Position numbers and translations under genes: made by a program. Positions 1 through 64,000 of a DNA stretch of 64,000 nucleotides are shown piece after piece. This DNA comes from Enhydrobacter aerosaccus (GTDB lineage Bacteria; Pseudomonadota; Alphaproteobacteria; Reyranellales; Reyranellaceae): NCBI RefSeq assembly GCF_900167455.1, contig NZ_FUWJ01000008.1, positions 185,378 to 249,377 of the forward strand, in the 5' to 3' direction. Below the pieces are notes generated by a model that worked only from the letters and a program-made list of their open reading frames with translations, was not told the origin of the DNA and ran no database searches. The number at the start of each line of letters is the position of its first letter. The stretch's first letter is position 1.

Positions 1-245
1 AGTCAGGCTTCGGCCAGCCAGTACGCTGGCAGCTTGTCCGACATGCTTGTCGGGCGATCCAGCGATCGCGCAGAACGACCTCCCAAACAGCAGGACTGAT
101 CGGGTTCGCGCGAGAAGCGCGTAAGGCGACGTGCGCATGTGACGTAGCACGTCCTAACGCGAGAATTGCGCAAACTGAGTGATGGCGCCGCCTTACAGCG
201 GCGGCCAGCAGCATCGTTGCATCGATCCTCCGTTGGATGTCGTAG

Positions 246-473
246 ATGAATTTCTCCATGTTTCTTGCGCTCGCTCTCGGGCTTGCAGCCTGCAGTCTGC
301 CGTCTCTGCCGGAGCCGTCTGACTCCGATCCGCACAGTCCCTTCGCGCCCGATGTGCCGATGACCTACCAGCCGGTCATGGGCGGAACCGTCGACTATGC
401 GCCGGTGGCATCACCCAGACCGTGGCGTGAACTGAACGACAGCGTGGCCCCTCGGCCGGGACGGGCGCCATGA
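246..473 (+). CDS. Small outer-membrane lipoprotein, first gene of copper operon
   Basis: A 75-residue protein with a short hydrophobic N-terminus and a lipobox (LAAC, Cys16), so it is predicted to be lipid-anchored. The rest is Pro-rich and holds the segment YQPVMGGTVDY. A GGATG sequence precedes the ATG by a few bases. Its stop overlaps the start of the TolC-type channel gene (ATGA), so the two are translationally coupled. A clear paralogue (YRPVMAGTVYH) sits at 9747-9923, coupled in the same way to the second TolC gene. The repeated pairing suggests a role with the channel; that role is inference. Bases 1-245 upstream show no gene. Confidence 0.75.
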   Translation: MNFSMFLALALGLAACSLPSLPEPSDSDPHSPFAPDVPMTYQPVMGGTVDYAPVASPRPWRELNDSVAPRPGRAP

Positions 474-1930
474 AAGCACCCGCGAATCTCGCTGCTGCAG
501 TCCTCGCCAGCCTTCTTGCCGCGGGCTGCGCAAAGTTCACCGGCGACGGCGGCATGGCGCCGGTGACCGAAGGGGTACGTCGCGAGATCGGCAAAGAGGT
601 CGCCAAGCATGCCTCACCAGAGGCTCTTCGGGCCGCCCACGGGCGCGTGCAGGCGATGCTGACAGAGCCGCTCAGCGAGGACACTGCCGTTCAAATCGCC
701 TTGCTGAGCAATCGCGGTTTGCAAGCCTCTTACAACGACCTCGGCATCTCCGAGGCCGACTACGTGCAGGCTACACTGCCAGCCAATCCGTCGCTCGTTG
801 TCTCGCGCGCATTCGGCACCGCCGCGTCCGGAACGGGCAGCTTTGTCGGCTTGGGACTCCAGCTCGTCGGCAACCTGCTTTCGCTTGCGACCTTGCCCAG
901 GAAAGCGGAGATCGCGAAGCGCGAGTTCGAAGAGGAGCGGTATCGAGCCATCGCTACCACCTTGACCTTCGCCGTGGACGTGCGTCGCGCCTGGGTTCGA
1001 GCCGTGGCCGCTCGACAACGCCTCGCCCTGCTGGAGGACGTCCGGCTGAGTGCCGATGCATCGGCCAGCCTTATGAAGCAGTTGGGTGAGACCGGGGCGG
1101 TCAACAAACTCGACCAGGGGCGCGTCGCAGCTTTCTATGCCGACATAAGTGCGCAGGTGGGGCTCGCGCGCTTAACCGCCCAGCGTGAGCGCGAATCCCT
1201 CACCCGGCTGCTCGGTCTGTGGGGCTCCGACATCGAATACAAGTTGCCAGCAACCCTACCGAAGTTGCCCGTCTCCGCCCGAATGCTGACTGATGTCGAG
1301 GTCGAGGCCATGCGACGGCGGACCGACCTGCTGATCCTGCGTTACGAGATAGAAACGCTGGCCAAGTCCGTGGGTTTCGTCAACGCCACTCGCTACGTGT
1401 CGTTCTTGGAACTGGGCGGCGTCTACGACAATGAAAGGGAGTCAGGCGAGCAGGCTGACCCGGGCAATGTTACGAACGTGAACCGTGCAGGCCTGAGTCT
1501 CGCCATTTCGATCCCGATCTTCGATACCGGCGAGGCCAGATTGGGTGCGGCGCGAGAAACTTATATGCGCGCCGTCAACCGCCTCGCCGAGCGCTCCATC
1601 AATGCCCGATCCGAAGCGCGTGCGGCCTATGCGACCTATCGCGGAAGCTACGACATCGCCCGCTACTACCAGACCAAGATCCTGCCTCTGCGGCGCCAGA
1701 ACTCGGCTGAAGCCCTGCTGCGCTACAACGGCATGCTGATCGACGTCTTGGAACTTCTTATCGAAGAACGAGAGCGCATCTCGGCCAGCCTCGCCGCGCA
1801 GGACGCGTTGCGTGACTACCTTCTGGCCGACGCCGACCTGGAAGCGGCATTGATCGTTGGCGGTACGGTGCCGCCGTCAGGCGTGATCAATACCGTGCCG
1901 CCGCCGCAAACCTTTCCCTTGGGCATTTGA
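470..1930 (+). CDS. TolC-family outer-membrane efflux channel
   Basis: A 486-residue protein with a lipoprotein-type signal (LLAAGC) and the TolC/OEP layout: two repeats of long helices (around residues 70-260 and 280-470) with motifs such as NRGLQASYNDLGISEADYVQ, PIFDTGEARLGAARE and the RxxYxxYRGSYDIARYY region. TolC proteins form the trimeric outer-membrane and periplasmic tunnel of tripartite pumps. No RND or membrane-fusion gene is in this operon; the CusBA pair is at 9920-14322. The paralogue at 8308-9750 shares most motifs. The start overlaps the preceding lipoprotein stop. Metal export together with the neighbouring copper proteins is inferred. Confidence 0.92.
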   Translation: MKAPANLAAAVLASLLAAGCAKFTGDGGMAPVTEGVRREIGKEVAKHASPEALRAAHGRVQAMLTEPLSEDTAVQIALLSNRGLQASYNDLGISEADYVQATLPANPSLVVSRAFGTAASGTGSFVGLGLQLVGNLLSLATLPRKAEIAKREFEEERYRAIATTLTFAVDVRRAWVRAVAARQRLALLEDVRLSADASASLMKQLGETGAVNKLDQGRVAAFYADISAQVGLARLTAQRERESLTRLLGLWGSDIEYKLPATLPKLPVSARMLTDVEVEAMRRRTDLLILRYEIETLAKSVGFVNATRYVSFLELGGVYDNERESGEQADPGNVTNVNRAGLSLAISIPIFDTGEARLGAARETYMRAVNRLAERSINARSEARAAYATYRGSYDIARYYQTKILPLRRQNSAEALLRYNGMLIDVLELLIEERERISASLAAQDALRDYLLADADLEAALIVGGTVPPSGVINTVPPPQTFPLGI

Positions 1931-1947
1931 GTGAAGAGGAGAACAAC

Positions 1948-3339
1948 ATGAGTCTCTCCAGACGCGATCTCGTAGGCGCCTCCAGCTTGGCTCTGCTGGG
2001 CGCATCCGCCATCAGCGGCCGTGTCCAGGCGCAATCAATTCCCGAAGCGCCCACCACCACGAGCAACACGATGCAGCCGCCGCTCTATCCGACGAGCGGA
2101 CCAGACTATCAACCCGTCGTTACCTTGAACGGGTGGACGTTGCCCTGGCGGCAGAACGGCGATTGGAAGGAATTCCATCTCGTCGCCGAACCGGTCGAGC
2201 GCGAGATGGCGCCCGGCATGATCGCCCGGCTATGGGGCTACAACGGTCAGAGTCCAGGCCCGACCATCGAGGCGGTGGAGGGCGACAAGGTTCGCATTTT
2301 TGTAACTAATCGCCTGCCCGAGCACACCACCATCCATTGGCACGGTCAGCTACTTCCCTCCGGCATGGATGGTGTTGGCGGCCTCAATCAGCCGCACATC
2401 AAGCCCGGTCAGACCTACGTGTACGAGTATCAGCTCAAGAAAAGCGGCACATTCATGTATCACCCGCATGCCGACGAGATGGTGCAGATGGCTATGGGAA
2501 TGATGGGCTTCTTCGTCGTCCATCCCCGCGATCCCACATTGCATCGCGTCGACCGGGACTTCGTGTTCTTGCTGAGCTCGTACGACATCGAGCCCGGCTC
2601 CTACGTCCCGAAGGTCGCCGAGATGTTGAACTTCAACATGTGGACGTGGAACAGCCGCGTCTTCCCCGGCATCGACCCGTTAGTCATTGCGAAGGACGAT
2701 CGCGTTCGGGTCCGTGTGGGCAACCTCACCATGACCAATCATCCGATTCACATGCACGGCTATGACTTTGAGGTTACCTGCACCGACGGAGGATGGGTAC
2801 GACCAGAAGCGCGTTGGCCGGAAGTGACGATCGATATCCCTGTTGGCGCTATGCGCGCCTACGAGTTCGATGCGATCTACCCCGGAGATTGGGCAATCCA
2901 CTGCCACAAGTCGCATCACACCATGAATGCCATGGGTCACGACCTGCGCACGTTCATTGGCGTCAACAAGCGGGATTTCACCCGCAAGATGAAGCGACTG
3001 GTCTCGGACTACATGCCGATGGGCAGTGCCGGCATGGCGGACATGGGCGAGATGGAGATGCCGCTCCCAGAGAACACGCTGCCGATGATGACCGGCTTCG
3101 GGCAATTCGGGCCGATTGAGATGGGCGGCATGCTCTCCGTCGTTAAAGTACGCGAGGGGCTCGCCTCCGGAGATTACAAAGATCCTGGTTGGTACCAGAA
3201 CCCGCCAGGCACTGTGGCTTGGGAGTGGAAGGGGCCGAAGCCTGAAGCAATCCGCGCCGCGACGCCCACGCCGTCTGCGAAGCCGGGCAGCACGCCGGCG
3301 CGCGTAGTCAAGCCGTCTCCGCACAACTCCCACAAATAG
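1948..3339 (+). CDS. Tat-exported multicopper oxidase (copper-oxidase type)
   Basis: A 463-residue periplasmic multicopper oxidase. The ATG at 1948 is chosen over an in-frame TTG at 1927 because GAGGAG lies just upstream. The N-terminus has a twin-arginine signal (SRRDLV, then a hydrophobic stretch ending VQAQ). All four copper-ligand motifs are visible: HWHG near residue 130, HPHADE, HPIHMHG, and the terminal HCHKSHHTMNAMGH. A Met-rich stretch near residues 350-390 is typical of oxidases that turn Cu(I) into the less toxic Cu(II). It lies between the TolC-type gene and a cupredoxin gene, fitting a periplasmic copper-detoxification operon. A second, different oxidase is at 22397-23827. Confidence 0.93.
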   Translation: MSLSRRDLVGASSLALLGASAISGRVQAQSIPEAPTTTSNTMQPPLYPTSGPDYQPVVTLNGWTLPWRQNGDWKEFHLVAEPVEREMAPGMIARLWGYNGQSPGPTIEAVEGDKVRIFVTNRLPEHTTIHWHGQLLPSGMDGVGGLNQPHIKPGQTYVYEYQLKKSGTFMYHPHADEMVQMAMGMMGFFVVHPRDPTLHRVDRDFVFLLSSYDIEPGSYVPKVAEMLNFNMWTWNSRVFPGIDPLVIAKDDRVRVRVGNLTMTNHPIHMHGYDFEVTCTDGGWVRPEARWPEVTIDIPVGAMRAYEFDAIYPGDWAIHCHKSHHTMNAMGHDLRTFIGVNKRDFTRKMKRLVSDYMPMGSAGMADMGEMEMPLPENTLPMMTGFGQFGPIEMGGMLSVVKVREGLASGDYKDPGWYQNPPGTVAWEWKGPKPEAIRAATPTPSAKPGSTPARVVKPSPHNSHK

Positions 3340-3358
3340 TTAAGCCCAGGAGGTCATG

Positions 3359-3850
3359 ATGAAAACTCGACAGTTGATCGTTGCGTCAATCGCTACGGTA
3401 CTAATGGCTGTGCCCGCCGTAGCCAGCCCCGGACATGCACCAGGAGAAGGGCACTCGCACGCTGACGATACAGCGTACGGGAAACCCGGAGATCCTAAGA
3501 AGCCCGCGCGCGTGGTCCAAGTCGTCTTCCGCGAGGACGACGGCAGGATGTTGTTCTTGCCCGACCGACTCAAGTTCAAGAAGGGAGAGCAGATCCGCTT
3601 TCAGCTCCGCAACAACGGCGCTGTCGACCACGAGTTCGTCGTCGGCACCGTCGAGGAGAACTTAAAGCACATGAAGGACATGGAGAAGAATCCGGACATG
3701 GAGCACGACGATCCGAATGCGAAGCGGCTGAAGCCCAAAGCGACCGGCGAAATTCTGTGGCAATTCACCAAAGTCGGCACTTTTGACTTCTCGTGCCTGA
3801 TCCCCGGCCATCGCCAAGCCGGCATGTTCGGGACAATCGTTGTCGAGTGA
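3359..3850 (+). CDS. Periplasmic cupredoxin (plastocyanin-like copper protein)
   Basis: About 163 residues with a Sec signal peptide ending near AVASPG, a His-rich segment (HAPGEGHSHADD) and a C-terminal type-1 copper site: FSCLIPGHRQAGMFG gives the Cys-x4-His-x4-Met ligand spacing, with an upstream His in VDHEFVV. AGGAGG precedes two adjacent ATGs; the second (3359) has the better 5-base spacing. Members bind one copper and either shuttle electrons or buffer the metal. It starts 19 bases after the multicopper oxidase and is followed by a CusF-like gene, so a partner or metal store for the oxidase is likely. Confidence 0.88.
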   Translation: MKTRQLIVASIATVLMAVPAVASPGHAPGEGHSHADDTAYGKPGDPKKPARVVQVVFREDDGRMLFLPDRLKFKKGEQIRFQLRNNGAVDHEFVVGTVEENLKHMKDMEKNPDMEHDDPNAKRLKPKATGEILWQFTKVGTFDFSCLIPGHRQAGMFGTIVVE

Positions 3851-3875
3851 GATCAGCTTACCAAAGGAGCATGGC

Positions 3876-4166
3876 ATGTTCAGAATGATAGCCAAAATTG
3901 CGCTGGCCGCGATTTTACTCACGAGCCCGGCATGGGCAGACGGCAACATGGTCAAGGCCGAAGTCGTCAAGGTCGACAAGCCCGCGGGAAAAGTCACGCT
4001 TAAGCACGGGCCTATCAAGAACCTAGACATGGATGCGATGACCATGGTGTTCCGGGTCGCCGATCCCGCAATGCTCGACAAGCTGAAGGTTGGCCAGCAG
4101 ATCGAGTTCGAGGCCGACCGCGTCAACGGCGCCATCACCGTCGTCAAGGTCGGTAAGGGGCATTAA
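3876..4166 (+). CDS. CusF-like periplasmic copper-binding protein
   Basis: A 96-residue secreted protein with the CusF_Ec pattern: a signal peptide ending SPAWA, then a small beta-barrel containing HGPIKNLDMDAMTMVFRVAD. The His, the MDAMTM methionines and the nearby aromatic position correspond to the Cu(I)/Ag(I) site of CusF. AAGGAG sits six bases before the ATG at 3876; an in-frame TTG at 3840 overlapping the cupredoxin end is less likely. CusF hands Cu(I) to the CusCBA pump. A second intact copy is at 15113-15433 and a broken copy, very similar to this one, is at about 18071-18221. Confidence 0.9.
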   Translation: MFRMIAKIALAAILLTSPAWADGNMVKAEVVKVDKPAGKVTLKHGPIKNLDMDAMTMVFRVADPAMLDKLKVGQQIEFEADRVNGAITVVKVGKGH

Positions 4167-4178
4167 TTCGGTGGCTCA

Positions 4179-4460
4179 GTGAGATTCGTGACCCTGGGAC
4201 GAGCATCCAGTGTGCTCGTCGTCGCCCTGATGTCGCCTCTGCCTGCGCAGGCAGATGATCAGCCCCTTCAGACGGTCTTGCAGCGATTGCAGTGTGTGCC
4301 GTCGAAAATCGCGCCGACGGAGCTTGCGCCAGGAATCGTCCTCTATGAAGTAACCTGCAGGCGCCAAACCGATGTGCTCCGAATCTTGTGCCAAGGAACC
4401 GACTGTAGAGAGCAACTGGGAACCCGGGACGATGAGGAAAGGGACGGAGAGAAGCAGTAA
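4179..4460 (+). CDS. Small exported Cys-containing protein of unknown function
   Basis: A 93-residue protein starting at a GTG 12 bases after the CusF stop. It has a signal peptide (hydrophobic core then PAQA) and a short mature part with four cysteines (QRLQCVPS, EVTCRRQT, RILCQGTDC), which could form disulphides or bind metal. The acidic C-terminus overlaps the start of the adenylate cyclase gene by about 30 bases. I do not recognise the family. Its position inside the copper operon suggests envelope copper handling, which is inference. Confidence 0.6.
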   Translation: MRFVTLGRASSVLVVALMSPLPAQADDQPLQTVLQRLQCVPSKIAPTELAPGIVLYEVTCRRQTDVLRILCQGTDCREQLGTRDDEERDGEKQ

Positions 4461-5841
4461 CTCCGACACCATCCGACAGGGCCTTCGACGAGGCGTCTCT
4501 GTTGGTCGAGCCGTGAACGAATTCCTGGGGCGGGTGCGTGGATGGATACGGACCGCCTCGGGGCTTGGGTCGCACGATGAAGAACCGGACCTGAGCGTCA
4601 GCGACCGAGAAAGGCGCCATGAGCGCCGGTCGGCGTGGCTGCGACTGGCCGTGCTCGTCATATTGACGCTCAATCTCATGTTGGGTGAGCACAGTGGCAA
4701 CATCCTCGTGCACGCAAACGTCTTGGGCGGATATGCGTTGGCAAGCGCCGTCGCCCTTGCGCTGTCACTTAGCCGACGGGGACTTGCGTGGACGGGCGCG
4801 GCCTTCGTCGTTGTCGACGCGCTGGCGATCGTGGCGCTGTTCCACGAGCATCTCTTTGGATCGGCGACTGCGCTGAATCCGGACCATGCGCTAACGACAA
4901 CAACCTTCGCCATTGCCTTCGTGTTGCTGAATCACGTGGCCCTTCGCCTGCGTGCGTCGCTCATACTGCTCTACGCCGGCTTGGTGTTGGCGGGCTGGAT
5001 TTCCCTGCTGATCGTCAAAGGCGTGATCGAGAACCGGTGGAACAGCCCGGCGTCCGCGGTGCTCGCGACCGACGCCGCGCTCGCAACCGCCTTTGCCTTT
5101 GCTGCATTTGTCACTTTCTTGATAATTCAAGAGCATGGCGCCTGGCTGACGAGTGCGCTCAAGCTCGAGCGCCGCCGTTTGAGCCTTTCACGTTTCTTTT
5201 CGCCCGGTATCGTAGCTGAGCTGCAGAGTGGTTCAGTTGATCTCGAGCGGCGAACGGCTGCTGTGATGTTCGTCGACTTGCGGTCGTTTACTCATTTTGC
5301 CGAGACAGCCAAGCCGACAGCGTTGTCTGAACTGCTTGTTGACTATCGAACACATGTCGCCCAGGCCGTCTTCGACTGGGGTGGCACCGTGGACAAGTTT
5401 ATCGGCGATGGTGTGATGGCTGTATTTGGCCACCCGTGGGCGAAGCCCGATGATGGCGAGCGGGCGATCCGATGTGCGCTACAGCTGAGCCAATCGCTCA
5501 TCCGGTGGAAACGACAGAGGCGGGAAGAGGCTAAGCCTGCACTTGATGCTGCCATCGGACTTCACATTGGTCTAGTGACGGCGGGTGTGCTCGAAAGCGG
5601 TCAACACTATGAGTTCACCGTCGTCGGCGACGCGGTGAACGTCGCGCAACGCCTTGAGCGACTGGCAAAGGAGCTTGACGCTGTGCTTGTGGTTTCTGCT
5701 GCCATCCTGGAGAGGCGTCTGCCTAGTGCCGAGGCTGTTCCGTGGGTTTGGAGGGATCAAGTTGAGCTCCAGGGCAGAGAGGGCGTCCTGAAGGTTGCCT
5801 ATCTACCGCGGTCATCTGCTTGGGTTTGGAAGAGCCCATGA
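4432..5841 (+). CDS. Membrane-bound class III adenylate/guanylate cyclase
   Basis: About 469 residues. The N-terminal half has roughly six hydrophobic segments (residues 60-235). The C-terminal half is a class III cyclase catalytic domain: FVDLRSFT (first metal Asp, about residue 280), GDGVMAVFGHPW (second metal Asp, about 325) and VVGDAVNVAQRLE (about 397, the Asn that positions ribose). The substrate-specifying residues do not let me choose ATP or GTP with certainty. The start is uncertain; the in-frame ATG at 4432 is the best choice after the 4372 candidate. A cyclase inside a copper operon implies copper-linked or envelope-linked cAMP signalling, but no partner is seen. It overlaps the next gene by ATGA. 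Confidence 0.88.
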   Translation: MRKGTERSSNSDTIRQGLRRGVSVGRAVNEFLGRVRGWIRTASGLGSHDEEPDLSVSDRERRHERRSAWLRLAVLVILTLNLMLGEHSGNILVHANVLGGYALASAVALALSLSRRGLAWTGAAFVVVDALAIVALFHEHLFGSATALNPDHALTTTTFAIAFVLLNHVALRLRASLILLYAGLVLAGWISLLIVKGVIENRWNSPASAVLATDAALATAFAFAAFVTFLIIQEHGAWLTSALKLERRRLSLSRFFSPGIVAELQSGSVDLERRTAAVMFVDLRSFTHFAETAKPTALSELLVDYRTHVAQAVFDWGGTVDKFIGDGVMAVFGHPWAKPDDGERAIRCALQLSQSLIRWKRQRREEAKPALDAAIGLHIGLVTAGVLESGQHYEFTVVGDAVNVAQRLERLAKELDAVLVVSAAILERRLPSAEAVPWVWRDQVELQGREGVLKVAYLPRSSAWVWKSP

Positions 5842-6362
5842 ATAGGAAGCAACGCCGACTCTTCATCAAGCATGAGCGTATCGACGGGAAGCAGATAACT
5901 CAGCATGGATTGCGCCTTTGGCTTGTTGCTTTGATCGCTATCGTGGCGTTTTCGGCCCTCGGGCTCTACGTGTTCCTTTCCACTAAGACGCTCCCTCCCA
6001 TACGTCATACTGACCAACTGGTCGTCGACAGAGGGCGCAGCATCTATGCAAGCGAGTGCGCTAGCTGTCATGGAGTAAATCTGGAGGGCCAACCTAACTG
6101 GAGGGTACGTTTGCCAAGCGGAAAGCTGCCGGCGCCACCCCATGACGCCGCAGGTCATACTTGGCATCATACGGATGAGGTGCTGTTTGATATCATCAAG
6201 CGAGGACCCGCAGCCTACCCGAGTGGCTATGCGACCGATATGCCGGCTTTTAACTCCCGGTTGAGCGATCAGGACATCGCTGCCACGATATCTTTCATTA
6301 AGAGTACGTGGACTGACAGTATTTTGCGGCGCCAACCGAGAACCAACGCTCAAGTGCGATAG
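5838..6362 (+). CDS. Membrane-anchored class I cytochrome c
   Basis: A 174-residue protein with one N-terminal transmembrane segment (around residues 27-50) and a periplasmic cytochrome c domain. The heme site is CASCH; the distal Met ligand is probably in TDMPAF. The ATG at 5838 overlaps the cyclase stop (ATGA); the earlier in-frame TTG is less likely. Such cytochromes receive electrons from periplasmic oxidases or dehydrogenases, so it could drain electrons liberated by the multicopper oxidase or cupredoxin of the same operon. That link is inference. It is the last gene of the operon. Confidence 0.88.
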   Translation: MNRKQRRLFIKHERIDGKQITQHGLRLWLVALIAIVAFSALGLYVFLSTKTLPPIRHTDQLVVDRGRSIYASECASCHGVNLEGQPNWRVRLPSGKLPAPPHDAAGHTWHHTDEVLFDIIKRGPAAYPSGYATDMPAFNSRLSDQDIAATISFIKSTWTDSILRRQPRTNAQVR

Positions 6363-6503
6363 AGTAGGAAAGATTTTCCTATTGCAGTCGCCTCCGGACC
6401 GTCCCCATCAGCTGGATCTCCTGGCGCTGCGTCCCTGCGTCGATACCATCAGCGAACGGTCAGTTCAGATGCGTAGTGTGGGCCTGACGTTGGGAAAGGC
6501 AGC

Positions 6504-6736
6504 ATCAAAATATGTTGGTTACTGGCAGTGATCCTTGGCTCTCGCGCTTGCGGCGGCCAGCCCAACGTCCTCAGGATCTCAACCTCAATGGCTGGATCGG
6601 ACGCAGCGCGAATCACCTAAATTGCATGATCAATTGCGTCGTCGGCAGCAGTCGCATTGTCGACGACACTACGGCGACAGGAATTAAGTGCCGGATTGGT
6701 CCTCGCGGCGAAATGCATCCGCCGGCCGAAAAGACG
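6504..6736 (+). pseudogene. Decayed copy of the lipoprotein at 7261-7629
   Basis: Conceptual translation matches the intact lipoprotein on the other strand. The signal part (ICWLLAVILGSRAC) is readable from 6504, but the start codon position is ATC rather than ATG. The frame then shifts near 6565 to continue as DLNLNGWIGRSANHL. About 45 residues of the middle are missing, and the end (VDDTTATGIKCRIGPRGEMHPP) runs through a TGG where the intact gene has TGA. So the copy has a lost start, a frameshift, an internal deletion and a lost stop. The two copies face each other, about 520 bases apart. Confidence 0.75.
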
Positions 6737-7260
6737 TGGTTATCGTTCGGCGATCACCGGAATTGCAGCGCAGCGAAAATCGCTTGGCGATAACGCCGCC
6801 GAGATCAAAACGATTATCTCCTGTGCCGGCATTGTATCATGGCGCGCCGGGACGATCCGTGAGGAAACCGACGATGATGATCCCGCGACCAGCTTGGAAC
6901 ACTGCCAGCAGTCGGGCAATGTGTTGTGAGCGCCGCGCCTTAGCGAATCTCCTGGTCCGATCGCGCGAGTCTGCCCGCGCGAACCGGGCGATTTCGACAT
7001 TGCTGTCCGGCTAGCCGGCCAACCTCATGCCCACGTCGAAAAATGCCATCTTTGTCACCAGACGGATACCTGGAACGATATCCGAGGTGTCGGATGGTAT
7101 AGGAACCACGGGTACATGAGCGCCGCAACACGGATTCGACCGCGATGGATCAGGGTGTTCCAGGCCGGACAGAAGCCCGCAAGACAACGAAGGGGGACCG
7201 TCAATGCTGACGCTCCTTGCGTTGGTGCCTGTGGCGGGGACAGCAATGTCGCTTGAGCAA
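6737..7260. other. Gap without a supported gene
   Basis: Only short overlapping open frames occur on both strands and none resembles a known family. It separates the decayed and intact copies of the same lipoprotein gene and may be debris of the duplication. Confidence 0.5.
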
Positions 7261-7629
7261 TCAGGTCTTGCTGGCAGGCGGATGCATGTCGCCGTGCGGG
7301 CCGATCGTGCACTTGGAACCGGTCGCCGTGGCATCATCAATGATGCCGTTGGCATCGACGGTGAAGTTGATCATGCAGCGTTGTGCTCGAAAAATGACCT
7401 GCGACTTCGGCCCCGTCACCGCCTGATTGGTAATCACATACCCGATGGCGCGACCGCCGTCAGAGGTCGGATCGTCGTGATGCGGCTTGCCCCACGACTG
7501 GATGAGATGAGCCGAGCTATGGCCGACCCAGTCCTTCACGTTGAGGTCCTTGACCTGCCCAGTGGACATAGGACCGCATGCAGCGGTGACCATCGCAAGA
7601 CCCAACGAGAAAATTCCTCCGAGCTTCAT
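7261..7629 (-). CDS. Lipoprotein of unknown function with W-G-x-P motif
   Basis: A 122-residue lipoprotein: signal MKLGGIFSLGLAMV, lipobox TAAC, then DWVGHSSAHLIQSWGKPHHDD, a motif (helix followed by WGxP) seen in many small alphaproteobacterial lipoproteins. The C-terminal half has two cysteines (QRCMINF, GSKCTIG) likely to pair. AAGGAG precedes the chosen ATG by nine bases; the longer upstream frame lacks a better site. No operon partner. A broken duplicate lies at 6504-6736, which confirms this frame as real coding sequence. Confidence 0.75.
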   Translation of the reverse strand: MKLGGIFSLGLAMVTAACGPMSTGQVKDLNVKDWVGHSSAHLIQSWGKPHHDDPTSDGGRAIGYVITNQAVTGPKSQVIFRAQRCMINFTVDANGIIDDATATGSKCTIGPHGDMHPPASKT

Positions 7630-8307
7630 GTCCCTCATCTCCTTTACGAGTTTGCCACTCACATCAATGCCTCCTTCATATTTCAGGAGATGGCCCTGGC
7701 GTTTGAGCCACATCAATCTCCACGCGTGAATAGAGAGAAGGCAAGTGCGATTGTGGCAGCACGATTTATGCCAAGGGTGTCACCGAAGGTGTGTTGCGAT
7801 TGCATCGGCAACCACCACGAATATGACCCGTTGGTGTCCAATATTGGACTCGTCTTCTGCCAGAGGATGGGCCAGCATTATTAGACTTGTGTCTGCGGAT
7901 CTGACGTCGTCGCATGTTGACGCTTGTCGCAACGACGTTCGGCTTCAGACATCATGAGAAGCTCTTGCGGTCCTCAATTTGGCGCAGCGAGAAATCATTG
8001 CAGTCGTCGTCGGTTTGAGGCGAGTGGCGACGTTGGCCTTACCTGTTGATCGCTCAGTAGCGTGCGGATGCGCTCTGCGGCGTTGGGGCATGATCATCGT
8101 GGCCATAGCAAGCGTGCGCCTAGCTTATGTCGTATGTACATTCAAACTCTGTCGCCCAGCCGTCACATCGGAACTGCTCGGCACCACATAGGGCCGACGG
8201 GAGCCATCGGCACCCTTAGCCATATCGTCCTGCGCAACGCCGTTAGTTCGATCGCTGCGTAATGGCGCAGCGTTTGCGCGTTGCGTAGGGCGGTGGTCGT
8301 CATGGCT
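7630..8307. other. Gap without a supported gene
   Basis: About 680 bases with only short unrecognisable open frames on both strands. It contains the upstream region of the lipoprotein and the end of the minus-strand cus operon. I see no clear terminator hairpin. Confidence 0.5.
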
Positions 8308-9750
8308 TTATCGCATCGGAGTTGATGCTGCTGGCTCGCTTCCCGCCGAACCACCGCCGCCAATGGACAGAGCGGCCTGCAGGTCGGCCGCGGCGAGATA
8401 GAAGTCACGTCTGGCGTCCAGTGCGGAGGCGGTGGCGCCAATGCGCACGCGAGCGTCGACGAAGAACCGGAACAGATCGACGCGCAGCCCCTCACTGGCC
8501 AGTACGCCATTGGTGTACCGGAGTGACACCTCACGGGAGACCGTCTGGCGTAGCGGCAAGACTTGGTCACGCCAGAAACGGGCGATGTCGTAGGTGCCGC
8601 GATAGGTCTCGTAGGCGATGCGCGCCTCGGACCGTGCATTGACAGCTTTCGCAGCCAGCCGGTTCAGCGCCCGCATGTAGGTCTCCCGCGCTGTCCGCGT
8701 GCGGGCTTCGCCGGTATCGAAGATCGGTATCTGGAAGTCGAGCTGGGCGCCGCCGCGGTTGATTGCGGTATTGCTGTTGGTCAGCATGTTGGGCGATTCG
8801 TTATTATAGATACCGGCCAGTTGCAGCATCGAGACGTACCGGGTCGCTTCCGTGAGTGACAGGGATTTAGCCAGCGCGGCGACATCGTAGCGCCCCATGG
8901 TCAGGTCGACTCTGCGGTTGATGGCTTCGACCTCCACCGCAGCCATTGATTCGGGTTCGCCAGGAAGGGGCGGCAGCTCGGCGGGGAGGTTGAAGGAAGT
9001 GTCGCCTCCCCACAGCCCCATGAGGCGGATCAGCGTCTCACGCTCGCGGCGCGCCGTGAGCCGGGCCTGGGCCATGCGCGCGCTCAATTCGGCATAGAAG
9101 GCGGCCAGTTCGACCTGATCGAGCTGGTCGCCGCCGCCGGCTTGACCTAGCTGCATATTTAGCCTCACGGCCGCGTCGACCGTGCTGCGCGCCTGGTCCA
9201 GGAAGCCGACCTGCTGCTGGGCCGCAACCGCCCGGATATAGGCCCGGCGCGTGTCCGTCGCGAGGGTCAGCGTGGTCGCCACAGCTTGTTGCCGAGCACG
9301 GGCAAACTGATCAGCGGCAATCTCCGTGCGACGAGGCAGGGTGATCAAGCTGAGGATGTCTCCAATCAACCTCAGCTCGAAATTTGCGACCCCCGTGCCT
9401 CCGATGTTCATCAGTGAGATCCCTGGGTTGGGCGGCAGGCTGGCCTGGACATAGGCTGCCTCGGAGATTCCCAGGTCGTTGTACGCCGCCTGCAGGTCGC
9501 GGTTGTTGAGCAGCGCCACCTCAACTGCGGCATCGGCCGAGAGGGGTGCAGCCAGCAGGGCCGCGACTTGTTCCTTCGCCCGCTGCGCCTGCTCGATGTT
9601 GGTGATCTTGACGACGTTCTTGCCGACGCCGGGACTGATCTCCCGGCCAACGCCCAGTGCCACCTCACCCATGCCGCCATCTGGCGAGAAGGAGGCGCAA
9701 CCGGCCAGAAGGCCGATAAGAGAAAGCACGATGATGGCAGCCTTTGTCAT
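8308..9750 (-). CDS. cusC: TolC-family outer-membrane channel of the Cus-type pump
   Basis: A 480-residue TolC-type lipoprotein (lipobox LAGC). Duplicate helical repeats carry NRDLQAAYNDLGISEAAYVQ and PIFDTGEARTRTARETYMRALNRLA, nearly the same as in the channel at 470-1930. It is the last gene of the minus-strand cus operon; its ATG overlaps the preceding small lipoprotein stop (ATGA). It should form the outer-membrane exit duct for CusBA. The symbol is by role; sequence alone does not separate CusC from other heavy-metal TolC proteins. Confidence 0.9.
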   Translation of the reverse strand: MTKAAIIVLSLIGLLAGCASFSPDGGMGEVALGVGREISPGVGKNVVKITNIEQAQRAKEQVAALLAAPLSADAAVEVALLNNRDLQAAYNDLGISEAAYVQASLPPNPGISLMNIGGTGVANFELRLIGDILSLITLPRRTEIAADQFARARQQAVATTLTLATDTRRAYIRAVAAQQQVGFLDQARSTVDAAVRLNMQLGQAGGGDQLDQVELAAFYAELSARMAQARLTARRERETLIRLMGLWGGDTSFNLPAELPPLPGEPESMAAVEVEAINRRVDLTMGRYDVAALAKSLSLTEATRYVSMLQLAGIYNNESPNMLTNSNTAINRGGAQLDFQIPIFDTGEARTRTARETYMRALNRLAAKAVNARSEARIAYETYRGTYDIARFWRDQVLPLRQTVSREVSLRYTNGVLASEGLRVDLFRFFVDARVRIGATASALDARRDFYLAAADLQAALSIGGGGSAGSEPAASTPMR

Positions 9751-9923
9751 GGCGCCACTCCCAGTCCGTGATAGACCGTCCCAGCCATCACAGGGCGATA
9801 GGGCGCGTCGGCAGAAGTTGCAGCTGGGTCATCGGGCTCGGGCAACGGCGCCAGCGTCGGTGGCGGCGACGTTGCACAGGCCTGGAGCATCATCAGTAAT
9901 GCGGTGAGCACGAAGAGCTTCAT
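9747..9923 (-). CDS. 58-residue lipoprotein between cusA and its TolC gene
   Basis: It starts at the ATG 9921-9923, which overlaps the cusA stop (ATGA), and ends in a TGA that overlaps the TolC start. So it is coupled on both sides. The signal is MKLFVLTALLMMLQAC with Cys16 as the lipid site, followed by a Pro-rich linker and YRPVMAGTVYHGLG. The protein at 246-473 has the same layout and core. The short length and linker suggest a small outer-membrane accessory of the channel. A longer open frame here in the same phase is only read-through of antisense-like sequence in cusA and is not a gene. Confidence 0.8.
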   Translation of the reverse strand: MKLFVLTALLMMLQACATSPPPTLAPLPEPDDPAATSADAPYRPVMAGTVYHGLGVAP

Positions 9924-12900
9924 GGGTGCGCCTCCCTTAGCGTTCCAGGTGCAGGTTGCAGACGCCAGCCTTTCACCAAACCATAGAGCGCGGGAATGAC
10001 CAGCAAGGTGAGCAGGGTCGAGCTCACCATGCCGCCGATCATCGGTACGGCGATGCGCTGCATCACTTCCGAGCCCGTTCCGGTGCTCCACAGGATCGGC
10101 AGCAGGCCGGCCATGATGGCCGTCACCGTCATCATCTTTGGCCGCACCCGCTCGACGGCGCCTTCGACGATCGCGGCCGTGAGGTCGGAGCGATCGAGCG
10201 GGCGCCCTTCGGCTTCCGCTCGTCGTCGGCGCTCGGCCAAGGCGTGGTCGAGGTAGATCAGCATCACGACGCCGGTCTCTGCGGCGACGCCGGCAAGGGC
10301 GATGAAGCCCACCGCGACGGCGACGCTCATGTTGAAGCCCATCCACCAAACGAGCCAGAAGCCGCCGACCAGCGAGAAGGGCAGCGACAGCATCACGATC
10401 AGAGTCTCGGTCATGCGCTGGAAATTGAGGTAGAGGAGCACGAAGATCAGGAGCAGCGTCGCCGGCACCACGATCTGCAGGCGCGCCTCCGCCCGCTGCA
10501 GAAACTCGAACTGGCCGCTCCACACGGCGTAGAAGCCGGGCGGAAACTTGACCTTTTCCTGTACGGCGCGCTGGGCGTCGGCGACGTAGCTGCCGAGGTC
10601 GCGGTCGCGGTAATCGATGAAGATGTAGACCGCAAGCTGGGCGTTCTCGGTGCGGATCGTTGTCGGGCCCCGATTGGGCTTCACCTCGGCGAGCTGGCCG
10701 AGCGGGATCATGCCGCCGCTCATGGTCGAGACCAGGACGTCGGAGGCGATGGCCCGCGGATCGGAGCGCAGGTCACGCGGATAGCGAACGTTGATCGTAT
10801 AGCGTTCCCGGCCCTCGACCGTCGTGGCGACTGCCTCACCACCGAGCGCGCTCGACACGGCCAACTGGAGATCCTCGATCAGCACACCGTATTGTGCCAG
10901 CCGGGTCCGGTCGGGCACGATGTCGAGGAAGGAGCCGCCGGTGACACGCTCAGCGAACGCTGATGTCGTGCCGGGCACATCGCGCACTGCAGCTTCGACC
11001 TGGCGCGCGAGATTTTCCAGCTCGCCGAGATCGCGGCCTAAGAGCTTGATGCCGACGGGCGTGCGGATGCCCGTCGCCAGCATGTCGGTACGGGCCTTGA
11101 TGGGCATCGTCCAGGCGTTACTGACGCCGGGGAATTGCAGGGCCCGGTCGAGTTCAGCAATTACCTTGTCGATGTTCATGCCAGGCCGCCACTGGTCCTT
11201 GGGCTTGAGGCTGATCACCGTCTCGAACATCTCGAGCGGCGCGGGATCGGTGGCGGTGGTGGCGCGGCCGGCTTTGCCGTAGACCGAGGCCACCTCTGGG
11301 AACGACTTGATGATCTTGTCCTGGGTCTGCAGCAGCTCGGCCGACTTGGTGACCGAGAGCCCAGGCAACGTGGTCGGCATATAGAACAGCGTACCCTCGT
11401 CGAGGCTTGGCATGAACTCGCTGCCGACCCGCATCGCAGGCCATGCCGTCGCGCCCAAGACCGCCACCGCCAACAGGATAGTCGGCACGCGCGCCCACAA
11501 TACCAGCCGGATCGCCGGACGATAGAGCCAGATCAATGCTCGGTTCACCGGGTTGCGTCGCTCGGGCAAAATGCGGCCGCGCACGAACAGGACCATCAGC
11601 GCCGGCACCAGGGTCACCGACAACAGCGCCGACGCGGCCATTGCGAGGCTCTTGGTCCAGGCCAGCGGCTTGAAGAGCCGGCCCTCCTGGGCCTCCAGGG
11701 TGAAGATCGGCAGGAACGAGACGGTGATGACCAGCAGGCTGAAGAACAGCGCCGGGCCAACCTCGACCGCCGCCGCTATGATCGCCTCAGTGCGCGACTC
11801 CCCCGGCTTCAATCGCTCAAGGTGCTTGTGGGCATTCTCGATCATGACGATCGCGGCGTCGATCATGGCGCCGATGGCGATGGCGATGCCGCCGAGGCTC
11901 ATGATGTTCGAGCCGATGCCCAGCGCATGCATGGCGAGGAACGCCATCAGAATGCCAACCGGCAAGGTGATGATCGCTACCAACGCCGAGCGTAGATGAA
12001 GCAGGAATACGAAACAGACCACCGCTACCACGATGCTTTCCTCGATCAGCGTGTAGACGAGGGTATCGATGGCCCGATAGATCAGGTCCGAGCGATCGTA
12101 GACTGGCTCGATGCGAACACCCTCCGGCAGGCCGGCGGCAATCTCCTTGAGTTTGGATTTGACGTTGGAGATGACATCGAGCGCGTTCTGCCCGAAGCGC
12201 TGCAGCACGATGCCGCTCACCACTTCGCCCTCGCCATCGAGCTCGGTGAGGCCGCGCCGCTCGTCGGGGCCAAACTCGACCCGCGCCACGTCGCGCAGCA
12301 GTACCGGCACCGTCCCGTCGGCGCGCAGCACAATCTGCTCGAGGTCCGCCACGTTCTTGATGTAGCCTCGCCCGCGCACCATGAACTCGGTCTCGGCCAT
12401 CTCGACGACCCGGCCGCCGACTTCCCGGTTGGAGGCCCGGATAGTCTCGATGACTCGGGCGAGCGGCACGCCGAACGAGCGCAGCTTCACGGGATCGACG
12501 ACGACGTTATATTGCCGCACGAAGCCGCCGACGCTCGCCACTTCGGCCACGCCTTCGGCCTTGGCCGCGCCGAAGCGGATGAACCAGTCCTGCAGCGAGC
12601 GCAACTCGGCCAGGGAGCGGTTCGCGCCGACCACAACGTACTGGTAGACCCAGCCGACTCCGGTGGCGTCCGGTCCTAGGGTCGGCTTGACGTCGGCCGG
12701 CAGTTTCTGGGCGCCCGAGTTGAGGTATTCCAGCACGCGGCTGCGCGCCCAGTAGATGTCGGTGCCATCCTCGAAGATGATGTAGACGAACGACACGCCG
12801 AAGAAAGAGAAGCCGCGCACGGCGCGACTGCGCGGCACCGCAAGCATGGCCGTCGTGAGTGGATAGGTGACTTGGTCCTCGACCACCTGCGGCGCCTGAC

Positions 12901-13063
12901 CCGGCATCTCGGTATAGACGATGACCTGGGTGTCGGAGAGGTCAGGGATGGCGTCGAGCGAAACGTGGCGGACGGCGTAGAGACCACCGCCGATCAGACC
13001 GAGGGTCGCGATGAAAACCAGCAGCAGGCTCCGGGCAGACCAACGGATGAGGCCGGCGATCAC
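9920..13063 (-). CDS. cusA: CusA-type RND heavy-metal exporter (Cu(I)/Ag(I))
   Basis: A 1047-residue inner-membrane RND pump of normal family length. It opens with the HME-RND signature (IRWSARSLLLVF, SLDAIPDLSDTQVIVYTEMPGQAPQ). The TM4 Asp for proton transfer is in AIAIGAMIDAAIVMIENAHKHLE. Two methionine positions matching the Cu(I)/Ag(I) relay of CusA are visible (FYMPTTLPG and TDMLATGIRTPVGIK). The start ATG overlaps the cusB stop and its own stop overlaps the small lipoprotein gene. It exports monovalent copper or silver from periplasm and cytoplasm through the TolC partner. A 3' fragment of another cusA is at 43928-44047. Confidence 0.95.
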   Translation of the reverse strand: MIAGLIRWSARSLLLVFIATLGLIGGGLYAVRHVSLDAIPDLSDTQVIVYTEMPGQAPQVVEDQVTYPLTTAMLAVPRSRAVRGFSFFGVSFVYIIFEDGTDIYWARSRVLEYLNSGAQKLPADVKPTLGPDATGVGWVYQYVVVGANRSLAELRSLQDWFIRFGAAKAEGVAEVASVGGFVRQYNVVVDPVKLRSFGVPLARVIETIRASNREVGGRVVEMAETEFMVRGRGYIKNVADLEQIVLRADGTVPVLLRDVARVEFGPDERRGLTELDGEGEVVSGIVLQRFGQNALDVISNVKSKLKEIAAGLPEGVRIEPVYDRSDLIYRAIDTLVYTLIEESIVVAVVCFVFLLHLRSALVAIITLPVGILMAFLAMHALGIGSNIMSLGGIAIAIGAMIDAAIVMIENAHKHLERLKPGESRTEAIIAAAVEVGPALFFSLLVITVSFLPIFTLEAQEGRLFKPLAWTKSLAMAASALLSVTLVPALMVLFVRGRILPERRNPVNRALIWLYRPAIRLVLWARVPTILLAVAVLGATAWPAMRVGSEFMPSLDEGTLFYMPTTLPGLSVTKSAELLQTQDKIIKSFPEVASVYGKAGRATTATDPAPLEMFETVISLKPKDQWRPGMNIDKVIAELDRALQFPGVSNAWTMPIKARTDMLATGIRTPVGIKLLGRDLGELENLARQVEAAVRDVPGTTSAFAERVTGGSFLDIVPDRTRLAQYGVLIEDLQLAVSSALGGEAVATTVEGRERYTINVRYPRDLRSDPRAIASDVLVSTMSGGMIPLGQLAEVKPNRGPTTIRTENAQLAVYIFIDYRDRDLGSYVADAQRAVQEKVKFPPGFYAVWSGQFEFLQRAEARLQIVVPATLLLIFVLLYLNFQRMTETLIVMLSLPFSLVGGFWLVWWMGFNMSVAVAVGFIALAGVAAETGVVMLIYLDHALAERRRRAEAEGRPLDRSDLTAAIVEGAVERVRPKMMTVTAIMAGLLPILWSTGTGSEVMQRIAVPMIGGMVSSTLLTLLVIPALYGLVKGWRLQPAPGTLREAHP

Positions 13064-14322
13064 TTGCTCTCTCCCGCCGTGAAGGCGCCAAGGGCCGCCC
13101 TGAGGTTGCTTTCGGCATCGATCAGGAAGGTCGCCGAGGTGACCACACGCTCGCCGGGCTTCAGCCCGTCGAGCACCTGAATATAGCCCGGCACGCGCGC
13201 GCCAAGTTTCACAGTCACCGGCTGGTAGCGGCCCTCGCCGCGCTCGACCAGCACGATCTGGCGCTGGCCGCTGTCGATCACCGCGGAATCAGGTACGGCG
13301 AGCGCGCGGCCTAACGGCGCCTCGATCTCGACAGTGGCCGCCATATCGGCGCGCAGCAGACCATCGAGGTTAGCAACCTCGATGCGCAGCCGCGCCGTGC
13401 GGCTTTCCTTGCCAACATTAGGATAGATGAAGATCACGCGGCCGGGAAACGACCGGTCGGGCCAGGTGTTGACCATTACCTTGGCCATGTCGCCCACCTT
13501 CACGTAGGCGAGATCCTGTTCGTACACCTCGGCCAGCACCCACATCGTTGATGTATCGACGATGCGAAACAGCACCTCGCCAGGCTGGTAGCGCATCCCC
13601 TTGACCGCCATCTTCTCGACGACCGTGCCGGCTTCTGGCGCCGGTACGCCGATGATGCGTGACGCGCGGTCGCCACGGCGCAGCTTCTCAAGCTCGGCCT
13701 CGGGATAGTCGAGATTGCGCAGGCGGCCCTCGGCACCGCTCTGCGTGCCGCGCGACAGCATGAATTCTTGCTGCAACACGTTGAGCTCGGGGCTGTAGAC
13801 GTCAAACAGCGTCTGGCCGGCCTTCACGACGTCGCCGGTGGCGTTGACGTATAGCTTCTCGATCCAACCGCCGAACTTCGGCGCGACCACGGCCTGGCGG
13901 CGCTCATCGTACTGCACTGAGGCGAAAGTGCGGATGGTCCGCGCCAGTTGCCGCTCCTCGACCAATTCGCTGCGCACGCCGAGCCGCTGCACACGATCGA
14001 GGCTCACCTTGACGATGTCGGAGGCCTGCGGTTCCTCTGCGTCGTCGCAAACCGGTATGTAGTCCATGTTCATCGAATCCTTTTTGGGCACCGGAGAGGT
14101 GTCGGGTGCACCCATGGGATTGCGATAGAGCTTGGCCGGCTTGCCGTTACACGGGCCTGTGGGTGTAGGCCCTGCAGCCTCAGCGGATGACATCGGGCTG
14201 GTTGAGCCGCCGCCTTTCCACATCCACAATACGGCCGCGGCGCCTGCGGCCCCGCCCAGCAACAGCGCGATTAGTGCAATCGCCACGGCGTGCGCCCGCT
14301 TCGAATGTGGTGTGCTCGACAT
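13060..14322 (-). CDS. cusB: CusB-type membrane-fusion protein
   Basis: About 420 residues. The ATG at 14322 has GGAAGGAAAG upstream and is preferred to the TTG/GTG-type start at 14376. It has an N-terminal membrane anchor (AHAVAIALIALLLGG), then a heavy-metal-binding segment (YRNPMGAPDTSPVPKKDSMNMDYIPV) with the Met residues of the HMBD family, then barrel-sandwich and beta-barrel domains (GWIEKLYVNATGDVVKAGQ, GEVLFRIVDTSTMWVLAEV). It links CusA to the outer-membrane channel and passes copper to the pump. It overlaps cusA by ATGA. Confidence 0.94.
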   Translation of the reverse strand: MSSTPHSKRAHAVAIALIALLLGGAAGAAAVLWMWKGGGSTSPMSSAEAAGPTPTGPCNGKPAKLYRNPMGAPDTSPVPKKDSMNMDYIPVCDDAEEPQASDIVKVSLDRVQRLGVRSELVEERQLARTIRTFASVQYDERRQAVVAPKFGGWIEKLYVNATGDVVKAGQTLFDVYSPELNVLQQEFMLSRGTQSGAEGRLRNLDYPEAELEKLRRGDRASRIIGVPAPEAGTVVEKMAVKGMRYQPGEVLFRIVDTSTMWVLAEVYEQDLAYVKVGDMAKVMVNTWPDRSFPGRVIFIYPNVGKESRTARLRIEVANLDGLLRADMAATVEIEAPLGRALAVPDSAVIDSGQRQIVLVERGEGRYQPVTVKLGARVPGYIQVLDGLKPGERVVTSATFLIDAESNLRAALGAFTAGESK

Positions 14323-14411
14323 GCGACTTTCCTTCCAACAACTTCGCGTGCATACGCGCGAGCAGCGCAATGCCATTGGGCATTCGCTTCGCTACAATAA
14401 ACGCCGGGAAG

Positions 14412-14759
14412 TTAGGATCGCGGTGGGAAGGGATCGGGTGGCGGAGATCGGCCGTGCAGGGCGGCCAGCGGCGAGGAACTTACCGCTTCAGTAGTTGATA
14501 CCTCGCCCAAGGAAAAATCCGCCACGCCGAGTGCGGGCGCCGAGGCCACGCAGGTCTGGACGCAACCGGCCATCGCTGGCTGGCACGGCGCCCCTTGGCA
14601 ATCGGGGCAGTTATCACAGGGCTCGGATGCTGCCGTCTGCGCCGGTACGCTATTGAGCGAAGGTGCCGACCAAAAAGCGGCCGCGGGCAGACTTGCCGCG
14701 AGAACGGCAAAGCAGCCTAGCAGGCCAGCAAGGAGGCGCAGACGACGCATGGCTATCAT
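14412..14759 (-). CDS. Small Cys-rich periplasmic protein upstream of cusB
   Basis: 115 residues: a signal peptide (LLAGLLGCFAVLAASLPAAA), a Cys-rich centre (CDNCPDCQGAPCQPAMAGCVQTC) and a Pro-rich end, GRSPPPDPFPPRS. The end pattern recurs in the protein at 21896-22258 (HAPDPYPPKS), so the two seem to be one family often found beside metal efflux genes. The Cys cluster could bind Cu(I). Function is not established. It lies 90 bases before the cusB start on the same strand. Confidence 0.7.
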   Translation of the reverse strand: MIAMRRLRLLAGLLGCFAVLAASLPAAAFWSAPSLNSVPAQTAASEPCDNCPDCQGAPCQPAMAGCVQTCVASAPALGVADFSLGEVSTTEAVSSSPLAALHGRSPPPDPFPPRS

Positions 14760-14884
14760 AGTGTGCTAATCGGTCGAACCTGCCAACAGCGCAGTTGTCA
14801 CGGTAGCGCTATGCAGAGACGCTGCATCGATGACGTGGCGCTCGGTCAAGACCATCCAGCCTTCGGTTCGAATAACGCGACTTC

Positions 14885-15004
14885 TCACTTCGATCGTAGG
14901 TATTTGACGAGAGCCGCAGCGCCCAACAGAAGAACGACGAGGGCTAGTATTCCAATCACCCATCCGCCCCACATCATGGTACCGCAGGACATGTCTTCGC
15001 TCAT
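14885..15004 (-). CDS. 39-residue single-pass membrane peptide with Cys and Met
   Basis: The reading is ATG at 15004 to TGA at 14885. The product begins MSEDMSCGTMMWGGWVIG, then a hydrophobic helix and a basic end (KYLRSK). An AGGAG lies eight bases upstream. Cys and three Met residues just before the helix would face the periplasm or lie in the membrane and could bind Cu(I). Tiny membrane peptides of this layout are common in copper clusters. It sits between the Cys-rich protein gene and cusF on the same strand. Confidence 0.65.
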   Translation of the reverse strand: MSEDMSCGTMMWGGWVIGILALVVLLLGAAALVKYLRSK

Positions 15005-15112
15005 CGGATTTGCTCCTATCGGATTGGCCAGCGCGCAGTGACGTAACGGCGCCACATTTCGGCAGTTGCCGATCGCCGACGGACCGAAGCGCGCGGGATA
15101 GACACGGTCTTC

Positions 15113-15433
15113 TCAATTGGCGTTCTCTATTCTGCTGATGACGAACCCATCGTTGTCGCGTTCCACCTTGAACCGAATCTTGTCTCCCGGGGTCAGTCCC
15201 GCGAGCATCGCCGGCTCCTTGACCTGAAAGATCATGGTCATGGCTTCCATGAAGAGGTGGGGAATCGGCTTGTGCTCGATGGCGATTTTGCCGGCATCGC
15301 GATCGACCTTAACGACGCGGCCGGCCGGCAGAACCCGTTCGCCGGACAGGCTGGCGTCCCACGCCAGCGTGGGCGCGGCAATTGCGCTGGTCGTCGCTGC
15401 GACGACCAGCACTATAGCTCTTCGGCGGAACAT
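15113..15433 (-). CDS. cusF: CusF-like periplasmic copper chaperone
   Basis: 106 residues with a signal peptide (AIVLVVAATTSAIAA) and a CusF-type barrel: VLPAGRVVKVDRDAGKIAIEH then FMEAMTMIFQVKEPAML, matching the copper-site region of CusF (His, Met-x-Met). GGAGAG stands six bases before the ATG. It is in the minus-strand cluster with cusBA and should feed Cu(I) to the pump. It is more diverged from the copy at 3876 than the broken copy near 18.1 kb is. Confidence 0.88.
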   Translation of the reverse strand: MFRRRAIVLVVAATTSAIAAPTLAWDASLSGERVLPAGRVVKVDRDAGKIAIEHKPIPHLFMEAMTMIFQVKEPAMLAGLTPGDKIRFKVERDNDGFVISRIENAN

Positions 15434-15526
15434 TTTCGCTCTCCATTAGTGTTTCTGGATCCGACGAGTGCCCGGCTTGGGCAGGCGCCGTGGGCCGAGT
15501 TCGTCATCGCGGGGCCCGCCAAGACT

Positions 15527-15982
15527 TCATTGGGCTTCAAAAGTGACCGCGCCGATGACCATCTCGCTCGCGCCGCGGATGGCCCTCTCCTGCATGAACT
15601 TCACGGAGAAGTTGAAAGAGCGCTCGACGCGAGTTGCACCTGGCACCTTGGCGGAGACCTGCAATGTTTGGGGACCGGCCGTTGCCGTCTCGACCCGGAA
15701 TCGGCGGGAACCTGTTGGCTCGGCGACAGAATTGATCGCCGTGGCCGCGGAGATCTCCGCGTTCGCAACCGGTGTGCCGTTGACCGTGCGCACGAGGCGG
15801 ACGGTTACCTCCGACTTGCCGGGACCGGCAGGTACCGCCTGCACCACCTCGAAGCGATAGTCTGAGGGTGCGGCGAAGGCGGGGCCCGACATCGTGATCG
15901 CCACCGCGGCGGCGAAGCTCGCTGCGCTCGCGGCCAGAACGGCGCCTGCGCCGACGAGCGTTCTGTGAAGTGGACATTCCAT
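15527..15982 (-). CDS. YtkA/FixH-like periplasmic protein
   Basis: 151 residues with a long Ala-rich signal peptide ending near GPAFA and a compact beta-rich domain (YRFEVVQAVPAGPGKSEVTVRLVRTVNGTPVANAEI). This resembles YtkA-like domains, which occur in copper and respiratory clusters but have no firm biochemical role. AAGGAG precedes the ATG. It is the first gene of the minus-strand cluster and its upstream region carries an ECF-type promoter facing it (16037-16065), so it is probably under the adjacent sigma factor. Confidence 0.65.
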   Translation of the reverse strand: MECPLHRTLVGAGAVLAASAASFAAAVAITMSGPAFAAPSDYRFEVVQAVPAGPGKSEVTVRLVRTVNGTPVANAEISAATAINSVAEPTGSRRFRVETATAGPQTLQVSAKVPGATRVERSFNFSVKFMQERAIRGASEMVIGAVTFEAQ

Positions 15983-16036
15983 GTCGATCTCCTTGTCTTG
16001 AGGGTTCCCTTCCTAAGGGAGTGGCCTCTTCCCGTA

Positions 16037-16065
16037 AGTTCGACGCGGAGGGGGCAACGGATACA
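16037..16065 (-). promoter_or_regulatory. ECF-sigma-type promoter for the YtkA-like gene
   Basis: On the minus strand: -35 TGTATCC, 16-base spacer, -10 CGAACT. This matches the SigF-type ECF consensus (GTAACC, N16, CGAA) described in Caulobacter and relatives at all but one position. It lies about 55 bases before the start at 15982 and mirrors the promoter at 16139-16167. Confidence 0.6.
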
Positions 16066-16138
16066 GGGTCATGCTCACGTTGACGTGAACGGCGCATTCG
16101 AGTGCACTGCGTGCCGTGACGAATTTTTTGGCGGTCCG

Positions 16139-16167
16139 TGTAACCAGGGCTGCCTCTCGCCCGAATA
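16139..16167 (+). promoter_or_regulatory. Autoregulatory ECF-type promoter of the sigma factor gene
   Basis: TGTAACC, a 16-base spacer and CGAATA, ending 16 bases before the sigma-factor ATG. This is an exact match to the GTAACC-N16-CGAA form known for SigF-type ECF sigma factors. The short leader means transcription starts almost at the gene. Confidence 0.65.
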
Positions 16168-16182
16168 AAAGACTGCAGCCGT

Positions 16183-16740
16183 ATGTCGACGAATGAGCAA
16201 GAGCTGAAGGCACTCATGACGGCCGGCCTCGACGGCGACGCTGCTGCATATCGGATGCTGCTCGAACGGCTCAGCCAGCATTTGCGCAGCTACTACCGAG
16301 GACGGCTTTCGCGTGTCGGGCGGGGGGACTTTGAAGCGGAGGATCTATTGCAGGAAACGTTGCTGGCGATCCACACCAGACGGCATACCTACGATCGAGC
16401 AGAGTTCTTCACGCCATGGATGCACGCCATCGCACGTTACAAGCTCATCGACTATCTGCGCCACACCAACTCGTCCTACCGCGACGTGCCGCTCGAGGAC
16501 GCCGGCGAGCTTACTTCGCACGCCGATCATGACGGGGTGGAGAGCTCGATCGACCTTAGGCGGCTGATGGCCCGGCTACCGGTCAAGATGCAACAAGCCA
16601 TTAAGTACGTGAAACTGGACGGATTGAGTGTCGCCGAGGCGGCGCGCCGCTCGGGCATGACGGAGTCGGCGGTCAAAATCAGCATCCACCGCGGATTGAA
16701 GGCGTTATCGGCGGTGATTAGGCCGGAGCACAAGACATGA
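16183..16740 (+). CDS. ECF sigma factor (SigF-like, NrsF-controlled)
   Basis: A 185-residue sigma-70 protein with only regions 2 and 4. Region 2 covers about residues 45-90 (DLLQETLLAIHTRRHTYDRAEFF, WMHAIARYKLIDYLR, the promoter-melting and -10 contacts). Region 4 covers about residues 125-180 (LPVKMQQAIKYVKLDGLSVAEAA, ESAVKISIHRGLKAL, the -35 helix). Its end overlaps the NrsF-type gene by ATGA, the standard sigma/anti-sigma arrangement. Members respond to heavy metals (chromate, cadmium) or singlet oxygen in other alphaproteobacteria. Divergent promoters on both sides match its expected site. Confidence 0.93.
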   Translation: MSTNEQELKALMTAGLDGDAAAYRMLLERLSQHLRSYYRGRLSRVGRGDFEAEDLLQETLLAIHTRRHTYDRAEFFTPWMHAIARYKLIDYLRHTNSSYRDVPLEDAGELTSHADHDGVESSIDLRRLMARLPVKMQQAIKYVKLDGLSVAEAARRSGMTESAVKISIHRGLKALSAVIRPEHKT

Positions 16741-17378
16741 AAACAGACGATCTGGTCAATATGCTGAGCACCAATGTCGAAGTCGTCGATCAACGGCTGG
16801 TATCTCGTACCATCGCCGGAGCCATCGCGGTGGGCGCGGTGGTCGCTCTTGGCGCCTCACTGGTCATGCTTGGCGGCCGGACCGACGTTTGGACCGCTGA
16901 GGCACTTGGCTTCATGATCGCCAAGCTCGCTTTCGCAGTGGCGGTCGCGGCGCTTGCCTTTTTCTATTTGACCAGATTTGCGCGACCAGCCGGCAGCCGG
17001 CGTGGGTCGATAGCGCTGGTGGCGTTGCCGTTCGTCGGCATTGTCGGGCTGGCCGCGATCAGCTTGGCTAATGCGCCCGCGGGGCATTGGCAAGTGATGT
17101 TCATGGGGAACGAATGGCTCGAATGCCTGCTGTCCATACCGATAATCGCCATTGTTCCCTTCGCCCTCGTGGTCTGGGCGGTTCGACAAGCCGCGCCGAC
17201 GGATCTAAGACGAGCTGGCGCACTTGCCGGCCTCATCGCAGGGGGGCTGAGCGCCGCTGGTTACGCCTTGCATTGCACCGCCGATTCGTTGCCGTTCGTC
17301 GCCATCTGGTACAGCGGCACGATCATGTTGTGCACACTCGCTGGCGCCGTCCTCGGCCCCCGGCTGCTGCGCTGGTAG
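16737..17378 (+). CDS. NrsF (DUF1109)-type membrane anti-sigma factor
   Basis: 213 residues with about six transmembrane segments and the DUF1109 layout (VDQRLVSRTIAGAIAVGAVV at the N-terminus, LRRAGALAGLIAGGLSAAGYALHCTADS in the C-terminal half). Cysteines (EWLECLLS, ALHCTAD, IMLCTLAG) lie in or near membrane segments; in NrsF homologues conserved Cys pairs are needed for metal sensing. It should hold the upstream ECF factor inactive until an envelope metal or oxidant signal. It is translationally coupled to the sigma gene. Confidence 0.88.
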   Translation: MKTDDLVNMLSTNVEVVDQRLVSRTIAGAIAVGAVVALGASLVMLGGRTDVWTAEALGFMIAKLAFAVAVAALAFFYLTRFARPAGSRRGSIALVALPFVGIVGLAAISLANAPAGHWQVMFMGNEWLECLLSIPIIAIVPFALVVWAVRQAAPTDLRRAGALAGLIAGGLSAAGYALHCTADSLPFVAIWYSGTIMLCTLAGAVLGPRLLRW

Positions 17379-17472
17379 TGGCAAACGCCGTTCAGAAGTG
17401 GCAAAGCACTCCTACATCGATGGGACCGCCTGCGCGTCGGGCCACAGGCCTACGATTGGAAAGACACAAGAA

Positions 17473-17944
17473 CTAGCGATGGCGCAACAATCGCTTGTGC
17501 CGTGAGCGAACCACCGCACAAGCAATACTTGGGACAATAAGCCATCGAGTAAACGGAGAAACTCCCGTGCCGAGAAGGGGTAGGGTCGGCATCAAGTTGG
17601 AATATTGCCAAGTCTTCCGGACTATCGTGTTCATCCATTCACTGTAGACGGACGGCGTAGCCAACCGCAATGATGATTGTCGCCATCATAACAACGGTGA
17701 ACCTTTCGGAAGGCCACGATCGATGTCCGACAACCAGCAGCGCGATCAGAAGTGATAGGCTTGCGATCATCAATAAGCCGATCGTGCAATGGAAGACCGC
17801 GATCGCAATTTCTCCCCAGGAACCCGTACTCCAAATAGTATAGAGGGGAAGTTGCAGCGTCTCCCAAACCAAATGGAGAATGCCCGACGTGGCAACGTAA
17901 AGCCGGACTGAGCTAAGCCAGTGACCCTGCGGGACTGAGGTCAT
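17473..17944 (-). pseudogene. Frameshifted membrane protein gene (4-bp tandem duplication)
   Basis: The first part (ATG at 17944, segments such as LHLVWETLQLPLYTIW and AVFHCTIGLLMIASLSLL) ends early at 17639. The rest continues in another frame as YSEWMNTIVRKTWQYSNLMP and LLGTGVSPFTRWLIVP to 17473. At the junction the coding strand reads CGTCCGTC (17647-17654); removing one CGTC joins the two frames cleanly into GYAVYSEWMNT. I know this as a common uncharacterised polytopic membrane protein family of about 160 residues. It is either a recent pseudogene or a sequence error. Confidence 0.75.
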
Positions 17945-18070
17945 CACGCCTTAGCAGTCCTCCTGGCTAGATGTCCCGCCGAGGCCCGATGGGCCCATTG
18001 CATCCTCTACTGCCATGCCGTGTCTAGACGTTGCTGCATGTGCTTGCCGTGCAGATGAGGTCGTTTCTGT

Positions 18071-18221
18071 GTTACCGTGATGGCTCCGTCAACGCGGTCG
18101 GCCTCGAACTCGAGCTTGTCGCCAGCCTATACCTTGCCGAGCATCGCCGGATCGGCGACACGAAACACCATCGTCATGCTGTCCATGTCGAGCTTCTTGA
18201 TGGGGCGTGCTTGAGGGTGAC
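18071..18221 (-). pseudogene. Broken cusF copy
   Basis: The minus strand reads VTLKH, then after a one-base loss PIKKLDMDSMTMVFRVADPAML, then GKV and a TAG stop (18127-18129), then GDKLEFEADRVDGAITV in the same frame. The intact CusF at 3876-4166 has HGPIKNLDMDAMTMVFRVADPAML and IEFEADRVNGAITV at the same places. So this is a degenerate duplicate with a frameshift and a nonsense codon. Its signal peptide is gone. Confidence 0.85.
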
Positions 18222-18301
18222 AAGGTGCGCGCGAGCGACGTCGCGACACGCCGTCAGTCAGAGCTGAGTTGAGGGTTGGCCGTGGTTGGCGGTGTCCTCG
18301 C

Positions 18302-18777
18302 TCAAGGCTTGTGAGCGGGCGCGGCGGCGGCCATAGCCGCAACCACTATCTCGACATCGATACTGCCGGCCTTCTCGAACACCAAGGTGACTGGGATCTT
18401 CGCATCCTTGGCGAATGGCGCCTTGAGGCCTATGAACGTGATGTGAAAGCCGCCTGGCTTCAGCTCGACGGTGGCGCCGGGCGGGATGTCCAGGCCCATG
18501 TCGAGTTCGCGATGCGCATAACGTTGCGGTCCATTTTCATCTCGTGATTCTCGACTTTGTCAGCTGCCGGGCTCTTGGCGCTGATCAGTCGGTGCGGCGA
18601 GGTGCTCTTGCTGGTAATCACGAGAAAGCCGCCGCCAGTCTGCGCGGTGGACGACGTGGCACACGCCCAGGGCTCGACGATGTCGAGCGCTCCGAGCTTG
18701 TATTCATGGGAGGCTGCAGAGAGAGCCGGGACGGCGAGCGCAAGGGCGACGGTCAGGGCCAGGCAGAGGCGGATCAT
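18302..18777 (-). pseudogene. Frameshifted PCuAC-type copper chaperone (DUF461)
   Basis: From ATG 18777 the first frame gives a signal peptide (IRLCLALTVALALAVPALSA) and the PCuAC start (LGALDIVEPWA, TGGGFLVITSKS, ADKVENHEMKMD). A one-base loss near 18512 shifts the frame; the rest (GLDIPPGATVELKPGG, FHITFIGLKAPF, KIPVTLVFEKAG) continues to 18302. The combined product has the His and Met residues of the H(M)x10Mx21HxM copper motif, so the ancestor bound periplasmic copper for oxidase assembly. It is now broken unless the base is a sequencing error. Confidence 0.85.
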
Positions 18778-18927
18778 GGCGACAACACCTTCAGGGACGT
18801 GATTTGGCTTGGGCACGAGTCACGCCGACGGCTGAGCCGTCGGCATCAAACACCGAGTTGGGCTGGCCCTTGACGAGCGAGAGCTTAGGATCAGCGATGC
18901 GGCGTCATTCCTCGCGACGATTCGTCC

Positions 18928-18958
18928 TTGAACCTCTAGTGACTATAGAGAGTACACG
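18928..18958 (+). promoter_or_regulatory. MerR-type promoter upstream of dsbB
   Basis: TTGAAC, a 19-base spacer (CTCTAGTGACTATAGAGAG) and TACACG. The long spacer with a central imperfect palindrome (CTCTAGT/ACTATAGAG) is the hallmark of promoters twisted open by MerR activators. The dsbB start is about 80 bases downstream. Confidence 0.6.
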
Positions 18959-19039
18959 TGGCCCGCGGAGAAGACGGACAGGAGGCCAGCATATCTGCGG
19001 GATGTTGTTACGTGACAATGAAACCAGGGTGATGATGAC

Positions 19040-19468
19040 ATGCGGCCTGTCAGGCTACAGGCTAACGCTCTCTACGCCGCGTGGTTGATCGCGCTTGCGT
19101 CTACCCTGGGTGCGCTGTTCGTCGGCGAGGTCATGGGCCGGGCCCCGTGCGTGCTCTGCTGGTACCAGCGGATCGCCATGTTCCCCTTGGCGCTCATTCT
19201 CGGCGTTGCCTGCTACCGCTCGGAAACCTCCATTCGCCACTACGTGCTGCCGATCGCGGTTGCTGGCTGCCTGATCGCGCTGTGGCATAGCCTCCTGTTT
19301 GCCGGCGTCATCGCTGAGAGCGTGCAGCCGTGCACGCGCAACGGGCCGTCATGCGCCGGCGAGGAACAGACCCTGTTCGGATTCCTGCCGTTGCCGTTCC
19401 TGTCGCTGGCGGCCTTCGCGGCGATCATCCTATCGCTGACCGTTCCCTTCAGAAAGGACCACACATGA
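19040..19468 (+). CDS. dsbB: DsbB-family disulfide-bond oxidase
   Basis: 142 residues with four transmembrane segments. The first periplasmic Cys pair is CVLC (APCVLCWYQRI), the family signature that exchanges electrons with quinone; the second pair is in VQPCTRNGPSCAGEE. It reoxidises its thioredoxin-like partner, here the DsbA-like product of the next gene, whose ATG overlaps this stop. Short DsbB/BdbC proteins of this size are usual. A MerR-type promoter upstream hints at metal induction. Confidence 0.9.
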   Translation: MRPVRLQANALYAAWLIALASTLGALFVGEVMGRAPCVLCWYQRIAMFPLALILGVACYRSETSIRHYVLPIAVAGCLIALWHSLLFAGVIAESVQPCTRNGPSCAGEEQTLFGFLPLPFLSLAAFAAIILSLTVPFRKDHT

Positions 19469-20109
19469 ACCGTCGAGGCGCTATCGTGGCGACCGCCATT
19501 GTTGCTGCCGGTATTTTTGCAGGCGGTACGCTCCTTTGGCGTCCGGCCCGCGAGAAGTCGGTCGCGACACCGGCCGCGTCAACCGGCGCGCCTTTCATAC
19601 GTGCCCATGCGCCCGTACTCGGCCCGAACACTGCGCCGGTCACGATCATCGAATTCTTCGATCCCGCGTGCGAGGCCTGCCGCGCCTTCTACCCGGTGGT
19701 CAAGAGGATCATGACGTCGTTTCCAAGCAAGGTGCGCCTCGTGCTGCGCTATGCTGCTTTTCACCCGACGTCGGCAGAGGCGATTCGCATCCTCGAAGCG
19801 GCCCGCCGGCAGGGAAAGTTCGAGGCAGTCCTTGAACGTCTCCTCGAAACCCAGGGGCAATGGGCGCCGCATGGACGCCCGGCGGACAGCGCTTGGACGG
19901 TCGTTGAAGGCCTGGGGCTCGACCTGGCGCAGGCCAAGCAGGATGCGGTGAAGCCAGAGGTCACCGCCCTGCTGGCCCAGGATGCCGAAGACGTGAAAGC
20001 AGCCGGCGTCCGCGCAACCCCGACGTTCTTCGTGAATGGAAAGCCGCTTCAACGGTTTGGCGCGCAGGAACTCCATGACTTGGTCAAATCGGAAGTAAAG
20101 GCGCCGTGA
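19465..20109 (+). CDS. DsbA-family thiol:disulfide oxidoreductase
   Basis: 215 residues from ATG 19465 (overlapping the dsbB stop; AAAGGA upstream). It has an N-terminal signal anchor (IVATAIVAAGIFAGG) and a thioredoxin fold with the DsbA helical insert. The active site is CEAC (FFDPACEACRAFYP, residues about 71-74) and the cis-Pro loop is GVRATPTFFVNG. It introduces disulfides into exported proteins and is recycled by DsbB. The following tiny gene overlaps by GTGA. Confidence 0.92.
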   Translation: MNRRGAIVATAIVAAGIFAGGTLLWRPAREKSVATPAASTGAPFIRAHAPVLGPNTAPVTIIEFFDPACEACRAFYPVVKRIMTSFPSKVRLVLRYAAFHPTSAEAIRILEAARRQGKFEAVLERLLETQGQWAPHGRPADSAWTVVEGLGLDLAQAKQDAVKPEVTALLAQDAEDVKAAGVRATPTFFVNGKPLQRFGAQELHDLVKSEVKAP

Positions 20110-20279
20110 GGAGCAGCCAGGTCATACTGTGGAGAGCAGCAGCGGCGGCCGCAGCCCTTGCGATTTATCTCGGGCTCAGCGCGTGGCTCCGTTTCGACCA
20201 AAGCCGGATGGATGCGAAGTTGGGCCGCGCTGGGCATATCGACCCCTTCAACGTTGGTGTCCAAGCACCATCGCCGTGA
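20106..20279 (+). CDS. 57-residue membrane protein coupled to dsbA
   Basis: GTG start overlapping the dsbA stop (GTGA) and ending in a TGA that overlaps the next GTG. The product has one hydrophobic segment (ILWRAAAAAAALAIYLGLSAW) followed by a polar tail (DPFNVGVQAPSP). Two overlaps of the same kind in a row argue that it is translated. No family recognised. Confidence 0.55.
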   Translation: MRSSQVILWRAAAAAAALAIYLGLSAWLRFDQSRMDAKLGRAGHIDPFNVGVQAPSP

Positions 20280-20447
20280 CGACCCGTCTCCAACTTATCG
20301 CTCTGATCGCGTTGATCGTGCTCGGAGGAATCGTCGTGTACTTTGCCTGGAGCTCGCCTGTCGCACACTTGGAGGACGTGAGTGATAGCGTCGTGAAACG
20401 AGGTAAGCGCACGATGATCGCCAAGCTTCTGATCAAACGCGACCAGT

Positions 20448-20461
<14 letters not shown>
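20276..20461 (+). CDS. 61-residue membrane protein at end of dsb operon
   Basis: It starts at the GTG overlapping the previous stop. One transmembrane segment (LIALIALIVLGGIVVYFAW) is followed by a basic cytoplasmic or periplasmic tail (VVKRGKRTMIAKLLIKRDQF). The overlap series dsbB-dsbA-orf-orf points to one transcript. Function unknown; a helper of the disulfide system is only a guess from position. Confidence 0.5.
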
Positions 20462-21385
<924 letters not shown>

Positions 21386-21390
<5 letters not shown>

Positions 21391-21740
21391 ACGGATAGGC
21401 CGGCCAGCAGCACTACGCCGCCCAGCGGCAGCGCGGACTTGGTGATCCAGCGCGTCAGCAGGCCGAGTGGCGCGCATGCACGCTCCATCGTGTCGAAGGT
21501 GTTCAGTGCGAGTTCGCCGCCATGGACGACATCATGCAAAACGAACCAGGACCAGCAAGCGGCCGGACAGCTCGATACAGGCGTCATGCGCAATGGCAGG
21601 CGAACACGGAGGATGTCGATCCGCACATGCGCATGGCGCAGGTAGCCAAACCGAGGCCGAGCATCACCAAAACGAACTACCGGCCGATTATGTCGTAGAT
21701 CGAGACAGCGATCAGCGGAGTAACGGTAAACCACCGACAT
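21386..21740 (-). pseudogene. Fragment of a TRAP-transporter small permease (DctQ-like)
   Basis: The minus-strand frame contains HVRIDILRVRLPLRM and TRWITKSALPLGGVVLLAG, matching the positions HVRIDILAGRLGERG and PAWIIKGFIPVGFFLLALQG of the intact DctQ at 40961-41515. The middle segment is short and the N-terminal transmembrane part is scrambled; the C-terminal end runs straight into antisense lnt. It marks a recombination junction near 21388. Confidence 0.55.
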
Positions 21741-21895
21741 GAACGCTCCCACACCCCCCTGATCACTTGGTGGCTTTGCCGCCTTTCAGCCATCACTTGC
21801 GTTTGCTGCGCTCCGCTCCGACACGCGTCGTAAAATCGCAGGCCCGTGATGGGATGCGGCTTGCAGTCGGGAAATAAATCCCCACACTCTGGCAC

Positions 21896-22258
21896 ATGAC
21901 TCGCTCTTGGCTTCGACAGACACTGACCTCGATTCTGGGGCTGGTGTTTGCCGCGAGCATGAGTATTTTGGCGGTCGAGGCGACGGAGATGGCGGCCAGG
22001 ATGACCGGGGCGTCGGGCATGGGCGTCGCCGCCGAGTACGGCAAATGCCTGGACTGCGATCACGGCAGCCGCGACGCGAAAGCAATGGACTGCAGCCTCG
22101 CTGTTTGTGGAGGTTCAAGCGTTGCGACGCTGGCATCGGCGCCTGTCGTCAGCGTCCGAATCGACGGGCTTGGCTTGCCTATGCCGGTCCAGCCGTCGCT
22201 CGTCGGGTGGGCGCATGCGCCTGATCCTTACCCTCCTAAATCTACAAATCTCGGCTAA
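21896..22258 (+). CDS. Small exported Cys-containing protein, relative of 14412-14759
   Basis: 120 residues: signal peptide (SILGLVFAASMSILAVEA), a Cys-containing middle (GKCLDCDHGSRDAKAMDCSL, AVCGG) and an end HAPDPYPPKS like the protein upstream of cusB. No strong ribosome site. The gene lies about 140 bases before the second multicopper oxidase. A periplasmic metal-binding role is inferred from Cys content and company only. Confidence 0.6.
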   Translation: MTRSWLRQTLTSILGLVFAASMSILAVEATEMAARMTGASGMGVAAEYGKCLDCDHGSRDAKAMDCSLAVCGGSSVATLASAPVVSVRIDGLGLPMPVQPSLVGWAHAPDPYPPKSTNLG

Positions 22259-22396
22259 CGCGAGCCTGATCGCCGCCTGCGGCTGACAGGCGGCGGTGCA
22301 CGCACGTCCACGGTGGCGGCTATCCAAACTGGTGCAGATTGGCCGTCATCGGGCGACGCGCACCGCCACCCATCGTAATTGCGGAGGGATAGAGTT

Positions 22397-23827
22397 GTGG
22401 GTGCCGATCATATCGGATTGTTGACGCGGCGGGCGATGCTCTCGGCGAGCGCCGGGGCTGCCTTGCTGGGCTTCGTTCGCCCGAGCCTGTCGCAGGCAAG
22501 TCAAAGCCATCGGATTGCGGTCGCCCGTGGACAGGCGCCGCTGACCGGCCCGCGACGGCCAGCGACCGATGTATGGGCGTACGACGGCGTCGTACCCGGC
22601 CCCACCCTGCGCGTTCGCCAGGGAGAGCCGGTCTCGATCGTCGTCGACAACGGGCTCGAGGAGGACACCACCGTTCACTGGCACGGCATCCGCCTGCCGA
22701 TCGGCATGGACGGCGTCCCCGGCATCTCCCAGGCGCCGATCCGCCCGGGCGAGAAATTCGTGTACGAGTTCACGCCGCCCGATGCCGGCACATTCTGGTA
22801 TCACCCCCATGCCAACACGCTTGAGCAGCTCGGTCGGGGATTGGCCGGTGCGCTGATCGTCGAGGAGCGTTCGCCGGTGCCGGTGGACCGCGAACTGGTC
22901 TGGACGATCATGGACTGGCGGCTGAGGCCTGACGGGCAGATTGCCCGCGGCTTCGGCAACATGATGGAAGCGGCGATGTCCGGCCGCATCGGCAACACCG
23001 TCACCATCAACGGCGTGGTGCCCACGGTCGAGCCGGTCCGCGCCGGCGAACGCGTGCGTATCCGCCTCATCAATGCTGCGCTCGCCCGCATCATGGCGCT
23101 TCGCTTCGAGGGACATCACCCGGTCGTCGTGGCGATCGACGGACAACCCTGCGACCCGCATGTGCCGAAGCACGGCCGGTTGCTGCTTGGTCCCGCGATG
23201 CGCATCGACATCGTGCTCGACATGCAGGGTGAGCCCAGCCGGCGCTACGAGGTTATCGACGATTTCGACGAGGAGCTCAAATACTCGCTGGTCGAGCTCG
23301 CTTACGACGCGGCGCCGCCGATGCGAATGCACCCTTCCGAGGCGCCGCTCCGCCTGCCGCGCAATCCGCTGCCGACGCCAGATCTGAAAGCCGCCGAGCT
23401 GCGCGAACTCGTGCTGCAGGGTGGCATGATGGGCATGCGGGGGATGGGCGGCATGGCGAGGATGGGCCGCGCCGCGTGGGCAATCAACTCGACCTCCATG
23501 ACCGGCGACGGCCACGCTGGCATGCCGCCACTCGCGACGCTCGAGCTTGGCCGCAGCTATGTCTTGAGGCTGCGCAACGACACGGCGTGGTGGCATCCCA
23601 TGCACCTACATGGCCACAGCTTCCGCGTGCTGAGCCGCAATGGCGCGCCTGTTCCGCACAATCAATGGGCCGACACGGTCCTCGTCGCTCCCAAGGAGAC
23701 CGTCGACGTGGCGTTCGTGGCCGACAATCCCGGCGACTGGATGCTGCATTGCCATGTCACCGACCACCAGACAGCCGGCCTGATGGCCACTCTGCGGATC
23801 GAAGGCGCCGGTAGCGAGACGCGATGA
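22397..23827 (+). CDS. Multicopper oxidase (three-domain, Tat-exported)
   Basis: 476 residues from a GTG at 22397 with GGAGGG eight bases upstream. A Tat signal (LTRRAMLSASAGAALLGF) leads the protein. Copper motifs: VHWHGIRLPIGMDG, FWYHPHANTLEQLG, WWHPMHLHGHSFRVL and MLHCHVTDHQTAGLM with the type-1 Cys, His and downstream Met. A Met-rich loop (GGMMGMRGMGGMARMG, around residue 345) is where Cu(I) oxidases such as CueO bind substrate copper. It is only distantly related to the oxidase at 1948 and closer to the CueO/CumA style. Confidence 0.93.
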   Translation: MGADHIGLLTRRAMLSASAGAALLGFVRPSLSQASQSHRIAVARGQAPLTGPRRPATDVWAYDGVVPGPTLRVRQGEPVSIVVDNGLEEDTTVHWHGIRLPIGMDGVPGISQAPIRPGEKFVYEFTPPDAGTFWYHPHANTLEQLGRGLAGALIVEERSPVPVDRELVWTIMDWRLRPDGQIARGFGNMMEAAMSGRIGNTVTINGVVPTVEPVRAGERVRIRLINAALARIMALRFEGHHPVVVAIDGQPCDPHVPKHGRLLLGPAMRIDIVLDMQGEPSRRYEVIDDFDEELKYSLVELAYDAAPPMRMHPSEAPLRLPRNPLPTPDLKAAELRELVLQGGMMGMRGMGGMARMGRAAWAINSTSMTGDGHAGMPPLATLELGRSYVLRLRNDTAWWHPMHLHGHSFRVLSRNGAPVPHNQWADTVLVAPKETVDVAFVADNPGDWMLHCHVTDHQTAGLMATLRIEGAGSETR

Positions 23828-23856
23828 CAGCCAGTTGATGCAAAGGGAAACCTGCA

Positions 23857-24177
23857 ATGTTTCGTATTCTCTTTCCTGTCCTACTGATGATCACGGGCAC
23901 AGCCGCGGCACAGGCCAAGGAGGCCCTCGAGGCGACCCTGTACAAGAATCCGCAATGCACCTATTGCGAAGGCTATGCTGACTATGTGCGTGGCAACGGC
24001 TTCGACGTTACCGTCAAGCCGACCAACGACCTCGCCATCATCAGCCGCAAGGCCGGCGTCCCCGAGCAGTTGGAAGGCTGCCACTCGATGTTCATTGGCG
24101 GCTACGTGGTCGACGGTCATGTGCCTGTCAATATCGTGCGGCGGCTGCTATCGGAGCATCCTCCGATTGCCGGCTAG
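23857..24177 (+). CDS. DUF411 metal-binding protein, short C-terminus
   Basis: 106 residues with a signal peptide (FPVLLMITGTAAAQA) and the DUF411 core: LYKNPQCTYCEGYADYV (CxxC), AGVPEQLEGCHSMFIGGYVV and GHVPVNIVRRLLSE. DUF411 proteins occur with copper and silver resistance genes and may bind the metal. The usual end with Gly-Met-Pro repeats is missing; translation stops right after RRLLSEHPPIAG, so the protein is about 35-45 residues shorter than typical. A ribosome site (AAAGGGAAA) precedes the ATG 30 bases after the oxidase. Confidence 0.8.
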   Translation: MFRILFPVLLMITGTAAAQAKEALEATLYKNPQCTYCEGYADYVRGNGFDVTVKPTNDLAIISRKAGVPEQLEGCHSMFIGGYVVDGHVPVNIVRRLLSEHPPIAG

Positions 24178-24343
24178 TCGGCCCGCCGAATGGGACGCAC
24201 CGGACATGGTCGCCTTCTTCCGCAGGCGCATCGACCAGCAGTCGGGTGCGCGCATGCCTGCGGTAGACGGCCGTCGGGCCAACAGGGACTGAATGGGAGG
24301 TCACGACATCACGAGACCGTCACGGAGCAACTGGAGGGAAATC

Positions 24344-25006
24344 ATGCCACTTAGGATCAACGACGAAGCACCCAACTTCACGGCCGAAACGACGCACGGC
24401 CCGATCACCTTCCACGATTGGATCGGCGGTGGCTGGGCCATCCTGTTCTCGCATCCCAAGGACTTCACACCGGTGTGCACCACCGAGCTGGGTTACATGG
24501 CGGGCCTGCAGCAGGAGTTCGACAAGCGCAACTGCAAGATCGTCGGGCTCAGCGTCGATCCCATTGACGACCACAAGAAATGGGCGAAAGACATCGAGGA
24601 GACCCAGGGCCATGCCGTGACCTACCCGATGATCGGCGATCCTGAACTGAAGGTAGCCAAGTTGTATGACATGCTGCCTGCCGATGCCGGCGTGACGTCA
24701 CAGGGCCGCACGCCGGCCCAGAACGCGACCGTGCGCACGGTGTTCCTAATCGGCCCCGACAAGAAGATCAGGATGTCGCTGACCTACCCGATGAGCACCG
24801 GCCGCAACTTCGACGAGGTGCTGCGGGTGCTGGATTCGATCCAACTGACCGCGAAACACCAAGTGGCGACGCCGGTGAACTGGAAGCCGGGCGAAGACGT
24901 GATCATCGTCCCTACCGTCTCCGACGAGGACGCCAGGAAGAAGTTCCCTGGTGGGTGGAAGGCGCTCAAACCGTACCTGCGGATCGTACCGCAGCCGCGC
25001 GAGTAA
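24344..25006 (+). CDS. 1-Cys peroxiredoxin (Prx6 type)
   Basis: 220 residues from ATG 24344 (GGAGG six bases upstream; earlier in-frame ATG lacks one). The peroxidatic Cys lies in DFTPVCTTELGYMAG and the Prx6 C-terminal extension is present (NWKPGEDVIIVPTVSDEDA, FPGGWKALKPYLRIVPQP). It reduces peroxides in the cytoplasm with an external thiol donor. It sits among copper genes, where it would counter copper-driven peroxide damage. Family is clear, regulation unseen. Confidence 0.94.
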   Translation: MPLRINDEAPNFTAETTHGPITFHDWIGGGWAILFSHPKDFTPVCTTELGYMAGLQQEFDKRNCKIVGLSVDPIDDHKKWAKDIEETQGHAVTYPMIGDPELKVAKLYDMLPADAGVTSQGRTPAQNATVRTVFLIGPDKKIRMSLTYPMSTGRNFDEVLRVLDSIQLTAKHQVATPVNWKPGEDVIIVPTVSDEDARKKFPGGWKALKPYLRIVPQPRE

Positions 25007-25034
25007 TGGCGGCGAAGGGGGAAGGAGGTTGCCC

Positions 25035-25229
25035 ATGACCGAGTCGAGGTCCACCCTTCATTCAACAGCTGGCTGGTGGCGGTGGGCATCGCACCGCTCC
25101 TTCGTCACTGCCACCCTGGATGAGCGCGGTCCCCTACGTGCACCGCATGGGCCGACGGTCCCGTTCGACGTGCGCGCCGCCGACATCACGAAGCAGCGGG
25201 GTCGACGATCCGCTGACTGCGACGCGTAA
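25035..25229 (+). CDS. Possible 64-residue protein, unsupported by homology
   Basis: An ATG with a strong AAGGAGG six bases upstream opens a 64-codon frame (MTESRSTLHSTAGWW to ADCDA). Composition is Arg-rich and gives no recognisable domain or signal. The ribosome site is the only support, so this may be a remnant whose start survived. Nothing else is seen between 25007 and 25341. Confidence 0.25.
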   Translation: MTESRSTLHSTAGWWRWASHRSFVTATLDERGPLRAPHGPTVPFDVRAADITKQRGRRSADCDA

Positions 25230-25341
25230 CATCCCGCCGTCACCTCGACCACGAGCGGCGTGAGCGATTCGCAAACCGCTCTCGTCGAGGCGACGATGGC
25301 GGGTGGACAACCGAAATCTCAACAGGAAAGGAGACTGACCG

Positions 25342-25599
25342 ATGCGTAGATCCACCTTTGCAGTGGGCGCGGCCGCCGTCGTGGCGGTGACACTCTCGAT
25401 ACCGTCGGCGCTTCAGGCGCACGACAACGCAACCCCGCGCGGCGCGGGAGGCTCGATGATGGGCCCGGGGAACATGATGGGGATGGGCCAGATGATGGAC
25501 CACTGCAACCGAATGATGCAAGGCGCCTCCCGCAGGCCCAATGAGCAATGGCGCGACGGCAGCCCGCCGGCAGGCGGCCAGACCGAAAAGAAGCAGTAG
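25342..25599 (+). CDS. Met-rich small periplasmic protein
   Basis: 85 residues: a signal peptide ending SALQA, then HDNATP and a Met/Gly-rich stretch (GGSMMGPGNMMGMGQMMDH) with one Cys (HCNRMM). Such Met clusters bind Cu(I). GGAAAGGAG precedes the ATG. It is upstream of the Sco-like gene in the same direction. Likely a copper-binding peptide; family assignment is by composition only. Confidence 0.65.
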   Translation: MRRSTFAVGAAAVVAVTLSIPSALQAHDNATPRGAGGSMMGPGNMMGMGQMMDHCNRMMQGASRRPNEQWRDGSPPAGGQTEKKQ

Positions 25600-25755
25600 T
25601 GCGGTATCGATCCGCTGCGCCATCCGGCGTGGCGGATCGTTTCCCACATGTCGGGAGTGAACGATACGCTCGATCGTCGGCTGGATCCTTGTCTTCGCAG
25701 CGGCGGGCTACCCTAACGACGCCGCGCACGCCATTCGCTCGAGGAGCTTCAGGCG

Positions 25756-26316
25756 ATGCTTTTCGAGAACGAAAAGTACTTCCAGCCCGTCGACAAGCCT
25801 GCGCCCGAGGTCATGCTGCGCAACGCGGACGGGAAGGTCTTCCGGCTCGCGGATTTCCGCAGCAGGGTTGTTGTCCTGCATTTCATCTATGCGGACTGCC
25901 CCGACGTCTGCCCGCTGCACGCCGACCAGATCACCGAGATGCAGGCGATGGTCAACCGCACTCCGATGAAGGGCATGGTCCAGTTCATCAGCATTTCGAC
26001 CGATCCTAAGCACGACACGCCTGAAATCCTGCGCGGCTACGGTCCGGCGCACGGATTGGACGACGCCAATTGGGTCTTGCTGACAATGACGCCAGATCAA
26101 CCGTCCGATCTGACCGGGAAACTCGTCGAGCGATATGGCCACAAATTGACTAGGGCCGAGAACGGGCAGCTGACGCATGGCGTCGTCGCCCATGTGATCG
26201 ACAAGGACGGGCGATGGCGGGTGAATTTCCACGGTTTGGAGTTCGCTTCCGTCAACCCTACGCTCTTCATCAACGCGCTGACCAACGAGATCCAGCGGCC
26301 CCATCACCGCAAGTAG
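25756..26316 (+). CDS. Sco1/SenC-family copper protein lacking a usable signal
   Basis: 186 residues of thioredoxin fold with the Sco copper site CPDVC (YADCPDVCPLHADQI) and the third ligand His in GVVAHVIDKDG. Sco proteins carry copper or electrons for cytochrome oxidase assembly and need to be exported. No signal precedes this start. Upstream, another frame reads SIVGWILVFAAAG...DAAHA (25670 on), a good signal peptide, which would join to HSLEELQAML if one base were restored near 25732; its start codon position (25664) is ATA. So the gene looks recently broken at its 5' end, or mis-sequenced. Confidence 0.75.
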   Translation: MLFENEKYFQPVDKPAPEVMLRNADGKVFRLADFRSRVVVLHFIYADCPDVCPLHADQITEMQAMVNRTPMKGMVQFISISTDPKHDTPEILRGYGPAHGLDDANWVLLTMTPDQPSDLTGKLVERYGHKLTRAENGQLTHGVVAHVIDKDGRWRVNFHGLEFASVNPTLFINALTNEIQRPHHRK

Positions 26317-26334
26317 AAAAGCCTGTGGGTCTGC

Positions 26335-26973
26335 ATGAGCGCAAATGAGAAAGAAGAATCAGAAATCCAGCTTGATGCGAGTAATGCCGCGGAACGCAAG
26401 ACCCTCTTGTGGGTACTCGGCATCAACTTCCTTCAAGTTATTGTCGCCGGGGCGGTGGGCGTCATCGCAGACTCGACTGGTCTACTAGGCGCCGCTCTGG
26501 ACAATTTGGCGGACGCCGGCGTGTATTTGGTCAGCATCTATGCCGTTGGGCGGGCGGTAGCGGCCAAGGCGCGCGCCGCACGCCTCTCCGGCGTCCTCTT
26601 GATCGTGTTGGGGCTGGCGCTGCTCCTGGAGGTTCTCCGACGTTTTTTCGTAGGCGCTGAGCCGATCGGCGTAGCCATGATTGTTACGGCCATCGCTAAC
26701 GCCGCGACCAATCTCGTTTGCTTGCGGCTGCTGCGAGCGCATCGGGACCAGGGCGTGCACTTGAAGGCGTCGTGGATTTTTACGACTAACGACATGCTGG
26801 CCAACGCTGGCATCGTTGTATCCGCCGCTGCAGTGATGTTCTTCGGATCTCCGCTTCCCGATCTGATCATCGGGCTGCTGGTTAGTGGAATCGTCGTCAA
26901 GGGCGGTTGGGACATTCTGAAGGAGGCTAGCAAGGCGCGAGGTCAGTCTTCCGCCGACGGACAACAACGGTGA
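26335..26973 (+). CDS. Cation diffusion facilitator-like transporter, membrane part only
   Basis: 212 residues with six predicted transmembrane segments and CDF-type features: ALDNLADAGVYLVS in TM2 and HLKASWIFTTNDMLANAGI in TM5. The normal Asp/His zinc site is altered (Asn and Asp in place of His/Asp), and the C-terminal cytoplasmic domain is absent, both usual for a short CDF-like subgroup seen near metal genes. Substrate is uncertain. It follows the Sco gene by 18 bases. Confidence 0.75.
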   Translation: MSANEKEESEIQLDASNAAERKTLLWVLGINFLQVIVAGAVGVIADSTGLLGAALDNLADAGVYLVSIYAVGRAVAAKARAARLSGVLLIVLGLALLLEVLRRFFVGAEPIGVAMIVTAIANAATNLVCLRLLRAHRDQGVHLKASWIFTTNDMLANAGIVVSAAAVMFFGSPLPDLIIGLLVSGIVVKGGWDILKEASKARGQSSADGQQR

Positions 26974-27620
26974 GATATGTCGCCCCTTGCACACGGGTGC
27001 CCGGCAAATGTAGGACGCAGCCACCAAGTGGCAGCCCAGCCAAAGAGACGCGCCGGCAACTAAGGACACGAAAATCGATTGTTGTCCGAAGTGCTGCGGC
27101 CTCTGGCTGGAATCGCGGCGAACCCGACAAGGTCGTCGATCATCGAGCGCAGCGCGAGCGAGGAGGTTCGGACCGCCCAGGTGCAGCCTGTGCGCCGGAA
27201 CCCGCGCCACAGCGGACGCAGCCTTATCCGTCCCAGGATCGAAGCCCGACCGGGTGGGCATGGCGGCACAACACTTGGGGATTTTTTGGTGTTCCTTCTC
27301 GCTAGATCTCCTCGACGAGGGACGTTGCTCCGGGCCTGGCGCAGCCAACAGGGCGCAGCGCCTTTCCCCTGAGCGCGAAGAACTGACCATGGGCTCATCA
27401 CATCCACGCGCGGCGCCACAAAAGCAGGCTCGTGCGCCTCTACCGTCTGCGGCTCCAGGCCATCCGCCATCCCGCCTCCAAATGTGGCGGGCCGCCGCCA
27501 TGTCCACGGAGTTGCCCGCAACATCCGCTGCGACGCAGTGCGCGCCTGCTCGCCAGGGTCGACCGCCCATGCATGCCATGAGCCACATTGATCGTTCAGA
27601 GTGACCGCATCCCTTGCTCC
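26974..27620. other. Gap without a supported gene
   Basis: About 650 bases with long open frames on the minus strand that are Arg/Ser/Cys-rich, overlap the CDF-like gene in antisense and resemble no family. I treat them as chance frames in GC-rich DNA. Confidence 0.5.
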
Positions 27621-28082
27621 TCATAGTCTTTGAGCGTGATTTCCACTCGGACCACTCTTCCATACGTTCGCTTGGCCACAAATCGCGCGACGCTCGGAAT
27701 CGTCATGAGTTTCCTTGCTTGCGTCATAGAGAATCCGCGCCAGCTTCGATCGTATGATCTGCGTTTGCGCCTTGCGGGGGTCATCGAACGTCTCCCGAAA
27801 CAGGCGGCCGATGTCGACTCTTCCGATCGCCGTATTGGATGCGTTGGCAAACAGCATTTCCTTCGGAATGAACTGTTCCGCCCTCACGCAACGCATAACA
27901 TCCATTCGCTCCGCCACTTCGATCCCAGTGCCCCGGAAGTCAATCAAGTACCCGCCTTCCCGAGGTTTAGGTGCTTGTTCGACAACGGTTGGCGCGAAGC
28001 CGTATCGCTGGAGCCAATAGGCCAAAGCCGGCCCCGCTATGCCTGCTCCCGAAATAAGGATGTCCCTGTTCTTGAGAGGCAT
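27621..28082 (-). pseudogene. N-terminal fragment of an FAD-dependent monooxygenase
   Basis: The frame from 28082 starts like a PHBH-type monooxygenase: DILISGAGIAGPALAYWLQR (FAD GxGxxG), VVEQAPKPREGGYLIDFRG and the Arg-containing LARILYD near residue 110. After about 120 residues similarity stops and a non-homologous tail follows, with related text in another frame. The GD and substrate domains are absent (whole enzymes have about 380-400 residues). A truncated, probably non-functional gene. Confidence 0.75.
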
Positions 28083-28133
28083 GCGCTAAAGCCTCGTTGG
28101 CCGGATTGCGATAAATGCGTGGGCAGGGCGCTG

Positions 28134-28349
28134 TTATCCGGCGCTTCTCCTCAGCCACGCGTAATAGATCAGCAGAACCATGATGATGGGCCATGCAACC
28201 ATGGCCGTCGTATTCAGGCCCGGCGTGTAAGTGATGCCGACGAGCGTCACCGGGAGCACGTCGCTCAATCCGAGCGCCCAGTGAAATACAGTTTGCATCG
28301 CAGCCACACCGGCGAAGAACTTCGCGAACTCTTTCATGATGTTCGTCAT
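28134..28349 (-). CDS. Small two-pass membrane protein
   Basis: 71 residues from ATG 28349, with GGAGGAAGG just upstream. Two hydrophobic segments (VAAMQTVFHWALGLSDVLPV; TTAMVAWPIIMVLLIYYAWL) are joined by a short loop (GITYTPGLN), and the end is basic. No family recognised. The good ribosome site and protein-like composition support it. Confidence 0.55.
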   Translation of the reverse strand: MTNIMKEFAKFFAGVAAMQTVFHWALGLSDVLPVTLVGITYTPGLNTTAMVAWPIIMVLLIYYAWLRRSAG

Positions 28350-28535
28350 AGGCCTTCCTCCGGCTCTGGTGCAAAGCGATGCCGTCATACCCGAAACCGC
28401 TCGACCTCACCTCGCGCAAGACGTTCAGGCAACTGTACATCCTGTAGCGATTGCAGGAGCAAGCGCCTAAACGGCACTAAGCGATGTTAGAGCACGGCAT
28501 TAGCATTGAGCTGGCCCGCGCCTGCTGTGCGCCCG

Positions 28536-28690
28536 GTGATTCTGTAGGGGCTCCGGGATTTATGATCTTCAAGGAGCAAGGAGAAACTTGGGACAGAGCT
28601 CGCGACAGCCAGGAGATACATGATGAAAGCTGATCACACGGCGATAAGCCGTTTCAAGCTCGCTGCGTTCCAAAGTCGACGGCTAGCCTT
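28536..28690 (+). pseudogene. Vestige of promoter and start of the P-type ATPase gene
   Basis: A MerR-type element with a damaged -35 (GTGATT), 19-base spacer and TATGAT stands at 28536-28566. About 55 bases on, ATGAAAGCTGAT (28623) begins a stretch that aligns base by base with the start of the ATPase gene at 30773 (GCTGAT, ACG/GCG, ATRAGC, TCAAGCTCGCTGCG, GACGGC). In the ATPase frame it reads SSLRSKVDG and then TAG. Only the first 25 codons remain. It is a decayed duplicate of the 5' end. Confidence 0.75.
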
Positions 28691-28875
28691 TATCCGGAGG
28701 CCATGGGCAGTCGTCGAAATTCAACGCAGTCGCAGCTCGTAGTAGCTGCCGACCGTAGGATCGCGAAAGATGAGTTGCGCGTCAAAATTTTCGTGGAGCC
28801 TCCGCCAGATGGCGGGGCACGGTCGGCGGTCCACAAAACGCCGAGCTGGCCGGTGAACTCAGGCAAGCTCCAGGT

Positions 28876-30223
28876 TCAGACGTTGGAGATGACGACGCGA
28901 TAGCCGCGCTCGAAGGCCTGGTCGATGTCGCGCTTGATCACCTCCGCATTGTGGTCCGCCGTCCAGTCGCGATGGCGGATGGCGCCGGCATCGAGGGCGA
29001 TCCATTTGAACTTGGGATCGGCCGCCGGCGCGGGCGCGATGGTGACGGCGCCGTCCCAGTCCCAAGTGCGGCTCCACAACGCATACTGCCACATGGTGAT
29101 GGGCTCGAAGCCCCAATAGACCCACACCGTCGATGCCGGCGGGAAGCGCTGCTCGAGTGCCGCCACGGCCTTCAGTGCCGCCGCATCACCGCCGCGAAAG
29201 CGTGCGAGCTGGCTCACATTCCAGGCGAGCGGCGCAAGCGAGAGCGCGGCGAGCACGATCGCGGCGCCGCGTGATTTCGTCAGCGACGCGCCCAGCAGCA
29301 GGCCCCACGCCACCGCGAGCCACGGCATGACGTTGAGCTGCATCTGCGGATCTTGGGGCTGGGAATAAAGATTCAGGACCTGCCCCGCACCCAGGGTGCC
29401 GAGGAAAACGACGCTGATGGTGCGCAGTCCTGGGTCGGCGCGCAGCGGCCACAAGAGGACGACGGCGGCCACGAGGCTGGCGGCCTGAAACAGCACTGAG
29501 ATGAAGAGCGGCTCAGCCGGTCGCCACACCCTTGCCGGTCCACAGCATGTCGTGCAGGCCGACAGCGCCGGCATGCCCACAGGAGCTGCACGACGCCCGA
29601 CACGATAAGGATCGACAGGATCAAGCTGCCGATCAATGCCAGCTGACGCATCCACCGCCCGTCCGACAGTGCGAGCGCGACGAGAAGCGCGGGCAGCGTG
29701 GGGAACATCAACCGCCATTCCACTAGCCAGCCCAAGGTGAAGATGCGCAGACCAACACGACGCGGCCGTGACTCGGCCGGTCGAACCACACGCCGGCCAG
29801 CGCCATGGCTCCCAGCATCAGCGTGTAGCCGGGCATGATGTCCTCACTGATCACCGAGAGCAGCAGCACGAACCCGCAGCCGAAGTGGAAGCAGGCCGCC
29901 AGCAGTGCGACACGTGCGCTGCCTGTCACGAAATGGATGAAGGCGCACACGATGACCGTGCAGAGGCTGGCGAAGAAGGCATTGAGATAGGCGAACTGCC
30001 GCCACGGCACGCCGCGCTCGATTCCCACCTAGTCCAGCAGGCGGCAGAGCGTGCCATGCAGTGGGAAAAGGAGGTAATTCGATGGATCAAGCGACGCGCG
30101 ACCGGGATCGGCGATCCAGGACTCGGCCTGGACGCTCTTGTACATGCCGTTGATGATGTGGGCGTTCTGCAGCCAGGCGATCAGGCTGCAGAGCATCACC
30201 GGGGAAAGCGTGAACGCGGGCAC
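28876..30223 (-). pseudogene. Broken polytopic membrane glycosyltransferase-like gene
   Basis: Minus-strand segments in several frames form one protein: AFTLSPVMLCSLIAWLQNAH with a TAG at 30029-30031, then in the same frame GIERGVPWRQFAYLNAFFAS, then a frameshift near 29725 (LGWLVEWRLMFPTLPALLVA), another near 29600 (LFISVLFQAASLVAAVVLLW and onward to VWVYWGFEPITMWQYALW, ERGYRVVISNV). The total, about 440 residues with many membrane helices and a soluble end, resembles integral-membrane glycosyltransferases. One stop and two frameshifts make it a pseudogene. Confidence 0.7.
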
Positions 30224-30683
30224 GAGATGCCAGGCTGGCGCGCTTTTGTCATTGTGAGGAATTGCTACATCCGTCCGAAAAGAGTCACCGCGCCTTCCGG
30301 GCCGGGCCGTAAGGCGGGTTGCCGCGCGGCGGGTCCCGATCGTCCGCCCGCCCGGTAGGTCGTGGTCTTGCTGTCGTAGGTGATCTTAATCTCGCCTTGA
30401 ACACTATCGCCCGCACGTGTTGTCGCAATATTTATGGTCGTTCTGCCATAGAGCTTCTCTTTCAATTTCAACGTGGCGACGAAACATGCTGACTTCGCAG
30501 CCGTTGTGCTAGCGAAGGGTCTCTCCCTCCCTCATGTAGCGTGCGATATCGGCTAGATCGCGCAAATGCCGGCAGGATCCGTTCAAAATGTGGGCAAGGC
30601 GCATTCCGGGCCCAAGATAAAAGTGCGAGTCCATTTGGGCCCTCGTTCCCGGACGAGCAGCTAGGGCTGGTTTGTCGAGATGC
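30224..30683. other. Gap, no supported gene
   Basis: It contains a 68-codon minus-strand frame (30265-30471, MKLKEKLYGRTTINIATTRA...) with no recognisable family, possibly a fragment. Otherwise nothing until the MerR-type promoter at 30684. Confidence 0.4.
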
Positions 30684-30714
30684 TTGATTCTGGAGTGACT
30701 ACAGGATGTATGGT
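30684..30714 (+). promoter_or_regulatory. MerR-type promoter of the four-repeat P-type ATPase
   Basis: TTGATT, 19-base spacer CTGGAGTGACTACAGGATG, TATGGT. The spacer holds a dyad (CTGGAGT/ACTACAG) like operators of PbrR, ZntR and CadR. The ATPase ATG is 59 bases downstream with AAGGAGA before it. Confidence 0.7.
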
Positions 30715-30772
30715 GGCCGGAAGGTAAGGAGAAGGCTCGGAGCCAAAGCCGACACATACCAAGGAGATAACA

Positions 30773-33700
30773 ATGTCTGCTGATGCCGCGACGATGAGCA
30801 CGTCAAGCTCGCTGCGCTTCAAGGTTGACGGCCTGGACTGCCAAAATGAGGTTCGTGCACTTCGTGCCGCCGTGGGGCCAATCGTTGGCGGCGACGACAA
30901 GTTGTCCTTCAGTACCCAAGCTGGTGTTATGGAAGTGGCATGCGAGGACGCCGCGACAGTCGATGACATCCAGCGGGCGGTCGCGACGACCGGCATGCAG
31001 GCGCATCTACTGCGCGAGCCTAACCAGCAGCCTGCATTGCTGTTTCGGGTCGAAGGGCTCGACTGCAAGAACGAAGTCGCCACGCTCAAGCGTGAGGTTG
31101 GTCCGCTAGTTGGGAACGAAGCCTGGCTGTCGTTCGATACGGCCAAGGGGCTCATGACGGTCGCGCCGCAAGGGCAGGCGACAGTCGAAGACATCGTCGG
31201 CCGCGTCGGTCCGACTGGAATGCGTGCTTTACTTGTTGAGGACGGCACGGCAGAAACGTTGCTTTTCCGCGTCGACGGCCTCGACTGCAAGAACGAGGTG
31301 GCCGCGCTCACGCGTGAACTGGGTCCACTCGTGGGCGAGGACAAGCTCGCTTTCGACACGGCGCAAGGCATGATGACCGTGGCTGCCCAAAGCCGGGCGG
31401 CGCCTGACGCGATCCAGGAAGCCGTGGCACGAACGGGCATGCGCGCGGAGCCCTGGTCGCCGCCAGCAATTTCGCCCGGCACGGACGATCCCGCCGAAGC
31501 GCCTGGCGGTCCTGCATCCGGCGCTGCTGCGGAGGTGCAGGATGCACTCACGCCACCCCTCCCGACCCGCTTCGCCGGCCAAGTTGTGTTTCGCATTCAC
31601 GGCATGGACTGTGCCGACGAAATCGCGGCCCTGAAGCGCGAGGTTGGGCCGCTGGTCGGCGAGGATAAGCTTGCCTTCGATCTTCTCAACGGCCGCATGT
31701 CGATCGACATGGCGCCGGATGCGACACTCGAATCAAGAATCGAGAAGGCCGTCGCGCGCGCTGGACTGCGTGCCGAGCCCTGGGTTGAAGGCGGAACCAG
31801 CGAAGCCGCGCAGGCCGAAGAGCGCCGCAGGCGGATGCAGTCGTGGCTGACGACCACGAGCGGCGTGTTCACGGCGCTGGGCTTTGCGATCCATGCTTGG
31901 CTGGGTGGCGGCGTCATCGCGGCGTTCGAGGCGGGTGAACACGGCTCGGGGTCGACTCCGCTGCCGAGCATGGCGCTGTACACACTCGCAGTACTCGGCG
32001 CGGCACGCTACGTCGCGCCCAAGGCTTGGCTCGCCGCCAAGCGTCTTCGTCCCGACATGAATCTGCTGATGATGGTTGCGGTCGCGGGCGCCATTGGCAT
32101 CGGCGCCTGGTTTGAGGCTGCCACGGTTTCGTTCTTCTTCGCGCTGGCGCTGGCGCTTGAGGCTTGGAGCCTTGGTCGCGCGCGCCGCGCGGTTGCCGCC
32201 CTCATGGAACTCGCGCCGCCCACAGCCCGCGTCAAGCTCGAAGACGGCTCCGAGCGCGATGTCCCGGCGGCCGAGGTTCGGGTCGGCATGCACATCATCG
32301 TCCGACCAGGAGACAAGGTACCGCTCGACGGCCGGATTGCCGCCGGGGAAAGCGAGGTCAATCAGGCGCCGATCACCGGTGAAAGTGTCCCCGTATTGAA
32401 GGCGGCGGGAGACGAAGTCTTTGCCGGCACCATCAACGGCGAGGGTGCCCTCGATGTTGTGACCACCAAAGCGGCAAACGACACGACACTCGCCCAGATC
32501 ATCCGGATGGTCGGCTCGGCGCAGAGTCGACGTGCGCCCAGTGAGCAGTGGGTGGAGAAGTTCGCTCGCATCTACACGCCCGTCGTGATGGCGCTTGCCA
32601 TCGCAATCTTTCTGGCTCCGCCCCTGCTCCTGGGCGGTGCCTGGGACGTCTGGTTCTACCGCGCGCTAGTGCTCCTCGTGATCGCCTGCCCCTGCGCCCT
32701 CGTGATTTCGACGCCAGTAACCATCGTGGCGGCCCTTGCCGGCGCAGCGAAACAGGGTGTCCTTGTGAAGGGCGGCACCCACCTCGAGACGCCCGCGCAC
32801 CTAAAGGCCATTGCCATGGACAAGACCGGCACGCTCACTGAAGGGCGGCCCCAGGTCGTCGAGATCGTACCGCTCGGCGGCCGCAACGAAGCCGACGTAC
32901 TCGGCTTGGCCGCGGCCCTGGAGGCGCGCAGCGGGCATCCAATCGCGCGCGCCATCATGGCGAAGGCCATCGAGTTGAGGATCGATGCCGAACCCGCCGA
33001 GGCCGTCCAAGCCATCGCGGGCCGAGGCGTCACCGGGCGAGTGGCCGGTCGCGAGACATGGCTCGGCTCACGCCGCTACCTTGCGGAGCGAGGCATCAGC
33101 TCAGACGCAGTCCTGCAGCAGGCCGATGGACTTTCAAGTGCCGGTCGCACCATCGTAGGGGTTGGCGATGGTCAGGAAGTCTGGGGCCTCGTGGCCGTTG
33201 CCGATTCCGTCAGGCCGGAAGCGAAGGGCATCGTTACGGCGCTTCACAGCGCCGGCATCAAGCACGTCGTGATGCTCACGGGTGACAACCGGGCGACGGC
33301 AGAAGCGATTGCCAAGCAGACAGGTATCGACGAGGTCCGGGCGGAGCTTCTACCGGCCGACAAAGTGGCGGCGGTCGAGGATTTGGTGAAGCGCTACGGC
33401 TCCGTTGCCATGGTCGGCGACGGCGTCAACGATGCTCCCGCGATGGGGCGTGCCAATCTCGGCATCGCTATGGGCGCCATGGGCAGCGACGCCGCCATTG
33501 AAACGGCCGACGTGGCGCTCATGTCTGACGATCTCTCGAAGCTTCCTTGGCTGGTGCGCCATTCGCACGCGACTCTGGCCGTGATCAGGCAGAACGTTGC
33601 GTTTTCCATTGCCGTGAAGCTCGTGTTCACAGCACTGACGGTGATTGGCCTCGCTTCGCTATGGGGTGCCATCGCGGCCGATGTCGGTGCATCACTGCTG

Positions 33701-33835
33701 GTCGTTCTCAACGGCCTGCGCCTACTGAACCGTGGTCAGACGGGCACTCAACAGGGCGGGCCTTCCGGCGGACTTGGCGTTCCGGCGCACCGGCGCCCGC
33801 CCCTGGCAATCGCCCCGAAGGCGTCCCCGGCGTAG
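30773..33835 (+). CDS. P1B-type Zn/Cd/Pb-exporting ATPase with four N-terminal metal-domain repeats
   Basis: 1020 residues, long for the family (about 700-850). Four HMA-like repeats each carry one Cys instead of CxxC: GLDCQNE (Cys23), GLDCKNE (Cys98), GLDCKNE (Cys172), GMDCADE (Cys280). The core follows: TGES, CPC (IACPCALVIS, about residue 638), DKTGT (about 683), SGHPIARA, GDGVNDAPA. The last membrane segment has AADVGASLLVVLNGLRLL, the Asp pattern of ZntA-type (P1B-2) pumps for Zn, Cd and Pb. With lspA- and uppP-like genes next to it the set matches pbrA-pbrC-pbrB of lead resistance. MerR control is indicated by the upstream promoter. Confidence 0.93.
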   Translation: MSADAATMSTSSSLRFKVDGLDCQNEVRALRAAVGPIVGGDDKLSFSTQAGVMEVACEDAATVDDIQRAVATTGMQAHLLREPNQQPALLFRVEGLDCKNEVATLKREVGPLVGNEAWLSFDTAKGLMTVAPQGQATVEDIVGRVGPTGMRALLVEDGTAETLLFRVDGLDCKNEVAALTRELGPLVGEDKLAFDTAQGMMTVAAQSRAAPDAIQEAVARTGMRAEPWSPPAISPGTDDPAEAPGGPASGAAAEVQDALTPPLPTRFAGQVVFRIHGMDCADEIAALKREVGPLVGEDKLAFDLLNGRMSIDMAPDATLESRIEKAVARAGLRAEPWVEGGTSEAAQAEERRRRMQSWLTTTSGVFTALGFAIHAWLGGGVIAAFEAGEHGSGSTPLPSMALYTLAVLGAARYVAPKAWLAAKRLRPDMNLLMMVAVAGAIGIGAWFEAATVSFFFALALALEAWSLGRARRAVAALMELAPPTARVKLEDGSERDVPAAEVRVGMHIIVRPGDKVPLDGRIAAGESEVNQAPITGESVPVLKAAGDEVFAGTINGEGALDVVTTKAANDTTLAQIIRMVGSAQSRRAPSEQWVEKFARIYTPVVMALAIAIFLAPPLLLGGAWDVWFYRALVLLVIACPCALVISTPVTIVAALAGAAKQGVLVKGGTHLETPAHLKAIAMDKTGTLTEGRPQVVEIVPLGGRNEADVLGLAAALEARSGHPIARAIMAKAIELRIDAEPAEAVQAIAGRGVTGRVAGRETWLGSRRYLAERGISSDAVLQQADGLSSAGRTIVGVGDGQEVWGLVAVADSVRPEAKGIVTALHSAGIKHVVMLTGDNRATAEAIAKQTGIDEVRAELLPADKVAAVEDLVKRYGSVAMVGDGVNDAPAMGRANLGIAMGAMGSDAAIETADVALMSDDLSKLPWLVRHSHATLAVIRQNVAFSIAVKLVFTALTVIGLASLWGAIAADVGASLLVVLNGLRLLNRGQTGTQQGGPSGGLGVPAHRRPPLAIAPKASPA

Positions 33836-33896
33836 CGGCCGCTCCCAGCGATGCGCCGGTCTCGGAGAACCGCATGAAGAATGAGGCTTCAGTATC

Positions 33897-34415
33897 GTGG
33901 CGAACCCAAGATTGATTCGACGCGCTGCATTGGCCGGCAGTGCCCTAGCTGCCGCCTTTGCGGTTGATTTCATCACGAAATATCTGATTCTAAACGTTAT
34001 AATGGTGCCGCCGCGCACGATCGAGATCGCGCCATTTTTCAATCTCACGCTCGGTTTTAATCCGGGCGTCAGCTTCGGAATGTTCGGCGATTTCTTTGTG
34101 AAGCGACCTTTGTTCCTCGCCGGGATGACAGGCTCGATCGCGGCAGGCCTCTTCATCTTGGCCGTGCGAACCACAAAACGCATCGATACGTTCGCCTTCG
34201 GCCTCATTGCCGGCGGTGCTGTAGGCAACGTGGTGGACCGGGTGCGTCGGGGTGCCGTAACCGATTTCCTCGATTTCCACGTCGGCGATTGGCACTGGCC
34301 GGCCTTCAATATGGCGGACGTGATGATAGTTGTCGGTGTCGTCCTGTTGATCACTGGCTCGCTTTGGCCAACGAGGTCGATTCAGGAGGGCTTTGATCGA
34401 ACAGAGACCCGCTGA
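33897..34415 (+). CDS. lspA: Signal peptidase II (PbrC-like lipoprotein signal peptidase)
   Basis: 172 residues with four transmembrane segments and the aspartic protease motifs of LspA: GGAVGNVVDRVRRGAVTDFLDF (first Asp) and WPAFNMADVMIVVG (second Asp), plus FNPGVSFGMF. GTG start at 33897. It removes signal peptides from prolipoproteins. A second, metal-linked copy is typical of pbr operons, where PbrC processes a lead-binding lipoprotein. Here it follows the ATPase by about 60 bases. Confidence 0.92.
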   Translation: MANPRLIRRAALAGSALAAAFAVDFITKYLILNVIMVPPRTIEIAPFFNLTLGFNPGVSFGMFGDFFVKRPLFLAGMTGSIAAGLFILAVRTTKRIDTFAFGLIAGGAVGNVVDRVRRGAVTDFLDFHVGDWHWPAFNMADVMIVVGVVLLITGSLWPTRSIQEGFDRTETR

Positions 34416-34883
34416 ATGAGACGATGACGATCCGATGTCTTGACCGGGGCCGGTCGGTTTCTCGTATACCGCTCGGGACGGTGGCGCGTGAGGAGAATCT
34501 TCCTGACGGCCGCGCAGTCGTTCTTTGGCACCATGCTCTTCCTGACACTGCGGTTCGATCTCTGGAAGGCGTTCGCCCTGCCAAGCCTGTTCCTCATCCA
34601 GTTCTTCCCAACAGGTTTGGATCTGTTGGCATCTCGGTCGCGGTGATGGGCTGTTGAGGAACGATATGGGCAAGCATGTCCCTCCGACAGGCTCCACTGG
34701 ACCAGCGAATTTTGCCGCTGGCACGCTATCACGCGAAGCGTGGGGTGAAGGTGTCTACGGTTTCTTTCAACGAAAATCGCGCGGTCGCGTCAGCTGCCGC
34801 TGATCGGTCGGCACATTGGCCGCGCAGCCTGGCGCTCGTCCTTCACACATTCGGGCCGCCTTTCGCCAATCAGAGGAGCCAGC
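34416..34883. other. Gap with a possible transporter tail fragment
   Basis: A 68-codon plus-strand frame (34440-34646) reads RRIFLTAAQSFFGTMLFLTL and KAFALPSLFLIQFFPTGLDL, two membrane-like helices resembling the end of a cation exchanger or similar transporter, without a start region. I regard it as a remnant. The rest shows nothing. Confidence 0.35.
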
Positions 34884-35756
34884 ATGACTGAAGCGTGTAC
34901 CCAGGGCGTCGACACCGGATTCGTGGCGTTGGGCTATGCAAAGGTCGCCGTATTGGGCGTCGTGCAAGGAATCACCGAGCTCCTGCCAATCTCCTCGACA
35001 GCGCACATGCGGATCGTGCCGGCACTGCTCGGTTGGCAAGATCCCGGCTCCGCGTTCTCAGCCGCCATGCAGCTCGCAGCACTAGCTGCCGTCGTCAGCT
35101 ATTTTTGGAGCGACGTGAGGCAGTTGGCCACGAATTCTTTCCACGCCGTGGCGCGTCGGGATTTCCGGGACCGACATTTCCGCTTCTCCGTTTGGATTAT
35201 CCTTGCGACGATCCCGATCGGCGTGGCAGGTCTGTCTCTGTCGGCGGTGCTGAACGCCTGCGGTTCCCCGTTGCGGACCCTCACAGTGATCGGCTGGGCG
35301 TGCATCGTCATGGCCATTCTCCTCGCGCTCGCGGAGCTTTATGCCCGGCATAGACGGACGCTAGAGAATGTATCGGTCATCGATGCAATGATCGTGGGCA
35401 TCGCTCAGGTCGGGGCCCTGATCCCGGGAGTGTCGCGCTCCGGCTCGACTTTGACCGCCGCGCTGGCGCTCGGTTTCAAACGAGAAGAGGCGGCTCGATT
35501 CTCGTTCCTCCTTGGCTTGCCGGCAATCACTTTGGCGGGTCTCAAGGAACTGTGGGAGCTTCACAAAGTCCAGCTGTCTCTCGACGGCTGGTCCATCCTT
35601 CTTGTCGGTCTAGTGGTAGGCTCTGTCTCGGCCTTCTTCGCGATTTGGGGACTGATGCGCGTGCTCGAGCGTTTCTCGGCGTGGCCCTTCGTGATCTATC
35701 GTGGCGTGCTCGGTGTCTTTCTCATCTCCGCCGTTGCATTGGGTCGATTCACTTGA
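34884..35756 (+). CDS. uppP: Undecaprenyl-diphosphatase (PbrB/BacA-like)
   Basis: 290 residues with eight or so membrane segments and both family motifs: GVVQGITELLPISSTAHM (Glu/Ser) and PGVSRSGSTLTAALALG (PGxSRSGST). AGAGGAG precedes the ATG. The enzyme releases phosphate from undecaprenyl diphosphate in the periplasm; in pbr systems PbrB supplies phosphate to trap exported Pb(II). The neighbouring ATPase and lspA support this reading over a housekeeping copy. Confidence 0.93.
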   Translation: MTEACTQGVDTGFVALGYAKVAVLGVVQGITELLPISSTAHMRIVPALLGWQDPGSAFSAAMQLAALAAVVSYFWSDVRQLATNSFHAVARRDFRDRHFRFSVWIILATIPIGVAGLSLSAVLNACGSPLRTLTVIGWACIVMAILLALAELYARHRRTLENVSVIDAMIVGIAQVGALIPGVSRSGSTLTAALALGFKREEAARFSFLLGLPAITLAGLKELWELHKVQLSLDGWSILLVGLVVGSVSAFFAIWGLMRVLERFSAWPFVIYRGVLGVFLISAVALGRFT

Positions 35757-35967
35757 GTCCAAACATTTGGAGTGTCGCATGAGTGAGCGCCGGGACCAAT
35801 CCTGCGCGATTGATCTCCCCACGCGCGGTCGAAACTTGTTTCTGCCAAACCGTCAAGTCGAGTGCCAAACTGGGTGCCCGTTTAGGTCGGTTCACAGGGG
35901 CTTGTCGTTTGTTTCTGGTTCACATCTGGCCGCAATTTGGATTTCCGTCGTTAATCGAGGATATACC

Positions 35968-37128
35968 GTGTCTTTAAGCATTCTTGTCGCACCGTCCGGC
36001 TTCAAGGAAAGCCTCGATGTATGGGCTGTGACTGAAGCGATCGCGACCGGCATCCAGCGAGCCATGCCGGAAGCCCGGGTGCTGAAATGCCCGATGGTGG
36101 ACGGCGGTGAAGGGTTCGTCAGAGCGCTGGTAGGCGTGACGGGTGGCACCATCCGGCGAATGGTTGTAACCGGCCCAATCGGCCTGCCCGTCGAGAGCTT
36201 CTACGGCTTCATGGGCGGGTCGGGGCCGAAGACGGCGATTGTTGAAATCGCCGCTGCGGCTGGCCTCTCTCTTGTACCGGGAGATCATCGGGATCCGACC
36301 CGCACAACAAGCTTTGGTGTCGGTGAGCTGATCCTTGACGCTCTCGACCACGGCGTCGAGCGGATCCTGATCGGTTGCGGCGACAGCGGCACCAATGACG
36401 GCGGCACTGGAATGGCACAGGCGCTCGGGGTGGGCCTTCTGGATCGCGATGGCAACCATATTGGTTTCGGCGGCGCCGAGCTAAGCCGAATCAGCCGTAT
36501 CGACTTGTCTCGGCGGGACCCCCGACTCAATCATGTTGTAATCGACGCCGCCGTGAATTGGCAGAATGTCCTTCTTGGAGACCGGGGTGTAGCCCGTCTG
36601 TTCGGTCCACAGAAGGGCGCCACCCCCGAGCAGGTCGCGGTCCTTGAGCACGCGCTTGAAATCTACGCAGATCGTGTTCGGGAGGCGACCGGTTGCGATA
36701 TCTCGACCGCTCCCGGGTCCGGTGCGTCGGGCGGGCTAGGAGCGGGGATTCGTGCACTCCTTGGCGGACGGCTGCACCCGCGGTTTCAGGTCATCATGCC
36801 TTTCCTAAAGTTCGATGACTTGCTCGCCGAGGCCGATCTCGTTGTGACGGCGGAAGGCTCGCTGGACGGGCTGACGCCCGTCGGCAAGATTCCGACAGAG
36901 GTCGCTCGACGAGCGAAGGCGCGGGGCCTACCCGTGGTGGCTCTTGCCGGCACTATCGGACCAGGCTGCATGGCGAACTTCGACCATGGCATCGATGCCT
37001 TCGCCGGGATCATAAAGCAGCCCTGCAGTCTCGATGAGGCGATCCGAGACGCACAGAAGCTCCTGATATGTGCGGCGGAAGATGCAGTTCGGATGATCGG
37101 GGTCGGGCTAGAGCGTTTCACGCTTTGA
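35968..37128 (+). CDS. Glycerate kinase (type I, GlxK/GarK family); end supplied by IS
   Basis: 386 residues from a GTG at 35968 (GAGGA six bases upstream; the longer frame to 35701 overlaps uppP and is not homologous). Family motifs: ILVAPSGFKESLDVWAV, CPMVDGGEGFV, AIVEIAAAAGLSLVP, GCGDSGTNDGGTGMAQALG and APGSGASGGLGAG. It makes 2- or 3-phosphoglycerate from glycerate. The last residues (LERFTL, stop) are encoded by the terminal inverted repeat of the IS630 element inserted at 37109, so the native C-terminus has been replaced, probably by only a few residues. Confidence 0.9.
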   Translation: MSLSILVAPSGFKESLDVWAVTEAIATGIQRAMPEARVLKCPMVDGGEGFVRALVGVTGGTIRRMVVTGPIGLPVESFYGFMGGSGPKTAIVEIAAAAGLSLVPGDHRDPTRTTSFGVGELILDALDHGVERILIGCGDSGTNDGGTGMAQALGVGLLDRDGNHIGFGGAELSRISRIDLSRRDPRLNHVVIDAAVNWQNVLLGDRGVARLFGPQKGATPEQVAVLEHALEIYADRVREATGCDISTAPGSGASGGLGAGIRALLGGRLHPRFQVIMPFLKFDDLLAEADLVVTAEGSLDGLTPVGKIPTEVARRAKARGLPVVALAGTIGPGCMANFDHGIDAFAGIIKQPCSLDEAIRDAQKLLICAAEDAVRMIGVGLERFTL

Positions 37129-37134
37129 CGTGAT
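37109..37134 (+). repeat. Left terminal inverted repeat of the IS630 element
   Basis: It begins TAGAGCGTTTCACGCTTTGA and pairs with the right end; the first 8 bases are identical and the match fades inward. It also encodes the last residues and stop of the glycerate kinase. Confidence 0.75.
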
Positions 37135-37690
37135 CGTATCCAGCGCTTTGGATGTAGTTGCAGCATTCGGATTGGCGGATGCTCTTGAGGAGCTTGCCGA
37201 CGTATCGCGAGATGCCATCCGGGGTGCGCTTCTGGGCGAGCCTCATCCAGTGTTTGATCTTGGAGAAGGCCTTTTCGATCGGATTGAGATCGGGCGAGTA
37301 GGGCGGGAGGTACCAAAGCCTCGCGCCAACGGCTTTGAGCATCGGGCGCAAGGCCTTTGCTTTGTGGCTGCCGAGATTGTCGAGGACGACGATGTCTCCG
37401 GTCCGCAGGACGGGCAACAGCAGCTGCTCGACATAGGCGCGGAAGCACTGGCCATTGATCGGACCGTCGAAGATACAGGGTGCTGTGATCCCGTCCCAGC
37501 GGAGCGCACCGAGGAAGGTCAGGGTTCGCCACCGTCCTTGAGGGGCGAAACCGCGCAGGCGCTGGCCCTTCGGGGCCCAGCCTCGCAAGGGAACCATGTT
37601 TGTCTTGATCCAGGTCTCGTCGATGAAGACCAGGCGGCGCGGATCGAGGCCGGCCTGCAGGGCCTGCCAGCGCCGTCGCCGACGGGCCAC
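37118..37690 (-). CDS. IS630-family transposase, catalytic part (orfB)
   Basis: 190 residues in the listed frame, extended upstream by frameshifting. It carries the DDE catalytic triad region: RLVFIDETWIKTNM (first Asp), DIVVLDNLGSHKA (second Asp) and YLPPYSPDLNPIEKAFSKIK (Glu), the standard IS630 signature. The DNA-binding half is in orfA; translation across the A8 run (37723-37730 on the plus strand as T8) joins FKK to TLFALEQARADV in this frame. Confidence 0.9.
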   Translation of the reverse strand: MARRRRRWQALQAGLDPRRLVFIDETWIKTNMVPLRGWAPKGQRLRGFAPQGRWRTLTFLGALRWDGITAPCIFDGPINGQCFRAYVEQLLLPVLRTGDIVVLDNLGSHKAKALRPMLKAVGARLWYLPPYSPDLNPIEKAFSKIKHWMRLAQKRTPDGISRYVGKLLKSIRQSECCNYIQSAGYDHVKA

Positions 37691-37706
37691 GTCGGCCCGG
37701 GCCTGC

Positions 37707-38063
37707 TCAAGAGCGAACAGTGTTTTTTTTGAAGCTCAGTCCTTCGCGGCGCAGGAATGTCCACACCGCATTGTGCGAGACGACGATACCCCGGATCGCC
37801 AGCTCATCCTTGAGCTTGTGCAGCGTCAGATGCGGCGTCTGGTCGATCCGCTCCCGAATGAAAGCCCGATGGGCCTCCAGCACCGGTTTGCGGTGCCCGC
37901 CGACCTTGCCCGGCGCTACCGACCCCGTCGCCCGATAGCGCTGCGACCACTTCACGACCGTCGACGCCGCAACATCAAACCGGGCCGCCACAGACCGGCA
38001 GCTCTCGCCGGCTCCTACCGCTGCAACGACACGCTCACGCAGGTCTTTCGAGAGAGGACGCAT
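37707..38063 (-). CDS. IS630-family transposase, DNA-binding part (orfA)
   Basis: 118 residues with a helix-turn-helix of the Tc1/IS630 type: LSKDLRERVVAAVGAGESCR, SVAARFDVAASTVVKWSQRY, then a winged-helix region (DQTPHLTLHKLKDELAIRG, VVSHNAVWTFLRREGLSFKK). It ends shortly after the poly-A slip site. Expected to be made alone as a regulator or fused to orfB as transposase. Confidence 0.9.
   Translation of the reverse strand: MRPLSKDLRERVVAAVGAGESCRSVAARFDVAASTVVKWSQRYRATGSVAPGKVGGHRKPVLEAHRAFIRERIDQTPHLTLHKLKDELAIRGIVVSHNAVWTFLRREGLSFKKNTVRS
37723..37730 (-). other. A8 slippery run joining orfA and orfB
   Basis: Eight consecutive A on the coding strand directly before the orfA end. A net shift of one base joins orfA (SFKK) to orfB (TLFALEQ). 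Poly-A runs of this length cause transcriptional or ribosomal slippage in IS630 elements. Confidence 0.7.
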
Positions 38064-38129
38064 CGATGCTGGCCTCCATTCCAGCCAGCATCTTGAATCA
38101 CATCCAGCCCACTTCCGGAATCCCCTTTG

Positions 38130-38155
38130 ATTCCCTCAAGTCATGAAGCGCTCTA
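38130..38155 (-). repeat. Right terminal inverted repeat of the IS630 element
   Basis: Read inward from 38155: TAGAGCGCTTCATGACTTGA. It matches the left end at 16 of the first 20 positions or close to that by eye. Confidence 0.7.
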
Positions 38156-38813
38156 GTTCTCGGGTTAAAGAAGTCAGCGCAATCGCCAGCCGAGGACTTG
38201 TAGCATGAGGCACTTAGACCGCACGCAACCCGACCTGGGTGGCGAGAGGCCCAACCAACGCACGGGCGAGACTGGCCTCGGCGGCCGGAAGTGGCCATGC
38301 TGCGCCACCGGTCCTTTCGCTCCGAGCGACCAGATTTCACCGAGTTCATCCGCGAACCGCAGCCGCCGCATCCTCTCCACCGGGCTTGTTGACGGTCGCC
38401 TCGCTGGCCACGGTCACTGTCCGGAAGGGCATCTTTTCTTGATGATGTAGGTGTTCCAGTTCTGTTAGTTGGCGTGGAAATGGCCGAATTGGCAGTTGGA
38501 CAATATCCATTCGGACTGCACTTGCTTGACGCTATGCTTGTGAATGCGGTCGTCATAGCGCACTCACAAACCAGAGAATAACCTGGAGCGCTCAATAAAT
38601 TCAGGTGGTTGGGGCACGATGCAGAGTGGGCCAGCATACTGCATCCGGCGGTACCGGTGCTAAGGCGTGAAGCTGCTTGCTGCGCCGAAGAATTATGAGC
38701 GGGCGATGCGGCAATTCGTCGACATGTACAAGTTGATGTCGATACTTTGGCTCTTATAGATTTTTTGTTCACGCCGCGCGAGGCATTAGGAAGCTGGCCG
38801 CTTTGCGAGAGAT
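38156..38813. other. Gap with unidentified broken coding traces
   Basis: On the minus strand near 38440-38580 the text RIHKHSVKQVQSEWILSNCQ and FGHFHAN, then a stop, then QNWNTYIIKK looks protein-like but I cannot place it. Downstream frames shift several times. It is best taken as debris next to the IS element. Confidence 0.35.
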
Positions 38814-39101
38814 TCAGAAGCGACTCCGACCGGCTAAAATTTCGTGTGTTTCGGCCGCGTGGACCCTTAAGTAGCCTTTCCCCTGAGAACCTCGATGGTC
38901 GAGTGTCGATCTGGAAATCACCTTCAAAGTATCGACGCTGCCGTTGGCAAGCCGCGGCGTCATCTCTTGCCAGGCAATCGACAGCACTACATCGTTTACA
39001 CTCGGCACTTTGGGCGCTGTGCCTTCAATCTTGGAAGCATGAGGAGCAATCCTTGCTGGTACCCTGATTACCGCACGGAAGCGTCGAGGATTCTTATTCA
39101 T
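38814..39101 (-). CDS. 95-residue protein of unknown function under a MerR-type promoter
   Basis: It starts at ATG 39101 with AAGGA eight bases upstream and lies about 25 bases downstream of a well-formed MerR-type promoter on the same strand. The product (MNKNPRRFRAVIRVPARIAP ... RSRF) is basic with no signal, helix or domain I recognise. It may be a chance frame occupying the place of a lost metal-resistance gene. Confidence 0.35.
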   Translation of the reverse strand: MNKNPRRFRAVIRVPARIAPHASKIEGTAPKVPSVNDVVLSIAWQEMTPRLANGSVDTLKVISRSTLDHRGSQGKGYLRVHAAETHEILAGRSRF

Positions 39102-39130
39102 GGAGGTTGTCCTTGATCTGCGTTAGCGCA

Positions 39131-39161
39131 ATTATGAATCCTGTAGTGGCTATAGAAACAA
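39131..39161 (-). promoter_or_regulatory. MerR-type promoter divergent from the MerR gene
   Basis: Minus strand: TTGTTT, 19-base spacer CTATAGCCACTACAGGATT, CATAAT. The dyad CTATAG...CTACAG is close to PbrR and ZntR operators. It points away from the MerR gene at 39175, the usual arrangement for regulator and target. Confidence 0.7.
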
Positions 39162-39174
39162 GGGGCCTGTTGCC

Positions 39175-39570
39175 ATGATGTCCATTGGTACGCTTTCAAA
39201 GAAAAGCGGCGTCCACATTGAGACCATTCGCTATTACGAGCGCGCCGGCGTATTGCCGAAGGCACGCCGCGCCCCCAATGGCCGCAGGGTTTATGGCCAC
39301 GAGGATACCGGGCGGCTGGCCTTCATCCGCCAGGCGCGCGAGTTGGGATTTGAGCTCATTTCCGTAAGGGCGCTGCTTGCCTTGCAGGAGAGGCCTGAAC
39401 TGTCCTGCAAGGCAGCGTCGCAACTAGCTTCTGCACAGCTCGCAGCCGTCGAAAGTCGCCTGAACCGCCTGATCGTGCTGCGCGACGAACTAAGGCGCAT
39501 GGTGCGCGCTTGCAAGAATGGCCGCGTCGGTGATTGCCGCGTGATCGAAGCTCTCACCAATATGCACTGA
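39175..39570 (+). CDS. MerR-family metal-responsive regulator
   Basis: 131 residues. The N-terminal winged helix has IGTLSKKSGVHIETIRYYERAG; a dimerisation helix follows; metal-binding cysteines are in PELSCKAAS (start of the long helix), and RACKNGRVGDCRVIE (C-terminal loop). This Cys spacing is that of the MerR/PbrR/CadR/ZntR group for Hg, Pb, Cd or Zn, not CueR. AAGGGG precedes the ATG pair. It should act on the divergent promoter at 39131-39161 and perhaps on the matching ones elsewhere in the window. Confidence 0.9.
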   Translation: MMSIGTLSKKSGVHIETIRYYERAGVLPKARRAPNGRRVYGHEDTGRLAFIRQARELGFELISVRALLALQERPELSCKAASQLASAQLAAVESRLNRLIVLRDELRRMVRACKNGRVGDCRVIEALTNMH

Positions 39571-39585
39571 TCTTCGGCCGGTTGC

Positions 39586-40959
39586 TCAATTATCAGCAGA
39601 TGGCGGTGGCAGCTCGATGTTGATCGCTCCCGGGTCAGCCGTCGATGCCGGCGCCCGCGTCACAATTTGCGGCACCGCGATGAGAAGCCCAACCATCAAA
39701 ATCTGTAGAACGAGAAACGGCACGGCACCCCAGTAGATCTGCGATGTAGGGACAGAAGACGGCGTTACGCTGCGGAGGTTGTAGAGCGCGATCCCAAATG
39801 GCGGATGCATGAACGAGGTCTGCAGATTGACGGCAAGCAGCACCGTAAACCAGACCATGTCGATGCCGAGCTGGCGCGCGATTGGCGCGATCAGCGGCAG
39901 CACGATGAAAGCGATCTCGAAGAAATCCAAGAAGAACGCCAGGAAGAATATCGCCACGTTGACGAAAACGATGAAGCCTACTTGGCCTGCCGGCAGAAAC
40001 TTAAAGAGCGATTCGATCCAGAGGTGACCTTCAAGGCCACGGAACACCAGCATGAAGAAGGACGCCCCGAGCAATAGAAAAATGATGCCGGAACAAAGTA
40101 TGCCGGTGACATCCATTGCTTGGCGAAGATTGCGCCCGGTCAGCTTTCGCCCTGCCAGTCCCAGCAGCAAGATAGCGACGACGCCAATGGCGCCGCCCTC
40201 GGTCGGCGTTGCTATGCCAAAACAGATCGCTGCCAGCACGGCAGAAACGATACCCAAAGGCGGGCCGGCCGCGCGTATAACCTCAAGGACTAACTGCGAC
40301 TGTGGCGCGACATCCCCGCCCAATGTGGAAGGAGCGCGCTCGGGCGACAGGCGCGTGACGAGGAAGATGTACGACAGATACAAAGCGACGAGGAGCGCCG
40401 CCGGCAAGAGCGCGCCTCGATAGATCTCGAGAAGAGACACTTCGAGCTGTTCTGCCAGAATGATGAGAACGAGGCTTGGCGGAATGACCTGGGCGAGCGT
40501 GCCGGCCGCAGCAACTACCCCCGTGGCGAGTTTCGGATCGTACTTTGCACGCAGCATCACGGGCAGCGAGATCAGCCCGATAGCCACCACCGACGCTGAA
40601 ACGAAGCCGGTGATCGCAGAGAGGGCTGCACCAACAACAATGGTTGTGTATGCTAACCCACCGGACAGACGCCCAAATAGACGATTGAGCGCAACAAACA
40701 TATCCTCGGCTATGCCTGTGCGCTCAAGCAGCATTCCCATGAAAATCAGGAGCGGCAGCGCTAGCAGGTTGTCGTTGTTGAACGTCCCCTGAATGCGGAA
40801 GAGCATATTGTTCAAGAAAGTAACGTTGAAGTGGCCCGTCGTGACGCCGATGGCGCCGAAAACGCCAGCGACCGCTGCGAGCGAGAAGGCAACCGGAAAC
40901 CCGGCGAAGAGTGCCATCACGAGACAGAGGAACATCGCCGGCGCAAGGATTTCCGTCAT
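39586..40959 (-). CDS. dctM: TRAP transporter large permease (DctM)
   Basis: 457 residues with about twelve membrane segments and DctM signatures: FAGFPVAFSLAAVAGVFGA, LLALPLLIFMGMLLERTGIA, IPPSLVLIILAEQLEVSL, GIATPTEGGAIGVV and NLQTSFMHPPFGIALYNLR. The Phe-Met-His-Pro-Pro end motif is typical of the mannitol/chloroaromatic-type TRAP subfamily. It follows dctQ with one base between. No substrate-binding DctP gene is nearby, so substrate is unknown. Confidence 0.93.
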   Translation of the reverse strand: MTEILAPAMFLCLVMALFAGFPVAFSLAAVAGVFGAIGVTTGHFNVTFLNNMLFRIQGTFNNDNLLALPLLIFMGMLLERTGIAEDMFVALNRLFGRLSGGLAYTTIVVGAALSAITGFVSASVVAIGLISLPVMLRAKYDPKLATGVVAAAGTLAQVIPPSLVLIILAEQLEVSLLEIYRGALLPAALLVALYLSYIFLVTRLSPERAPSTLGGDVAPQSQLVLEVIRAAGPPLGIVSAVLAAICFGIATPTEGGAIGVVAILLLGLAGRKLTGRNLRQAMDVTGILCSGIIFLLLGASFFMLVFRGLEGHLWIESLFKFLPAGQVGFIVFVNVAIFFLAFFLDFFEIAFIVLPLIAPIARQLGIDMVWFTVLLAVNLQTSFMHPPFGIALYNLRSVTPSSVPTSQIYWGAVPFLVLQILMVGLLIAVPQIVTRAPASTADPGAINIELPPPSADN

Positions 40960-40960
40960 A

Positions 40961-41515
40961 TCAACGGTCCTCGATCAGCCGGTGCCGGTGCATCGGCCGC
41001 GGAAGAATGCCCCTGAGACAGGCAGCGCAGCGGATGGCTTCGGCGATGCCCTGCAGCGCGAGCAGGAAGAAGCCAACTGGTATGAAGCCCTTTATGATCC
41101 ATGCGGGAATGTGGCTCGTGCTTTCTCGCGTCGCCCGGCTCTCGCCGGAAAGAAAGGCGATAACGAATTGCGGCAAACTCACCCAAACGAGTGCGGCGCA
41201 CACCGGCAGGAGAACGAGGCAAATTCCAATGAGGTCGAGCCAGGCAAGGCCCCGTTCGCCTAGCCGGCCAGCCAGGATGTCGATGCGCACGTGCTCGTCT
41301 CGTTGAAAGGTATAGGCAGCCATCAACAAGACAACGGCGGCGAAAAACTGCCATTGGAGATCGAACGCCGACGCATACGCCAGCGAGAAGAATTTTCGGC
41401 TCAGAGCGTTTGCCGTGATGAGAATGGCGTTCGCGAGCAATCCCCAGCGCACGTACTGCGCAACGGTTCTATTCATACCGTCGATTGCATGTGCGATACT
41501 TAGCAACCCACGCAT
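40961..41515 (-). CDS. dctQ: TRAP transporter small permease (DctQ)
   Basis: 184 residues with four membrane segments. Family features: NALSRKFFSLAYASAFDLQW, DEHVRIDILAGRLGERGLAW and PAWIIKGFIPVGFFLLALQG. With DctM it forms the membrane part of a sodium-driven TRAP importer. The upstream 290 bases contain no DctP gene. A broken relative is at 21386-21740. Confidence 0.9.
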   Translation of the reverse strand: MRGLLSIAHAIDGMNRTVAQYVRWGLLANAILITANALSRKFFSLAYASAFDLQWQFFAAVVLLMAAYTFQRDEHVRIDILAGRLGERGLAWLDLIGICLVLLPVCAALVWVSLPQFVIAFLSGESRATRESTSHIPAWIIKGFIPVGFFLLALQGIAEAIRCAACLRGILPRPMHRHRLIEDR

Positions 41516-41805
41516 GTCAGTCGCCCCGCTTCAGTCCGCAAATGGGTATGCCGGCAGGGAGACCACTGCTGCCGGTAGATCTAAGAGATGGTGCACCCTG
41601 TAGCCGCTAGAGGATCAAGAACGAATGTATCCTCAGCATTCGGCTGTCGATTTCACTGTTACTGCATTTCAGAAGATTAGACTGTGTCCACGCCATGAAT
41701 CATGACGCCGCAGCTCTGATGGCTGCGTGCATGAGGATCAAACGACGGATGTGCAGCGACAAGGGAGTGCTTTGGCACCTTCTGAACGCGAAATAGTGCG
41801 CCGCT

Positions 41806-43740
41806 TCAGCCCTGTGAATCCCTGCGCTCCGCGGAAGCGAGACGCTGATTGTTCCAGAAGCCAATCAAGAGCAAGGCGGCCATCGCGACCTGGGCTGAAA
41901 CACCCTGGACTGTCGGGTAGAGGCCGAGGATTGCCACGCGGATAACGCCAGGGAGGGGACTCATCGGCAACCATCCGGCTTCCTGCAAGGCCGATACGCC
42001 TTTGCCGACCAGCACGACGCACAGGACGGCAAGCAAGGCCGAACTATAGGCGAAGAATTTTCCGACTGGCAGGGCACGACCGTAGCGCATCAACGCCCAG
42101 GCGATGGCCGTCAATACGATGATGGCCGTGCCTGCACCGGCGATGACTGCCCAGCCATGCTCCTCGCTCCAGATGGCCGTGTAGAACAGGATGGTCTCGA
42201 AGACCTCGCGGTAAACAACGACGAAGGTGAGGCCGAACAGGCCCCAGGTGGATCCTCGCGAAAGCGCCTGCCCGAGCTTGTCTCGAATGTAGCGCTGCCA
42301 GGCATCCGCCTGGCTCTTGCCATGCATCCAGATACCTACCCACAACAGAACAATTGCCGCGAGCAACGATCCAAAACCCTCGGTGAGTTCGCGGTCTGCC
42401 CCGCTGATTGCGATGAGGTAGGTCGCTGCTGCCCAGGTAAGGACGCCCGCTACCAGCGCCGCGATCCAGCCACCGTGTACATAGGACAGGATTTCGTGTC
42501 GCTCCGCCTTGCGCAGGAGGGTGAGCATGACGACCACGATCAACAGTGCCTCAAGGCCTTCACGCAGCAAGACCGTGAATGCGGCGAAAAAGCTGGACGA
42601 CATCGAGGCATGCTGGGGGTCGAGTGCAGCTTCGGCGTCGTTGAACAAGTTCTCCAGGGCCTTGGCCTGTGCGCGTATGCCTTCCACGGCGGCGCCGCGC
42701 GTAATGGCAGCACGCAGTTCACCCATCCCGGCTTCGATCCCTACCATCAGCGCATGATTGCGGGTCGACAGGATTGGCTCGATCGGCTCGAACCCGTCGA
42801 GGTAGGCCGACAAGGCCAGATCGGTCGCAGCGCGGCGATCCCCCTTTTCATAGGCAAGGACCGCCTCGCCGAGCCGCGTTCGGGCCAGCGTGAGTGATGC
42901 GGTCGACAGCTGGACGACTGCTGAAGGATTGCGGCGCAGGTAGGCGGTGATCGCATCAGCCTTGTCGTCGCCAAGGCTGGTCGCGAGCGTTGCCGGCCTC
43001 TCTCCGACCAGACTCACCAAAGTGGTGCGTTGGCGCAGGTCGGCGTCTGACTTCCAAACCTGCTCGCCTTTGGCGGCATCCTCAGCCGGATAGGCCAGCG
43101 AGCCGACATAAAATGCCAGGGCCCACCGGTCTTGCGGTGGCAGATGGCCGAAGCTTGCCATGCTGGTGCCGTCAAGACCCTGCTCGATCACTTGGTAGAG
43201 CGCGAAAATACTGCGCTCGTTGGCGCGGTCCTTGTCCGTAAAGGCGATCGGGGCCGGGTCCAGGCCGGCCGAGGCAACGCCTTTGCCATTGCCGGTGGCG
43301 CCATGGCAGCTCGCACAATTCTCGGCATAGAGAGCTCGGCCACGCGCGTAATCGGGAACGGCGCTTGGCGCCAAGGGAACTGGATAGGCTTTGATCAAGT
43401 CGGCAGCCAGCGATCGAGCCAAGGTGGCAATAACTTCAGGCGCCGCCTTCCGGCCGATCGCGGCTTGAACGTCGACCGCTTGTCGTTGCAGCTCCGCTTT
43501 CGCGGCAGACGGCAGGAGGGTCTCGAGCCTATCCTTCACAGAGCCGGCGAATTCGACCATCTCTGCATATTCGTTCTCGCTGATGATCGTTCCGTCACGT
43601 ACAGCCTCCCGATAGTCGATCGCCATGTAGTCGAGCAGCCGCCACACGGTGAGGACGTTGGCGTTATCGGCACGGATTGCTGTTACTGGGATGAGACTGG
43701 CGATGAGCAGGACGCAAAGCGCGATCGCACGAGTGAACAT
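41806..43740 (-). CDS. Cytochrome c-FTR1 fusion, high-affinity iron permease
   Basis: 644 residues from ATG 43740 (the in-frame TTG at 43758 is less likely). A signal peptide ends ...VTAIRA. A periplasmic domain includes a cytochrome c heme site (YAENCASCHGATGNG, around residue 140) with a possible Met ligand in TSMASFGHLPP. The C-terminal half is the seven-helix FTR1 permease with REGLEA and REVFET motifs (RExxE iron path). FTR1 takes up Fe(III) after oxidation at the membrane; the built-in heme domain could serve the electron step. The fusion is known in proteobacteria. Bases 41516-41805 downstream are empty. Confidence 0.92.
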   Translation of the reverse strand: MFTRAIALCVLLIASLIPVTAIRADNANVLTVWRLLDYMAIDYREAVRDGTIISENEYAEMVEFAGSVKDRLETLLPSAAKAELQRQAVDVQAAIGRKAAPEVIATLARSLAADLIKAYPVPLAPSAVPDYARGRALYAENCASCHGATGNGKGVASAGLDPAPIAFTDKDRANERSIFALYQVIEQGLDGTSMASFGHLPPQDRWALAFYVGSLAYPAEDAAKGEQVWKSDADLRQRTTLVSLVGERPATLATSLGDDKADAITAYLRRNPSAVVQLSTASLTLARTRLGEAVLAYEKGDRRAATDLALSAYLDGFEPIEPILSTRNHALMVGIEAGMGELRAAITRGAAVEGIRAQAKALENLFNDAEAALDPQHASMSSSFFAAFTVLLREGLEALLIVVVMLTLLRKAERHEILSYVHGGWIAALVAGVLTWAAATYLIAISGADRELTEGFGSLLAAIVLLWVGIWMHGKSQADAWQRYIRDKLGQALSRGSTWGLFGLTFVVVYREVFETILFYTAIWSEEHGWAVIAGAGTAIIVLTAIAWALMRYGRALPVGKFFAYSSALLAVLCVVLVGKGVSALQEAGWLPMSPLPGVIRVAILGLYPTVQGVSAQVAMAALLLIGFWNNQRLASAERRDSQG

Positions 43741-43927
43741 CTCGACTTCGTATCGCAAATGCGACTCTCTCGCAATGACGGTTGCGCTGACTGAATGATC
43801 GAGCCGCCCACGCCTTCATGCAATTCAGTCGACAGGCGACTGCGCTTTGCACTCGTTGTGCGAGGGAAGCCTGGGCGACCTCTTGGGGGTCGAGATTGAA
43901 TACCGGCTCCGATGTAGTGGTTAGGTG

Positions 43928-44047
43928 CCATCCCATCACCAATCCATAGATCGCGGGGATCACGAGCAAGGTGATCGCCGCCGAACTTGCCATCCCCCCG
44001 ATCATCGGCACCGCGATGCGTTGCATGACCTCCGAACCACGAGTTCC
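43928..44047 (-). pseudogene. 3' fragment of a cusA-type gene
   Basis: The minus-strand frame reads GTRGSEVMQRIAVPMIGGMA, SSAAITLLVIPAIYGLVMGW, matching the end of CusA (9920-13063) residue by residue at most places. Similarity stops abruptly at 44047; two bases further a MerR-type promoter starts on the other strand. All of the rest of cusA is missing. Confidence 0.85.
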
Positions 44048-44048
44048 C

Positions 44049-44079
44049 TTGACCTTGGAGCTAACTCCAGGGGTTAGGT
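44049..44079 (+). promoter_or_regulatory. MerR-type promoter of the copZ-like/ATPase genes
   Basis: TTGACC, 19-base spacer TTGGAGCTAACTCCAGGGG, TTAGGT, about 37 bases before the CopZ-like ATG. The inner dyad TTGGAG/CTCCAG is a good MerR-type operator. Confidence 0.7.
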
Positions 44080-44115
44080 TACGCTCGTCGACAGCACTTC
44101 ACCGGGAGCCGATGA

Positions 44116-44331
44116 ATGAAATCCGCGACATTCAAGATCGAAGGGATGAACTGCGATGGCTGCGCCGGCAGGATCAAGGCGCTGGCCGAGAAACTACCTG
44201 GCGTGCAGGCAGCTACTGTCTCCTTCTCACAGGCCGAAGCCTGCATCCTCTTCAATCCGCAGACCGTAACCGAAGATCGTCTTGTCGCGCTGGTTCACGA
44301 CGCTGGCTTTCGCGTCGTCGCCCACGAATAG
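44116..44331 (+). CDS. CopZ-like HMA metallochaperone
   Basis: 71 residues forming one HMA domain: FKIEGMNCDGCAGRIKALAE (CxxC at about residues 13-16), then the ferredoxin-like repeat ending LVALVHDAGFRVVAH. Such proteins carry Cu(I) or a related soft metal to P1B ATPases, here encoded 27 bases downstream. GGGAG precedes the ATG. Confidence 0.9.
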   Translation: MKSATFKIEGMNCDGCAGRIKALAEKLPGVQAATVSFSQAEACILFNPQTVTEDRLVALVHDAGFRVVAHE

Positions 44332-44358
44332 CGATCGTCGCATTCACTGGTGCAAGCA

Positions 44359-46812
44359 ATGACCACCGCAACTCTGGCTCAATCCACTTTCCAACCCTGG
44401 AGCGAAGAACCGTCGAGTCGCCCTGATCGACGGAAGATCCGCGCTCGCATCGGGGGCCTTCATTGCTCGCTGTGCACCGGCACCATCGAGAAAGCGCTTG
44501 GCCGCATGCCGGGCGTCGACAAGGTGGCGGTGAGCCTCACGCACGAGCAGGCGCTCGTCGAATACGATCCAGCGGTCGCGCGTCCCGAGCATTTGCTGCA
44601 AACCTTGCGCGACATCGGCTACACGATCTCCGATCCGCGCAAGCTTCGCGCCTTCGAGGACGAAGAGCGCGATCTCGTGCACGAAGCGCGGCGGTTCGTG
44701 CTCGCGGTCGTTCTCAGTGTTGCGGCCATCCCTATCATCGCTGATCCAACGGTCGGCTGGATCGGCTTTCTGCCGGCACTGGTCTGCCTCAGTCTCGGTG
44801 GATTCGTGTTCCTCGTCCTTCGATCGACCGGTTTGTGGATCGCGATCGGCGCAGCGACGGGCCTCACGGTCATGGCGCTGTCGGTGCTCTATCTCAATCT
44901 GGCAGGACACCTGACCCGCGCCGCGCCCTGGCTGGCTGGTGCGTTGGCCGTCGTGCTGATCGTCGGAGTGGGCAGGCATATCCTGCACATGGCCGTCCAG
45001 GCGCTGCGGCGCGGCATCCTCAACCAGCACGTCCTGCTGGAGATCGGCGCCTTCGCCGGCATGGCGGGTGGTGTCATCGGATTGGTGCTGGATCGACCCG
45101 ACTATCCGACCGCAGCTTTCTTTGCTGTCTCGGTGATGGTCGGCACTTATCACATTTTCTCAGAGTGGCTCTTGCTCATCGTCAAGACGCGCAGTTCGCA
45201 GGCCGTGAAGCGTCTGCTTGATCTGCAGCCGGAAACGGCGCGGGTCGTGCGCGCCGGCCTGGAGCTTGAAGTTCCGATCGAGGAAGTAGAGCTCGGCGAG
45301 CGCGTGCGAATTCGTCCAGGTGAACGCATCCCGGCCGACGGTACCGTGGTCAACGGACACTCCGGCGTCGACCAGTCTCTGGTAACCGGCGAGGCCGTTC
45401 CCGTCGAGAAGCGTGAGGGTGACGCGGTGATCGGTGGATCGATCAATGGCACTGGCACGCTGTTGGTAAGGATCACGGCTGTGGGGAAAGGCAGCTTCCT
45501 CCATCAGGTGATCCGCCACGTCGAGGACGCGCGGGCGCTAAAGCCCGGCATGCTCCATCTCATCGACCGCGTGCTGCGGGTCTATACGCCGGCGGTCCTG
45601 GTGATCGCGGCGTTGGCCGCCGTCGGATGGCTTGCCGGTTCGTGGCTCGCTACCGGGCAAGTCGACATCGAGCGCGCCATCTTTGCCGGCCTCTGCGTCC
45701 TGGTGATGGGTTATCCCTGCGCCGTGGGCATCTCCGCACCGCTGTCCATTGTGCGCGGCGCGGGTCAAGCCGCCGAACGGGGCATCCTCATGCGCACCGG
45801 CGAAGCGTTTCAGGGCTTCAGGCTCGTAAGGAGGATCATCCTCGACAAGACGGGTACGCTGACCGAAGGCCGCCCCACGGTTCGCGAGGTTGAAACGGCC
45901 GGAGGAAGCGAAGCCGAGCTCCTGGCCATTGCGGCCGCGGTGGAAGCGTCTTCCGAGCATCCGCTCGCCCAGGCCGTCGTCAAGGCAGCGTTCGAACGCG
46001 GTGTTACACCGCCCGAGGTGGCCTCGTTCCAGGCGTTCCCGGGACAGGGCGTTGTCGCCCAAATCGGCCGCGGCGAGGCTATCGTCGGTAGCCCACGCTT
46101 CCTCACCGACCGGGCCGTCGACCTTTCGCTCCTTCAGAAGCGAATGGAAATACTCGAGGCGGCGGGGCGGACCGTGATTGCCGTTGCGAACGAAGGGCGA
46201 GCGTTGGGCATCGTCGCTCTGGGGGACACGCTGCGGCCGGATGCGATCGAAGCCGTCGCCAGCCTGCGCAAGTCCGGCCTCTCGACCATCCTCGTCACCG
46301 GAGACAACGAACGCGCGGCGCAACGGGTGGGCCGCGAGGTGGGCGTCGATGAAGTCCATGCCGGCATATTGCCCCAGCGCAAAGCGGCCATCGTTCGGGA
46401 GCTTCAGGCGGATGCGCGAGTTGCCATGGTCGGCGACGGCATCAACGATGCCCCCGCCCTGATGCAGGCTGACATTGGCATCGCGATGGGCGGCGGCACC
46501 GATATCGCCATCGAGGCGGCCGACATCATTATACTATCCAACCGGCTCGGCGCCCTCCCCGAGGCGCGCGAGATCAGCCGCCGCAGCTACCGCAAGATGG
46601 TCCAGAACGTCGTACTGGCTTTTCTGTTCAATGGCGTTGGCATCCCGCTCGCAGCGACCGGCCTGATCCACCCCGTATGGGCAATGGTGGCGATGGCCGT
46701 GAGCGTGACGGCCATCTTCATCAACTCGCTCTGGGGCAGCCCACGGCTGTTTTTCGACACTATCCAAAGTGTCGGGCGACCCATCGCTCCCGTCTCGCTT
46801 CGGGTAGCCTGA
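44359..46812 (+). CDS. P1B-type metal ATPase with YPC motif
   Basis: 817 residues from ATG 44359 (a GTG at 44350 is possible). One N-terminal HMA domain (GGLHCSLCTGTIEKALGRMP, CxxC). The pump core has TGEAVPVEK, DKTGT (Asp496), EHPLAQAV and GDGINDAPALMQADIG. The membrane metal site reads GYPCAVGIS (Tyr452-Pro-Cys454), where Cu pumps have CPC. The last helices read FLFNGVGIPLA and MAVSVTAIFINSLWG, resembling but not equal to the Cu-pump pattern. Substrate is therefore uncertain; the CxxC domain and CopZ-like gene favour a soft metal. A MerR-type promoter lies upstream. Confidence 0.9.
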   Translation: MTTATLAQSTFQPWSEEPSSRPDRRKIRARIGGLHCSLCTGTIEKALGRMPGVDKVAVSLTHEQALVEYDPAVARPEHLLQTLRDIGYTISDPRKLRAFEDEERDLVHEARRFVLAVVLSVAAIPIIADPTVGWIGFLPALVCLSLGGFVFLVLRSTGLWIAIGAATGLTVMALSVLYLNLAGHLTRAAPWLAGALAVVLIVGVGRHILHMAVQALRRGILNQHVLLEIGAFAGMAGGVIGLVLDRPDYPTAAFFAVSVMVGTYHIFSEWLLLIVKTRSSQAVKRLLDLQPETARVVRAGLELEVPIEEVELGERVRIRPGERIPADGTVVNGHSGVDQSLVTGEAVPVEKREGDAVIGGSINGTGTLLVRITAVGKGSFLHQVIRHVEDARALKPGMLHLIDRVLRVYTPAVLVIAALAAVGWLAGSWLATGQVDIERAIFAGLCVLVMGYPCAVGISAPLSIVRGAGQAAERGILMRTGEAFQGFRLVRRIILDKTGTLTEGRPTVREVETAGGSEAELLAIAAAVEASSEHPLAQAVVKAAFERGVTPPEVASFQAFPGQGVVAQIGRGEAIVGSPRFLTDRAVDLSLLQKRMEILEAAGRTVIAVANEGRALGIVALGDTLRPDAIEAVASLRKSGLSTILVTGDNERAAQRVGREVGVDEVHAGILPQRKAAIVRELQADARVAMVGDGINDAPALMQADIGIAMGGGTDIAIEAADIIILSNRLGALPEAREISRRSYRKMVQNVVLAFLFNGVGIPLAATGLIHPVWAMVAMAVSVTAIFINSLWGSPRLFFDTIQSVGRPIAPVSLRVA

Positions 46813-46829
46813 GTAAGGCGAGGAGGAAC

Positions 46830-48059
46830 ATGACCGGAGAACAGCGAAAGGAGGCGAGCGCGGTCAGCGGCCATCAGCGCGAGCGTCTCCTCAGGACGCT
46901 CGCTGCAGCGACGTTCATCATCTTCTTCCAAGCCTATATGGTGGCGCCGCTCATACCGGCGCTGTCTAACGCTTTCGGAACGTCGGTCGAGACGGTCGGA
47001 CTTATCGTTCCCGCGTATCTGATTCCTTACGGAGTTGCGACCCTCGCATACGGCCTTCTGGCGGATCGGCTCGGCATTCACCGCATCATGTTTGCGTCCC
47101 TGGCGGCGTTTGCGGCGCTCACCGTCTTGACCGCTACGGCGCAATCGGTTGAACAGCTCGCGCTGTGGCGAATGGTGACCGGAATCGGCGCGAGCGGCGT
47201 CGTTCCACTCGCCTTGGCACTGGTAGGCCGGCTCTATCCATACGAACAGCGGGGCCGCCCGCTTGGCTGGTTGTTCGGCGCGATGGCCGGTGGCATGGCC
47301 TTCGGTTCGCCGTTAGGTGCACTGATTGTCCCGGTGGTTGGCTGGCAAGGTCTGTTTGTTGTGGTCGGCATCGCTGGTGCGGCGCTCCTGCTCGTCCTCC
47401 TGCCCTACAGAGCCATCATTGCTGCCGCGGCCCAGCCCGTGACGGGGACCCTTGGGGATCTCTTCCGTGGCTACAAGGGTCTGCTGGGTACACCGCGCGG
47501 GCAGCGCACCTACGGCTATGTCTTCGCCAATTCGATGTTCCATTCTGGCGTATTCACGTGGCTCGGCGTGTATTTCGAGCAGCGCTACGGCGTTGGACTC
47601 GTTGGCATTGGCTTGGCGCTTCTGGGCTATGGTGTGCCAGGCTTCTTGTTCGGGCCATTGATCGGCCGGGCAGCGGACCGCTTTGGCCGTGCTCGATTGT
47701 TGCCGATCGGCCTCGGACTGAGCGCCTTGGCTGCTGCACTCCTGATTCTCGATTTTCCCATACTCCTCGCGCCGATGATCGCGATGATCTTGTCCTTGGG
47801 TTACGACATGACCCAGCCGCTCTTCGCGGGGATCGTCACCTCGCTCGGCGGGAAGCGCGCCGGGCAGGCGATGGGCTTGAACGTCTTCACACTTTTCGTG
47901 GGCTTCGGGCTCGGCAGCCTCATCTTCGGCGAACTGCTTCGGCTTGGCTTCGGGACCGCCTTCGGGATATTCGCAGGCATCGAGCTACTGCTAGCGGCGC
48001 TATCCATCGTCCTCTTTCGCTCCGAGGTCCCGTCTCGAACAGCGCCAACCGCACCTTGA
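46830..48059 (+). CDS. MFS efflux transporter
   Basis: 409 residues with twelve membrane segments from ATG 46830 (AGGAGG just upstream; 17 bases after the ATPase stop). The motif A sequence is YGLLADRLGIHRIMF and a second copy is GPLIGRAADRFGRARLL, with GASGVVPLALALVGRLYP between. This is a DHA1-type drug or small-molecule exporter. It shares the ATPase transcript, so its substrate may be a metal complex; that is inference. Confidence 0.88.
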   Translation: MTGEQRKEASAVSGHQRERLLRTLAAATFIIFFQAYMVAPLIPALSNAFGTSVETVGLIVPAYLIPYGVATLAYGLLADRLGIHRIMFASLAAFAALTVLTATAQSVEQLALWRMVTGIGASGVVPLALALVGRLYPYEQRGRPLGWLFGAMAGGMAFGSPLGALIVPVVGWQGLFVVVGIAGAALLLVLLPYRAIIAAAAQPVTGTLGDLFRGYKGLLGTPRGQRTYGYVFANSMFHSGVFTWLGVYFEQRYGVGLVGIGLALLGYGVPGFLFGPLIGRAADRFGRARLLPIGLGLSALAAALLILDFPILLAPMIAMILSLGYDMTQPLFAGIVTSLGGKRAGQAMGLNVFTLFVGFGLGSLIFGELLRLGFGTAFGIFAGIELLLAALSIVLFRSEVPSRTAPTAP

Positions 48060-48145
48060 TCAGACTGAGGCAGGTCGACCTTGTAGGCCCGAACTCAGTC
48101 GTTCCGAACCTGGCTCGCAGACCATTTGAACCGTTAATGCCAGGA

Positions 48146-48176
48146 TTGACCCTGGAGTATACTCCAAGGTCTAAAG
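48146..48176 (+). promoter_or_regulatory. MerR-type promoter of the second MerR gene
   Basis: TTGACC, 19-base spacer CTGGAGTATACTCCAAGGT, CTAAAG. The spacer has the perfect dyad TTGGAGTATACTCCAA nearly complete, as in ZntR/CadR sites. The regulator's ATG is 18 bases after the -10, so the gene is probably autoregulated. Confidence 0.75.
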
Positions 48177-48194
48177 TTGCCTTGGAGGGAACAA

Positions 48195-48608
48195 ATGTTG
48201 ACGATTGGCAAGCTGGCTGCACTCGCGAAAACGAGCACGGATACGCTGCGCTATTACGAACGTGAACGATTGATCGAGCCGGCTGACCGGACCGAGAGCG
48301 GCTATCGCCTCTACGACAAGGATTCGGCGCGGCGTATTCACTTCATCAAGCAGGCGCAGCATTGCGGCTTCACGCTGACCGAGATCCGCGACCTCCTCGT
48401 GTTGCGCAATCGCGATGCCGCCTGTTGCGGTGACGTACGCAAACGCGCCATCGAGAAGAAGCTTCAGATCGAGCACAAGATCAAGGCCATGAAATCCATG
48501 TCCAAGGCGCTCGATCGCCTCATTGCCGATTGCGCCAACGAGGCGCATCCGGTCGAGGAATGCACCATCATTGCGGCATTGGAGCAAGCCGTTGGCCGGG
48601 TGCACTGA
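48195..48608 (+). CDS. MerR-family metal regulator (ZntR/CadR-like)
   Basis: 137 residues from ATG 48195 (GGAGGG six bases upstream). Winged helix: LTIGKLAALAKTSTDTLRYY; effector cysteines: RDAACCGDVRKRA and IADCANEAHPVEECTII. The CC followed by a Cys-x6-His/x3-Cys loop matches zinc or cadmium sensing MerR proteins rather than CueR. It starts an operon with a thioredoxin-like and a CcdA-like gene and has its own operator upstream. Confidence 0.92.
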   Translation: MLTIGKLAALAKTSTDTLRYYERERLIEPADRTESGYRLYDKDSARRIHFIKQAQHCGFTLTEIRDLLVLRNRDAACCGDVRKRAIEKKLQIEHKIKAMKSMSKALDRLIADCANEAHPVEECTIIAALEQAVGRVH

Positions 48609-48611
48609 GCC

Positions 48612-48872
48612 ATGAAGATCGAGCTGTTCCATGCTCCAGGATGCAGCCGCTGTGCCGCTGCGAGAGAGAGCCTCAAGGCCGCCGCGGAAACGGCAGTCAC
48701 TGGCCTAGAGTGGCGCGAAGTCAATGTGCTCGACGAGATGGACTACGCCGTCGAGCGCGGCGTGTTGTCGTTGCCGGCCGTCGTGATCGACGGCGAACTC
48801 GTGTTCTCCACCTTGCCGACGCCGCGGCAACTGCGAGCCGCCTTGATCGGCCGAAACCTCCGGGGGCATTGA
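48612..48872 (+). CDS. Thioredoxin-fold thiol protein (CSRC)
   Basis: 86 residues: IELFHAPGCSRCAAARESLK (CxxC at residues 11-14) and the cis-Pro region SLPAVVIDGELVF. The small size is that of glutaredoxin-like or redox-active disulfide proteins without signal peptide. It lies between the MerR gene (3 bases) and the CcdA-like gene (1 base), so it probably takes electrons toward or from that membrane protein. Confidence 0.85.
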   Translation: MKIELFHAPGCSRCAAARESLKAAAETAVTGLEWREVNVLDEMDYAVERGVLSLPAVVIDGELVFSTLPTPRQLRAALIGRNLRGH

Positions 48873-48873
48873 A

Positions 48874-49569
48874 GTGGCGCCCGACGCCCTTCAACAGGCC
48901 GTTGCCAATGCCGGCATTGCGGCCATTGGGCTCGGCTTCCTTGCCGGTCTTCTGTTCAGCTTCAATCCCGTCGCCATAGCCGCGATCCCGGTGTCGCTCG
49001 CCTATGTGACCAGGGCCCGCGAGAAGAAGCAGGCGATCCTGTTCGGCACGGTGTTTATCGTCGGCATGCTTGTCGTGCACACAGCGATGGGCTTCGTCGC
49101 CGGGCTCGGCGGTCAGTGGGTGGCCTCTCTGCTGGGACGGGAATGGGGGCTGGTGGTCGGTCCGTTCCTCATCCTGCTGGGACTCATGTGGGCAGGCTGG
49201 GTCCGATTGCCGCTCCCGGCGTTTGCCCTGAAGGCCAGGCGGCCGTCGGCGATCTGGAGCGCGCTCCTTCTCGGAGCGGTATTCTCGGTTGCGATCTGCC
49301 CGGTGTGCACGCCGGCGCTCGTCGTCCTTCTCGGAGCAACTGTAGGACTTGGCTCGCCCTGGATGGGCGCCGCGCTGCTTCTTGCCTTCGCTGTCGGACG
49401 GGCGCTCCCCGTTGCCGTCGGCGCCATCAGCGTCGGCTGGCTCGAGAATTTGCGCGGCCTGGACCCGTATCGACGTGCCTTCGAGACAGTTGGCGGATTG
49501 ATCCTGATTCTGTCCGGTCTCTATATGCTGAATGCATATTTCTTTTGGATTCCGGCGTTCGCAGGTTGA
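48874..49569 (+). CDS. CcdA/DsbD-like membrane thiol transporter
   Basis: 231 residues with six or seven membrane segments, GTG start. One Cys pair, AICPVCTPALVVLLGA, is clear; the first-helix position usually holding Cys-Pro reads SFNPVAIAAIP, so one redox Cys is missing. CcdA proteins pass electrons across the membrane to reduce periplasmic thiols. With the altered site it may transport or sense something else. It is the end of the MerR-led operon. Confidence 0.8.
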   Translation: MAPDALQQAVANAGIAAIGLGFLAGLLFSFNPVAIAAIPVSLAYVTRAREKKQAILFGTVFIVGMLVVHTAMGFVAGLGGQWVASLLGREWGLVVGPFLILLGLMWAGWVRLPLPAFALKARRPSAIWSALLLGAVFSVAICPVCTPALVVLLGATVGLGSPWMGAALLLAFAVGRALPVAVGAISVGWLENLRGLDPYRRAFETVGGLILILSGLYMLNAYFFWIPAFAG

Positions 49570-49836
49570 GTTTCGCGGATCTTGACGGGCTGGCACTACG
49601 ATCCGCTGACAGGCCCCTCTTGACCCTCTTGATTTCCCGGCCTCTCTCCTCTTCGCAGCGGCGATGTTGTTCACCGGGACTGAATTCCACAAACAGGGGT
49701 GGGACATAGCCGGTAGAACAGCCTGTGCGAGAGTCGGTGACTCTAGCGAAGAAAAGGGATGGTTGTGTCTGCACAAGCAGGCTGGAAAACGGATACCATG
49801 CGTCAAATCGGGACCATCAACGAATGTCGGTCTCGG

Positions 49837-49868
49837 TAGTTGCGGGCTCGCGCTTCGAGCCTAGGCGG
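49837..49868 (-). other. tRNA 3'-end-like sequence, first copy
   Basis: The plus strand reads TAGTTGCGGGCTCGCGCTTC then GAGCCTAGGCGG, similar in form to a reversed acceptor/T-arm. The T-loop equivalent is GGCTCGAAGC rather than GGTTCAAATC, so this is a weaker match than the second copy. Confidence 0.25.
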
Positions 49869-49891
49869 CAGCCCGAAGAAGCAAGTAAAGC

Positions 49892-49920
49892 TGGTTGCGG
49901 GCCCCCGATTTGAACCTACG
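49892..49920 (-). other. tRNA 3'-end-like sequence, possible attachment site remnant
   Basis: On the minus strand it reads CGTAGGTTCAAATCGG then GGGCCCGCAACCA: a T-loop (GGTTCAAATC), then an acceptor-like end with CCA. The T-stem does not pair fully and no D- or anticodon arm follows, so it is not a working tRNA. Such 3' ends are left as attL/attR scars when islands integrate. Confidence 0.35.
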
Positions 49921-50030
49921 GAAAGTTGGGCGTGCGTCTCGCCGGCACCTTCAACGAAAGACGCTTGGAGTTACCTGCTTGAGCCGGGTAGTTGCCGATG
50001 CCAGCTTGGCAATCGGAAAACGGCTTGAGC

Positions 50031-50897
50031 TCATCGGCGCCGCTTCTTCCCGGGCCACGGCAGGATGCCGTCCAGCTCAGCCAGCCCATGTTCCTCCGCC
50101 TCGCGCTCCCGGCTTCGCCCCGTGGCCGGCGTCGGTAGTTCCTCGTCCTCGGACCAGAGCAGTGCAACCGTCTGCTCCCACTGCGGGAAGTGACGGGCGT
50201 CTTCAAGGAGGGTCCCGCCGCGATCCCAAGAGCTGAACCAGAGGTTCGCTGCCGTTTCCTCCGGGCCATCGCACGTGCCGCCCGCGTGCAGGCGGGCGCA
50301 CACCGAGCCGGCGGGCAGGGCCATGCGCGGCGTGATCCATGCGTTTGCTTGCCGAAGCGTGGTGGACCGAGAAGCGTACCGGACGGCGCCCTTCTCCGAG
50401 AGGACGAATGCGCAGGGACATCCTGCGACGGCGGCAAACCGAGAGCCAGTGGCGCTCATGGATGCGTCGAAGCGGCCGGCCAATTCCTCGACGGCGGCGA
50501 GCCCGAGATCGGCCTTGTCCACGAACCGCTTGAAAGGCCCGTAGGGCAGCAGCAGCTCGGCGGCGAACACGTCGCAAAGGATCTCGTTGAAGGGTCTCCT
50601 CGCGTAGCTCCACCACGGCAGCTGCTCGTGTTCCGACGGAAGTCCCAGGACGATATGGGCGATCTCGTGGCAGATGGTGAACCGCTGGCGCTCGGGGCGG
50701 TCGTTGCTGTTGACGCAGATGTAGTGTCGATCGCCCTTCGGGAAGGAGTAGCCGGCTTCTTCCGGCCCCAGGCTGCTGTCCTTGCGCAGCACCGCGCCGA
50801 TCTCCGCGACGTATGCTTCGACGGGCACCGGCGCGGCCGTGGGCGCCACCTTGTTCACGAGGCCCCGGGCCTTCAGCACGACCGACAGTTCATCCAC
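50031..50897 (-). CDS. ImmA/IrrE-type metallopeptidase
   Basis: 288 residues, GTG start overlapping the end of the XRE gene (GTGGATGA). The zinc-protease motif HEIAH is in RQRFTICHEIAHIVLGLPSE (about residue 77), with the third-ligand region EILCDVFAAELLLP. ImmA proteins cleave or inactivate a partner repressor, usually the HTH protein encoded next to them. The C-terminal half (about residues 150-288) is extra and unidentified. The pair is common on mobile elements and in defence islands. Confidence 0.9.
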   Translation of the reverse strand: MDELSVVLKARGLVNKVAPTAAPVPVEAYVAEIGAVLRKDSSLGPEEAGYSFPKGDRHYICVNSNDRPERQRFTICHEIAHIVLGLPSEHEQLPWWSYARRPFNEILCDVFAAELLLPYGPFKRFVDKADLGLAAVEELAGRFDASMSATGSRFAAVAGCPCAFVLSEKGAVRYASRSTTLRQANAWITPRMALPAGSVCARLHAGGTCDGPEETAANLWFSSWDRGGTLLEDARHFPQWEQTVALLWSEDEELPTPATGRSREREAEEHGLAELDGILPWPGKKRRR

Positions 50898-51279
50898 GCT
50901 CCTCGTCTCCCAGCATGCGCCGTATTCGCTCGATGGTCGTTTTGTAGTCCGGTCGGGCGGACCCGCGGTACGCCATGTGCGCCGCCATCTTGAGCTCCTC
51001 GGGCGACACAGTCTGATCCTCCAGCACGTACTCCGCCAGCCCGGCGCTGACGCTCTGATTGACGGCGAGGTATCGGAGGATGTCGCCCTCGCGCTTCAGG
51101 GCTTTGAGGGCTCTGATCAGCTTCGTCAGAGTCTCATCCGAGGGCGACTCCTTTTCCCCAGTCTCCAGACGGTAGACGTAGGCATGATCGATTCCTGCGA
51201 GCTGTGCCAGTTCCCTGAGCGATAGGCCCCGTCTCTCTCGCAGTTTGCGCAAGAAGATTCCAAATGCGGATTGAGCCAT
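50890..51279 (-). CDS. XRE-family HTH regulator paired with ImmA
   Basis: 129 residues from ATG 51279 (AAGGAGGGG upstream). The HTH_3 domain occupies residues about 8-65 (LRKLRERRGLSLRELAQLAG, HAYVYRLETGEKESPS). The C-terminal part (AEYVLEDQTVSPEELKMAAH) is helical. It probably represses itself and perhaps the divergent operon starting at 51491, and is relieved by the ImmA-type protease. That control is inference from arrangement. Confidence 0.9.
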   Translation of the reverse strand: MAQSAFGIFLRKLRERRGLSLRELAQLAGIDHAYVYRLETGEKESPSDETLTKLIRALKALKREGDILRYLAVNQSVSAGLAEYVLEDQTVSPEELKMAAHMAYRGSARPDYKTTIERIRRMLGDEERG

Positions 51280-51490
51280 GGCCCCTCCTTGACGAGCGAA
51301 ATTTCGCTCCCTAACTGTTGTCCATCCAGGCAACAGACCTGGTTGAAATGGTCAGTATTACTGACCAATCCAGATGTAGCAGTGTAGTCGTCCGTTGCCC
51401 AGCCAGACAATGCGCCGCATACCTTGAGGTTGCGGCAAAGCGGTGACCGGGGTCGGACAGTGTCTTAACCCCTCTGAGCAAGGACAATCG

Positions 51491-52105
51491 ATGGCCCGCA
51501 AGGTCTTCTACAGTTTTCACTACAAGCGTGACGCCTGGCGCGCCGCGCAGGTTCGCAACAGCAACGTGATCGCCGACGAGGACGAGTACGGCGTCATCGA
51601 TTCCGTCGACTGGGAAACCATCGAGCGGCAGGGCGACGCCGCCATCAAGCGGTGGATCAACGACCAGCTGAAGGACACTTCAGTGACCGTGGTCCTGATC
51701 GGTGCCGAGACGGCCGAGCGCGACTGGGTCGACTATGAGATCCGCAAGAGCTGGGAACGCGGCAACGCCCTGGTCGGCGTGCGCATCCACGCCATGAAGA
51801 ACCAGGACCGGGAGACCGACGCGCCGGGAGCCAACCCCTTCGCCGCGATGAAGCTGACGGACGGCACGCCGCTCTCCTCCATCGTCAAGATGTACGACTG
51901 GGTCTCCGACGACGGTCGCGGGAACCTCGGAGACTGGGTGGAGGAGGCCTACGAGGCGCGCGATGCCTACGACGGTGAGACGAATCTGATGAAGGCCGAG
52001 GTGGCGGCGCCCTTCATCCGCTCGACGCCCGTGCCGGAGCCGGCGGTCCTGCCCGCGGCCGAGCCGGCGGTCATCCGGAAGCCCGCCGAGCCGTGGGCGC
52101 GGTAG
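51491..52105 (+). CDS. TIR-like protein (MTH538/DUF1863 family)
   Basis: 204 residues from ATG 51491 (AAGGA upstream). The TIR-like fold begins KVFYSFHYKRDAWRAAQVRN, with TSVTVVLIGAETAERDWVDY and the likely catalytic Glu83 in DWVDYEIRKSWERG. The C-terminal 60 residues are Pro/Ala-rich. TIR domains of bacterial defence systems hydrolyse NAD+ or make cyclic ADP-ribose signals; ThsB of Thoeris has this MTH538-like form. It overlaps the E2-like gene by 13 bases. A related protein is at 56766-57368. Confidence 0.85.
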   Translation: MARKVFYSFHYKRDAWRAAQVRNSNVIADEDEYGVIDSVDWETIERQGDAAIKRWINDQLKDTSVTVVLIGAETAERDWVDYEIRKSWERGNALVGVRIHAMKNQDRETDAPGANPFAAMKLTDGTPLSSIVKMYDWVSDDGRGNLGDWVEEAYEARDAYDGETNLMKAEVAAPFIRSTPVPEPAVLPAAEPAVIRKPAEPWAR

Positions 52106-52833
52106 AGACGTCTGCCTTCTCCGACGAGGAGGTGGCGGCCGCGATGGCACGCCACCCTCAGCTTGTCCGAACCGGTCCGGGCACGGTGGAGGGCGGCGTG
52201 CTGATCAACGCCGAGTACGAAGGGGAGATCATCAACGAGCGGTTCGACGTCCGGATCACCAAGGCAAACCCTGCTTCTGACCGCGTGCCGGCGCTGTACG
52301 AGACCGGCGGACGCACCAACGCCATCGCCGCCAAAAGGGGACTCGCCGACACGCGGGACCTCCATCGCAATCCGGACAATGGGTCGGCCTGCGTGTGCGT
52401 GAAACAGGAGGAGGCCACCCGATTTCCGCCCAGCTCGGACCTGTCTTTCTTCATCGACGGCCTAGCCCGCGACTATCTGTATGGCTTGGCCTTTTATGAT
52501 CGCCACGGACGGTGGCCTTGGGGCGAGCGTGCCCACGGCAGCGTCGGGCTCCTGGAATTTTACGCCGACAACGACGAGCCGCTGACGAACACCGATATCG
52601 AGACGATCGTCCCGTACTTCGTCAGGGAGAAAAACTGGCTCGAGTTCGACAAGCAGCTGAGGCGCCCGAAGGAGCACCGGGCCTGCATCTGCGGCTCCGG
52701 CGAACCATTCGGCAAGTGTCACCCGAAGGCCCTGCAGGGCCTGCTGGCGTTGACCGCGGAGATCGACCGCCTCGGCATGAAGCGGCGCAGCCTGTTCGAC
52801 AGGGCACGAACCCAACTGGCAAAGGGCATCTGA
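52093..52833 (+). CDS. E2 (ubiquitin-conjugating)-like protein with C-terminal SEC-C zinc motif
   Basis: 246 residues, GTG start inside the end of the TIR gene. The N-terminal part has beta strands (GGVLINAEYEGEIINERFDV) followed by DLHRNPDNGSACVCV: His91, Asn93 and Cys100 line up with the HPN...GxxC motif of E2 enzymes, with Cys100 as possible catalytic residue. The C-terminus is SEC-C: ACICGSGEPFGKCHPKAL (Cys198, Cys200, Cys209, His210). Bacterial E2-like proteins usually sit with E1 or JAB genes; none is here. The E2 call is by motif and fold inference; SEC-C is clear. Confidence 0.65.
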   Translation: MGAVETSAFSDEEVAAAMARHPQLVRTGPGTVEGGVLINAEYEGEIINERFDVRITKANPASDRVPALYETGGRTNAIAAKRGLADTRDLHRNPDNGSACVCVKQEEATRFPPSSDLSFFIDGLARDYLYGLAFYDRHGRWPWGERAHGSVGLLEFYADNDEPLTNTDIETIVPYFVREKNWLEFDKQLRRPKEHRACICGSGEPFGKCHPKALQGLLALTAEIDRLGMKRRSLFDRARTQLAKGI

Positions 52834-52835
52834 AG

Positions 52836-53930
52836 ATGAGCCAGACTGACACCTATCTGGATGGCCCGGTTGAACGTAGGCCAACGGCAGCAGGGCGCTT
52901 CCGGGAAGGACTCAGCGACGACGATCGCAAGCTGATGTCGCGCCGGTTCTGGATCAGCGATCCAGAGGCGCTGCCGAATCTTCACTTGCGGGTGCCTGCC
53001 AAGGAGGAGGTCCCGGAAATTGAGTACCGCTACGACCTGACGCCGCCCAAGGGTCAAAGTCGGCCCTATGTACGTTGCGCTCATTGCTTTCGTCCCATCC
53101 ACTGGAGGGGAAACGTCGCCAGGTATGCCGACGGCTCTCGCATACTCCTTGGCTGCGACTGCGGAGAGAAACAGTTTGGCTTTCGATGGACTGATCGCGA
53201 AGAAGCCTTCTCGCATCGCATGAGCCGGCACGATCTGCTCGTCCGTCTTGAAGGGCTGGAAGCCGCGCTACCGCTTCTGCATTCCTTCCTGCTGGGCCTC
53301 ATCGAGCACCCCTGCCTCCGAGAGTTCACCAGCCTGAGGAATGAACTCGACGCGAAGATGCCGGAACTCGTCTCCATTCTCACAAAGGTGTTGCAGGCGT
53401 CGGGAGGCACGCTGGAACTCACCGAGCGCATTCGCGACATAGCGGCCGAGATTGCCAGGGACGATCGGCAGAAATACTCGAAGAACCCCGACACGAAGCC
53501 GATCTTCAAGAGGATGACCAAGTCGCTCGGTCGTATCGAAGGTGGCGCATTTCTGCTCTATGGTGGATCGCCCAGCGTGGAAGCGCGCAATCTGGCTGAT
53601 GCCTGCGAGCATCTTCAAGCCAAGTTCGGCCTTGTCGGGAGCGACACGCTTTCGGAGGCATCCGAGCTGCTAGGGAAGGCGGGGAGCATCGTCCAGGCCG
53701 CCGACCGCCTCACGGACCGGCTCGCGGCAGCGAACAGATTCTTTGAGCTCGCGAATCTCCAGACCATCACGCAATGGCTGCGCAAGCGCATGCAACTCAC
53801 CGCCTACTCGGTATCTCGTATGGCCTTTGCGCGGGTAGGGGCAACAGATGCAGTCCGGATAGAACGTCGTTCGATCGCTCTGCCAAGGTGGTCATCTCGA
53901 AACAAAATTGGCGAACTGTTGGGCATCTAG
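52836..53930 (+). CDS. Cys-rich (zinc-ribbon-like) protein of unknown function
   Basis: 364 residues, two bases after the E2-like gene, same operon. The N-terminal third has four cysteines in ribbon spacing: YVRCAHCFRPIHW (Cys81, Cys84) and LLGCDCGEKQF (Cys107, Cys109). The rest is mostly helical (LEAALPLLHSFLLGLIEHP, KAGSIVQAADRLTDRLAAAN) without known motif. It could bind nucleic acid or be a target or effector of the E2/TIR pair. I do not recognise it. Confidence 0.7.
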   Translation: MSQTDTYLDGPVERRPTAAGRFREGLSDDDRKLMSRRFWISDPEALPNLHLRVPAKEEVPEIEYRYDLTPPKGQSRPYVRCAHCFRPIHWRGNVARYADGSRILLGCDCGEKQFGFRWTDREEAFSHRMSRHDLLVRLEGLEAALPLLHSFLLGLIEHPCLREFTSLRNELDAKMPELVSILTKVLQASGGTLELTERIRDIAAEIARDDRQKYSKNPDTKPIFKRMTKSLGRIEGGAFLLYGGSPSVEARNLADACEHLQAKFGLVGSDTLSEASELLGKAGSIVQAADRLTDRLAAANRFFELANLQTITQWLRKRMQLTAYSVSRMAFARVGATDAVRIERRSIALPRWSSRNKIGELLGI

Positions 53931-54063
53931 AAGAGGAGGGGTGCGCTGTCTGACACAGCGGCACAGTCATTGAGGTGCCGTTGCCCGACCCGCGGAGTTG
54001 CTAGGCGCAACACACGAGAGACGCCGCGCTCTGCGTCGTTCTCAGGCAGAAACGACATCATGT

Positions 54064-54657
54064 TCAGTAGCTCCTGAATGTCGACGAACCGGACTTGAAG
54101 GCCGAGAGCTCCATAAAGGTCTGTGTCCCCGCGCCCTTGGTTACAAAGACGTCCGAGCGGCCGTTCCTCCTCTCCAAACGCTCGACCTTGGGATAGAGTC
54201 CGAGATACTCCTGGCCGAGAAAGGCCGCGCCCTCGGTGGCCACTAGCGGCAGAATGGCGATACGTCCCTGTCGAAGACCGTCGAAGTAGCCGAGTTCCCA
54301 GGGCATCCATTTCGAGTCAGGCGAACTTGTCGACGTGGCGAAGAAAAGCGATTCCGATTGTCTCATCCTGCTCCGGAGAACATCGGCTGTGGCTGGTGTG
54401 ACTCGGCTTCGTTCGAGCTGCGAGTCGACGATCCAGTCGACGTAGACGTTGTTGCCTGCCTCCTCGAGCAGGGTCTTTACGCCCAAGATCACGTCTGCGT
54501 CGGCGACGCAGTGCGATAGGAAGATATCGAAACGATCCGTCTCGCGAACCGCCGCCGTTTCCTCGGAGAGCATCTGTGAGGCGCTCTTGCGCAGGGGCTG
54601 AAAGCCGGGTGCGCGCGCGGCGGCACTACGAGCCTCCGTGATGGTGAAGTAAGCCAT
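54064..54657 (-). CDS. TIR-domain protein (stand-alone)
   Basis: 197 residues. The TIR domain covers about residues 42-160: FDIFLSHCVADADVILGVKT, NNVYVDWIVDSQ, and catalytic Glu121 in KWMPWELGYFDGL. A short N-terminal extension precedes it. Such proteins cleave NAD+ or signal through NAD derivatives in phage defence. It is divergent from the TIR gene at 54862, with 204 bases between. No strong ribosome site. Confidence 0.85.
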   Translation of the reverse strand: MAYFTITEARSAAARAPGFQPLRKSASQMLSEETAAVRETDRFDIFLSHCVADADVILGVKTLLEEAGNNVYVDWIVDSQLERSRVTPATADVLRSRMRQSESLFFATSTSSPDSKWMPWELGYFDGLRQGRIAILPLVATEGAAFLGQEYLGLYPKVERLERRNGRSDVFVTKGAGTQTFMELSAFKSGSSTFRSY

Positions 54658-54861
54658 GTGCCACCGATCCGTTCATGCAACCTCGACTCTCAACGACAGC
54701 ACAACCATAGGGCGCGTTTCGTGCTCGTGCAATCTTTCCGGCTGCTGAGACAGAGTCGGTTGCGGACCCACACTACCTATCGCCAGCCGTTCGCAAGATC
54801 GATAAGTTGGCATCCGATCGCCCGCGAGCGGCGATGACGAGTCAGATACTGGAGCGCTAAC

Positions 54862-56022
54862 TTGAGCCTGTACGAGCTCGCTGTTCTTGGCGATGCCACC
54901 GATGCCCAACGGTCGCGCTTGCTCCAGACGGTCCAAGACATGGTGGACGACTTTGGCCTGCGCATCGGCGTCGATGTCGTGGTCCACGACGGTACTTCGG
55001 TTCCCAACCGCGATCGGCGCGCGGCCTTCGCGGCGGTCTATTTCGGGGGAGATGCCAACACGGACCTGGCTGCCGTCGATGAACTGATTCGGACGAGCGC
55101 GCCCGTAATCCCGACAATCGCTGAAGGAGCCGACTTTGCTACGCAGATTCCTGCTCAGTTGCACTTTGCCAACGGCTTGCGGCGGCGGGCTGATGACCCC
55201 GAGATGGCGGCGCTCGCTGCAGGATTACTCGAATGTGTAGGCCTGCTGCGCCGTCAGAGGCGGGCATTCATCAGCTACCGTCGAATTGAGTCTCGTAGCG
55301 CGGCGATGCAACTACATGATCTGTTGACGTCGCGAGGATTCGACGTGTTCCTTGACACGCACGATGTGAGGCCAGGGGAGCCCTTCCAGGACGTCTTGTG
55401 GCACCGTCTCTGCGATTCGGATGTTCTAGTGATGCTCGACACGCCGACCTACTTCGAAAGCAAATGGACGCGCCATGAGATCGGCCGTGCCAGAGCCAAG
55501 GAGATTCACGTGTTGCGGGTGGTATGGCCGGACCATTCGCCCAGCCGTCTGACCGACATGGCCGAGACCATCTATCTGGAGAAGGCGGACCTGGCCGGTG
55601 TGGACGGCCCCATTGAGGAGGCAACTTCGGACCGCATCGCGCTTGCTGTGGAGCGGCTGCGAAGCCGCAGCATTGCGTCGCGTTACATGTCGATCACCGG
55701 GCGGTTACGTGCCGATGTTGATCGTATCGGCGGCGCGATCACGGCGATCGGCTCACACCGGTCGATCGCCATCCGGCTGTTGGATGATCGGAAGGTATGG
55801 GCCTACCCCATTGTCGGCATTCCGACCGCCGAGCTTCTCAATGATGTTGCGGAGAAGGCCCGGCGCGCCGACCAGCGCGAGACGCCAATCTTGGTCTACG
55901 ACCATGTTGGCATTTCCGAAGCATGGGTGGCGCACCTGAAGTGGCTCGACGACAACATCAAGGCGGTTCGCGCAATCAAGACCGCGGAGATAGGCTGGGC
56001 TCTGGCCGCATGGGAAAGCTGA
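54862..56022 (+). CDS. Three-part protein with central TIR domain
   Basis: 386 residues from a TTG with GGAGCG upstream. The N-terminal domain (1-130) has an alpha/beta pattern (DVVVHDGTSVPNRDRRAAFA, TSAPVIPTIAEG) of unknown family. The central TIR spans about 133-245: RAFISYRRIESRSAAMQLHD, GFDVFLDTHDVRPGEPFQDV and Glu206 in SKWTRHEIGRARAK. The C-terminal 120 residues (SRYMSITGRLRADVDRIGG, ...ILVYDHVGISEAWVAHLKWL) are unidentified. The SLOG gene starts two bases after its stop, so the two are one unit. Confidence 0.88.
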   Translation: MSLYELAVLGDATDAQRSRLLQTVQDMVDDFGLRIGVDVVVHDGTSVPNRDRRAAFAAVYFGGDANTDLAAVDELIRTSAPVIPTIAEGADFATQIPAQLHFANGLRRRADDPEMAALAAGLLECVGLLRRQRRAFISYRRIESRSAAMQLHDLLTSRGFDVFLDTHDVRPGEPFQDVLWHRLCDSDVLVMLDTPTYFESKWTRHEIGRARAKEIHVLRVVWPDHSPSRLTDMAETIYLEKADLAGVDGPIEEATSDRIALAVERLRSRSIASRYMSITGRLRADVDRIGGAITAIGSHRSIAIRLLDDRKVWAYPIVGIPTAELLNDVAEKARRADQRETPILVYDHVGISEAWVAHLKWLDDNIKAVRAIKTAEIGWALAAWES

Positions 56023-56024
56023 TC

Positions 56025-56675
56025 ATGGCCGATGTCATCTTTCTTTCCGCCAGTGTGCCCGATCCGAAGCGGGCCCCGCAGTTTGCGGCGACCGCTGACC
56101 CGGTCGCCATTACCGCGGCTGTCACGGCTCTGGTGTACGTGACACTTGGACGTCGCTTGCTGGTCTGGGGCGGACATCCGGCCATCACGCCAATGATATG
56201 GGTTGCGGCCGAGAGCATGGATGTCGACTACGCGACTTGGGTCAAGCTCTACCAAAGCAAGTTCTTCGAAGACGATTTTCCGGAGGAGAATGCGCGTTTT
56301 GGCAACGTAGTCTTCGTCGACCCCGTGGACAATGATCGAAGAGCCAGTCTTCGCAGCATGCGCGATCGGATGTTTCAAGAGCAACGGTTTCAGGCCGCCG
56401 TGTTCATTGGCGGGATGGAGGGCATTCTCGAGGAGCATGAGCTCTTCCATCACTACCAGCCTGATGCCGCCGTTGTTCCCGTCGCTTCGACGGGAGGTGC
56501 CACGCTGGAGCTGGCGAGCCGGACCGTACCTGCTTCATCGGATCTTCGCACCGACCTCGACTATGTCGCGCTCTTCCACCGCCAGCTACATATTCAGACG
56601 CGGGAGCAACGATACCGCCAGCCTAAGGACCAGCCAGCGGACATGGCCGAGCGCCTATACCGCCGTGGCGGGTAG
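56025..56675 (+). CDS. SLOG-fold protein (SLOG cluster3-like), partner of TIR protein
   Basis: 216 residues from ATG 56025 (GGGAAAG upstream). It has a Rossmann-like SLOG pattern: DVIFLSASVPDPKRAPQFAA, ALVYVTLGRRLLVWGGHPAI with the Gly-Gly nucleotide loop, then AAVFIGGMEGILEEHELF. SLOG domains bind nucleotides or NAD-derived ligands; in Thoeris the ThsA SLOG senses the TIR product. Here the SLOG is a separate protein with no visible effector domain in the same chain. Confidence 0.75.
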   Translation: MADVIFLSASVPDPKRAPQFAATADPVAITAAVTALVYVTLGRRLLVWGGHPAITPMIWVAAESMDVDYATWVKLYQSKFFEDDFPEENARFGNVVFVDPVDNDRRASLRSMRDRMFQEQRFQAAVFIGGMEGILEEHELFHHYQPDAAVVPVASTGGATLELASRTVPASSDLRTDLDYVALFHRQLHIQTREQRYRQPKDQPADMAERLYRRGG

Positions 56676-56765
56676 TTCTCGCTTCTCTGTGACATCATTC
56701 TCTCGGGCAACATGGAAGACCCTTGCCGCAGCTCCATAAGAGCTCGAATGCTCCGTCCCGGAGTT

Positions 56766-57368
56766 TCAGGACGAGGGATTCCAACCTGCATCCCGCGCCG
56801 CCTGTTCGATGGTGCTGGGAAAGTACATCTGCAGCAGGCGCCAGTGCTGTCGAAGCGGAAACCGCTGAGACAGGGCATATGCACCCCCTGTCAGAAAGCG
56901 CCCAGGATATTTTGCAGTCGCATTGGAAGCATAGCCTAGTAGTTTGTAGTCGACGTACTTCGAACCATCCCACTCCATGATGGCAAAGCCGGTCCGATCA
57001 TACGACGGCGCCAACATCATGCTATCGAGCGGGTTTGGACCTCGGTTTGGGGTTGGAGGCGGCCCTACACCGTCGATATCGACAACGATAAAGCCGTTAC
57101 CGCGCTCGAGGCTCTTTGCAATCTCATAACGAACCCAATAGCTTCGCCAAGTGTGTTCGCCGGTCACAACGACCGTCACGCTCGTTCCGTCGACCGCGCT
57201 ATCGATGGCCCGCTTGATCGCACCGGGAGTGTTCTTTGCGGCCTCGTACAAGCTACGATCCGAGAAAGGACGCTTTACGTTGGCAGCCCGCACGACATCG
57301 GAATTGCGGACGATGTTCACTGCCATCACATCGTCGTAGTCGAAACTGAAGAATACGTTCCGCGCCAC
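56766..57368 (-). CDS. TIR-like protein (MTH538 family), second copy
   Basis: 200 residues: NVFFSFDYDDVMAVNIVRNS, TSVTVVVTGEHTWRSYWVRY and Glu82 in WVRYEIAKSLERGNG, matching the protein at 51491 at the same points (SFxY, VRNS, TSVTVVxxG, YEIxKSxERGN). The C-terminal half carries DRTGFAIMEWDGSKYVDYKL and an aromatic end. It begins three bases after the stop of the membrane-protein gene, so the two are co-transcribed. Confidence 0.85.
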   Translation of the reverse strand: MARNVFFSFDYDDVMAVNIVRNSDVVRAANVKRPFSDRSLYEAAKNTPGAIKRAIDSAVDGTSVTVVVTGEHTWRSYWVRYEIAKSLERGNGFIVVDIDGVGPPPTPNRGPNPLDSMMLAPSYDRTGFAIMEWDGSKYVDYKLLGYASNATAKYPGRFLTGGAYALSQRFPLRQHWRLLQMYFPSTIEQAARDAGWNPSS

Positions 57369-57371
57369 GGG

Positions 57372-57785
57372 TCAGGTCTTCAACAGGCTAAGGGCGATGA
57401 ACGCGATGCCGAGGAGAAGCAGCGTGGCGCCGTGCACCCCGATGACAGCGCCGGCCTTCAGACATGACCAAACCGGCTGTTCGCCAAACACAGCGGCCAC
57501 GTCCATGACGTACGGATCATCGTCGAGTTCGCCCTTTCTGACGCGGTCATAGAGCTTCCGGAATGCGCGCTCCCGGCCAAGGTACTGCGCATCGAGATAC
57601 CAGTAGATGCATACGGCTAGAGCGGCGGCTGCCAGAGCAAGCCATGCTGGCACTTTGCGTTCGATGAGGACTAGCGCGACGCCCAGCGCAGCGGGCGACA
57701 GCGCTTTCAACGAGAACGCTGCCTTGTCCATTCGCTCAATCGCCTTGCCGATCATCTCAAGGTGCTTCGCACGGTCATATGCCAT
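57372..57785 (-). CDS. Small membrane protein paired with TIR-like protein
   Basis: 137 residues. A charged N-terminal helix (RAKHLEMIGKAIERMDKAAF) precedes two close membrane segments (AALGVALVLI, WLALAAAALAVCIYWYLDA), then a charged middle (RERAFRKLYDRVRKGELDDD) and a last segment (IGVHGATLLLLGIAFIALSL). The layout, membrane anchor with cytosolic linkers and small size, is that of putative pore or anchor effectors near signalling proteins (compare S-2TM/SLATT types). No sure family. Bases 57786-58059 upstream are empty. Confidence 0.7.
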   Translation of the reverse strand: MAYDRAKHLEMIGKAIERMDKAAFSLKALSPAALGVALVLIERKVPAWLALAAAALAVCIYWYLDAQYLGRERAFRKLYDRVRKGELDDDPYVMDVAAVFGEQPVWSCLKAGAVIGVHGATLLLLGIAFIALSLLKT

Positions 57786-58059
57786 ACAACCATTGGAAGC
57801 TTCCTCACAGCACAGTTCAATGTGGATTTCGGTCCGAGACGGTCAGGTGCCACTTGAGCCTGATCGGGCCGCCTGATGGCGTTGGCCCGCGGATCGTAGT
57901 ATTTTGGGCGGCTTCTGGCCTGTCAGGCGCAAGTCTTGCCGAGAGTGGCGGGAATTTCATAGCGCTCCCGCGGAGACGTAGTTATCAGTTTCATCCACGC
58001 TGGGACGCCATCCTTTTGGCATGCGAGCCTCGTTCCTCCTGCCGCCGCGCATTGCGTGA

Positions 58060-59583
58060 TCAGGCCTTGGCGGTACGGCGCGGCAGGATCCACAGGCAGA
58101 GCACGGCGATGACGGCGACGAGAGCGGCCATGATCAACATCGTGGCGCGGTAGCTCGAGAGATAGGCCTCGGTCCCGCTGGCGATGACCTGGTGCACGAT
58201 ATCGGGATTGAAGTTGTCGGTATTTCCCGTCTGCACATAGGACTGCAGGATGCCGATGGCCTGGGCCTGTTCGCCGGGTGGGGCGCCGGCTTCCTCGAGA
58301 CGCTGCCGCAGCGTCGGATTGAACAGACCGTAGAGGAGGGAGGAGCTCAGAGCCAAGCCGAAGGCGAAGCCGAACTGGCCGAACGCGGTGCGCGAGGAGC
58401 CGACCGCGCCGACCAGTGCCGGCGGCGGCTTGGAGACGAAGACATTGGCGGTTGGCGCCTGCGTCAGCATCAATCCCGTTCCGGCGGCAAGCAGCGGAAC
58501 GATGAACATTCCGTACGGAGTCGCCGAACCGGCAAAGGCCATGGCCGCCAGCGCGACCGCCATCGCCAGCAGTCCCGCCGGCGCCAGCAGTCGCATCGAG
58601 ACGCCCTTCGCCACCAGCCGGCCCGCCCAGCTCGCCGCGGCGATGCAGGCGACGATGAATGGCAATTGTCCCAGGCTCACTTCGATCGGCTTGTAGCGAT
58701 AGACATACTGCCACAGCAGCGACAGCTGGATGGCGAGCACCGCGTTGCCGACGTTGAACCCGATGCCGGAGAGGGCGCCAACCATCAGCTCGGGATCGGT
58801 GAAGGAGCGGATCGGAAAGGCCGGATTGGCCGAGCGCCATTCCCAGACGCCAAAGGCTGCGAGCAACACCAGCCCCGCCAGCAGAGGGGCCATCACCTTG
58901 GTGCTGCCCCAGCCCGACGATGCCGCGTTGCTGACGGCGTAAAGGGCGCTGACCAGGCCGAGCGCCACCAGGACAAGACCCAGGCCGTCGAAGCGGCCGG
59001 CATCCGGATCCTTCGCTTCGGGGACGACCTTCAGGCACCAGACCAGCGCCATCATGCCGACCAGCGGCCCCACCAGATAGGCTGCCCGCCAGCTGATGCC
59101 GGCCAGGTATCCGCCAGCCACGCACAGGATCACGATGGCGAAGGTCTGCAAGGCCAGCCACTTCGCGACGATCCGCGCCAGGTCTTCCGGGTCGCTCGCG
59201 ATCGTGCGCAGCAGCGCGAAGGACAATCCGAAGGAGGCGGCGAAGCCGACGCCGGACACCGCGCGACCCAGGGCGAAGACGAGCGGGTTCTGGGCCAGCG
59301 CGGCAAGCACGCCACCGGCCAGGGTGACGAGCAGGCCAAGCAGCATCACCTTCTTGCGACCAAACCGGTCGCCCAGGCTGCCTGTGGCGAGAATCGTGGC
59401 GGCGGTACAGAGCGTGCCGAGGCTGGCGACCAGGGAGCGCTCGGTCCCCGTCATGTGCAAGGCGTTGCCCGCGCCGACGACGGCGATGTTGTGGATCGCC
59501 GGATCGAGATTCATGGGCAGAGAGGCGCCGACCAGTGCCAGCAAGGCAGCGCCTGCGGCCGACTTTCGCGCGATGTCGTTCAT
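58060..59583 (-). CDS. MFS transporter, DHA2 (14-helix) type
   Basis: 507 residues with fourteen predicted membrane segments. Motif A is GSLGDRFGRKKVMLLGLLVT; motif C-like Gly/Pro patterns follow. The opening NDIARKSAAGAALLALVGAS and the end with SYRATMLIMAALVAVIAVLCL fit the QacA/EmrB-like DHA2 family. It overlaps the preceding G3E GTPase gene (ATGA). Substrate unknown. Confidence 0.88.
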   Translation of the reverse strand: MNDIARKSAAGAALLALVGASLPMNLDPAIHNIAVVGAGNALHMTGTERSLVASLGTLCTAATILATGSLGDRFGRKKVMLLGLLVTLAGGVLAALAQNPLVFALGRAVSGVGFAASFGLSFALLRTIASDPEDLARIVAKWLALQTFAIVILCVAGGYLAGISWRAAYLVGPLVGMMALVWCLKVVPEAKDPDAGRFDGLGLVLVALGLVSALYAVSNAASSGWGSTKVMAPLLAGLVLLAAFGVWEWRSANPAFPIRSFTDPELMVGALSGIGFNVGNAVLAIQLSLLWQYVYRYKPIEVSLGQLPFIVACIAAASWAGRLVAKGVSMRLLAPAGLLAMAVALAAMAFAGSATPYGMFIVPLLAAGTGLMLTQAPTANVFVSKPPPALVGAVGSSRTAFGQFGFAFGLALSSSLLYGLFNPTLRQRLEEAGAPPGEQAQAIGILQSYVQTGNTDNFNPDIVHQVIASGTEAYLSSYRATMLIMAALVAVIAVLCLWILPRRTAKA

Positions 59584-60497
59584 GACCGGAGGGCTCCCTG
59601 ATGCAGTTCGTCAATGAGCGCCGCCGGGAGAGCCGAGGGCAGCACGCCGGCGAAGCAGGCGTCGAGGCGCGCCAGGTCGATCGATCCGGCGAGGCCGATG
59701 CAGACGATCACGCTGCGATTTCTTTCCAAGGGGCCGACCTCAGCGGTGTCGGGCTCCAGCGACCAGCGACGGCCGGCGAATTGCAGCACGGAGTGGCGAT
59801 CGGGTGCCTCGATCAACCGCACGATGCCCTTGGCGCGAACCACATCGGCCGGAAGCGCGGCGAGCGCCGCGCGCAACGCCGCACCGTCGAGGGGCAATTC
59901 GCTTTCAAAGGTTCGGGTGACGAACATCTGCCCGTGATCGAGATCATGCGACGCGGCGAGACGGGCGCCTGGTATTTCGGTCTCGATCCAGGTGCGAACG
60001 GCGCGGCAGGTTTCGGCATCGACGATGTCGGTCCTGCTCAGCACGATCGCGTCCGCGGCGGCAAGCTGCAGGCGCACCAGGTCGCCGACATACTTGTCGT
60101 CGGCGCGGGCGCGCACCGTCTCCGCGTCGGCTACCACGACGATGCTGTCGAGCGCGAGCCGGGGATGGCTCTCGGCGTAATGCGAGATCTTGGCGGGATC
60201 GGCGACGCCGCTGGCCTCGATGAGAATGCGGTCGGGGCCATCGGGACGCTCGGCGAGGTCGTGCAGCGCCAGTCCAAGATTGTCGCCGATCGAGCAGCAC
60301 ACGCAGCCGTTGGCGAGGTTGATCGTTTCGCCGTCGCGGCTGCTGATCAGGGCGGCGTCGATGTTCACGCTGCCGAAGTCGTTGACCAGGACGGCAAGCT
60401 TTACGTTCTGCGCCTCGGCAAGGAGGCGGTTGAGCAAAGTGGTCTTGCCGGCACCCAGGTACCCGCCGATCACGGTGACGGGGATCTGCCTTGTCAT
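59580..60497 (-). CDS. G3E GTPase (CobW/YjiA family)
   Basis: 305 residues. Walker A GGYLGAGKTTLLNRLL, the metal-binding CxCC in GCVCCSIGDNLGLALHDL, ASGVADPAKI (Walker B region) and SRTDIVD (NKxD-like, here weakened to RTD). The C-terminal CobW_C domain follows. These are metal chaperones for zinc or cobalt enzymes. The gene is 6 bases after the amidohydrolase gene, a metal-dependent enzyme it could serve; that is inference. Confidence 0.9.
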   Translation of the reverse strand: MTRQIPVTVIGGYLGAGKTTLLNRLLAEAQNVKLAVLVNDFGSVNIDAALISSRDGETINLANGCVCCSIGDNLGLALHDLAERPDGPDRILIEASGVADPAKISHYAESHPRLALDSIVVVADAETVRARADDKYVGDLVRLQLAAADAIVLSRTDIVDAETCRAVRTWIETEIPGARLAASHDLDHGQMFVTRTFESELPLDGAALRAALAALPADVVRAKGIVRLIEAPDRHSVLQFAGRRWSLEPDTAEVGPLERNRSVIVCIGLAGSIDLARLDACFAGVLPSALPAALIDELHQGALRS

Positions 60498-60503
60498 CGA
60501 AGG

Positions 60504-62153
60504 TCAGCCGGCGGCGAAGACGCGCCCGCCCACGATCGTGCCGTGAACGGGAATATCCCGGATCGCCATGGAATCGACCGCAAGCGGGTCGCGCGCCAGG
60601 ATCGTGAAGTCCGCCCGCTTGCCGACGCGGATGCTGCCGATCTCGTGATCGCGATGCAGCAGGTAAGCCGCATTGAACGTCATCATCTTGAGGGCGTCGT
60701 AGGCGCTGACCCGCTCTCGCGGGCCGAACACGCGGCCGGTGGCACTGACCCGATTGGCGGCACACCACAGGGTGAGCAGCGGATCGACTGGCGACACCGG
60801 CGTGTCGCTGTGGGCGGAAACGACAACGCCAAGGCGGAGCGCGGTCGCCGCTGGATTGAGCGCCGCCGTACGGAAGGCACCGAACGTGTGGGCGCGATGG
60901 AATTCGCCCCAGTAGTACAGATGATTGGAGAACAGCGTCGCATGGATGCCGAGTGACACCATGCGGCGGAGCAGCGATTCGTCGAGCAGCTGACCGTGGA
61001 CGATGAAGTGGCGATGATCGAAGCGCGGCTTGGCTGCCTGCGCCAATGCCACGGCCTCGATGAACATCTCGGCCGCCTGGTCGGCGTTGCAATGAGCCAC
61101 GATCTGCAGACCGGCATTATGCAAAGCCGGCACCAGCGTGCGCAGCTCGTCCGGGGCGCGATTCCATAGGCCGTTCTCGCCGCTGCCGAGATAGCCCGGC
61201 GGCCGCAGCCTGCCGGTGAAGCCCTGGTTGGAGCCGTCGAGAATGATCTTGATGCCCTGGAAGGCGAGCTTGTCGTTGCCCTTGCCTTCCAAGGCCTTGG
61301 CGAACCGGATCATGTCGTCTGCGCCGGGGACGGTGATGCCGTTGTTGTGGGCCACGATACGGGCTGGAAAATCCTCGGCAGCCGTAGCGGCGAGCGCGGC
61401 GGACAGGAAGGCAGGATCGAAGTAGGTGCTGCCGCCGCCATCGACGATGGTGGTGGCACCGCGGGCCTGGGCGACGCGCGCGAAGTTGTAGAACTGGGCG
61501 GCATCGGTCGAGCCGCCGATCATGTCGGCGGCCACGGCCCTGACGGCCACCAGCATCGCCGCCATCTCGCGAAGCTCACCGGTTGGCGCGCCCGAGGCAT
61601 CACGCAACACGCCGGGCGCCTTGATCGCCGCATAGTTTGCCACGTCGAGGGTGGCGCTATTCACCGAAGCGACGTGGCAACTCGCGTGGAGCAGGAAGAT
61701 CGGGCGGGTCTTGGAAACCTGGTCGAGTTCGAGACGGGTGATCGGCGCGATCGGATCGTTGAGGGAGGGATCCACGCCCCAGCCGACCAACGGCTTGGTG
61801 GGATCGGTCATCCTGGACTCGATCTCCCTCAGGCGATTGACCAGCGCCGCGTTGTTGGTGAGCCCCTTCTGCAACGTGCCCGCGGGATCGTAGCGATCGA
61901 TCGGCCCGACATAGTGCGCCTTGGCCCACAGAAGGCCATCGAGGAGGTGGGCATGGCTTTCGATCAGGCCCGGTATCAGGATGCTGTCGGCGAAGCGATT
62001 GTCGAGCGTGTAAGGGCCCCACGCGCCACAATCATCGAGGTTGCCGACCTCCAGGATGATCCCATCGCGCACGGCGACGTGCGTCGCTTCCTCGACGGAC
62101 GCGTCCATGGTGATGATTTTTTTGGCGCTGAAGACGGTGATGGGCCCAGGCAT
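60504..62153 (-). CDS. YtcJ-like amidohydrolase
   Basis: 549 residues, amidohydrolase family 3. An early metal motif is GLIESHAHLLDGL (HxH); later GLQIVAHCNADQAAEMF and FIVHGQLLDESLLRRM supply His ligands; a terminal Asp is in VVSAHSDTPVSP. The end IGSIRVGKRADFTILARDPL is typical. It hydrolyses an unknown amide or ester. GGAGAG precedes the ATG. Confidence 0.9.
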   Translation of the reverse strand: MPGPITVFSAKKIITMDASVEEATHVAVRDGIILEVGNLDDCGAWGPYTLDNRFADSILIPGLIESHAHLLDGLLWAKAHYVGPIDRYDPAGTLQKGLTNNAALVNRLREIESRMTDPTKPLVGWGVDPSLNDPIAPITRLELDQVSKTRPIFLLHASCHVASVNSATLDVANYAAIKAPGVLRDASGAPTGELREMAAMLVAVRAVAADMIGGSTDAAQFYNFARVAQARGATTIVDGGGSTYFDPAFLSAALAATAAEDFPARIVAHNNGITVPGADDMIRFAKALEGKGNDKLAFQGIKIILDGSNQGFTGRLRPPGYLGSGENGLWNRAPDELRTLVPALHNAGLQIVAHCNADQAAEMFIEAVALAQAAKPRFDHRHFIVHGQLLDESLLRRMVSLGIHATLFSNHLYYWGEFHRAHTFGAFRTAALNPAATALRLGVVVSAHSDTPVSPVDPLLTLWCAANRVSATGRVFGPRERVSAYDALKMMTFNAAYLLHRDHEIGSIRVGKRADFTILARDPLAVDSMAIRDIPVHGTIVGGRVFAAG

Positions 62154-62268
62154 GGTCGTCTCTCCTCGATGAAGTCGCGGGGGCGGTTATTTTGGAATGG
62201 GGACTGGATCTGCAGGCGAAGCTGCCAGTCGGCGTCGCAGAGGAAAGATCCCACGGCGCTTGGTCCGA

Positions 62269-63207
62269 TCAGAAGCGGAGGCCGATGCCGATGACCGGTC
62301 CATGCAGCACGAGGTTCATGCCGGAGGCATCGAAGCCCGAGCCGGCGCCGTAGTTCACGCCGATCGCGCGATAGCCGATCACGGCGGCGAGGACAGTGCG
62401 GTCGATCTGCCACTCGTAGCTGTAGACGCCGAGCGCCTGCCACGTCAGCTGGCTGCCCAGCCCAAAGCCACCGATGTCGCCGCGAACCAGAATTTCCTGA
62501 TGCGGCGTGAAGCGGTGCCTCAAGCGCAGGCCGACCAGCGGATCGACCCACTGCATGGTGTTTGAGAGCGAGATGCCGAACTGGCGCGATGCCTCGATGC
62601 CGAGCGGCGCATAGCTCGCCGTTCCCAGCGCATCGACCGAGGCGTAGGTCGAGCTGTTCCAGTAGCGGAAACCCAATAAGGCATCGACCGCGGTGAAGGA
62701 ACCGTCGGAGCCCGGCCAGCGCTCGACCTCGTAGAGACCGCCCATCTCGGCGATCACCATGTCGGTGACGAGTGCGGCGTTGGCCGTGACACTGATCTGC
62801 AGGCCTGGCAGCGGGTTGCGATAGGCGGCCATCGAGCGGGCAAAGCCGAGCCTGGTCCACACCAGATCGCCGTAGAAGCCCACGCGGCCCTTGTCGGCCT
62901 CGAAGTAGCTCATCCAGCCGATGAGAGAATCGCTCTTCTGCAACAGGTCGATGAAGCTCGCATTGACGTCGACCGTCTGGCCCCGTGCCGTGACGGAGCC
63001 GGCGACATTGATCGCCCAGCCATAGGCGGTGAAGCCAATGCGCCATGGATCGGGGTCGAGCGAGGACGGATCGGGCACGGTGGTGGCGGTTGCTGCGTCA
63101 GGCGAACGCTGTCCATCCGCAGAGGCGCTTGAAGCGCCTGCGACGATTCCTATTGCCAGAGCGATGCCTATCGTCAGCGACTTCCGGAAATCGATCAATG
63201 GCGACAC
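62269..63207 (-). CDS. Outer-membrane beta-barrel-like exported protein
   Basis: 312 residues from a GTG. Signal peptide (IGIALAIGIVAGASSASA), then alternating hydrophobic strands and aromatic belts (WRIGFTAYGWAINVAG, RVGFYGDLVWTRLGFA, ALLGFRYWNSSTYASVDALG) and a C-terminal Phe (GPVIGIGLRF), the mark of BamA-inserted barrels. No porin family can be named. It may be the outer-membrane partner of the amidohydrolase/MFS genes downstream. Confidence 0.75.
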   Translation of the reverse strand: MSPLIDFRKSLTIGIALAIGIVAGASSASADGQRSPDAATATTVPDPSSLDPDPWRIGFTAYGWAINVAGSVTARGQTVDVNASFIDLLQKSDSLIGWMSYFEADKGRVGFYGDLVWTRLGFARSMAAYRNPLPGLQISVTANAALVTDMVIAEMGGLYEVERWPGSDGSFTAVDALLGFRYWNSSTYASVDALGTASYAPLGIEASRQFGISLSNTMQWVDPLVGLRLRHRFTPHQEILVRGDIGGFGLGSQLTWQALGVYSYEWQIDRTVLAAVIGYRAIGVNYGAGSGFDASGMNLVLHGPVIGIGLRF

Positions 63208-63259
63208 ATGCGGTCCTGACCCTCACGACATTCGAGTAGCCGCAGCGGCAATTCGCCCG

Positions 63260-64000
63260 CTATCCGCTTATCGCAGAACTGCGAGGCTGCGGGCGCGATC
63301 TCGTCCCCAGCGCCTTGGTAAGCGTATCGCTCGGCCGTTCACCGAAAGTCGCTGCATAGTTCGCGGCAAAGCGGCTGAGGTGCCAGAAGCCAAGCCTGAA
63401 GGCGACATCCGTCACCGTGGTTTCCGCCCCGGGCTGGCGTAGCATCGCGCGTGCCCGCCATAACCGGCGCCAACGCTGGTATTCCCATGGCGACTTGCCG
63501 GTCCGGAGCTGGACGATCGCTTCGAGCGACCGCCGTGAAGCGCCGCACCGGCGGCAGAGGTCTGCCATGTCGATCGGCTGGTCGCCGGCTGCGTCGAGTG
63601 CATCCTCGAAGCGCAGCATGATTCTGGTATGCCGGCCGGCTGTCGCCCGGTCGGGTCGGAATGTGCCGGCCTCCCCCATCGCCACGATGGCTTCGAGCAT
63701 GTTGTTGCGCAAGGCCGCGCGCACGCCGGCAGATTGAATGGCTCGAGGCTCGGTATCGAGCTGGGTCAGCATGATCTGGGACAGGGTGACGAAGCGCTGG
63801 CGCGGTACGGTTGAGGCGAGGCGCCACCGTCCGGCGCTGTCCGGACTGGACGCTCCGAATGGCAGCTCGAGCTCTGGTGCCCGGGCGAACCGCGAGGCTT
63901 CAAAGCCGAACGTCGTGACGTCCGCTTTGTCGGCGCTGCGCATCGTGCCACCTTCACCTGGTCGCACCGCCACGAGTTCGGCGCTTCCGACGTCCTCGCC
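63260..64000 (-). CDS. AraC-family regulator, 5' part beyond the window
   Basis: The frame is open to the last base of the window, so the N-terminus is missing. The C-terminal HTH is clear: MADLCRRCGASRRSLEAIVQ, SPWEYQRWRRLWRARAMLRQ and VTDVAFRLGFWHLSRFAANYAATFGERPSDTL. The preceding region matches the sensor half of AraC/XylS-type activators. It probably controls the downstream barrel/amidohydrolase/GTPase/MFS genes on the same strand. Confidence 0.88.
   Translation of the reverse strand, partial: GEDVGSAELVAVRPGEGGTMRSADKADVTTFGFEASRFARAPELELPFGASSPDSAGRWRLASTVPRQRFVTLSQIMLTQLDTEPRAIQSAGVRAALRNNMLEAIVAMGEAGTFRPDRATAGRHTRIMLRFEDALDAAGDQPIDMADLCRRCGASRRSLEAIVQLRTGKSPWEYQRWRRLWRARAMLRQPGAETTVTDVAFRLGFWHLSRFAANYAATFGERPSDTLTKALGTRSRPQPRSSAISG

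Follow-up and report, generated by a model that had tools for sequence, protein, structure and literature searches.

Can an RND copper exporter be controlled by a sigma/anti-sigma switch? In enterobacteria the copper/silver efflux system CusCFBA, which combines an RND pump with the periplasmic protein CusF, is controlled by the two-component system CusRS. A similar cluster lies in a stretch of 64,000 nucleotides from Enhydrobacter aerosaccus that was analysed as a whole (the window), and for this cluster we propose control by an ECF sigma factor and its anti-sigma factor NrsF, unlike the enterobacterial case. A preliminary description of this DNA had already read the 200 bases between the two divergent sets of genes as a matched pair of promoters, placing the cluster, at least its first gene, under the NrsF-linked sigma factor. 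Comparative sequence analysis makes it very probable that a SigF/NrsF switch (ECF group 16) coupled to Cu/Ag export controls transcription in both directions from this gap, and most likely the switch would activate itself and the copper pump together.

The rightward genes form the pair expected of such a switch: the ECF sigma factor contains regions 2 and 4, and the gene after it is of the DUF1109/NrsF type. The SigF/ECF16-like sigma factor of 185 aa (16183..16740, plus strand; Sigma70_r2 and Sigma70_r4_2) is overlapped by 4 bases by the gene for the 213-aa anti-sigma factor NrsF (16737..17378, plus strand; PF06532, E 7e-61). NrsF cysteines C130 and C180 are invariant in all 12 aligned NrsF proteins of the group; the two cysteines described as important in Caulobacter are C131 and C181 (PMC3511200). 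Since the NCBIfam equivalog model AntiSigF_NrsF scores the protein at 99 bits against a cut-off of 300, it is not that equivalog itself. About 1 kb past nrsF we also observed a gene for a PCu(A)C-type copper chaperone (18460-18816, minus strand).

The leftward genes, all on the minus strand, begin with a YtkA/FixH-like protein of 151 aa with a predicted beta-sandwich (15527..15982). Its match to PF13115 is weak (E 0.036; 15.2 bits, below the Pfam cut-off of 25.9), and eight of the 11 members of this YtkA family match the same profile at E<=1, the best at 1e-10; a fold search with the protein gave no match at E<=0.001, the best being CrdA at E 0.02. There follow a CusF-type periplasmic copper-binding protein (15113..15433; PF11604, E 2e-25), a putative membrane microprotein of 39 aa with homologues in relatives (MSEDMSCGTMMWGGW..., 14885..15004), a Cys-containing small protein between cusF and cusB without Pfam or NCBIfam matches (14412..14759), a CusB-type adaptor recognized by domain matches (13060..14376), a CusA/CzcA-family RND pump (9920..13063; TIGR00914, 1207 bits against a cut-off of 701) and an outer-membrane channel in the position of CusC (8308..9750; PF02321, 29.5 bits against 22). 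CusF, adaptor, pump and outer channel of the Cus type thus stand in one cluster, and from CusF and the TIGR00914 match it is predicted to export Cu(I)/Ag(I). The microprotein (MSEDMSCGTMMWGG...) is 82-95% identical in four relatives (L075-L078); a convincing match is absent in L079-L082 and L084-L086, and weaker MMWG-type matches adjoin the sigma loci L098, L099, L103, L107 and L108. No terminator-like site was found on the minus strand from ytkA to cusB. The two minus-strand sites that were found both lie inside cusA, and the result is weak either way because the scan total (4) is below chance expectation (6.2). Among the genes adjoining the window's sigma/NrsF pair, a bufferin-type precursor with its MNIO enzyme was not found.

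The gap spans positions 15983-16182, from the ytkA start codon (15982) to the sigF start codon (16183), and carries two divergent 6+16+6 elements at exactly the positions first described, with N16 on each strand. The putative promoter of sigF-nrsF (16139..16167, plus strand) consists of TGTAACC (16139-16145), N16 and CGAATA (16162-16167); 17 bases separate its CGAA from the sigF ATG. The putative promoter of ytkA (16037..16065, minus strand) consists of TGTATCC (16065-16059), N16 and CGAACT (16042-16037); here CGAA and the ytkA ATG are 56 bases apart. GTAACC-N16-CGAA is the SigF site published for Caulobacter, where it is accompanied by 5' RACE (PMC3511200). The earlier statement that the hexamers fit this consensus therefore holds exactly for the sigF side, while the ytkA side deviates by one base in its -35 (GTATCC instead of GTAACC). 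For EcfF, which uses a close form of the promoter, the transcript start is reported 6 bp after the -10 box (PMC3420878), so that starts would be predicted near 16172 (plus strand) and 16032 (minus strand). The target promoter of BcrS is likewise described as a close form of the SigF site (PMC8315932). A sigma-70 promoter was not found in the gap by a scan of positions 8000-19000, which yielded 3 sites in total against 2.3 expected and so stayed at chance level.

With up to two mismatches, TGTAWCC-N16-CGAA occurs 17 times in the window against 17.8 expected by chance, and therefore only the exact form is informative. Exact matches are limited to the two elements of the gap, with none elsewhere in the 64 kb, including the vicinity of the PCu(A)C-type gene. 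When the gap was shuffled 20,000 times by dinucleotides, an element arose on some strand in 17 of the shuffled sequences and both elements in none; on these grounds we rejected a chance match of the elements. Across the genome GTAWCC-N16-CGAA has 25 matches compared to 8 for the reversed control, implying that many single genomic matches are due to chance.

To follow the arrangement across the order, the YtkA-like protein was searched in 76 genomes, giving 14 matches in 13 genomes. We compared the gaps of the 11 strong matches (E 5e-24 or better), which come from 10 genomes including that of the window, and left out three weak ones (G009, G066 and G028; E 4e-6 to 3e-4). Both elements, always with N16, are kept in all 11 divergent sigF/ytkA gaps. 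The sigF-side hexamer is GTAACC at every locus, and the ytkA-side hexamer is GTATCC at ten and GTAACC at one (G074). In the ten alignable gaps, G074 with its gap of about 1 kb being excluded from the column count, all 20 motif columns are invariant (10/10 per element), compared to 17 of the 165 columns outside the motifs and the palindrome described below. This conservation does not merely reflect recent divergence, as identity to the window copy is 43-86% for the YtkA proteins and 71-93% for the eight other sigma proteins of alignment A2 (L077, which lacks an ATG where the aligned start lies, was kept out of A2, as were the broken genes at L081 and L082). In G043 an ATG is missing at the aligned position, and its sigma start must accordingly lie further in or be non-ATG. 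At two loci, G024 (L081) and G029:C188 (L082), the sigma gene next to the gap is fragmented and both elements persist; as G029 also has an intact copy of the sigma locus at C49 and G024 carries other NrsF genes, these elements may be read by a different sigma factor of this group. The pump genes are linked to the gap as well: cusB/cusA lie on the ytkA side at seven of the 11 loci and cusBA on the sigF-nrsF side at three, namely in G045 (behind nrsF, with only the Cys-protein in between), G005 (about 0.7 kb behind nrsF) and G033 (separated from nrsF by two opposite-strand genes), so that cusBA stays with the switch while changing sides. At G029:C188 it was not found within the 11 kb examined.

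The genome search for further sites suggested in the preliminary description returned 11 matches to GTAACC-N16-CGAA, several of them before other genes. Six fall within 17 kb of contig C11, around the second of three sigma/NrsF pairs in this genome (window, C11 and C24). Four of them precede the gene of a small EGVKC-type protein (by 44 bases), which adjoins an MNIO enzyme gene (PF05114), a DoxX gene (by 39), a thioredoxin-like gene (by 62) and an ORF of 394 aa (by 103), respectively; the remaining two lie within or next to predicted ORFs. No exact site was found before the sigma gene of C11. The small C11 protein has no Pfam match and by eye resembles the Buf_EGKCG bufferins. On C24, a short gap with the matched divergent elements GTAACG-N16-CGAA and GTAACA-N16-CGAA separates the third sigma/NrsF pair from a divergent DUF2282-MNIO-DUF2063 operon (G000:C24, L087:5600-5760). 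The matched-gap design therefore occurs twice in this genome, with bufferins in one case and a Cus pump in the other, so that a single sensor family appears to govern buffering at one site and export at a second.

A profile search of genome contigs with the sigma alignment, from which 80 of at least 122 confirmed relatives were kept, extended the comparison to other genera. The matches listed include 25 close relatives (L090-L114, 38-95% identity); L090 appears to be the same as contig G025:C109 and was left out, and L115-L169 (22-36%) stand outside the counts. The remaining 24 loci of other genera, some on short contigs and including two from one genome more than once, are the basis of the following counts among the matches listed. 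GTAACC-N16-CGAA starts 37-47 bases before the sigma start at 16 of them, a CusA relative (>=60% identity) is present in the examined stretch at 12, and a matched divergent pair occurs at three (L110, L111 and L112), of which L111 and L112 face a DUF2282 gene. Altogether, the 348.5 kb around these 24 loci contain 39 consensus sites and one reversed-control site. When the region upstream of YtkA/FixH or CusB matches was scanned at ten loci, four (L091, L092, L093 and L102) had an element about 1.0-1.5 kb upstream and six (L099, L100, L104, L106, L108 and plasmid L204) had none in the up to 2.2 kb scanned, and linkage alone is therefore no proof of control. Direct SigF control of the pump is thus well supported in the family of the window and possible in the Methylobacterium types, while most Bradyrhizobium/Afipia types give no sign of it. 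A related gene pair was also observed on conjugative plasmids. On pMR68 of Pseudomonas sp. K-62 (L203:10271) the sigma/DUF1109 pair adjoins genes for a MerT-family protein and a cation transporter, the first of these preceded by a GTAACC-N16-CGAA site, and the plasmid of Bradyrhizobium sp. PSBB068 (L204) encodes FixH, TolC, adaptor, RND, regulator, sigma and DUF1109 consecutively.

The ytkA side of the gap carries a further feature that is absent from the preliminary description. The palindrome TCACGT-TG-ACGTGA (TCACGTNNACGTGA, 16075..16088, no strand), a putative operator, lies 10 bases upstream of the ytkA -35 hexamer (TCACGTTGACGTGA at 16075-16088). It is exact in eight of the 11 gaps and has one or two mismatches in the other three; 8 of the 12 columns of its arms are invariant. 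Its centre lies 43-50 bases before the predicted ytkA start, and its distance to the hexamer is 4, 5 or 10 bases depending on the locus. The window's genome has no second exact copy. The ten locus-bearing genomes together contain nine exact copies, all of which precede a SigF-type promoter: eight are those of the divergent gaps, and the ninth is found in G043, 5.6 kb from the first, where GTATCC-N16-CGAACT follows after 4 bases and small Met-rich reading frames lie beyond it (L179:4673-4730, G043:C159). A longer form, GCTCACGTNNACGTGA, is present in 7 of 75 genomes of the family, each of them locus-bearing. With one mismatch allowed, the ten genomes show 68 sites compared to 46 for the reversed control, which is near background away from the locus. 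Of the 24 loci from other genera among the matches listed, 23 had no copy of the palindrome with up to two mismatches within 600 bases before the sigma gene; L098 has a copy with two mismatches far upstream of its sigma gene. A search of 385 genomes of the class for the composite of palindrome, with relaxed arms, and promoter gave four matches and none for the control. One is the window, and the other three (L199, L201 and L202), from other families, have TCAC-N6-GTGA before GTAACC-N16-CGAA; their neighbours include another ECF sigma gene, a 319-aa protein that by eye is MsrP-like and a 167-aa exported protein that by eye is of the YHS type. These three would fit SigF targets, too few as they are, and the palindromic companion may be wider than the family of the window. 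The position of the palindrome and its tie to a single promoter type point to an operator bound by a dedicated regulator, and hence to a second regulator of the ytkA side, so that SigF may not be the sole input. No regulator gene common to all loci was found in the 11-18 kb compared at 11 loci and positions 2-40 kb of the window; candidates named by eye were a MerR-like gene at 5 of 12 and a CsoR-like gene at 2 of 12.

Put together, the locus may work as follows. NrsF, known in relatives as a membrane protein of six helices with a conserved pair of cysteines, would hold SigF until metal or oxidative envelope stress, the signal known in relatives and presumed here, frees it. SigF-RNA polymerase would then transcribe sigF-nrsF rightward from GTAACC-N16-CGAATA, providing positive autoregulation together with its own brake, and ytkA leftward from GTATCC-N16-CGAACT, with the leftward transcript probably continuing through cusF, the microprotein, the Cys-protein, cusB, cusA and cusC. 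A second regulator bound to the palindrome, 4-10 bases upstream of the ytkA -35, would tune the efflux side. The elements, their conservation, the gene content and the linkage are seen directly in the sequences; SigF binding, a single cluster transcript, copper as inducer and a function of the palindrome are what we infer. Tentatively, and with somewhat less than even confidence, we consider that the leftward promoter is a composite with two inputs, a weakened SigF site (GTATCC) and a dedicated palindromic operator (TCACGTNNACGTGA). If so, efflux would fire only when envelope stress, sensed through NrsF-SigF, and a second signal coincide, and sigF would answer to envelope stress alone.

How firmly SigF commands the pump depends on how other readings of the leftward element are judged. 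It is exceedingly improbable that this element is a chance match or a functionless relic: it has one mismatch to the consensus and the reversed control does find 8 matches in the genome, but its ten motif columns are invariant in ten diverged gaps, no shuffled gap reproduced both elements, and a second palindrome-plus-promoter module exists elsewhere in G043. A real promoter could still be read mainly by the sigma factor of C11 or C24, with the window's own sigma factor autoregulating only sigF. The presence of three NrsF genes, the GTAACC-N16-CGAA sites on C11 and the survival of the ytkA element beside a broken sigma gene in G024 and at G029:C188 would agree with such an exchange. We nevertheless regard it as unlikely, given that the ytkA element stands next to an apparently intact sigF at nine of the 11 loci, that G029 also holds the intact copy at C49 and that the C24 pair uses GTAACG/GTAACA.

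A somewhat better, if still doubtful, case can be made for the ytkA operon being governed mainly by the palindrome-bound regulator, in which case copper control would come from there rather than from NrsF and the SigF-type core would serve as a platform. The palindrome, with 0-2 mismatches, is in all 11 gaps and at the second such promoter of G043, the exact copies in the ten genomes adjoin this promoter type without exception (9/9), and the non-consensus -35 is itself conserved. Yet the compared stretches share no regulator gene, and a distance of 4, 5 or 10 bases to the -35 alters the helical face, which is unusual for an activator touching RNA polymerase; the 6-base shift in spacing speaks against a rigid contact of this kind. 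We favour SigF/NrsF control of both sides of the gap. The proposal that the cluster is under the NrsF-linked sigma factor is supported by comparison, through the elements at 11 of 11 loci, the paralogous pairs and the linkage of cusBA. Whatever binds it, the palindrome offers a handle on a copper-linked putative regulator with very few exact sites, and an ECF site joined to a second putative operator would be an unusual kind of promoter.

Among the closest known systems is SigF-NrsF (ECF16) of Caulobacter crescentus, which likewise has a sigma gene with downstream NrsF, two cysteines, GTAACC-N16-CGAA and a link to copper (PMC3511200, PMC8224329): copper is reported to induce the SigF regulon, and growth in its presence is poorer in a sigF mutant (PMC8224329). 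The targets described there comprise DUF2282/DUF692/DUF2063/DoxX operons together with a pair of sulfoxide reductase genes, whereas here they would be YtkA-CusF-CusBA(C), accompanied by the palindrome. Buf1-type bufferin clusters, too, are described as including sigma and NrsF genes (PMC12452194). Bradyrhizobium EcfF-OsrA (PMC3420878) and Brucella BcrS-AbcS (PMC8315932), both ECF16, share the sigma/anti-sigma family and the promoter class, and in Brucella bcrXQP lies directly upstream of bcrS (PMC8315932); they differ in responding to peroxide or hypochlorite, with methionine sulfoxide reductases as prominent targets. In Cupriavidus metallidurans the pair rpoQ-rsqA is similarly divergent from a metal-induced operon, gigPABT, forming a divergon in which gig is induced by copper and gold; the target is gig there and a Cus cluster here (PMC10304878). 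According to that report, a gig promoter was not found, evidence for RpoQ-dependent gig transcription was absent, rpoQ-rsqA expression depends on RpoD, and deletion of rpoQ raised gig expression in metal-treated cells, which its authors attribute to sigma-factor compensation (PMC10304878). By analogy, this deletion result would count against the sigma-switch reading. Among the matches listed in the open-licence PMC literature, none describes an NrsF-linked sigma factor in control of a Cus pump. The copper response of SigF in Caulobacter and the divergon of sigma/anti-sigma pair and gig in Cupriavidus are thus already described in these sources, and what appears new is the Cus pump as partner of the switch, together with the extra putative operator: the same switch with a different payload. 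An RND copper/silver exporter would thereby join copper-buffering peptides and methionine repair, the outputs for which this sigma/anti-sigma switch has been known so far, and where the better-known relatives couple the switch to bufferins or gig, that of the window would couple it to copper/silver export.
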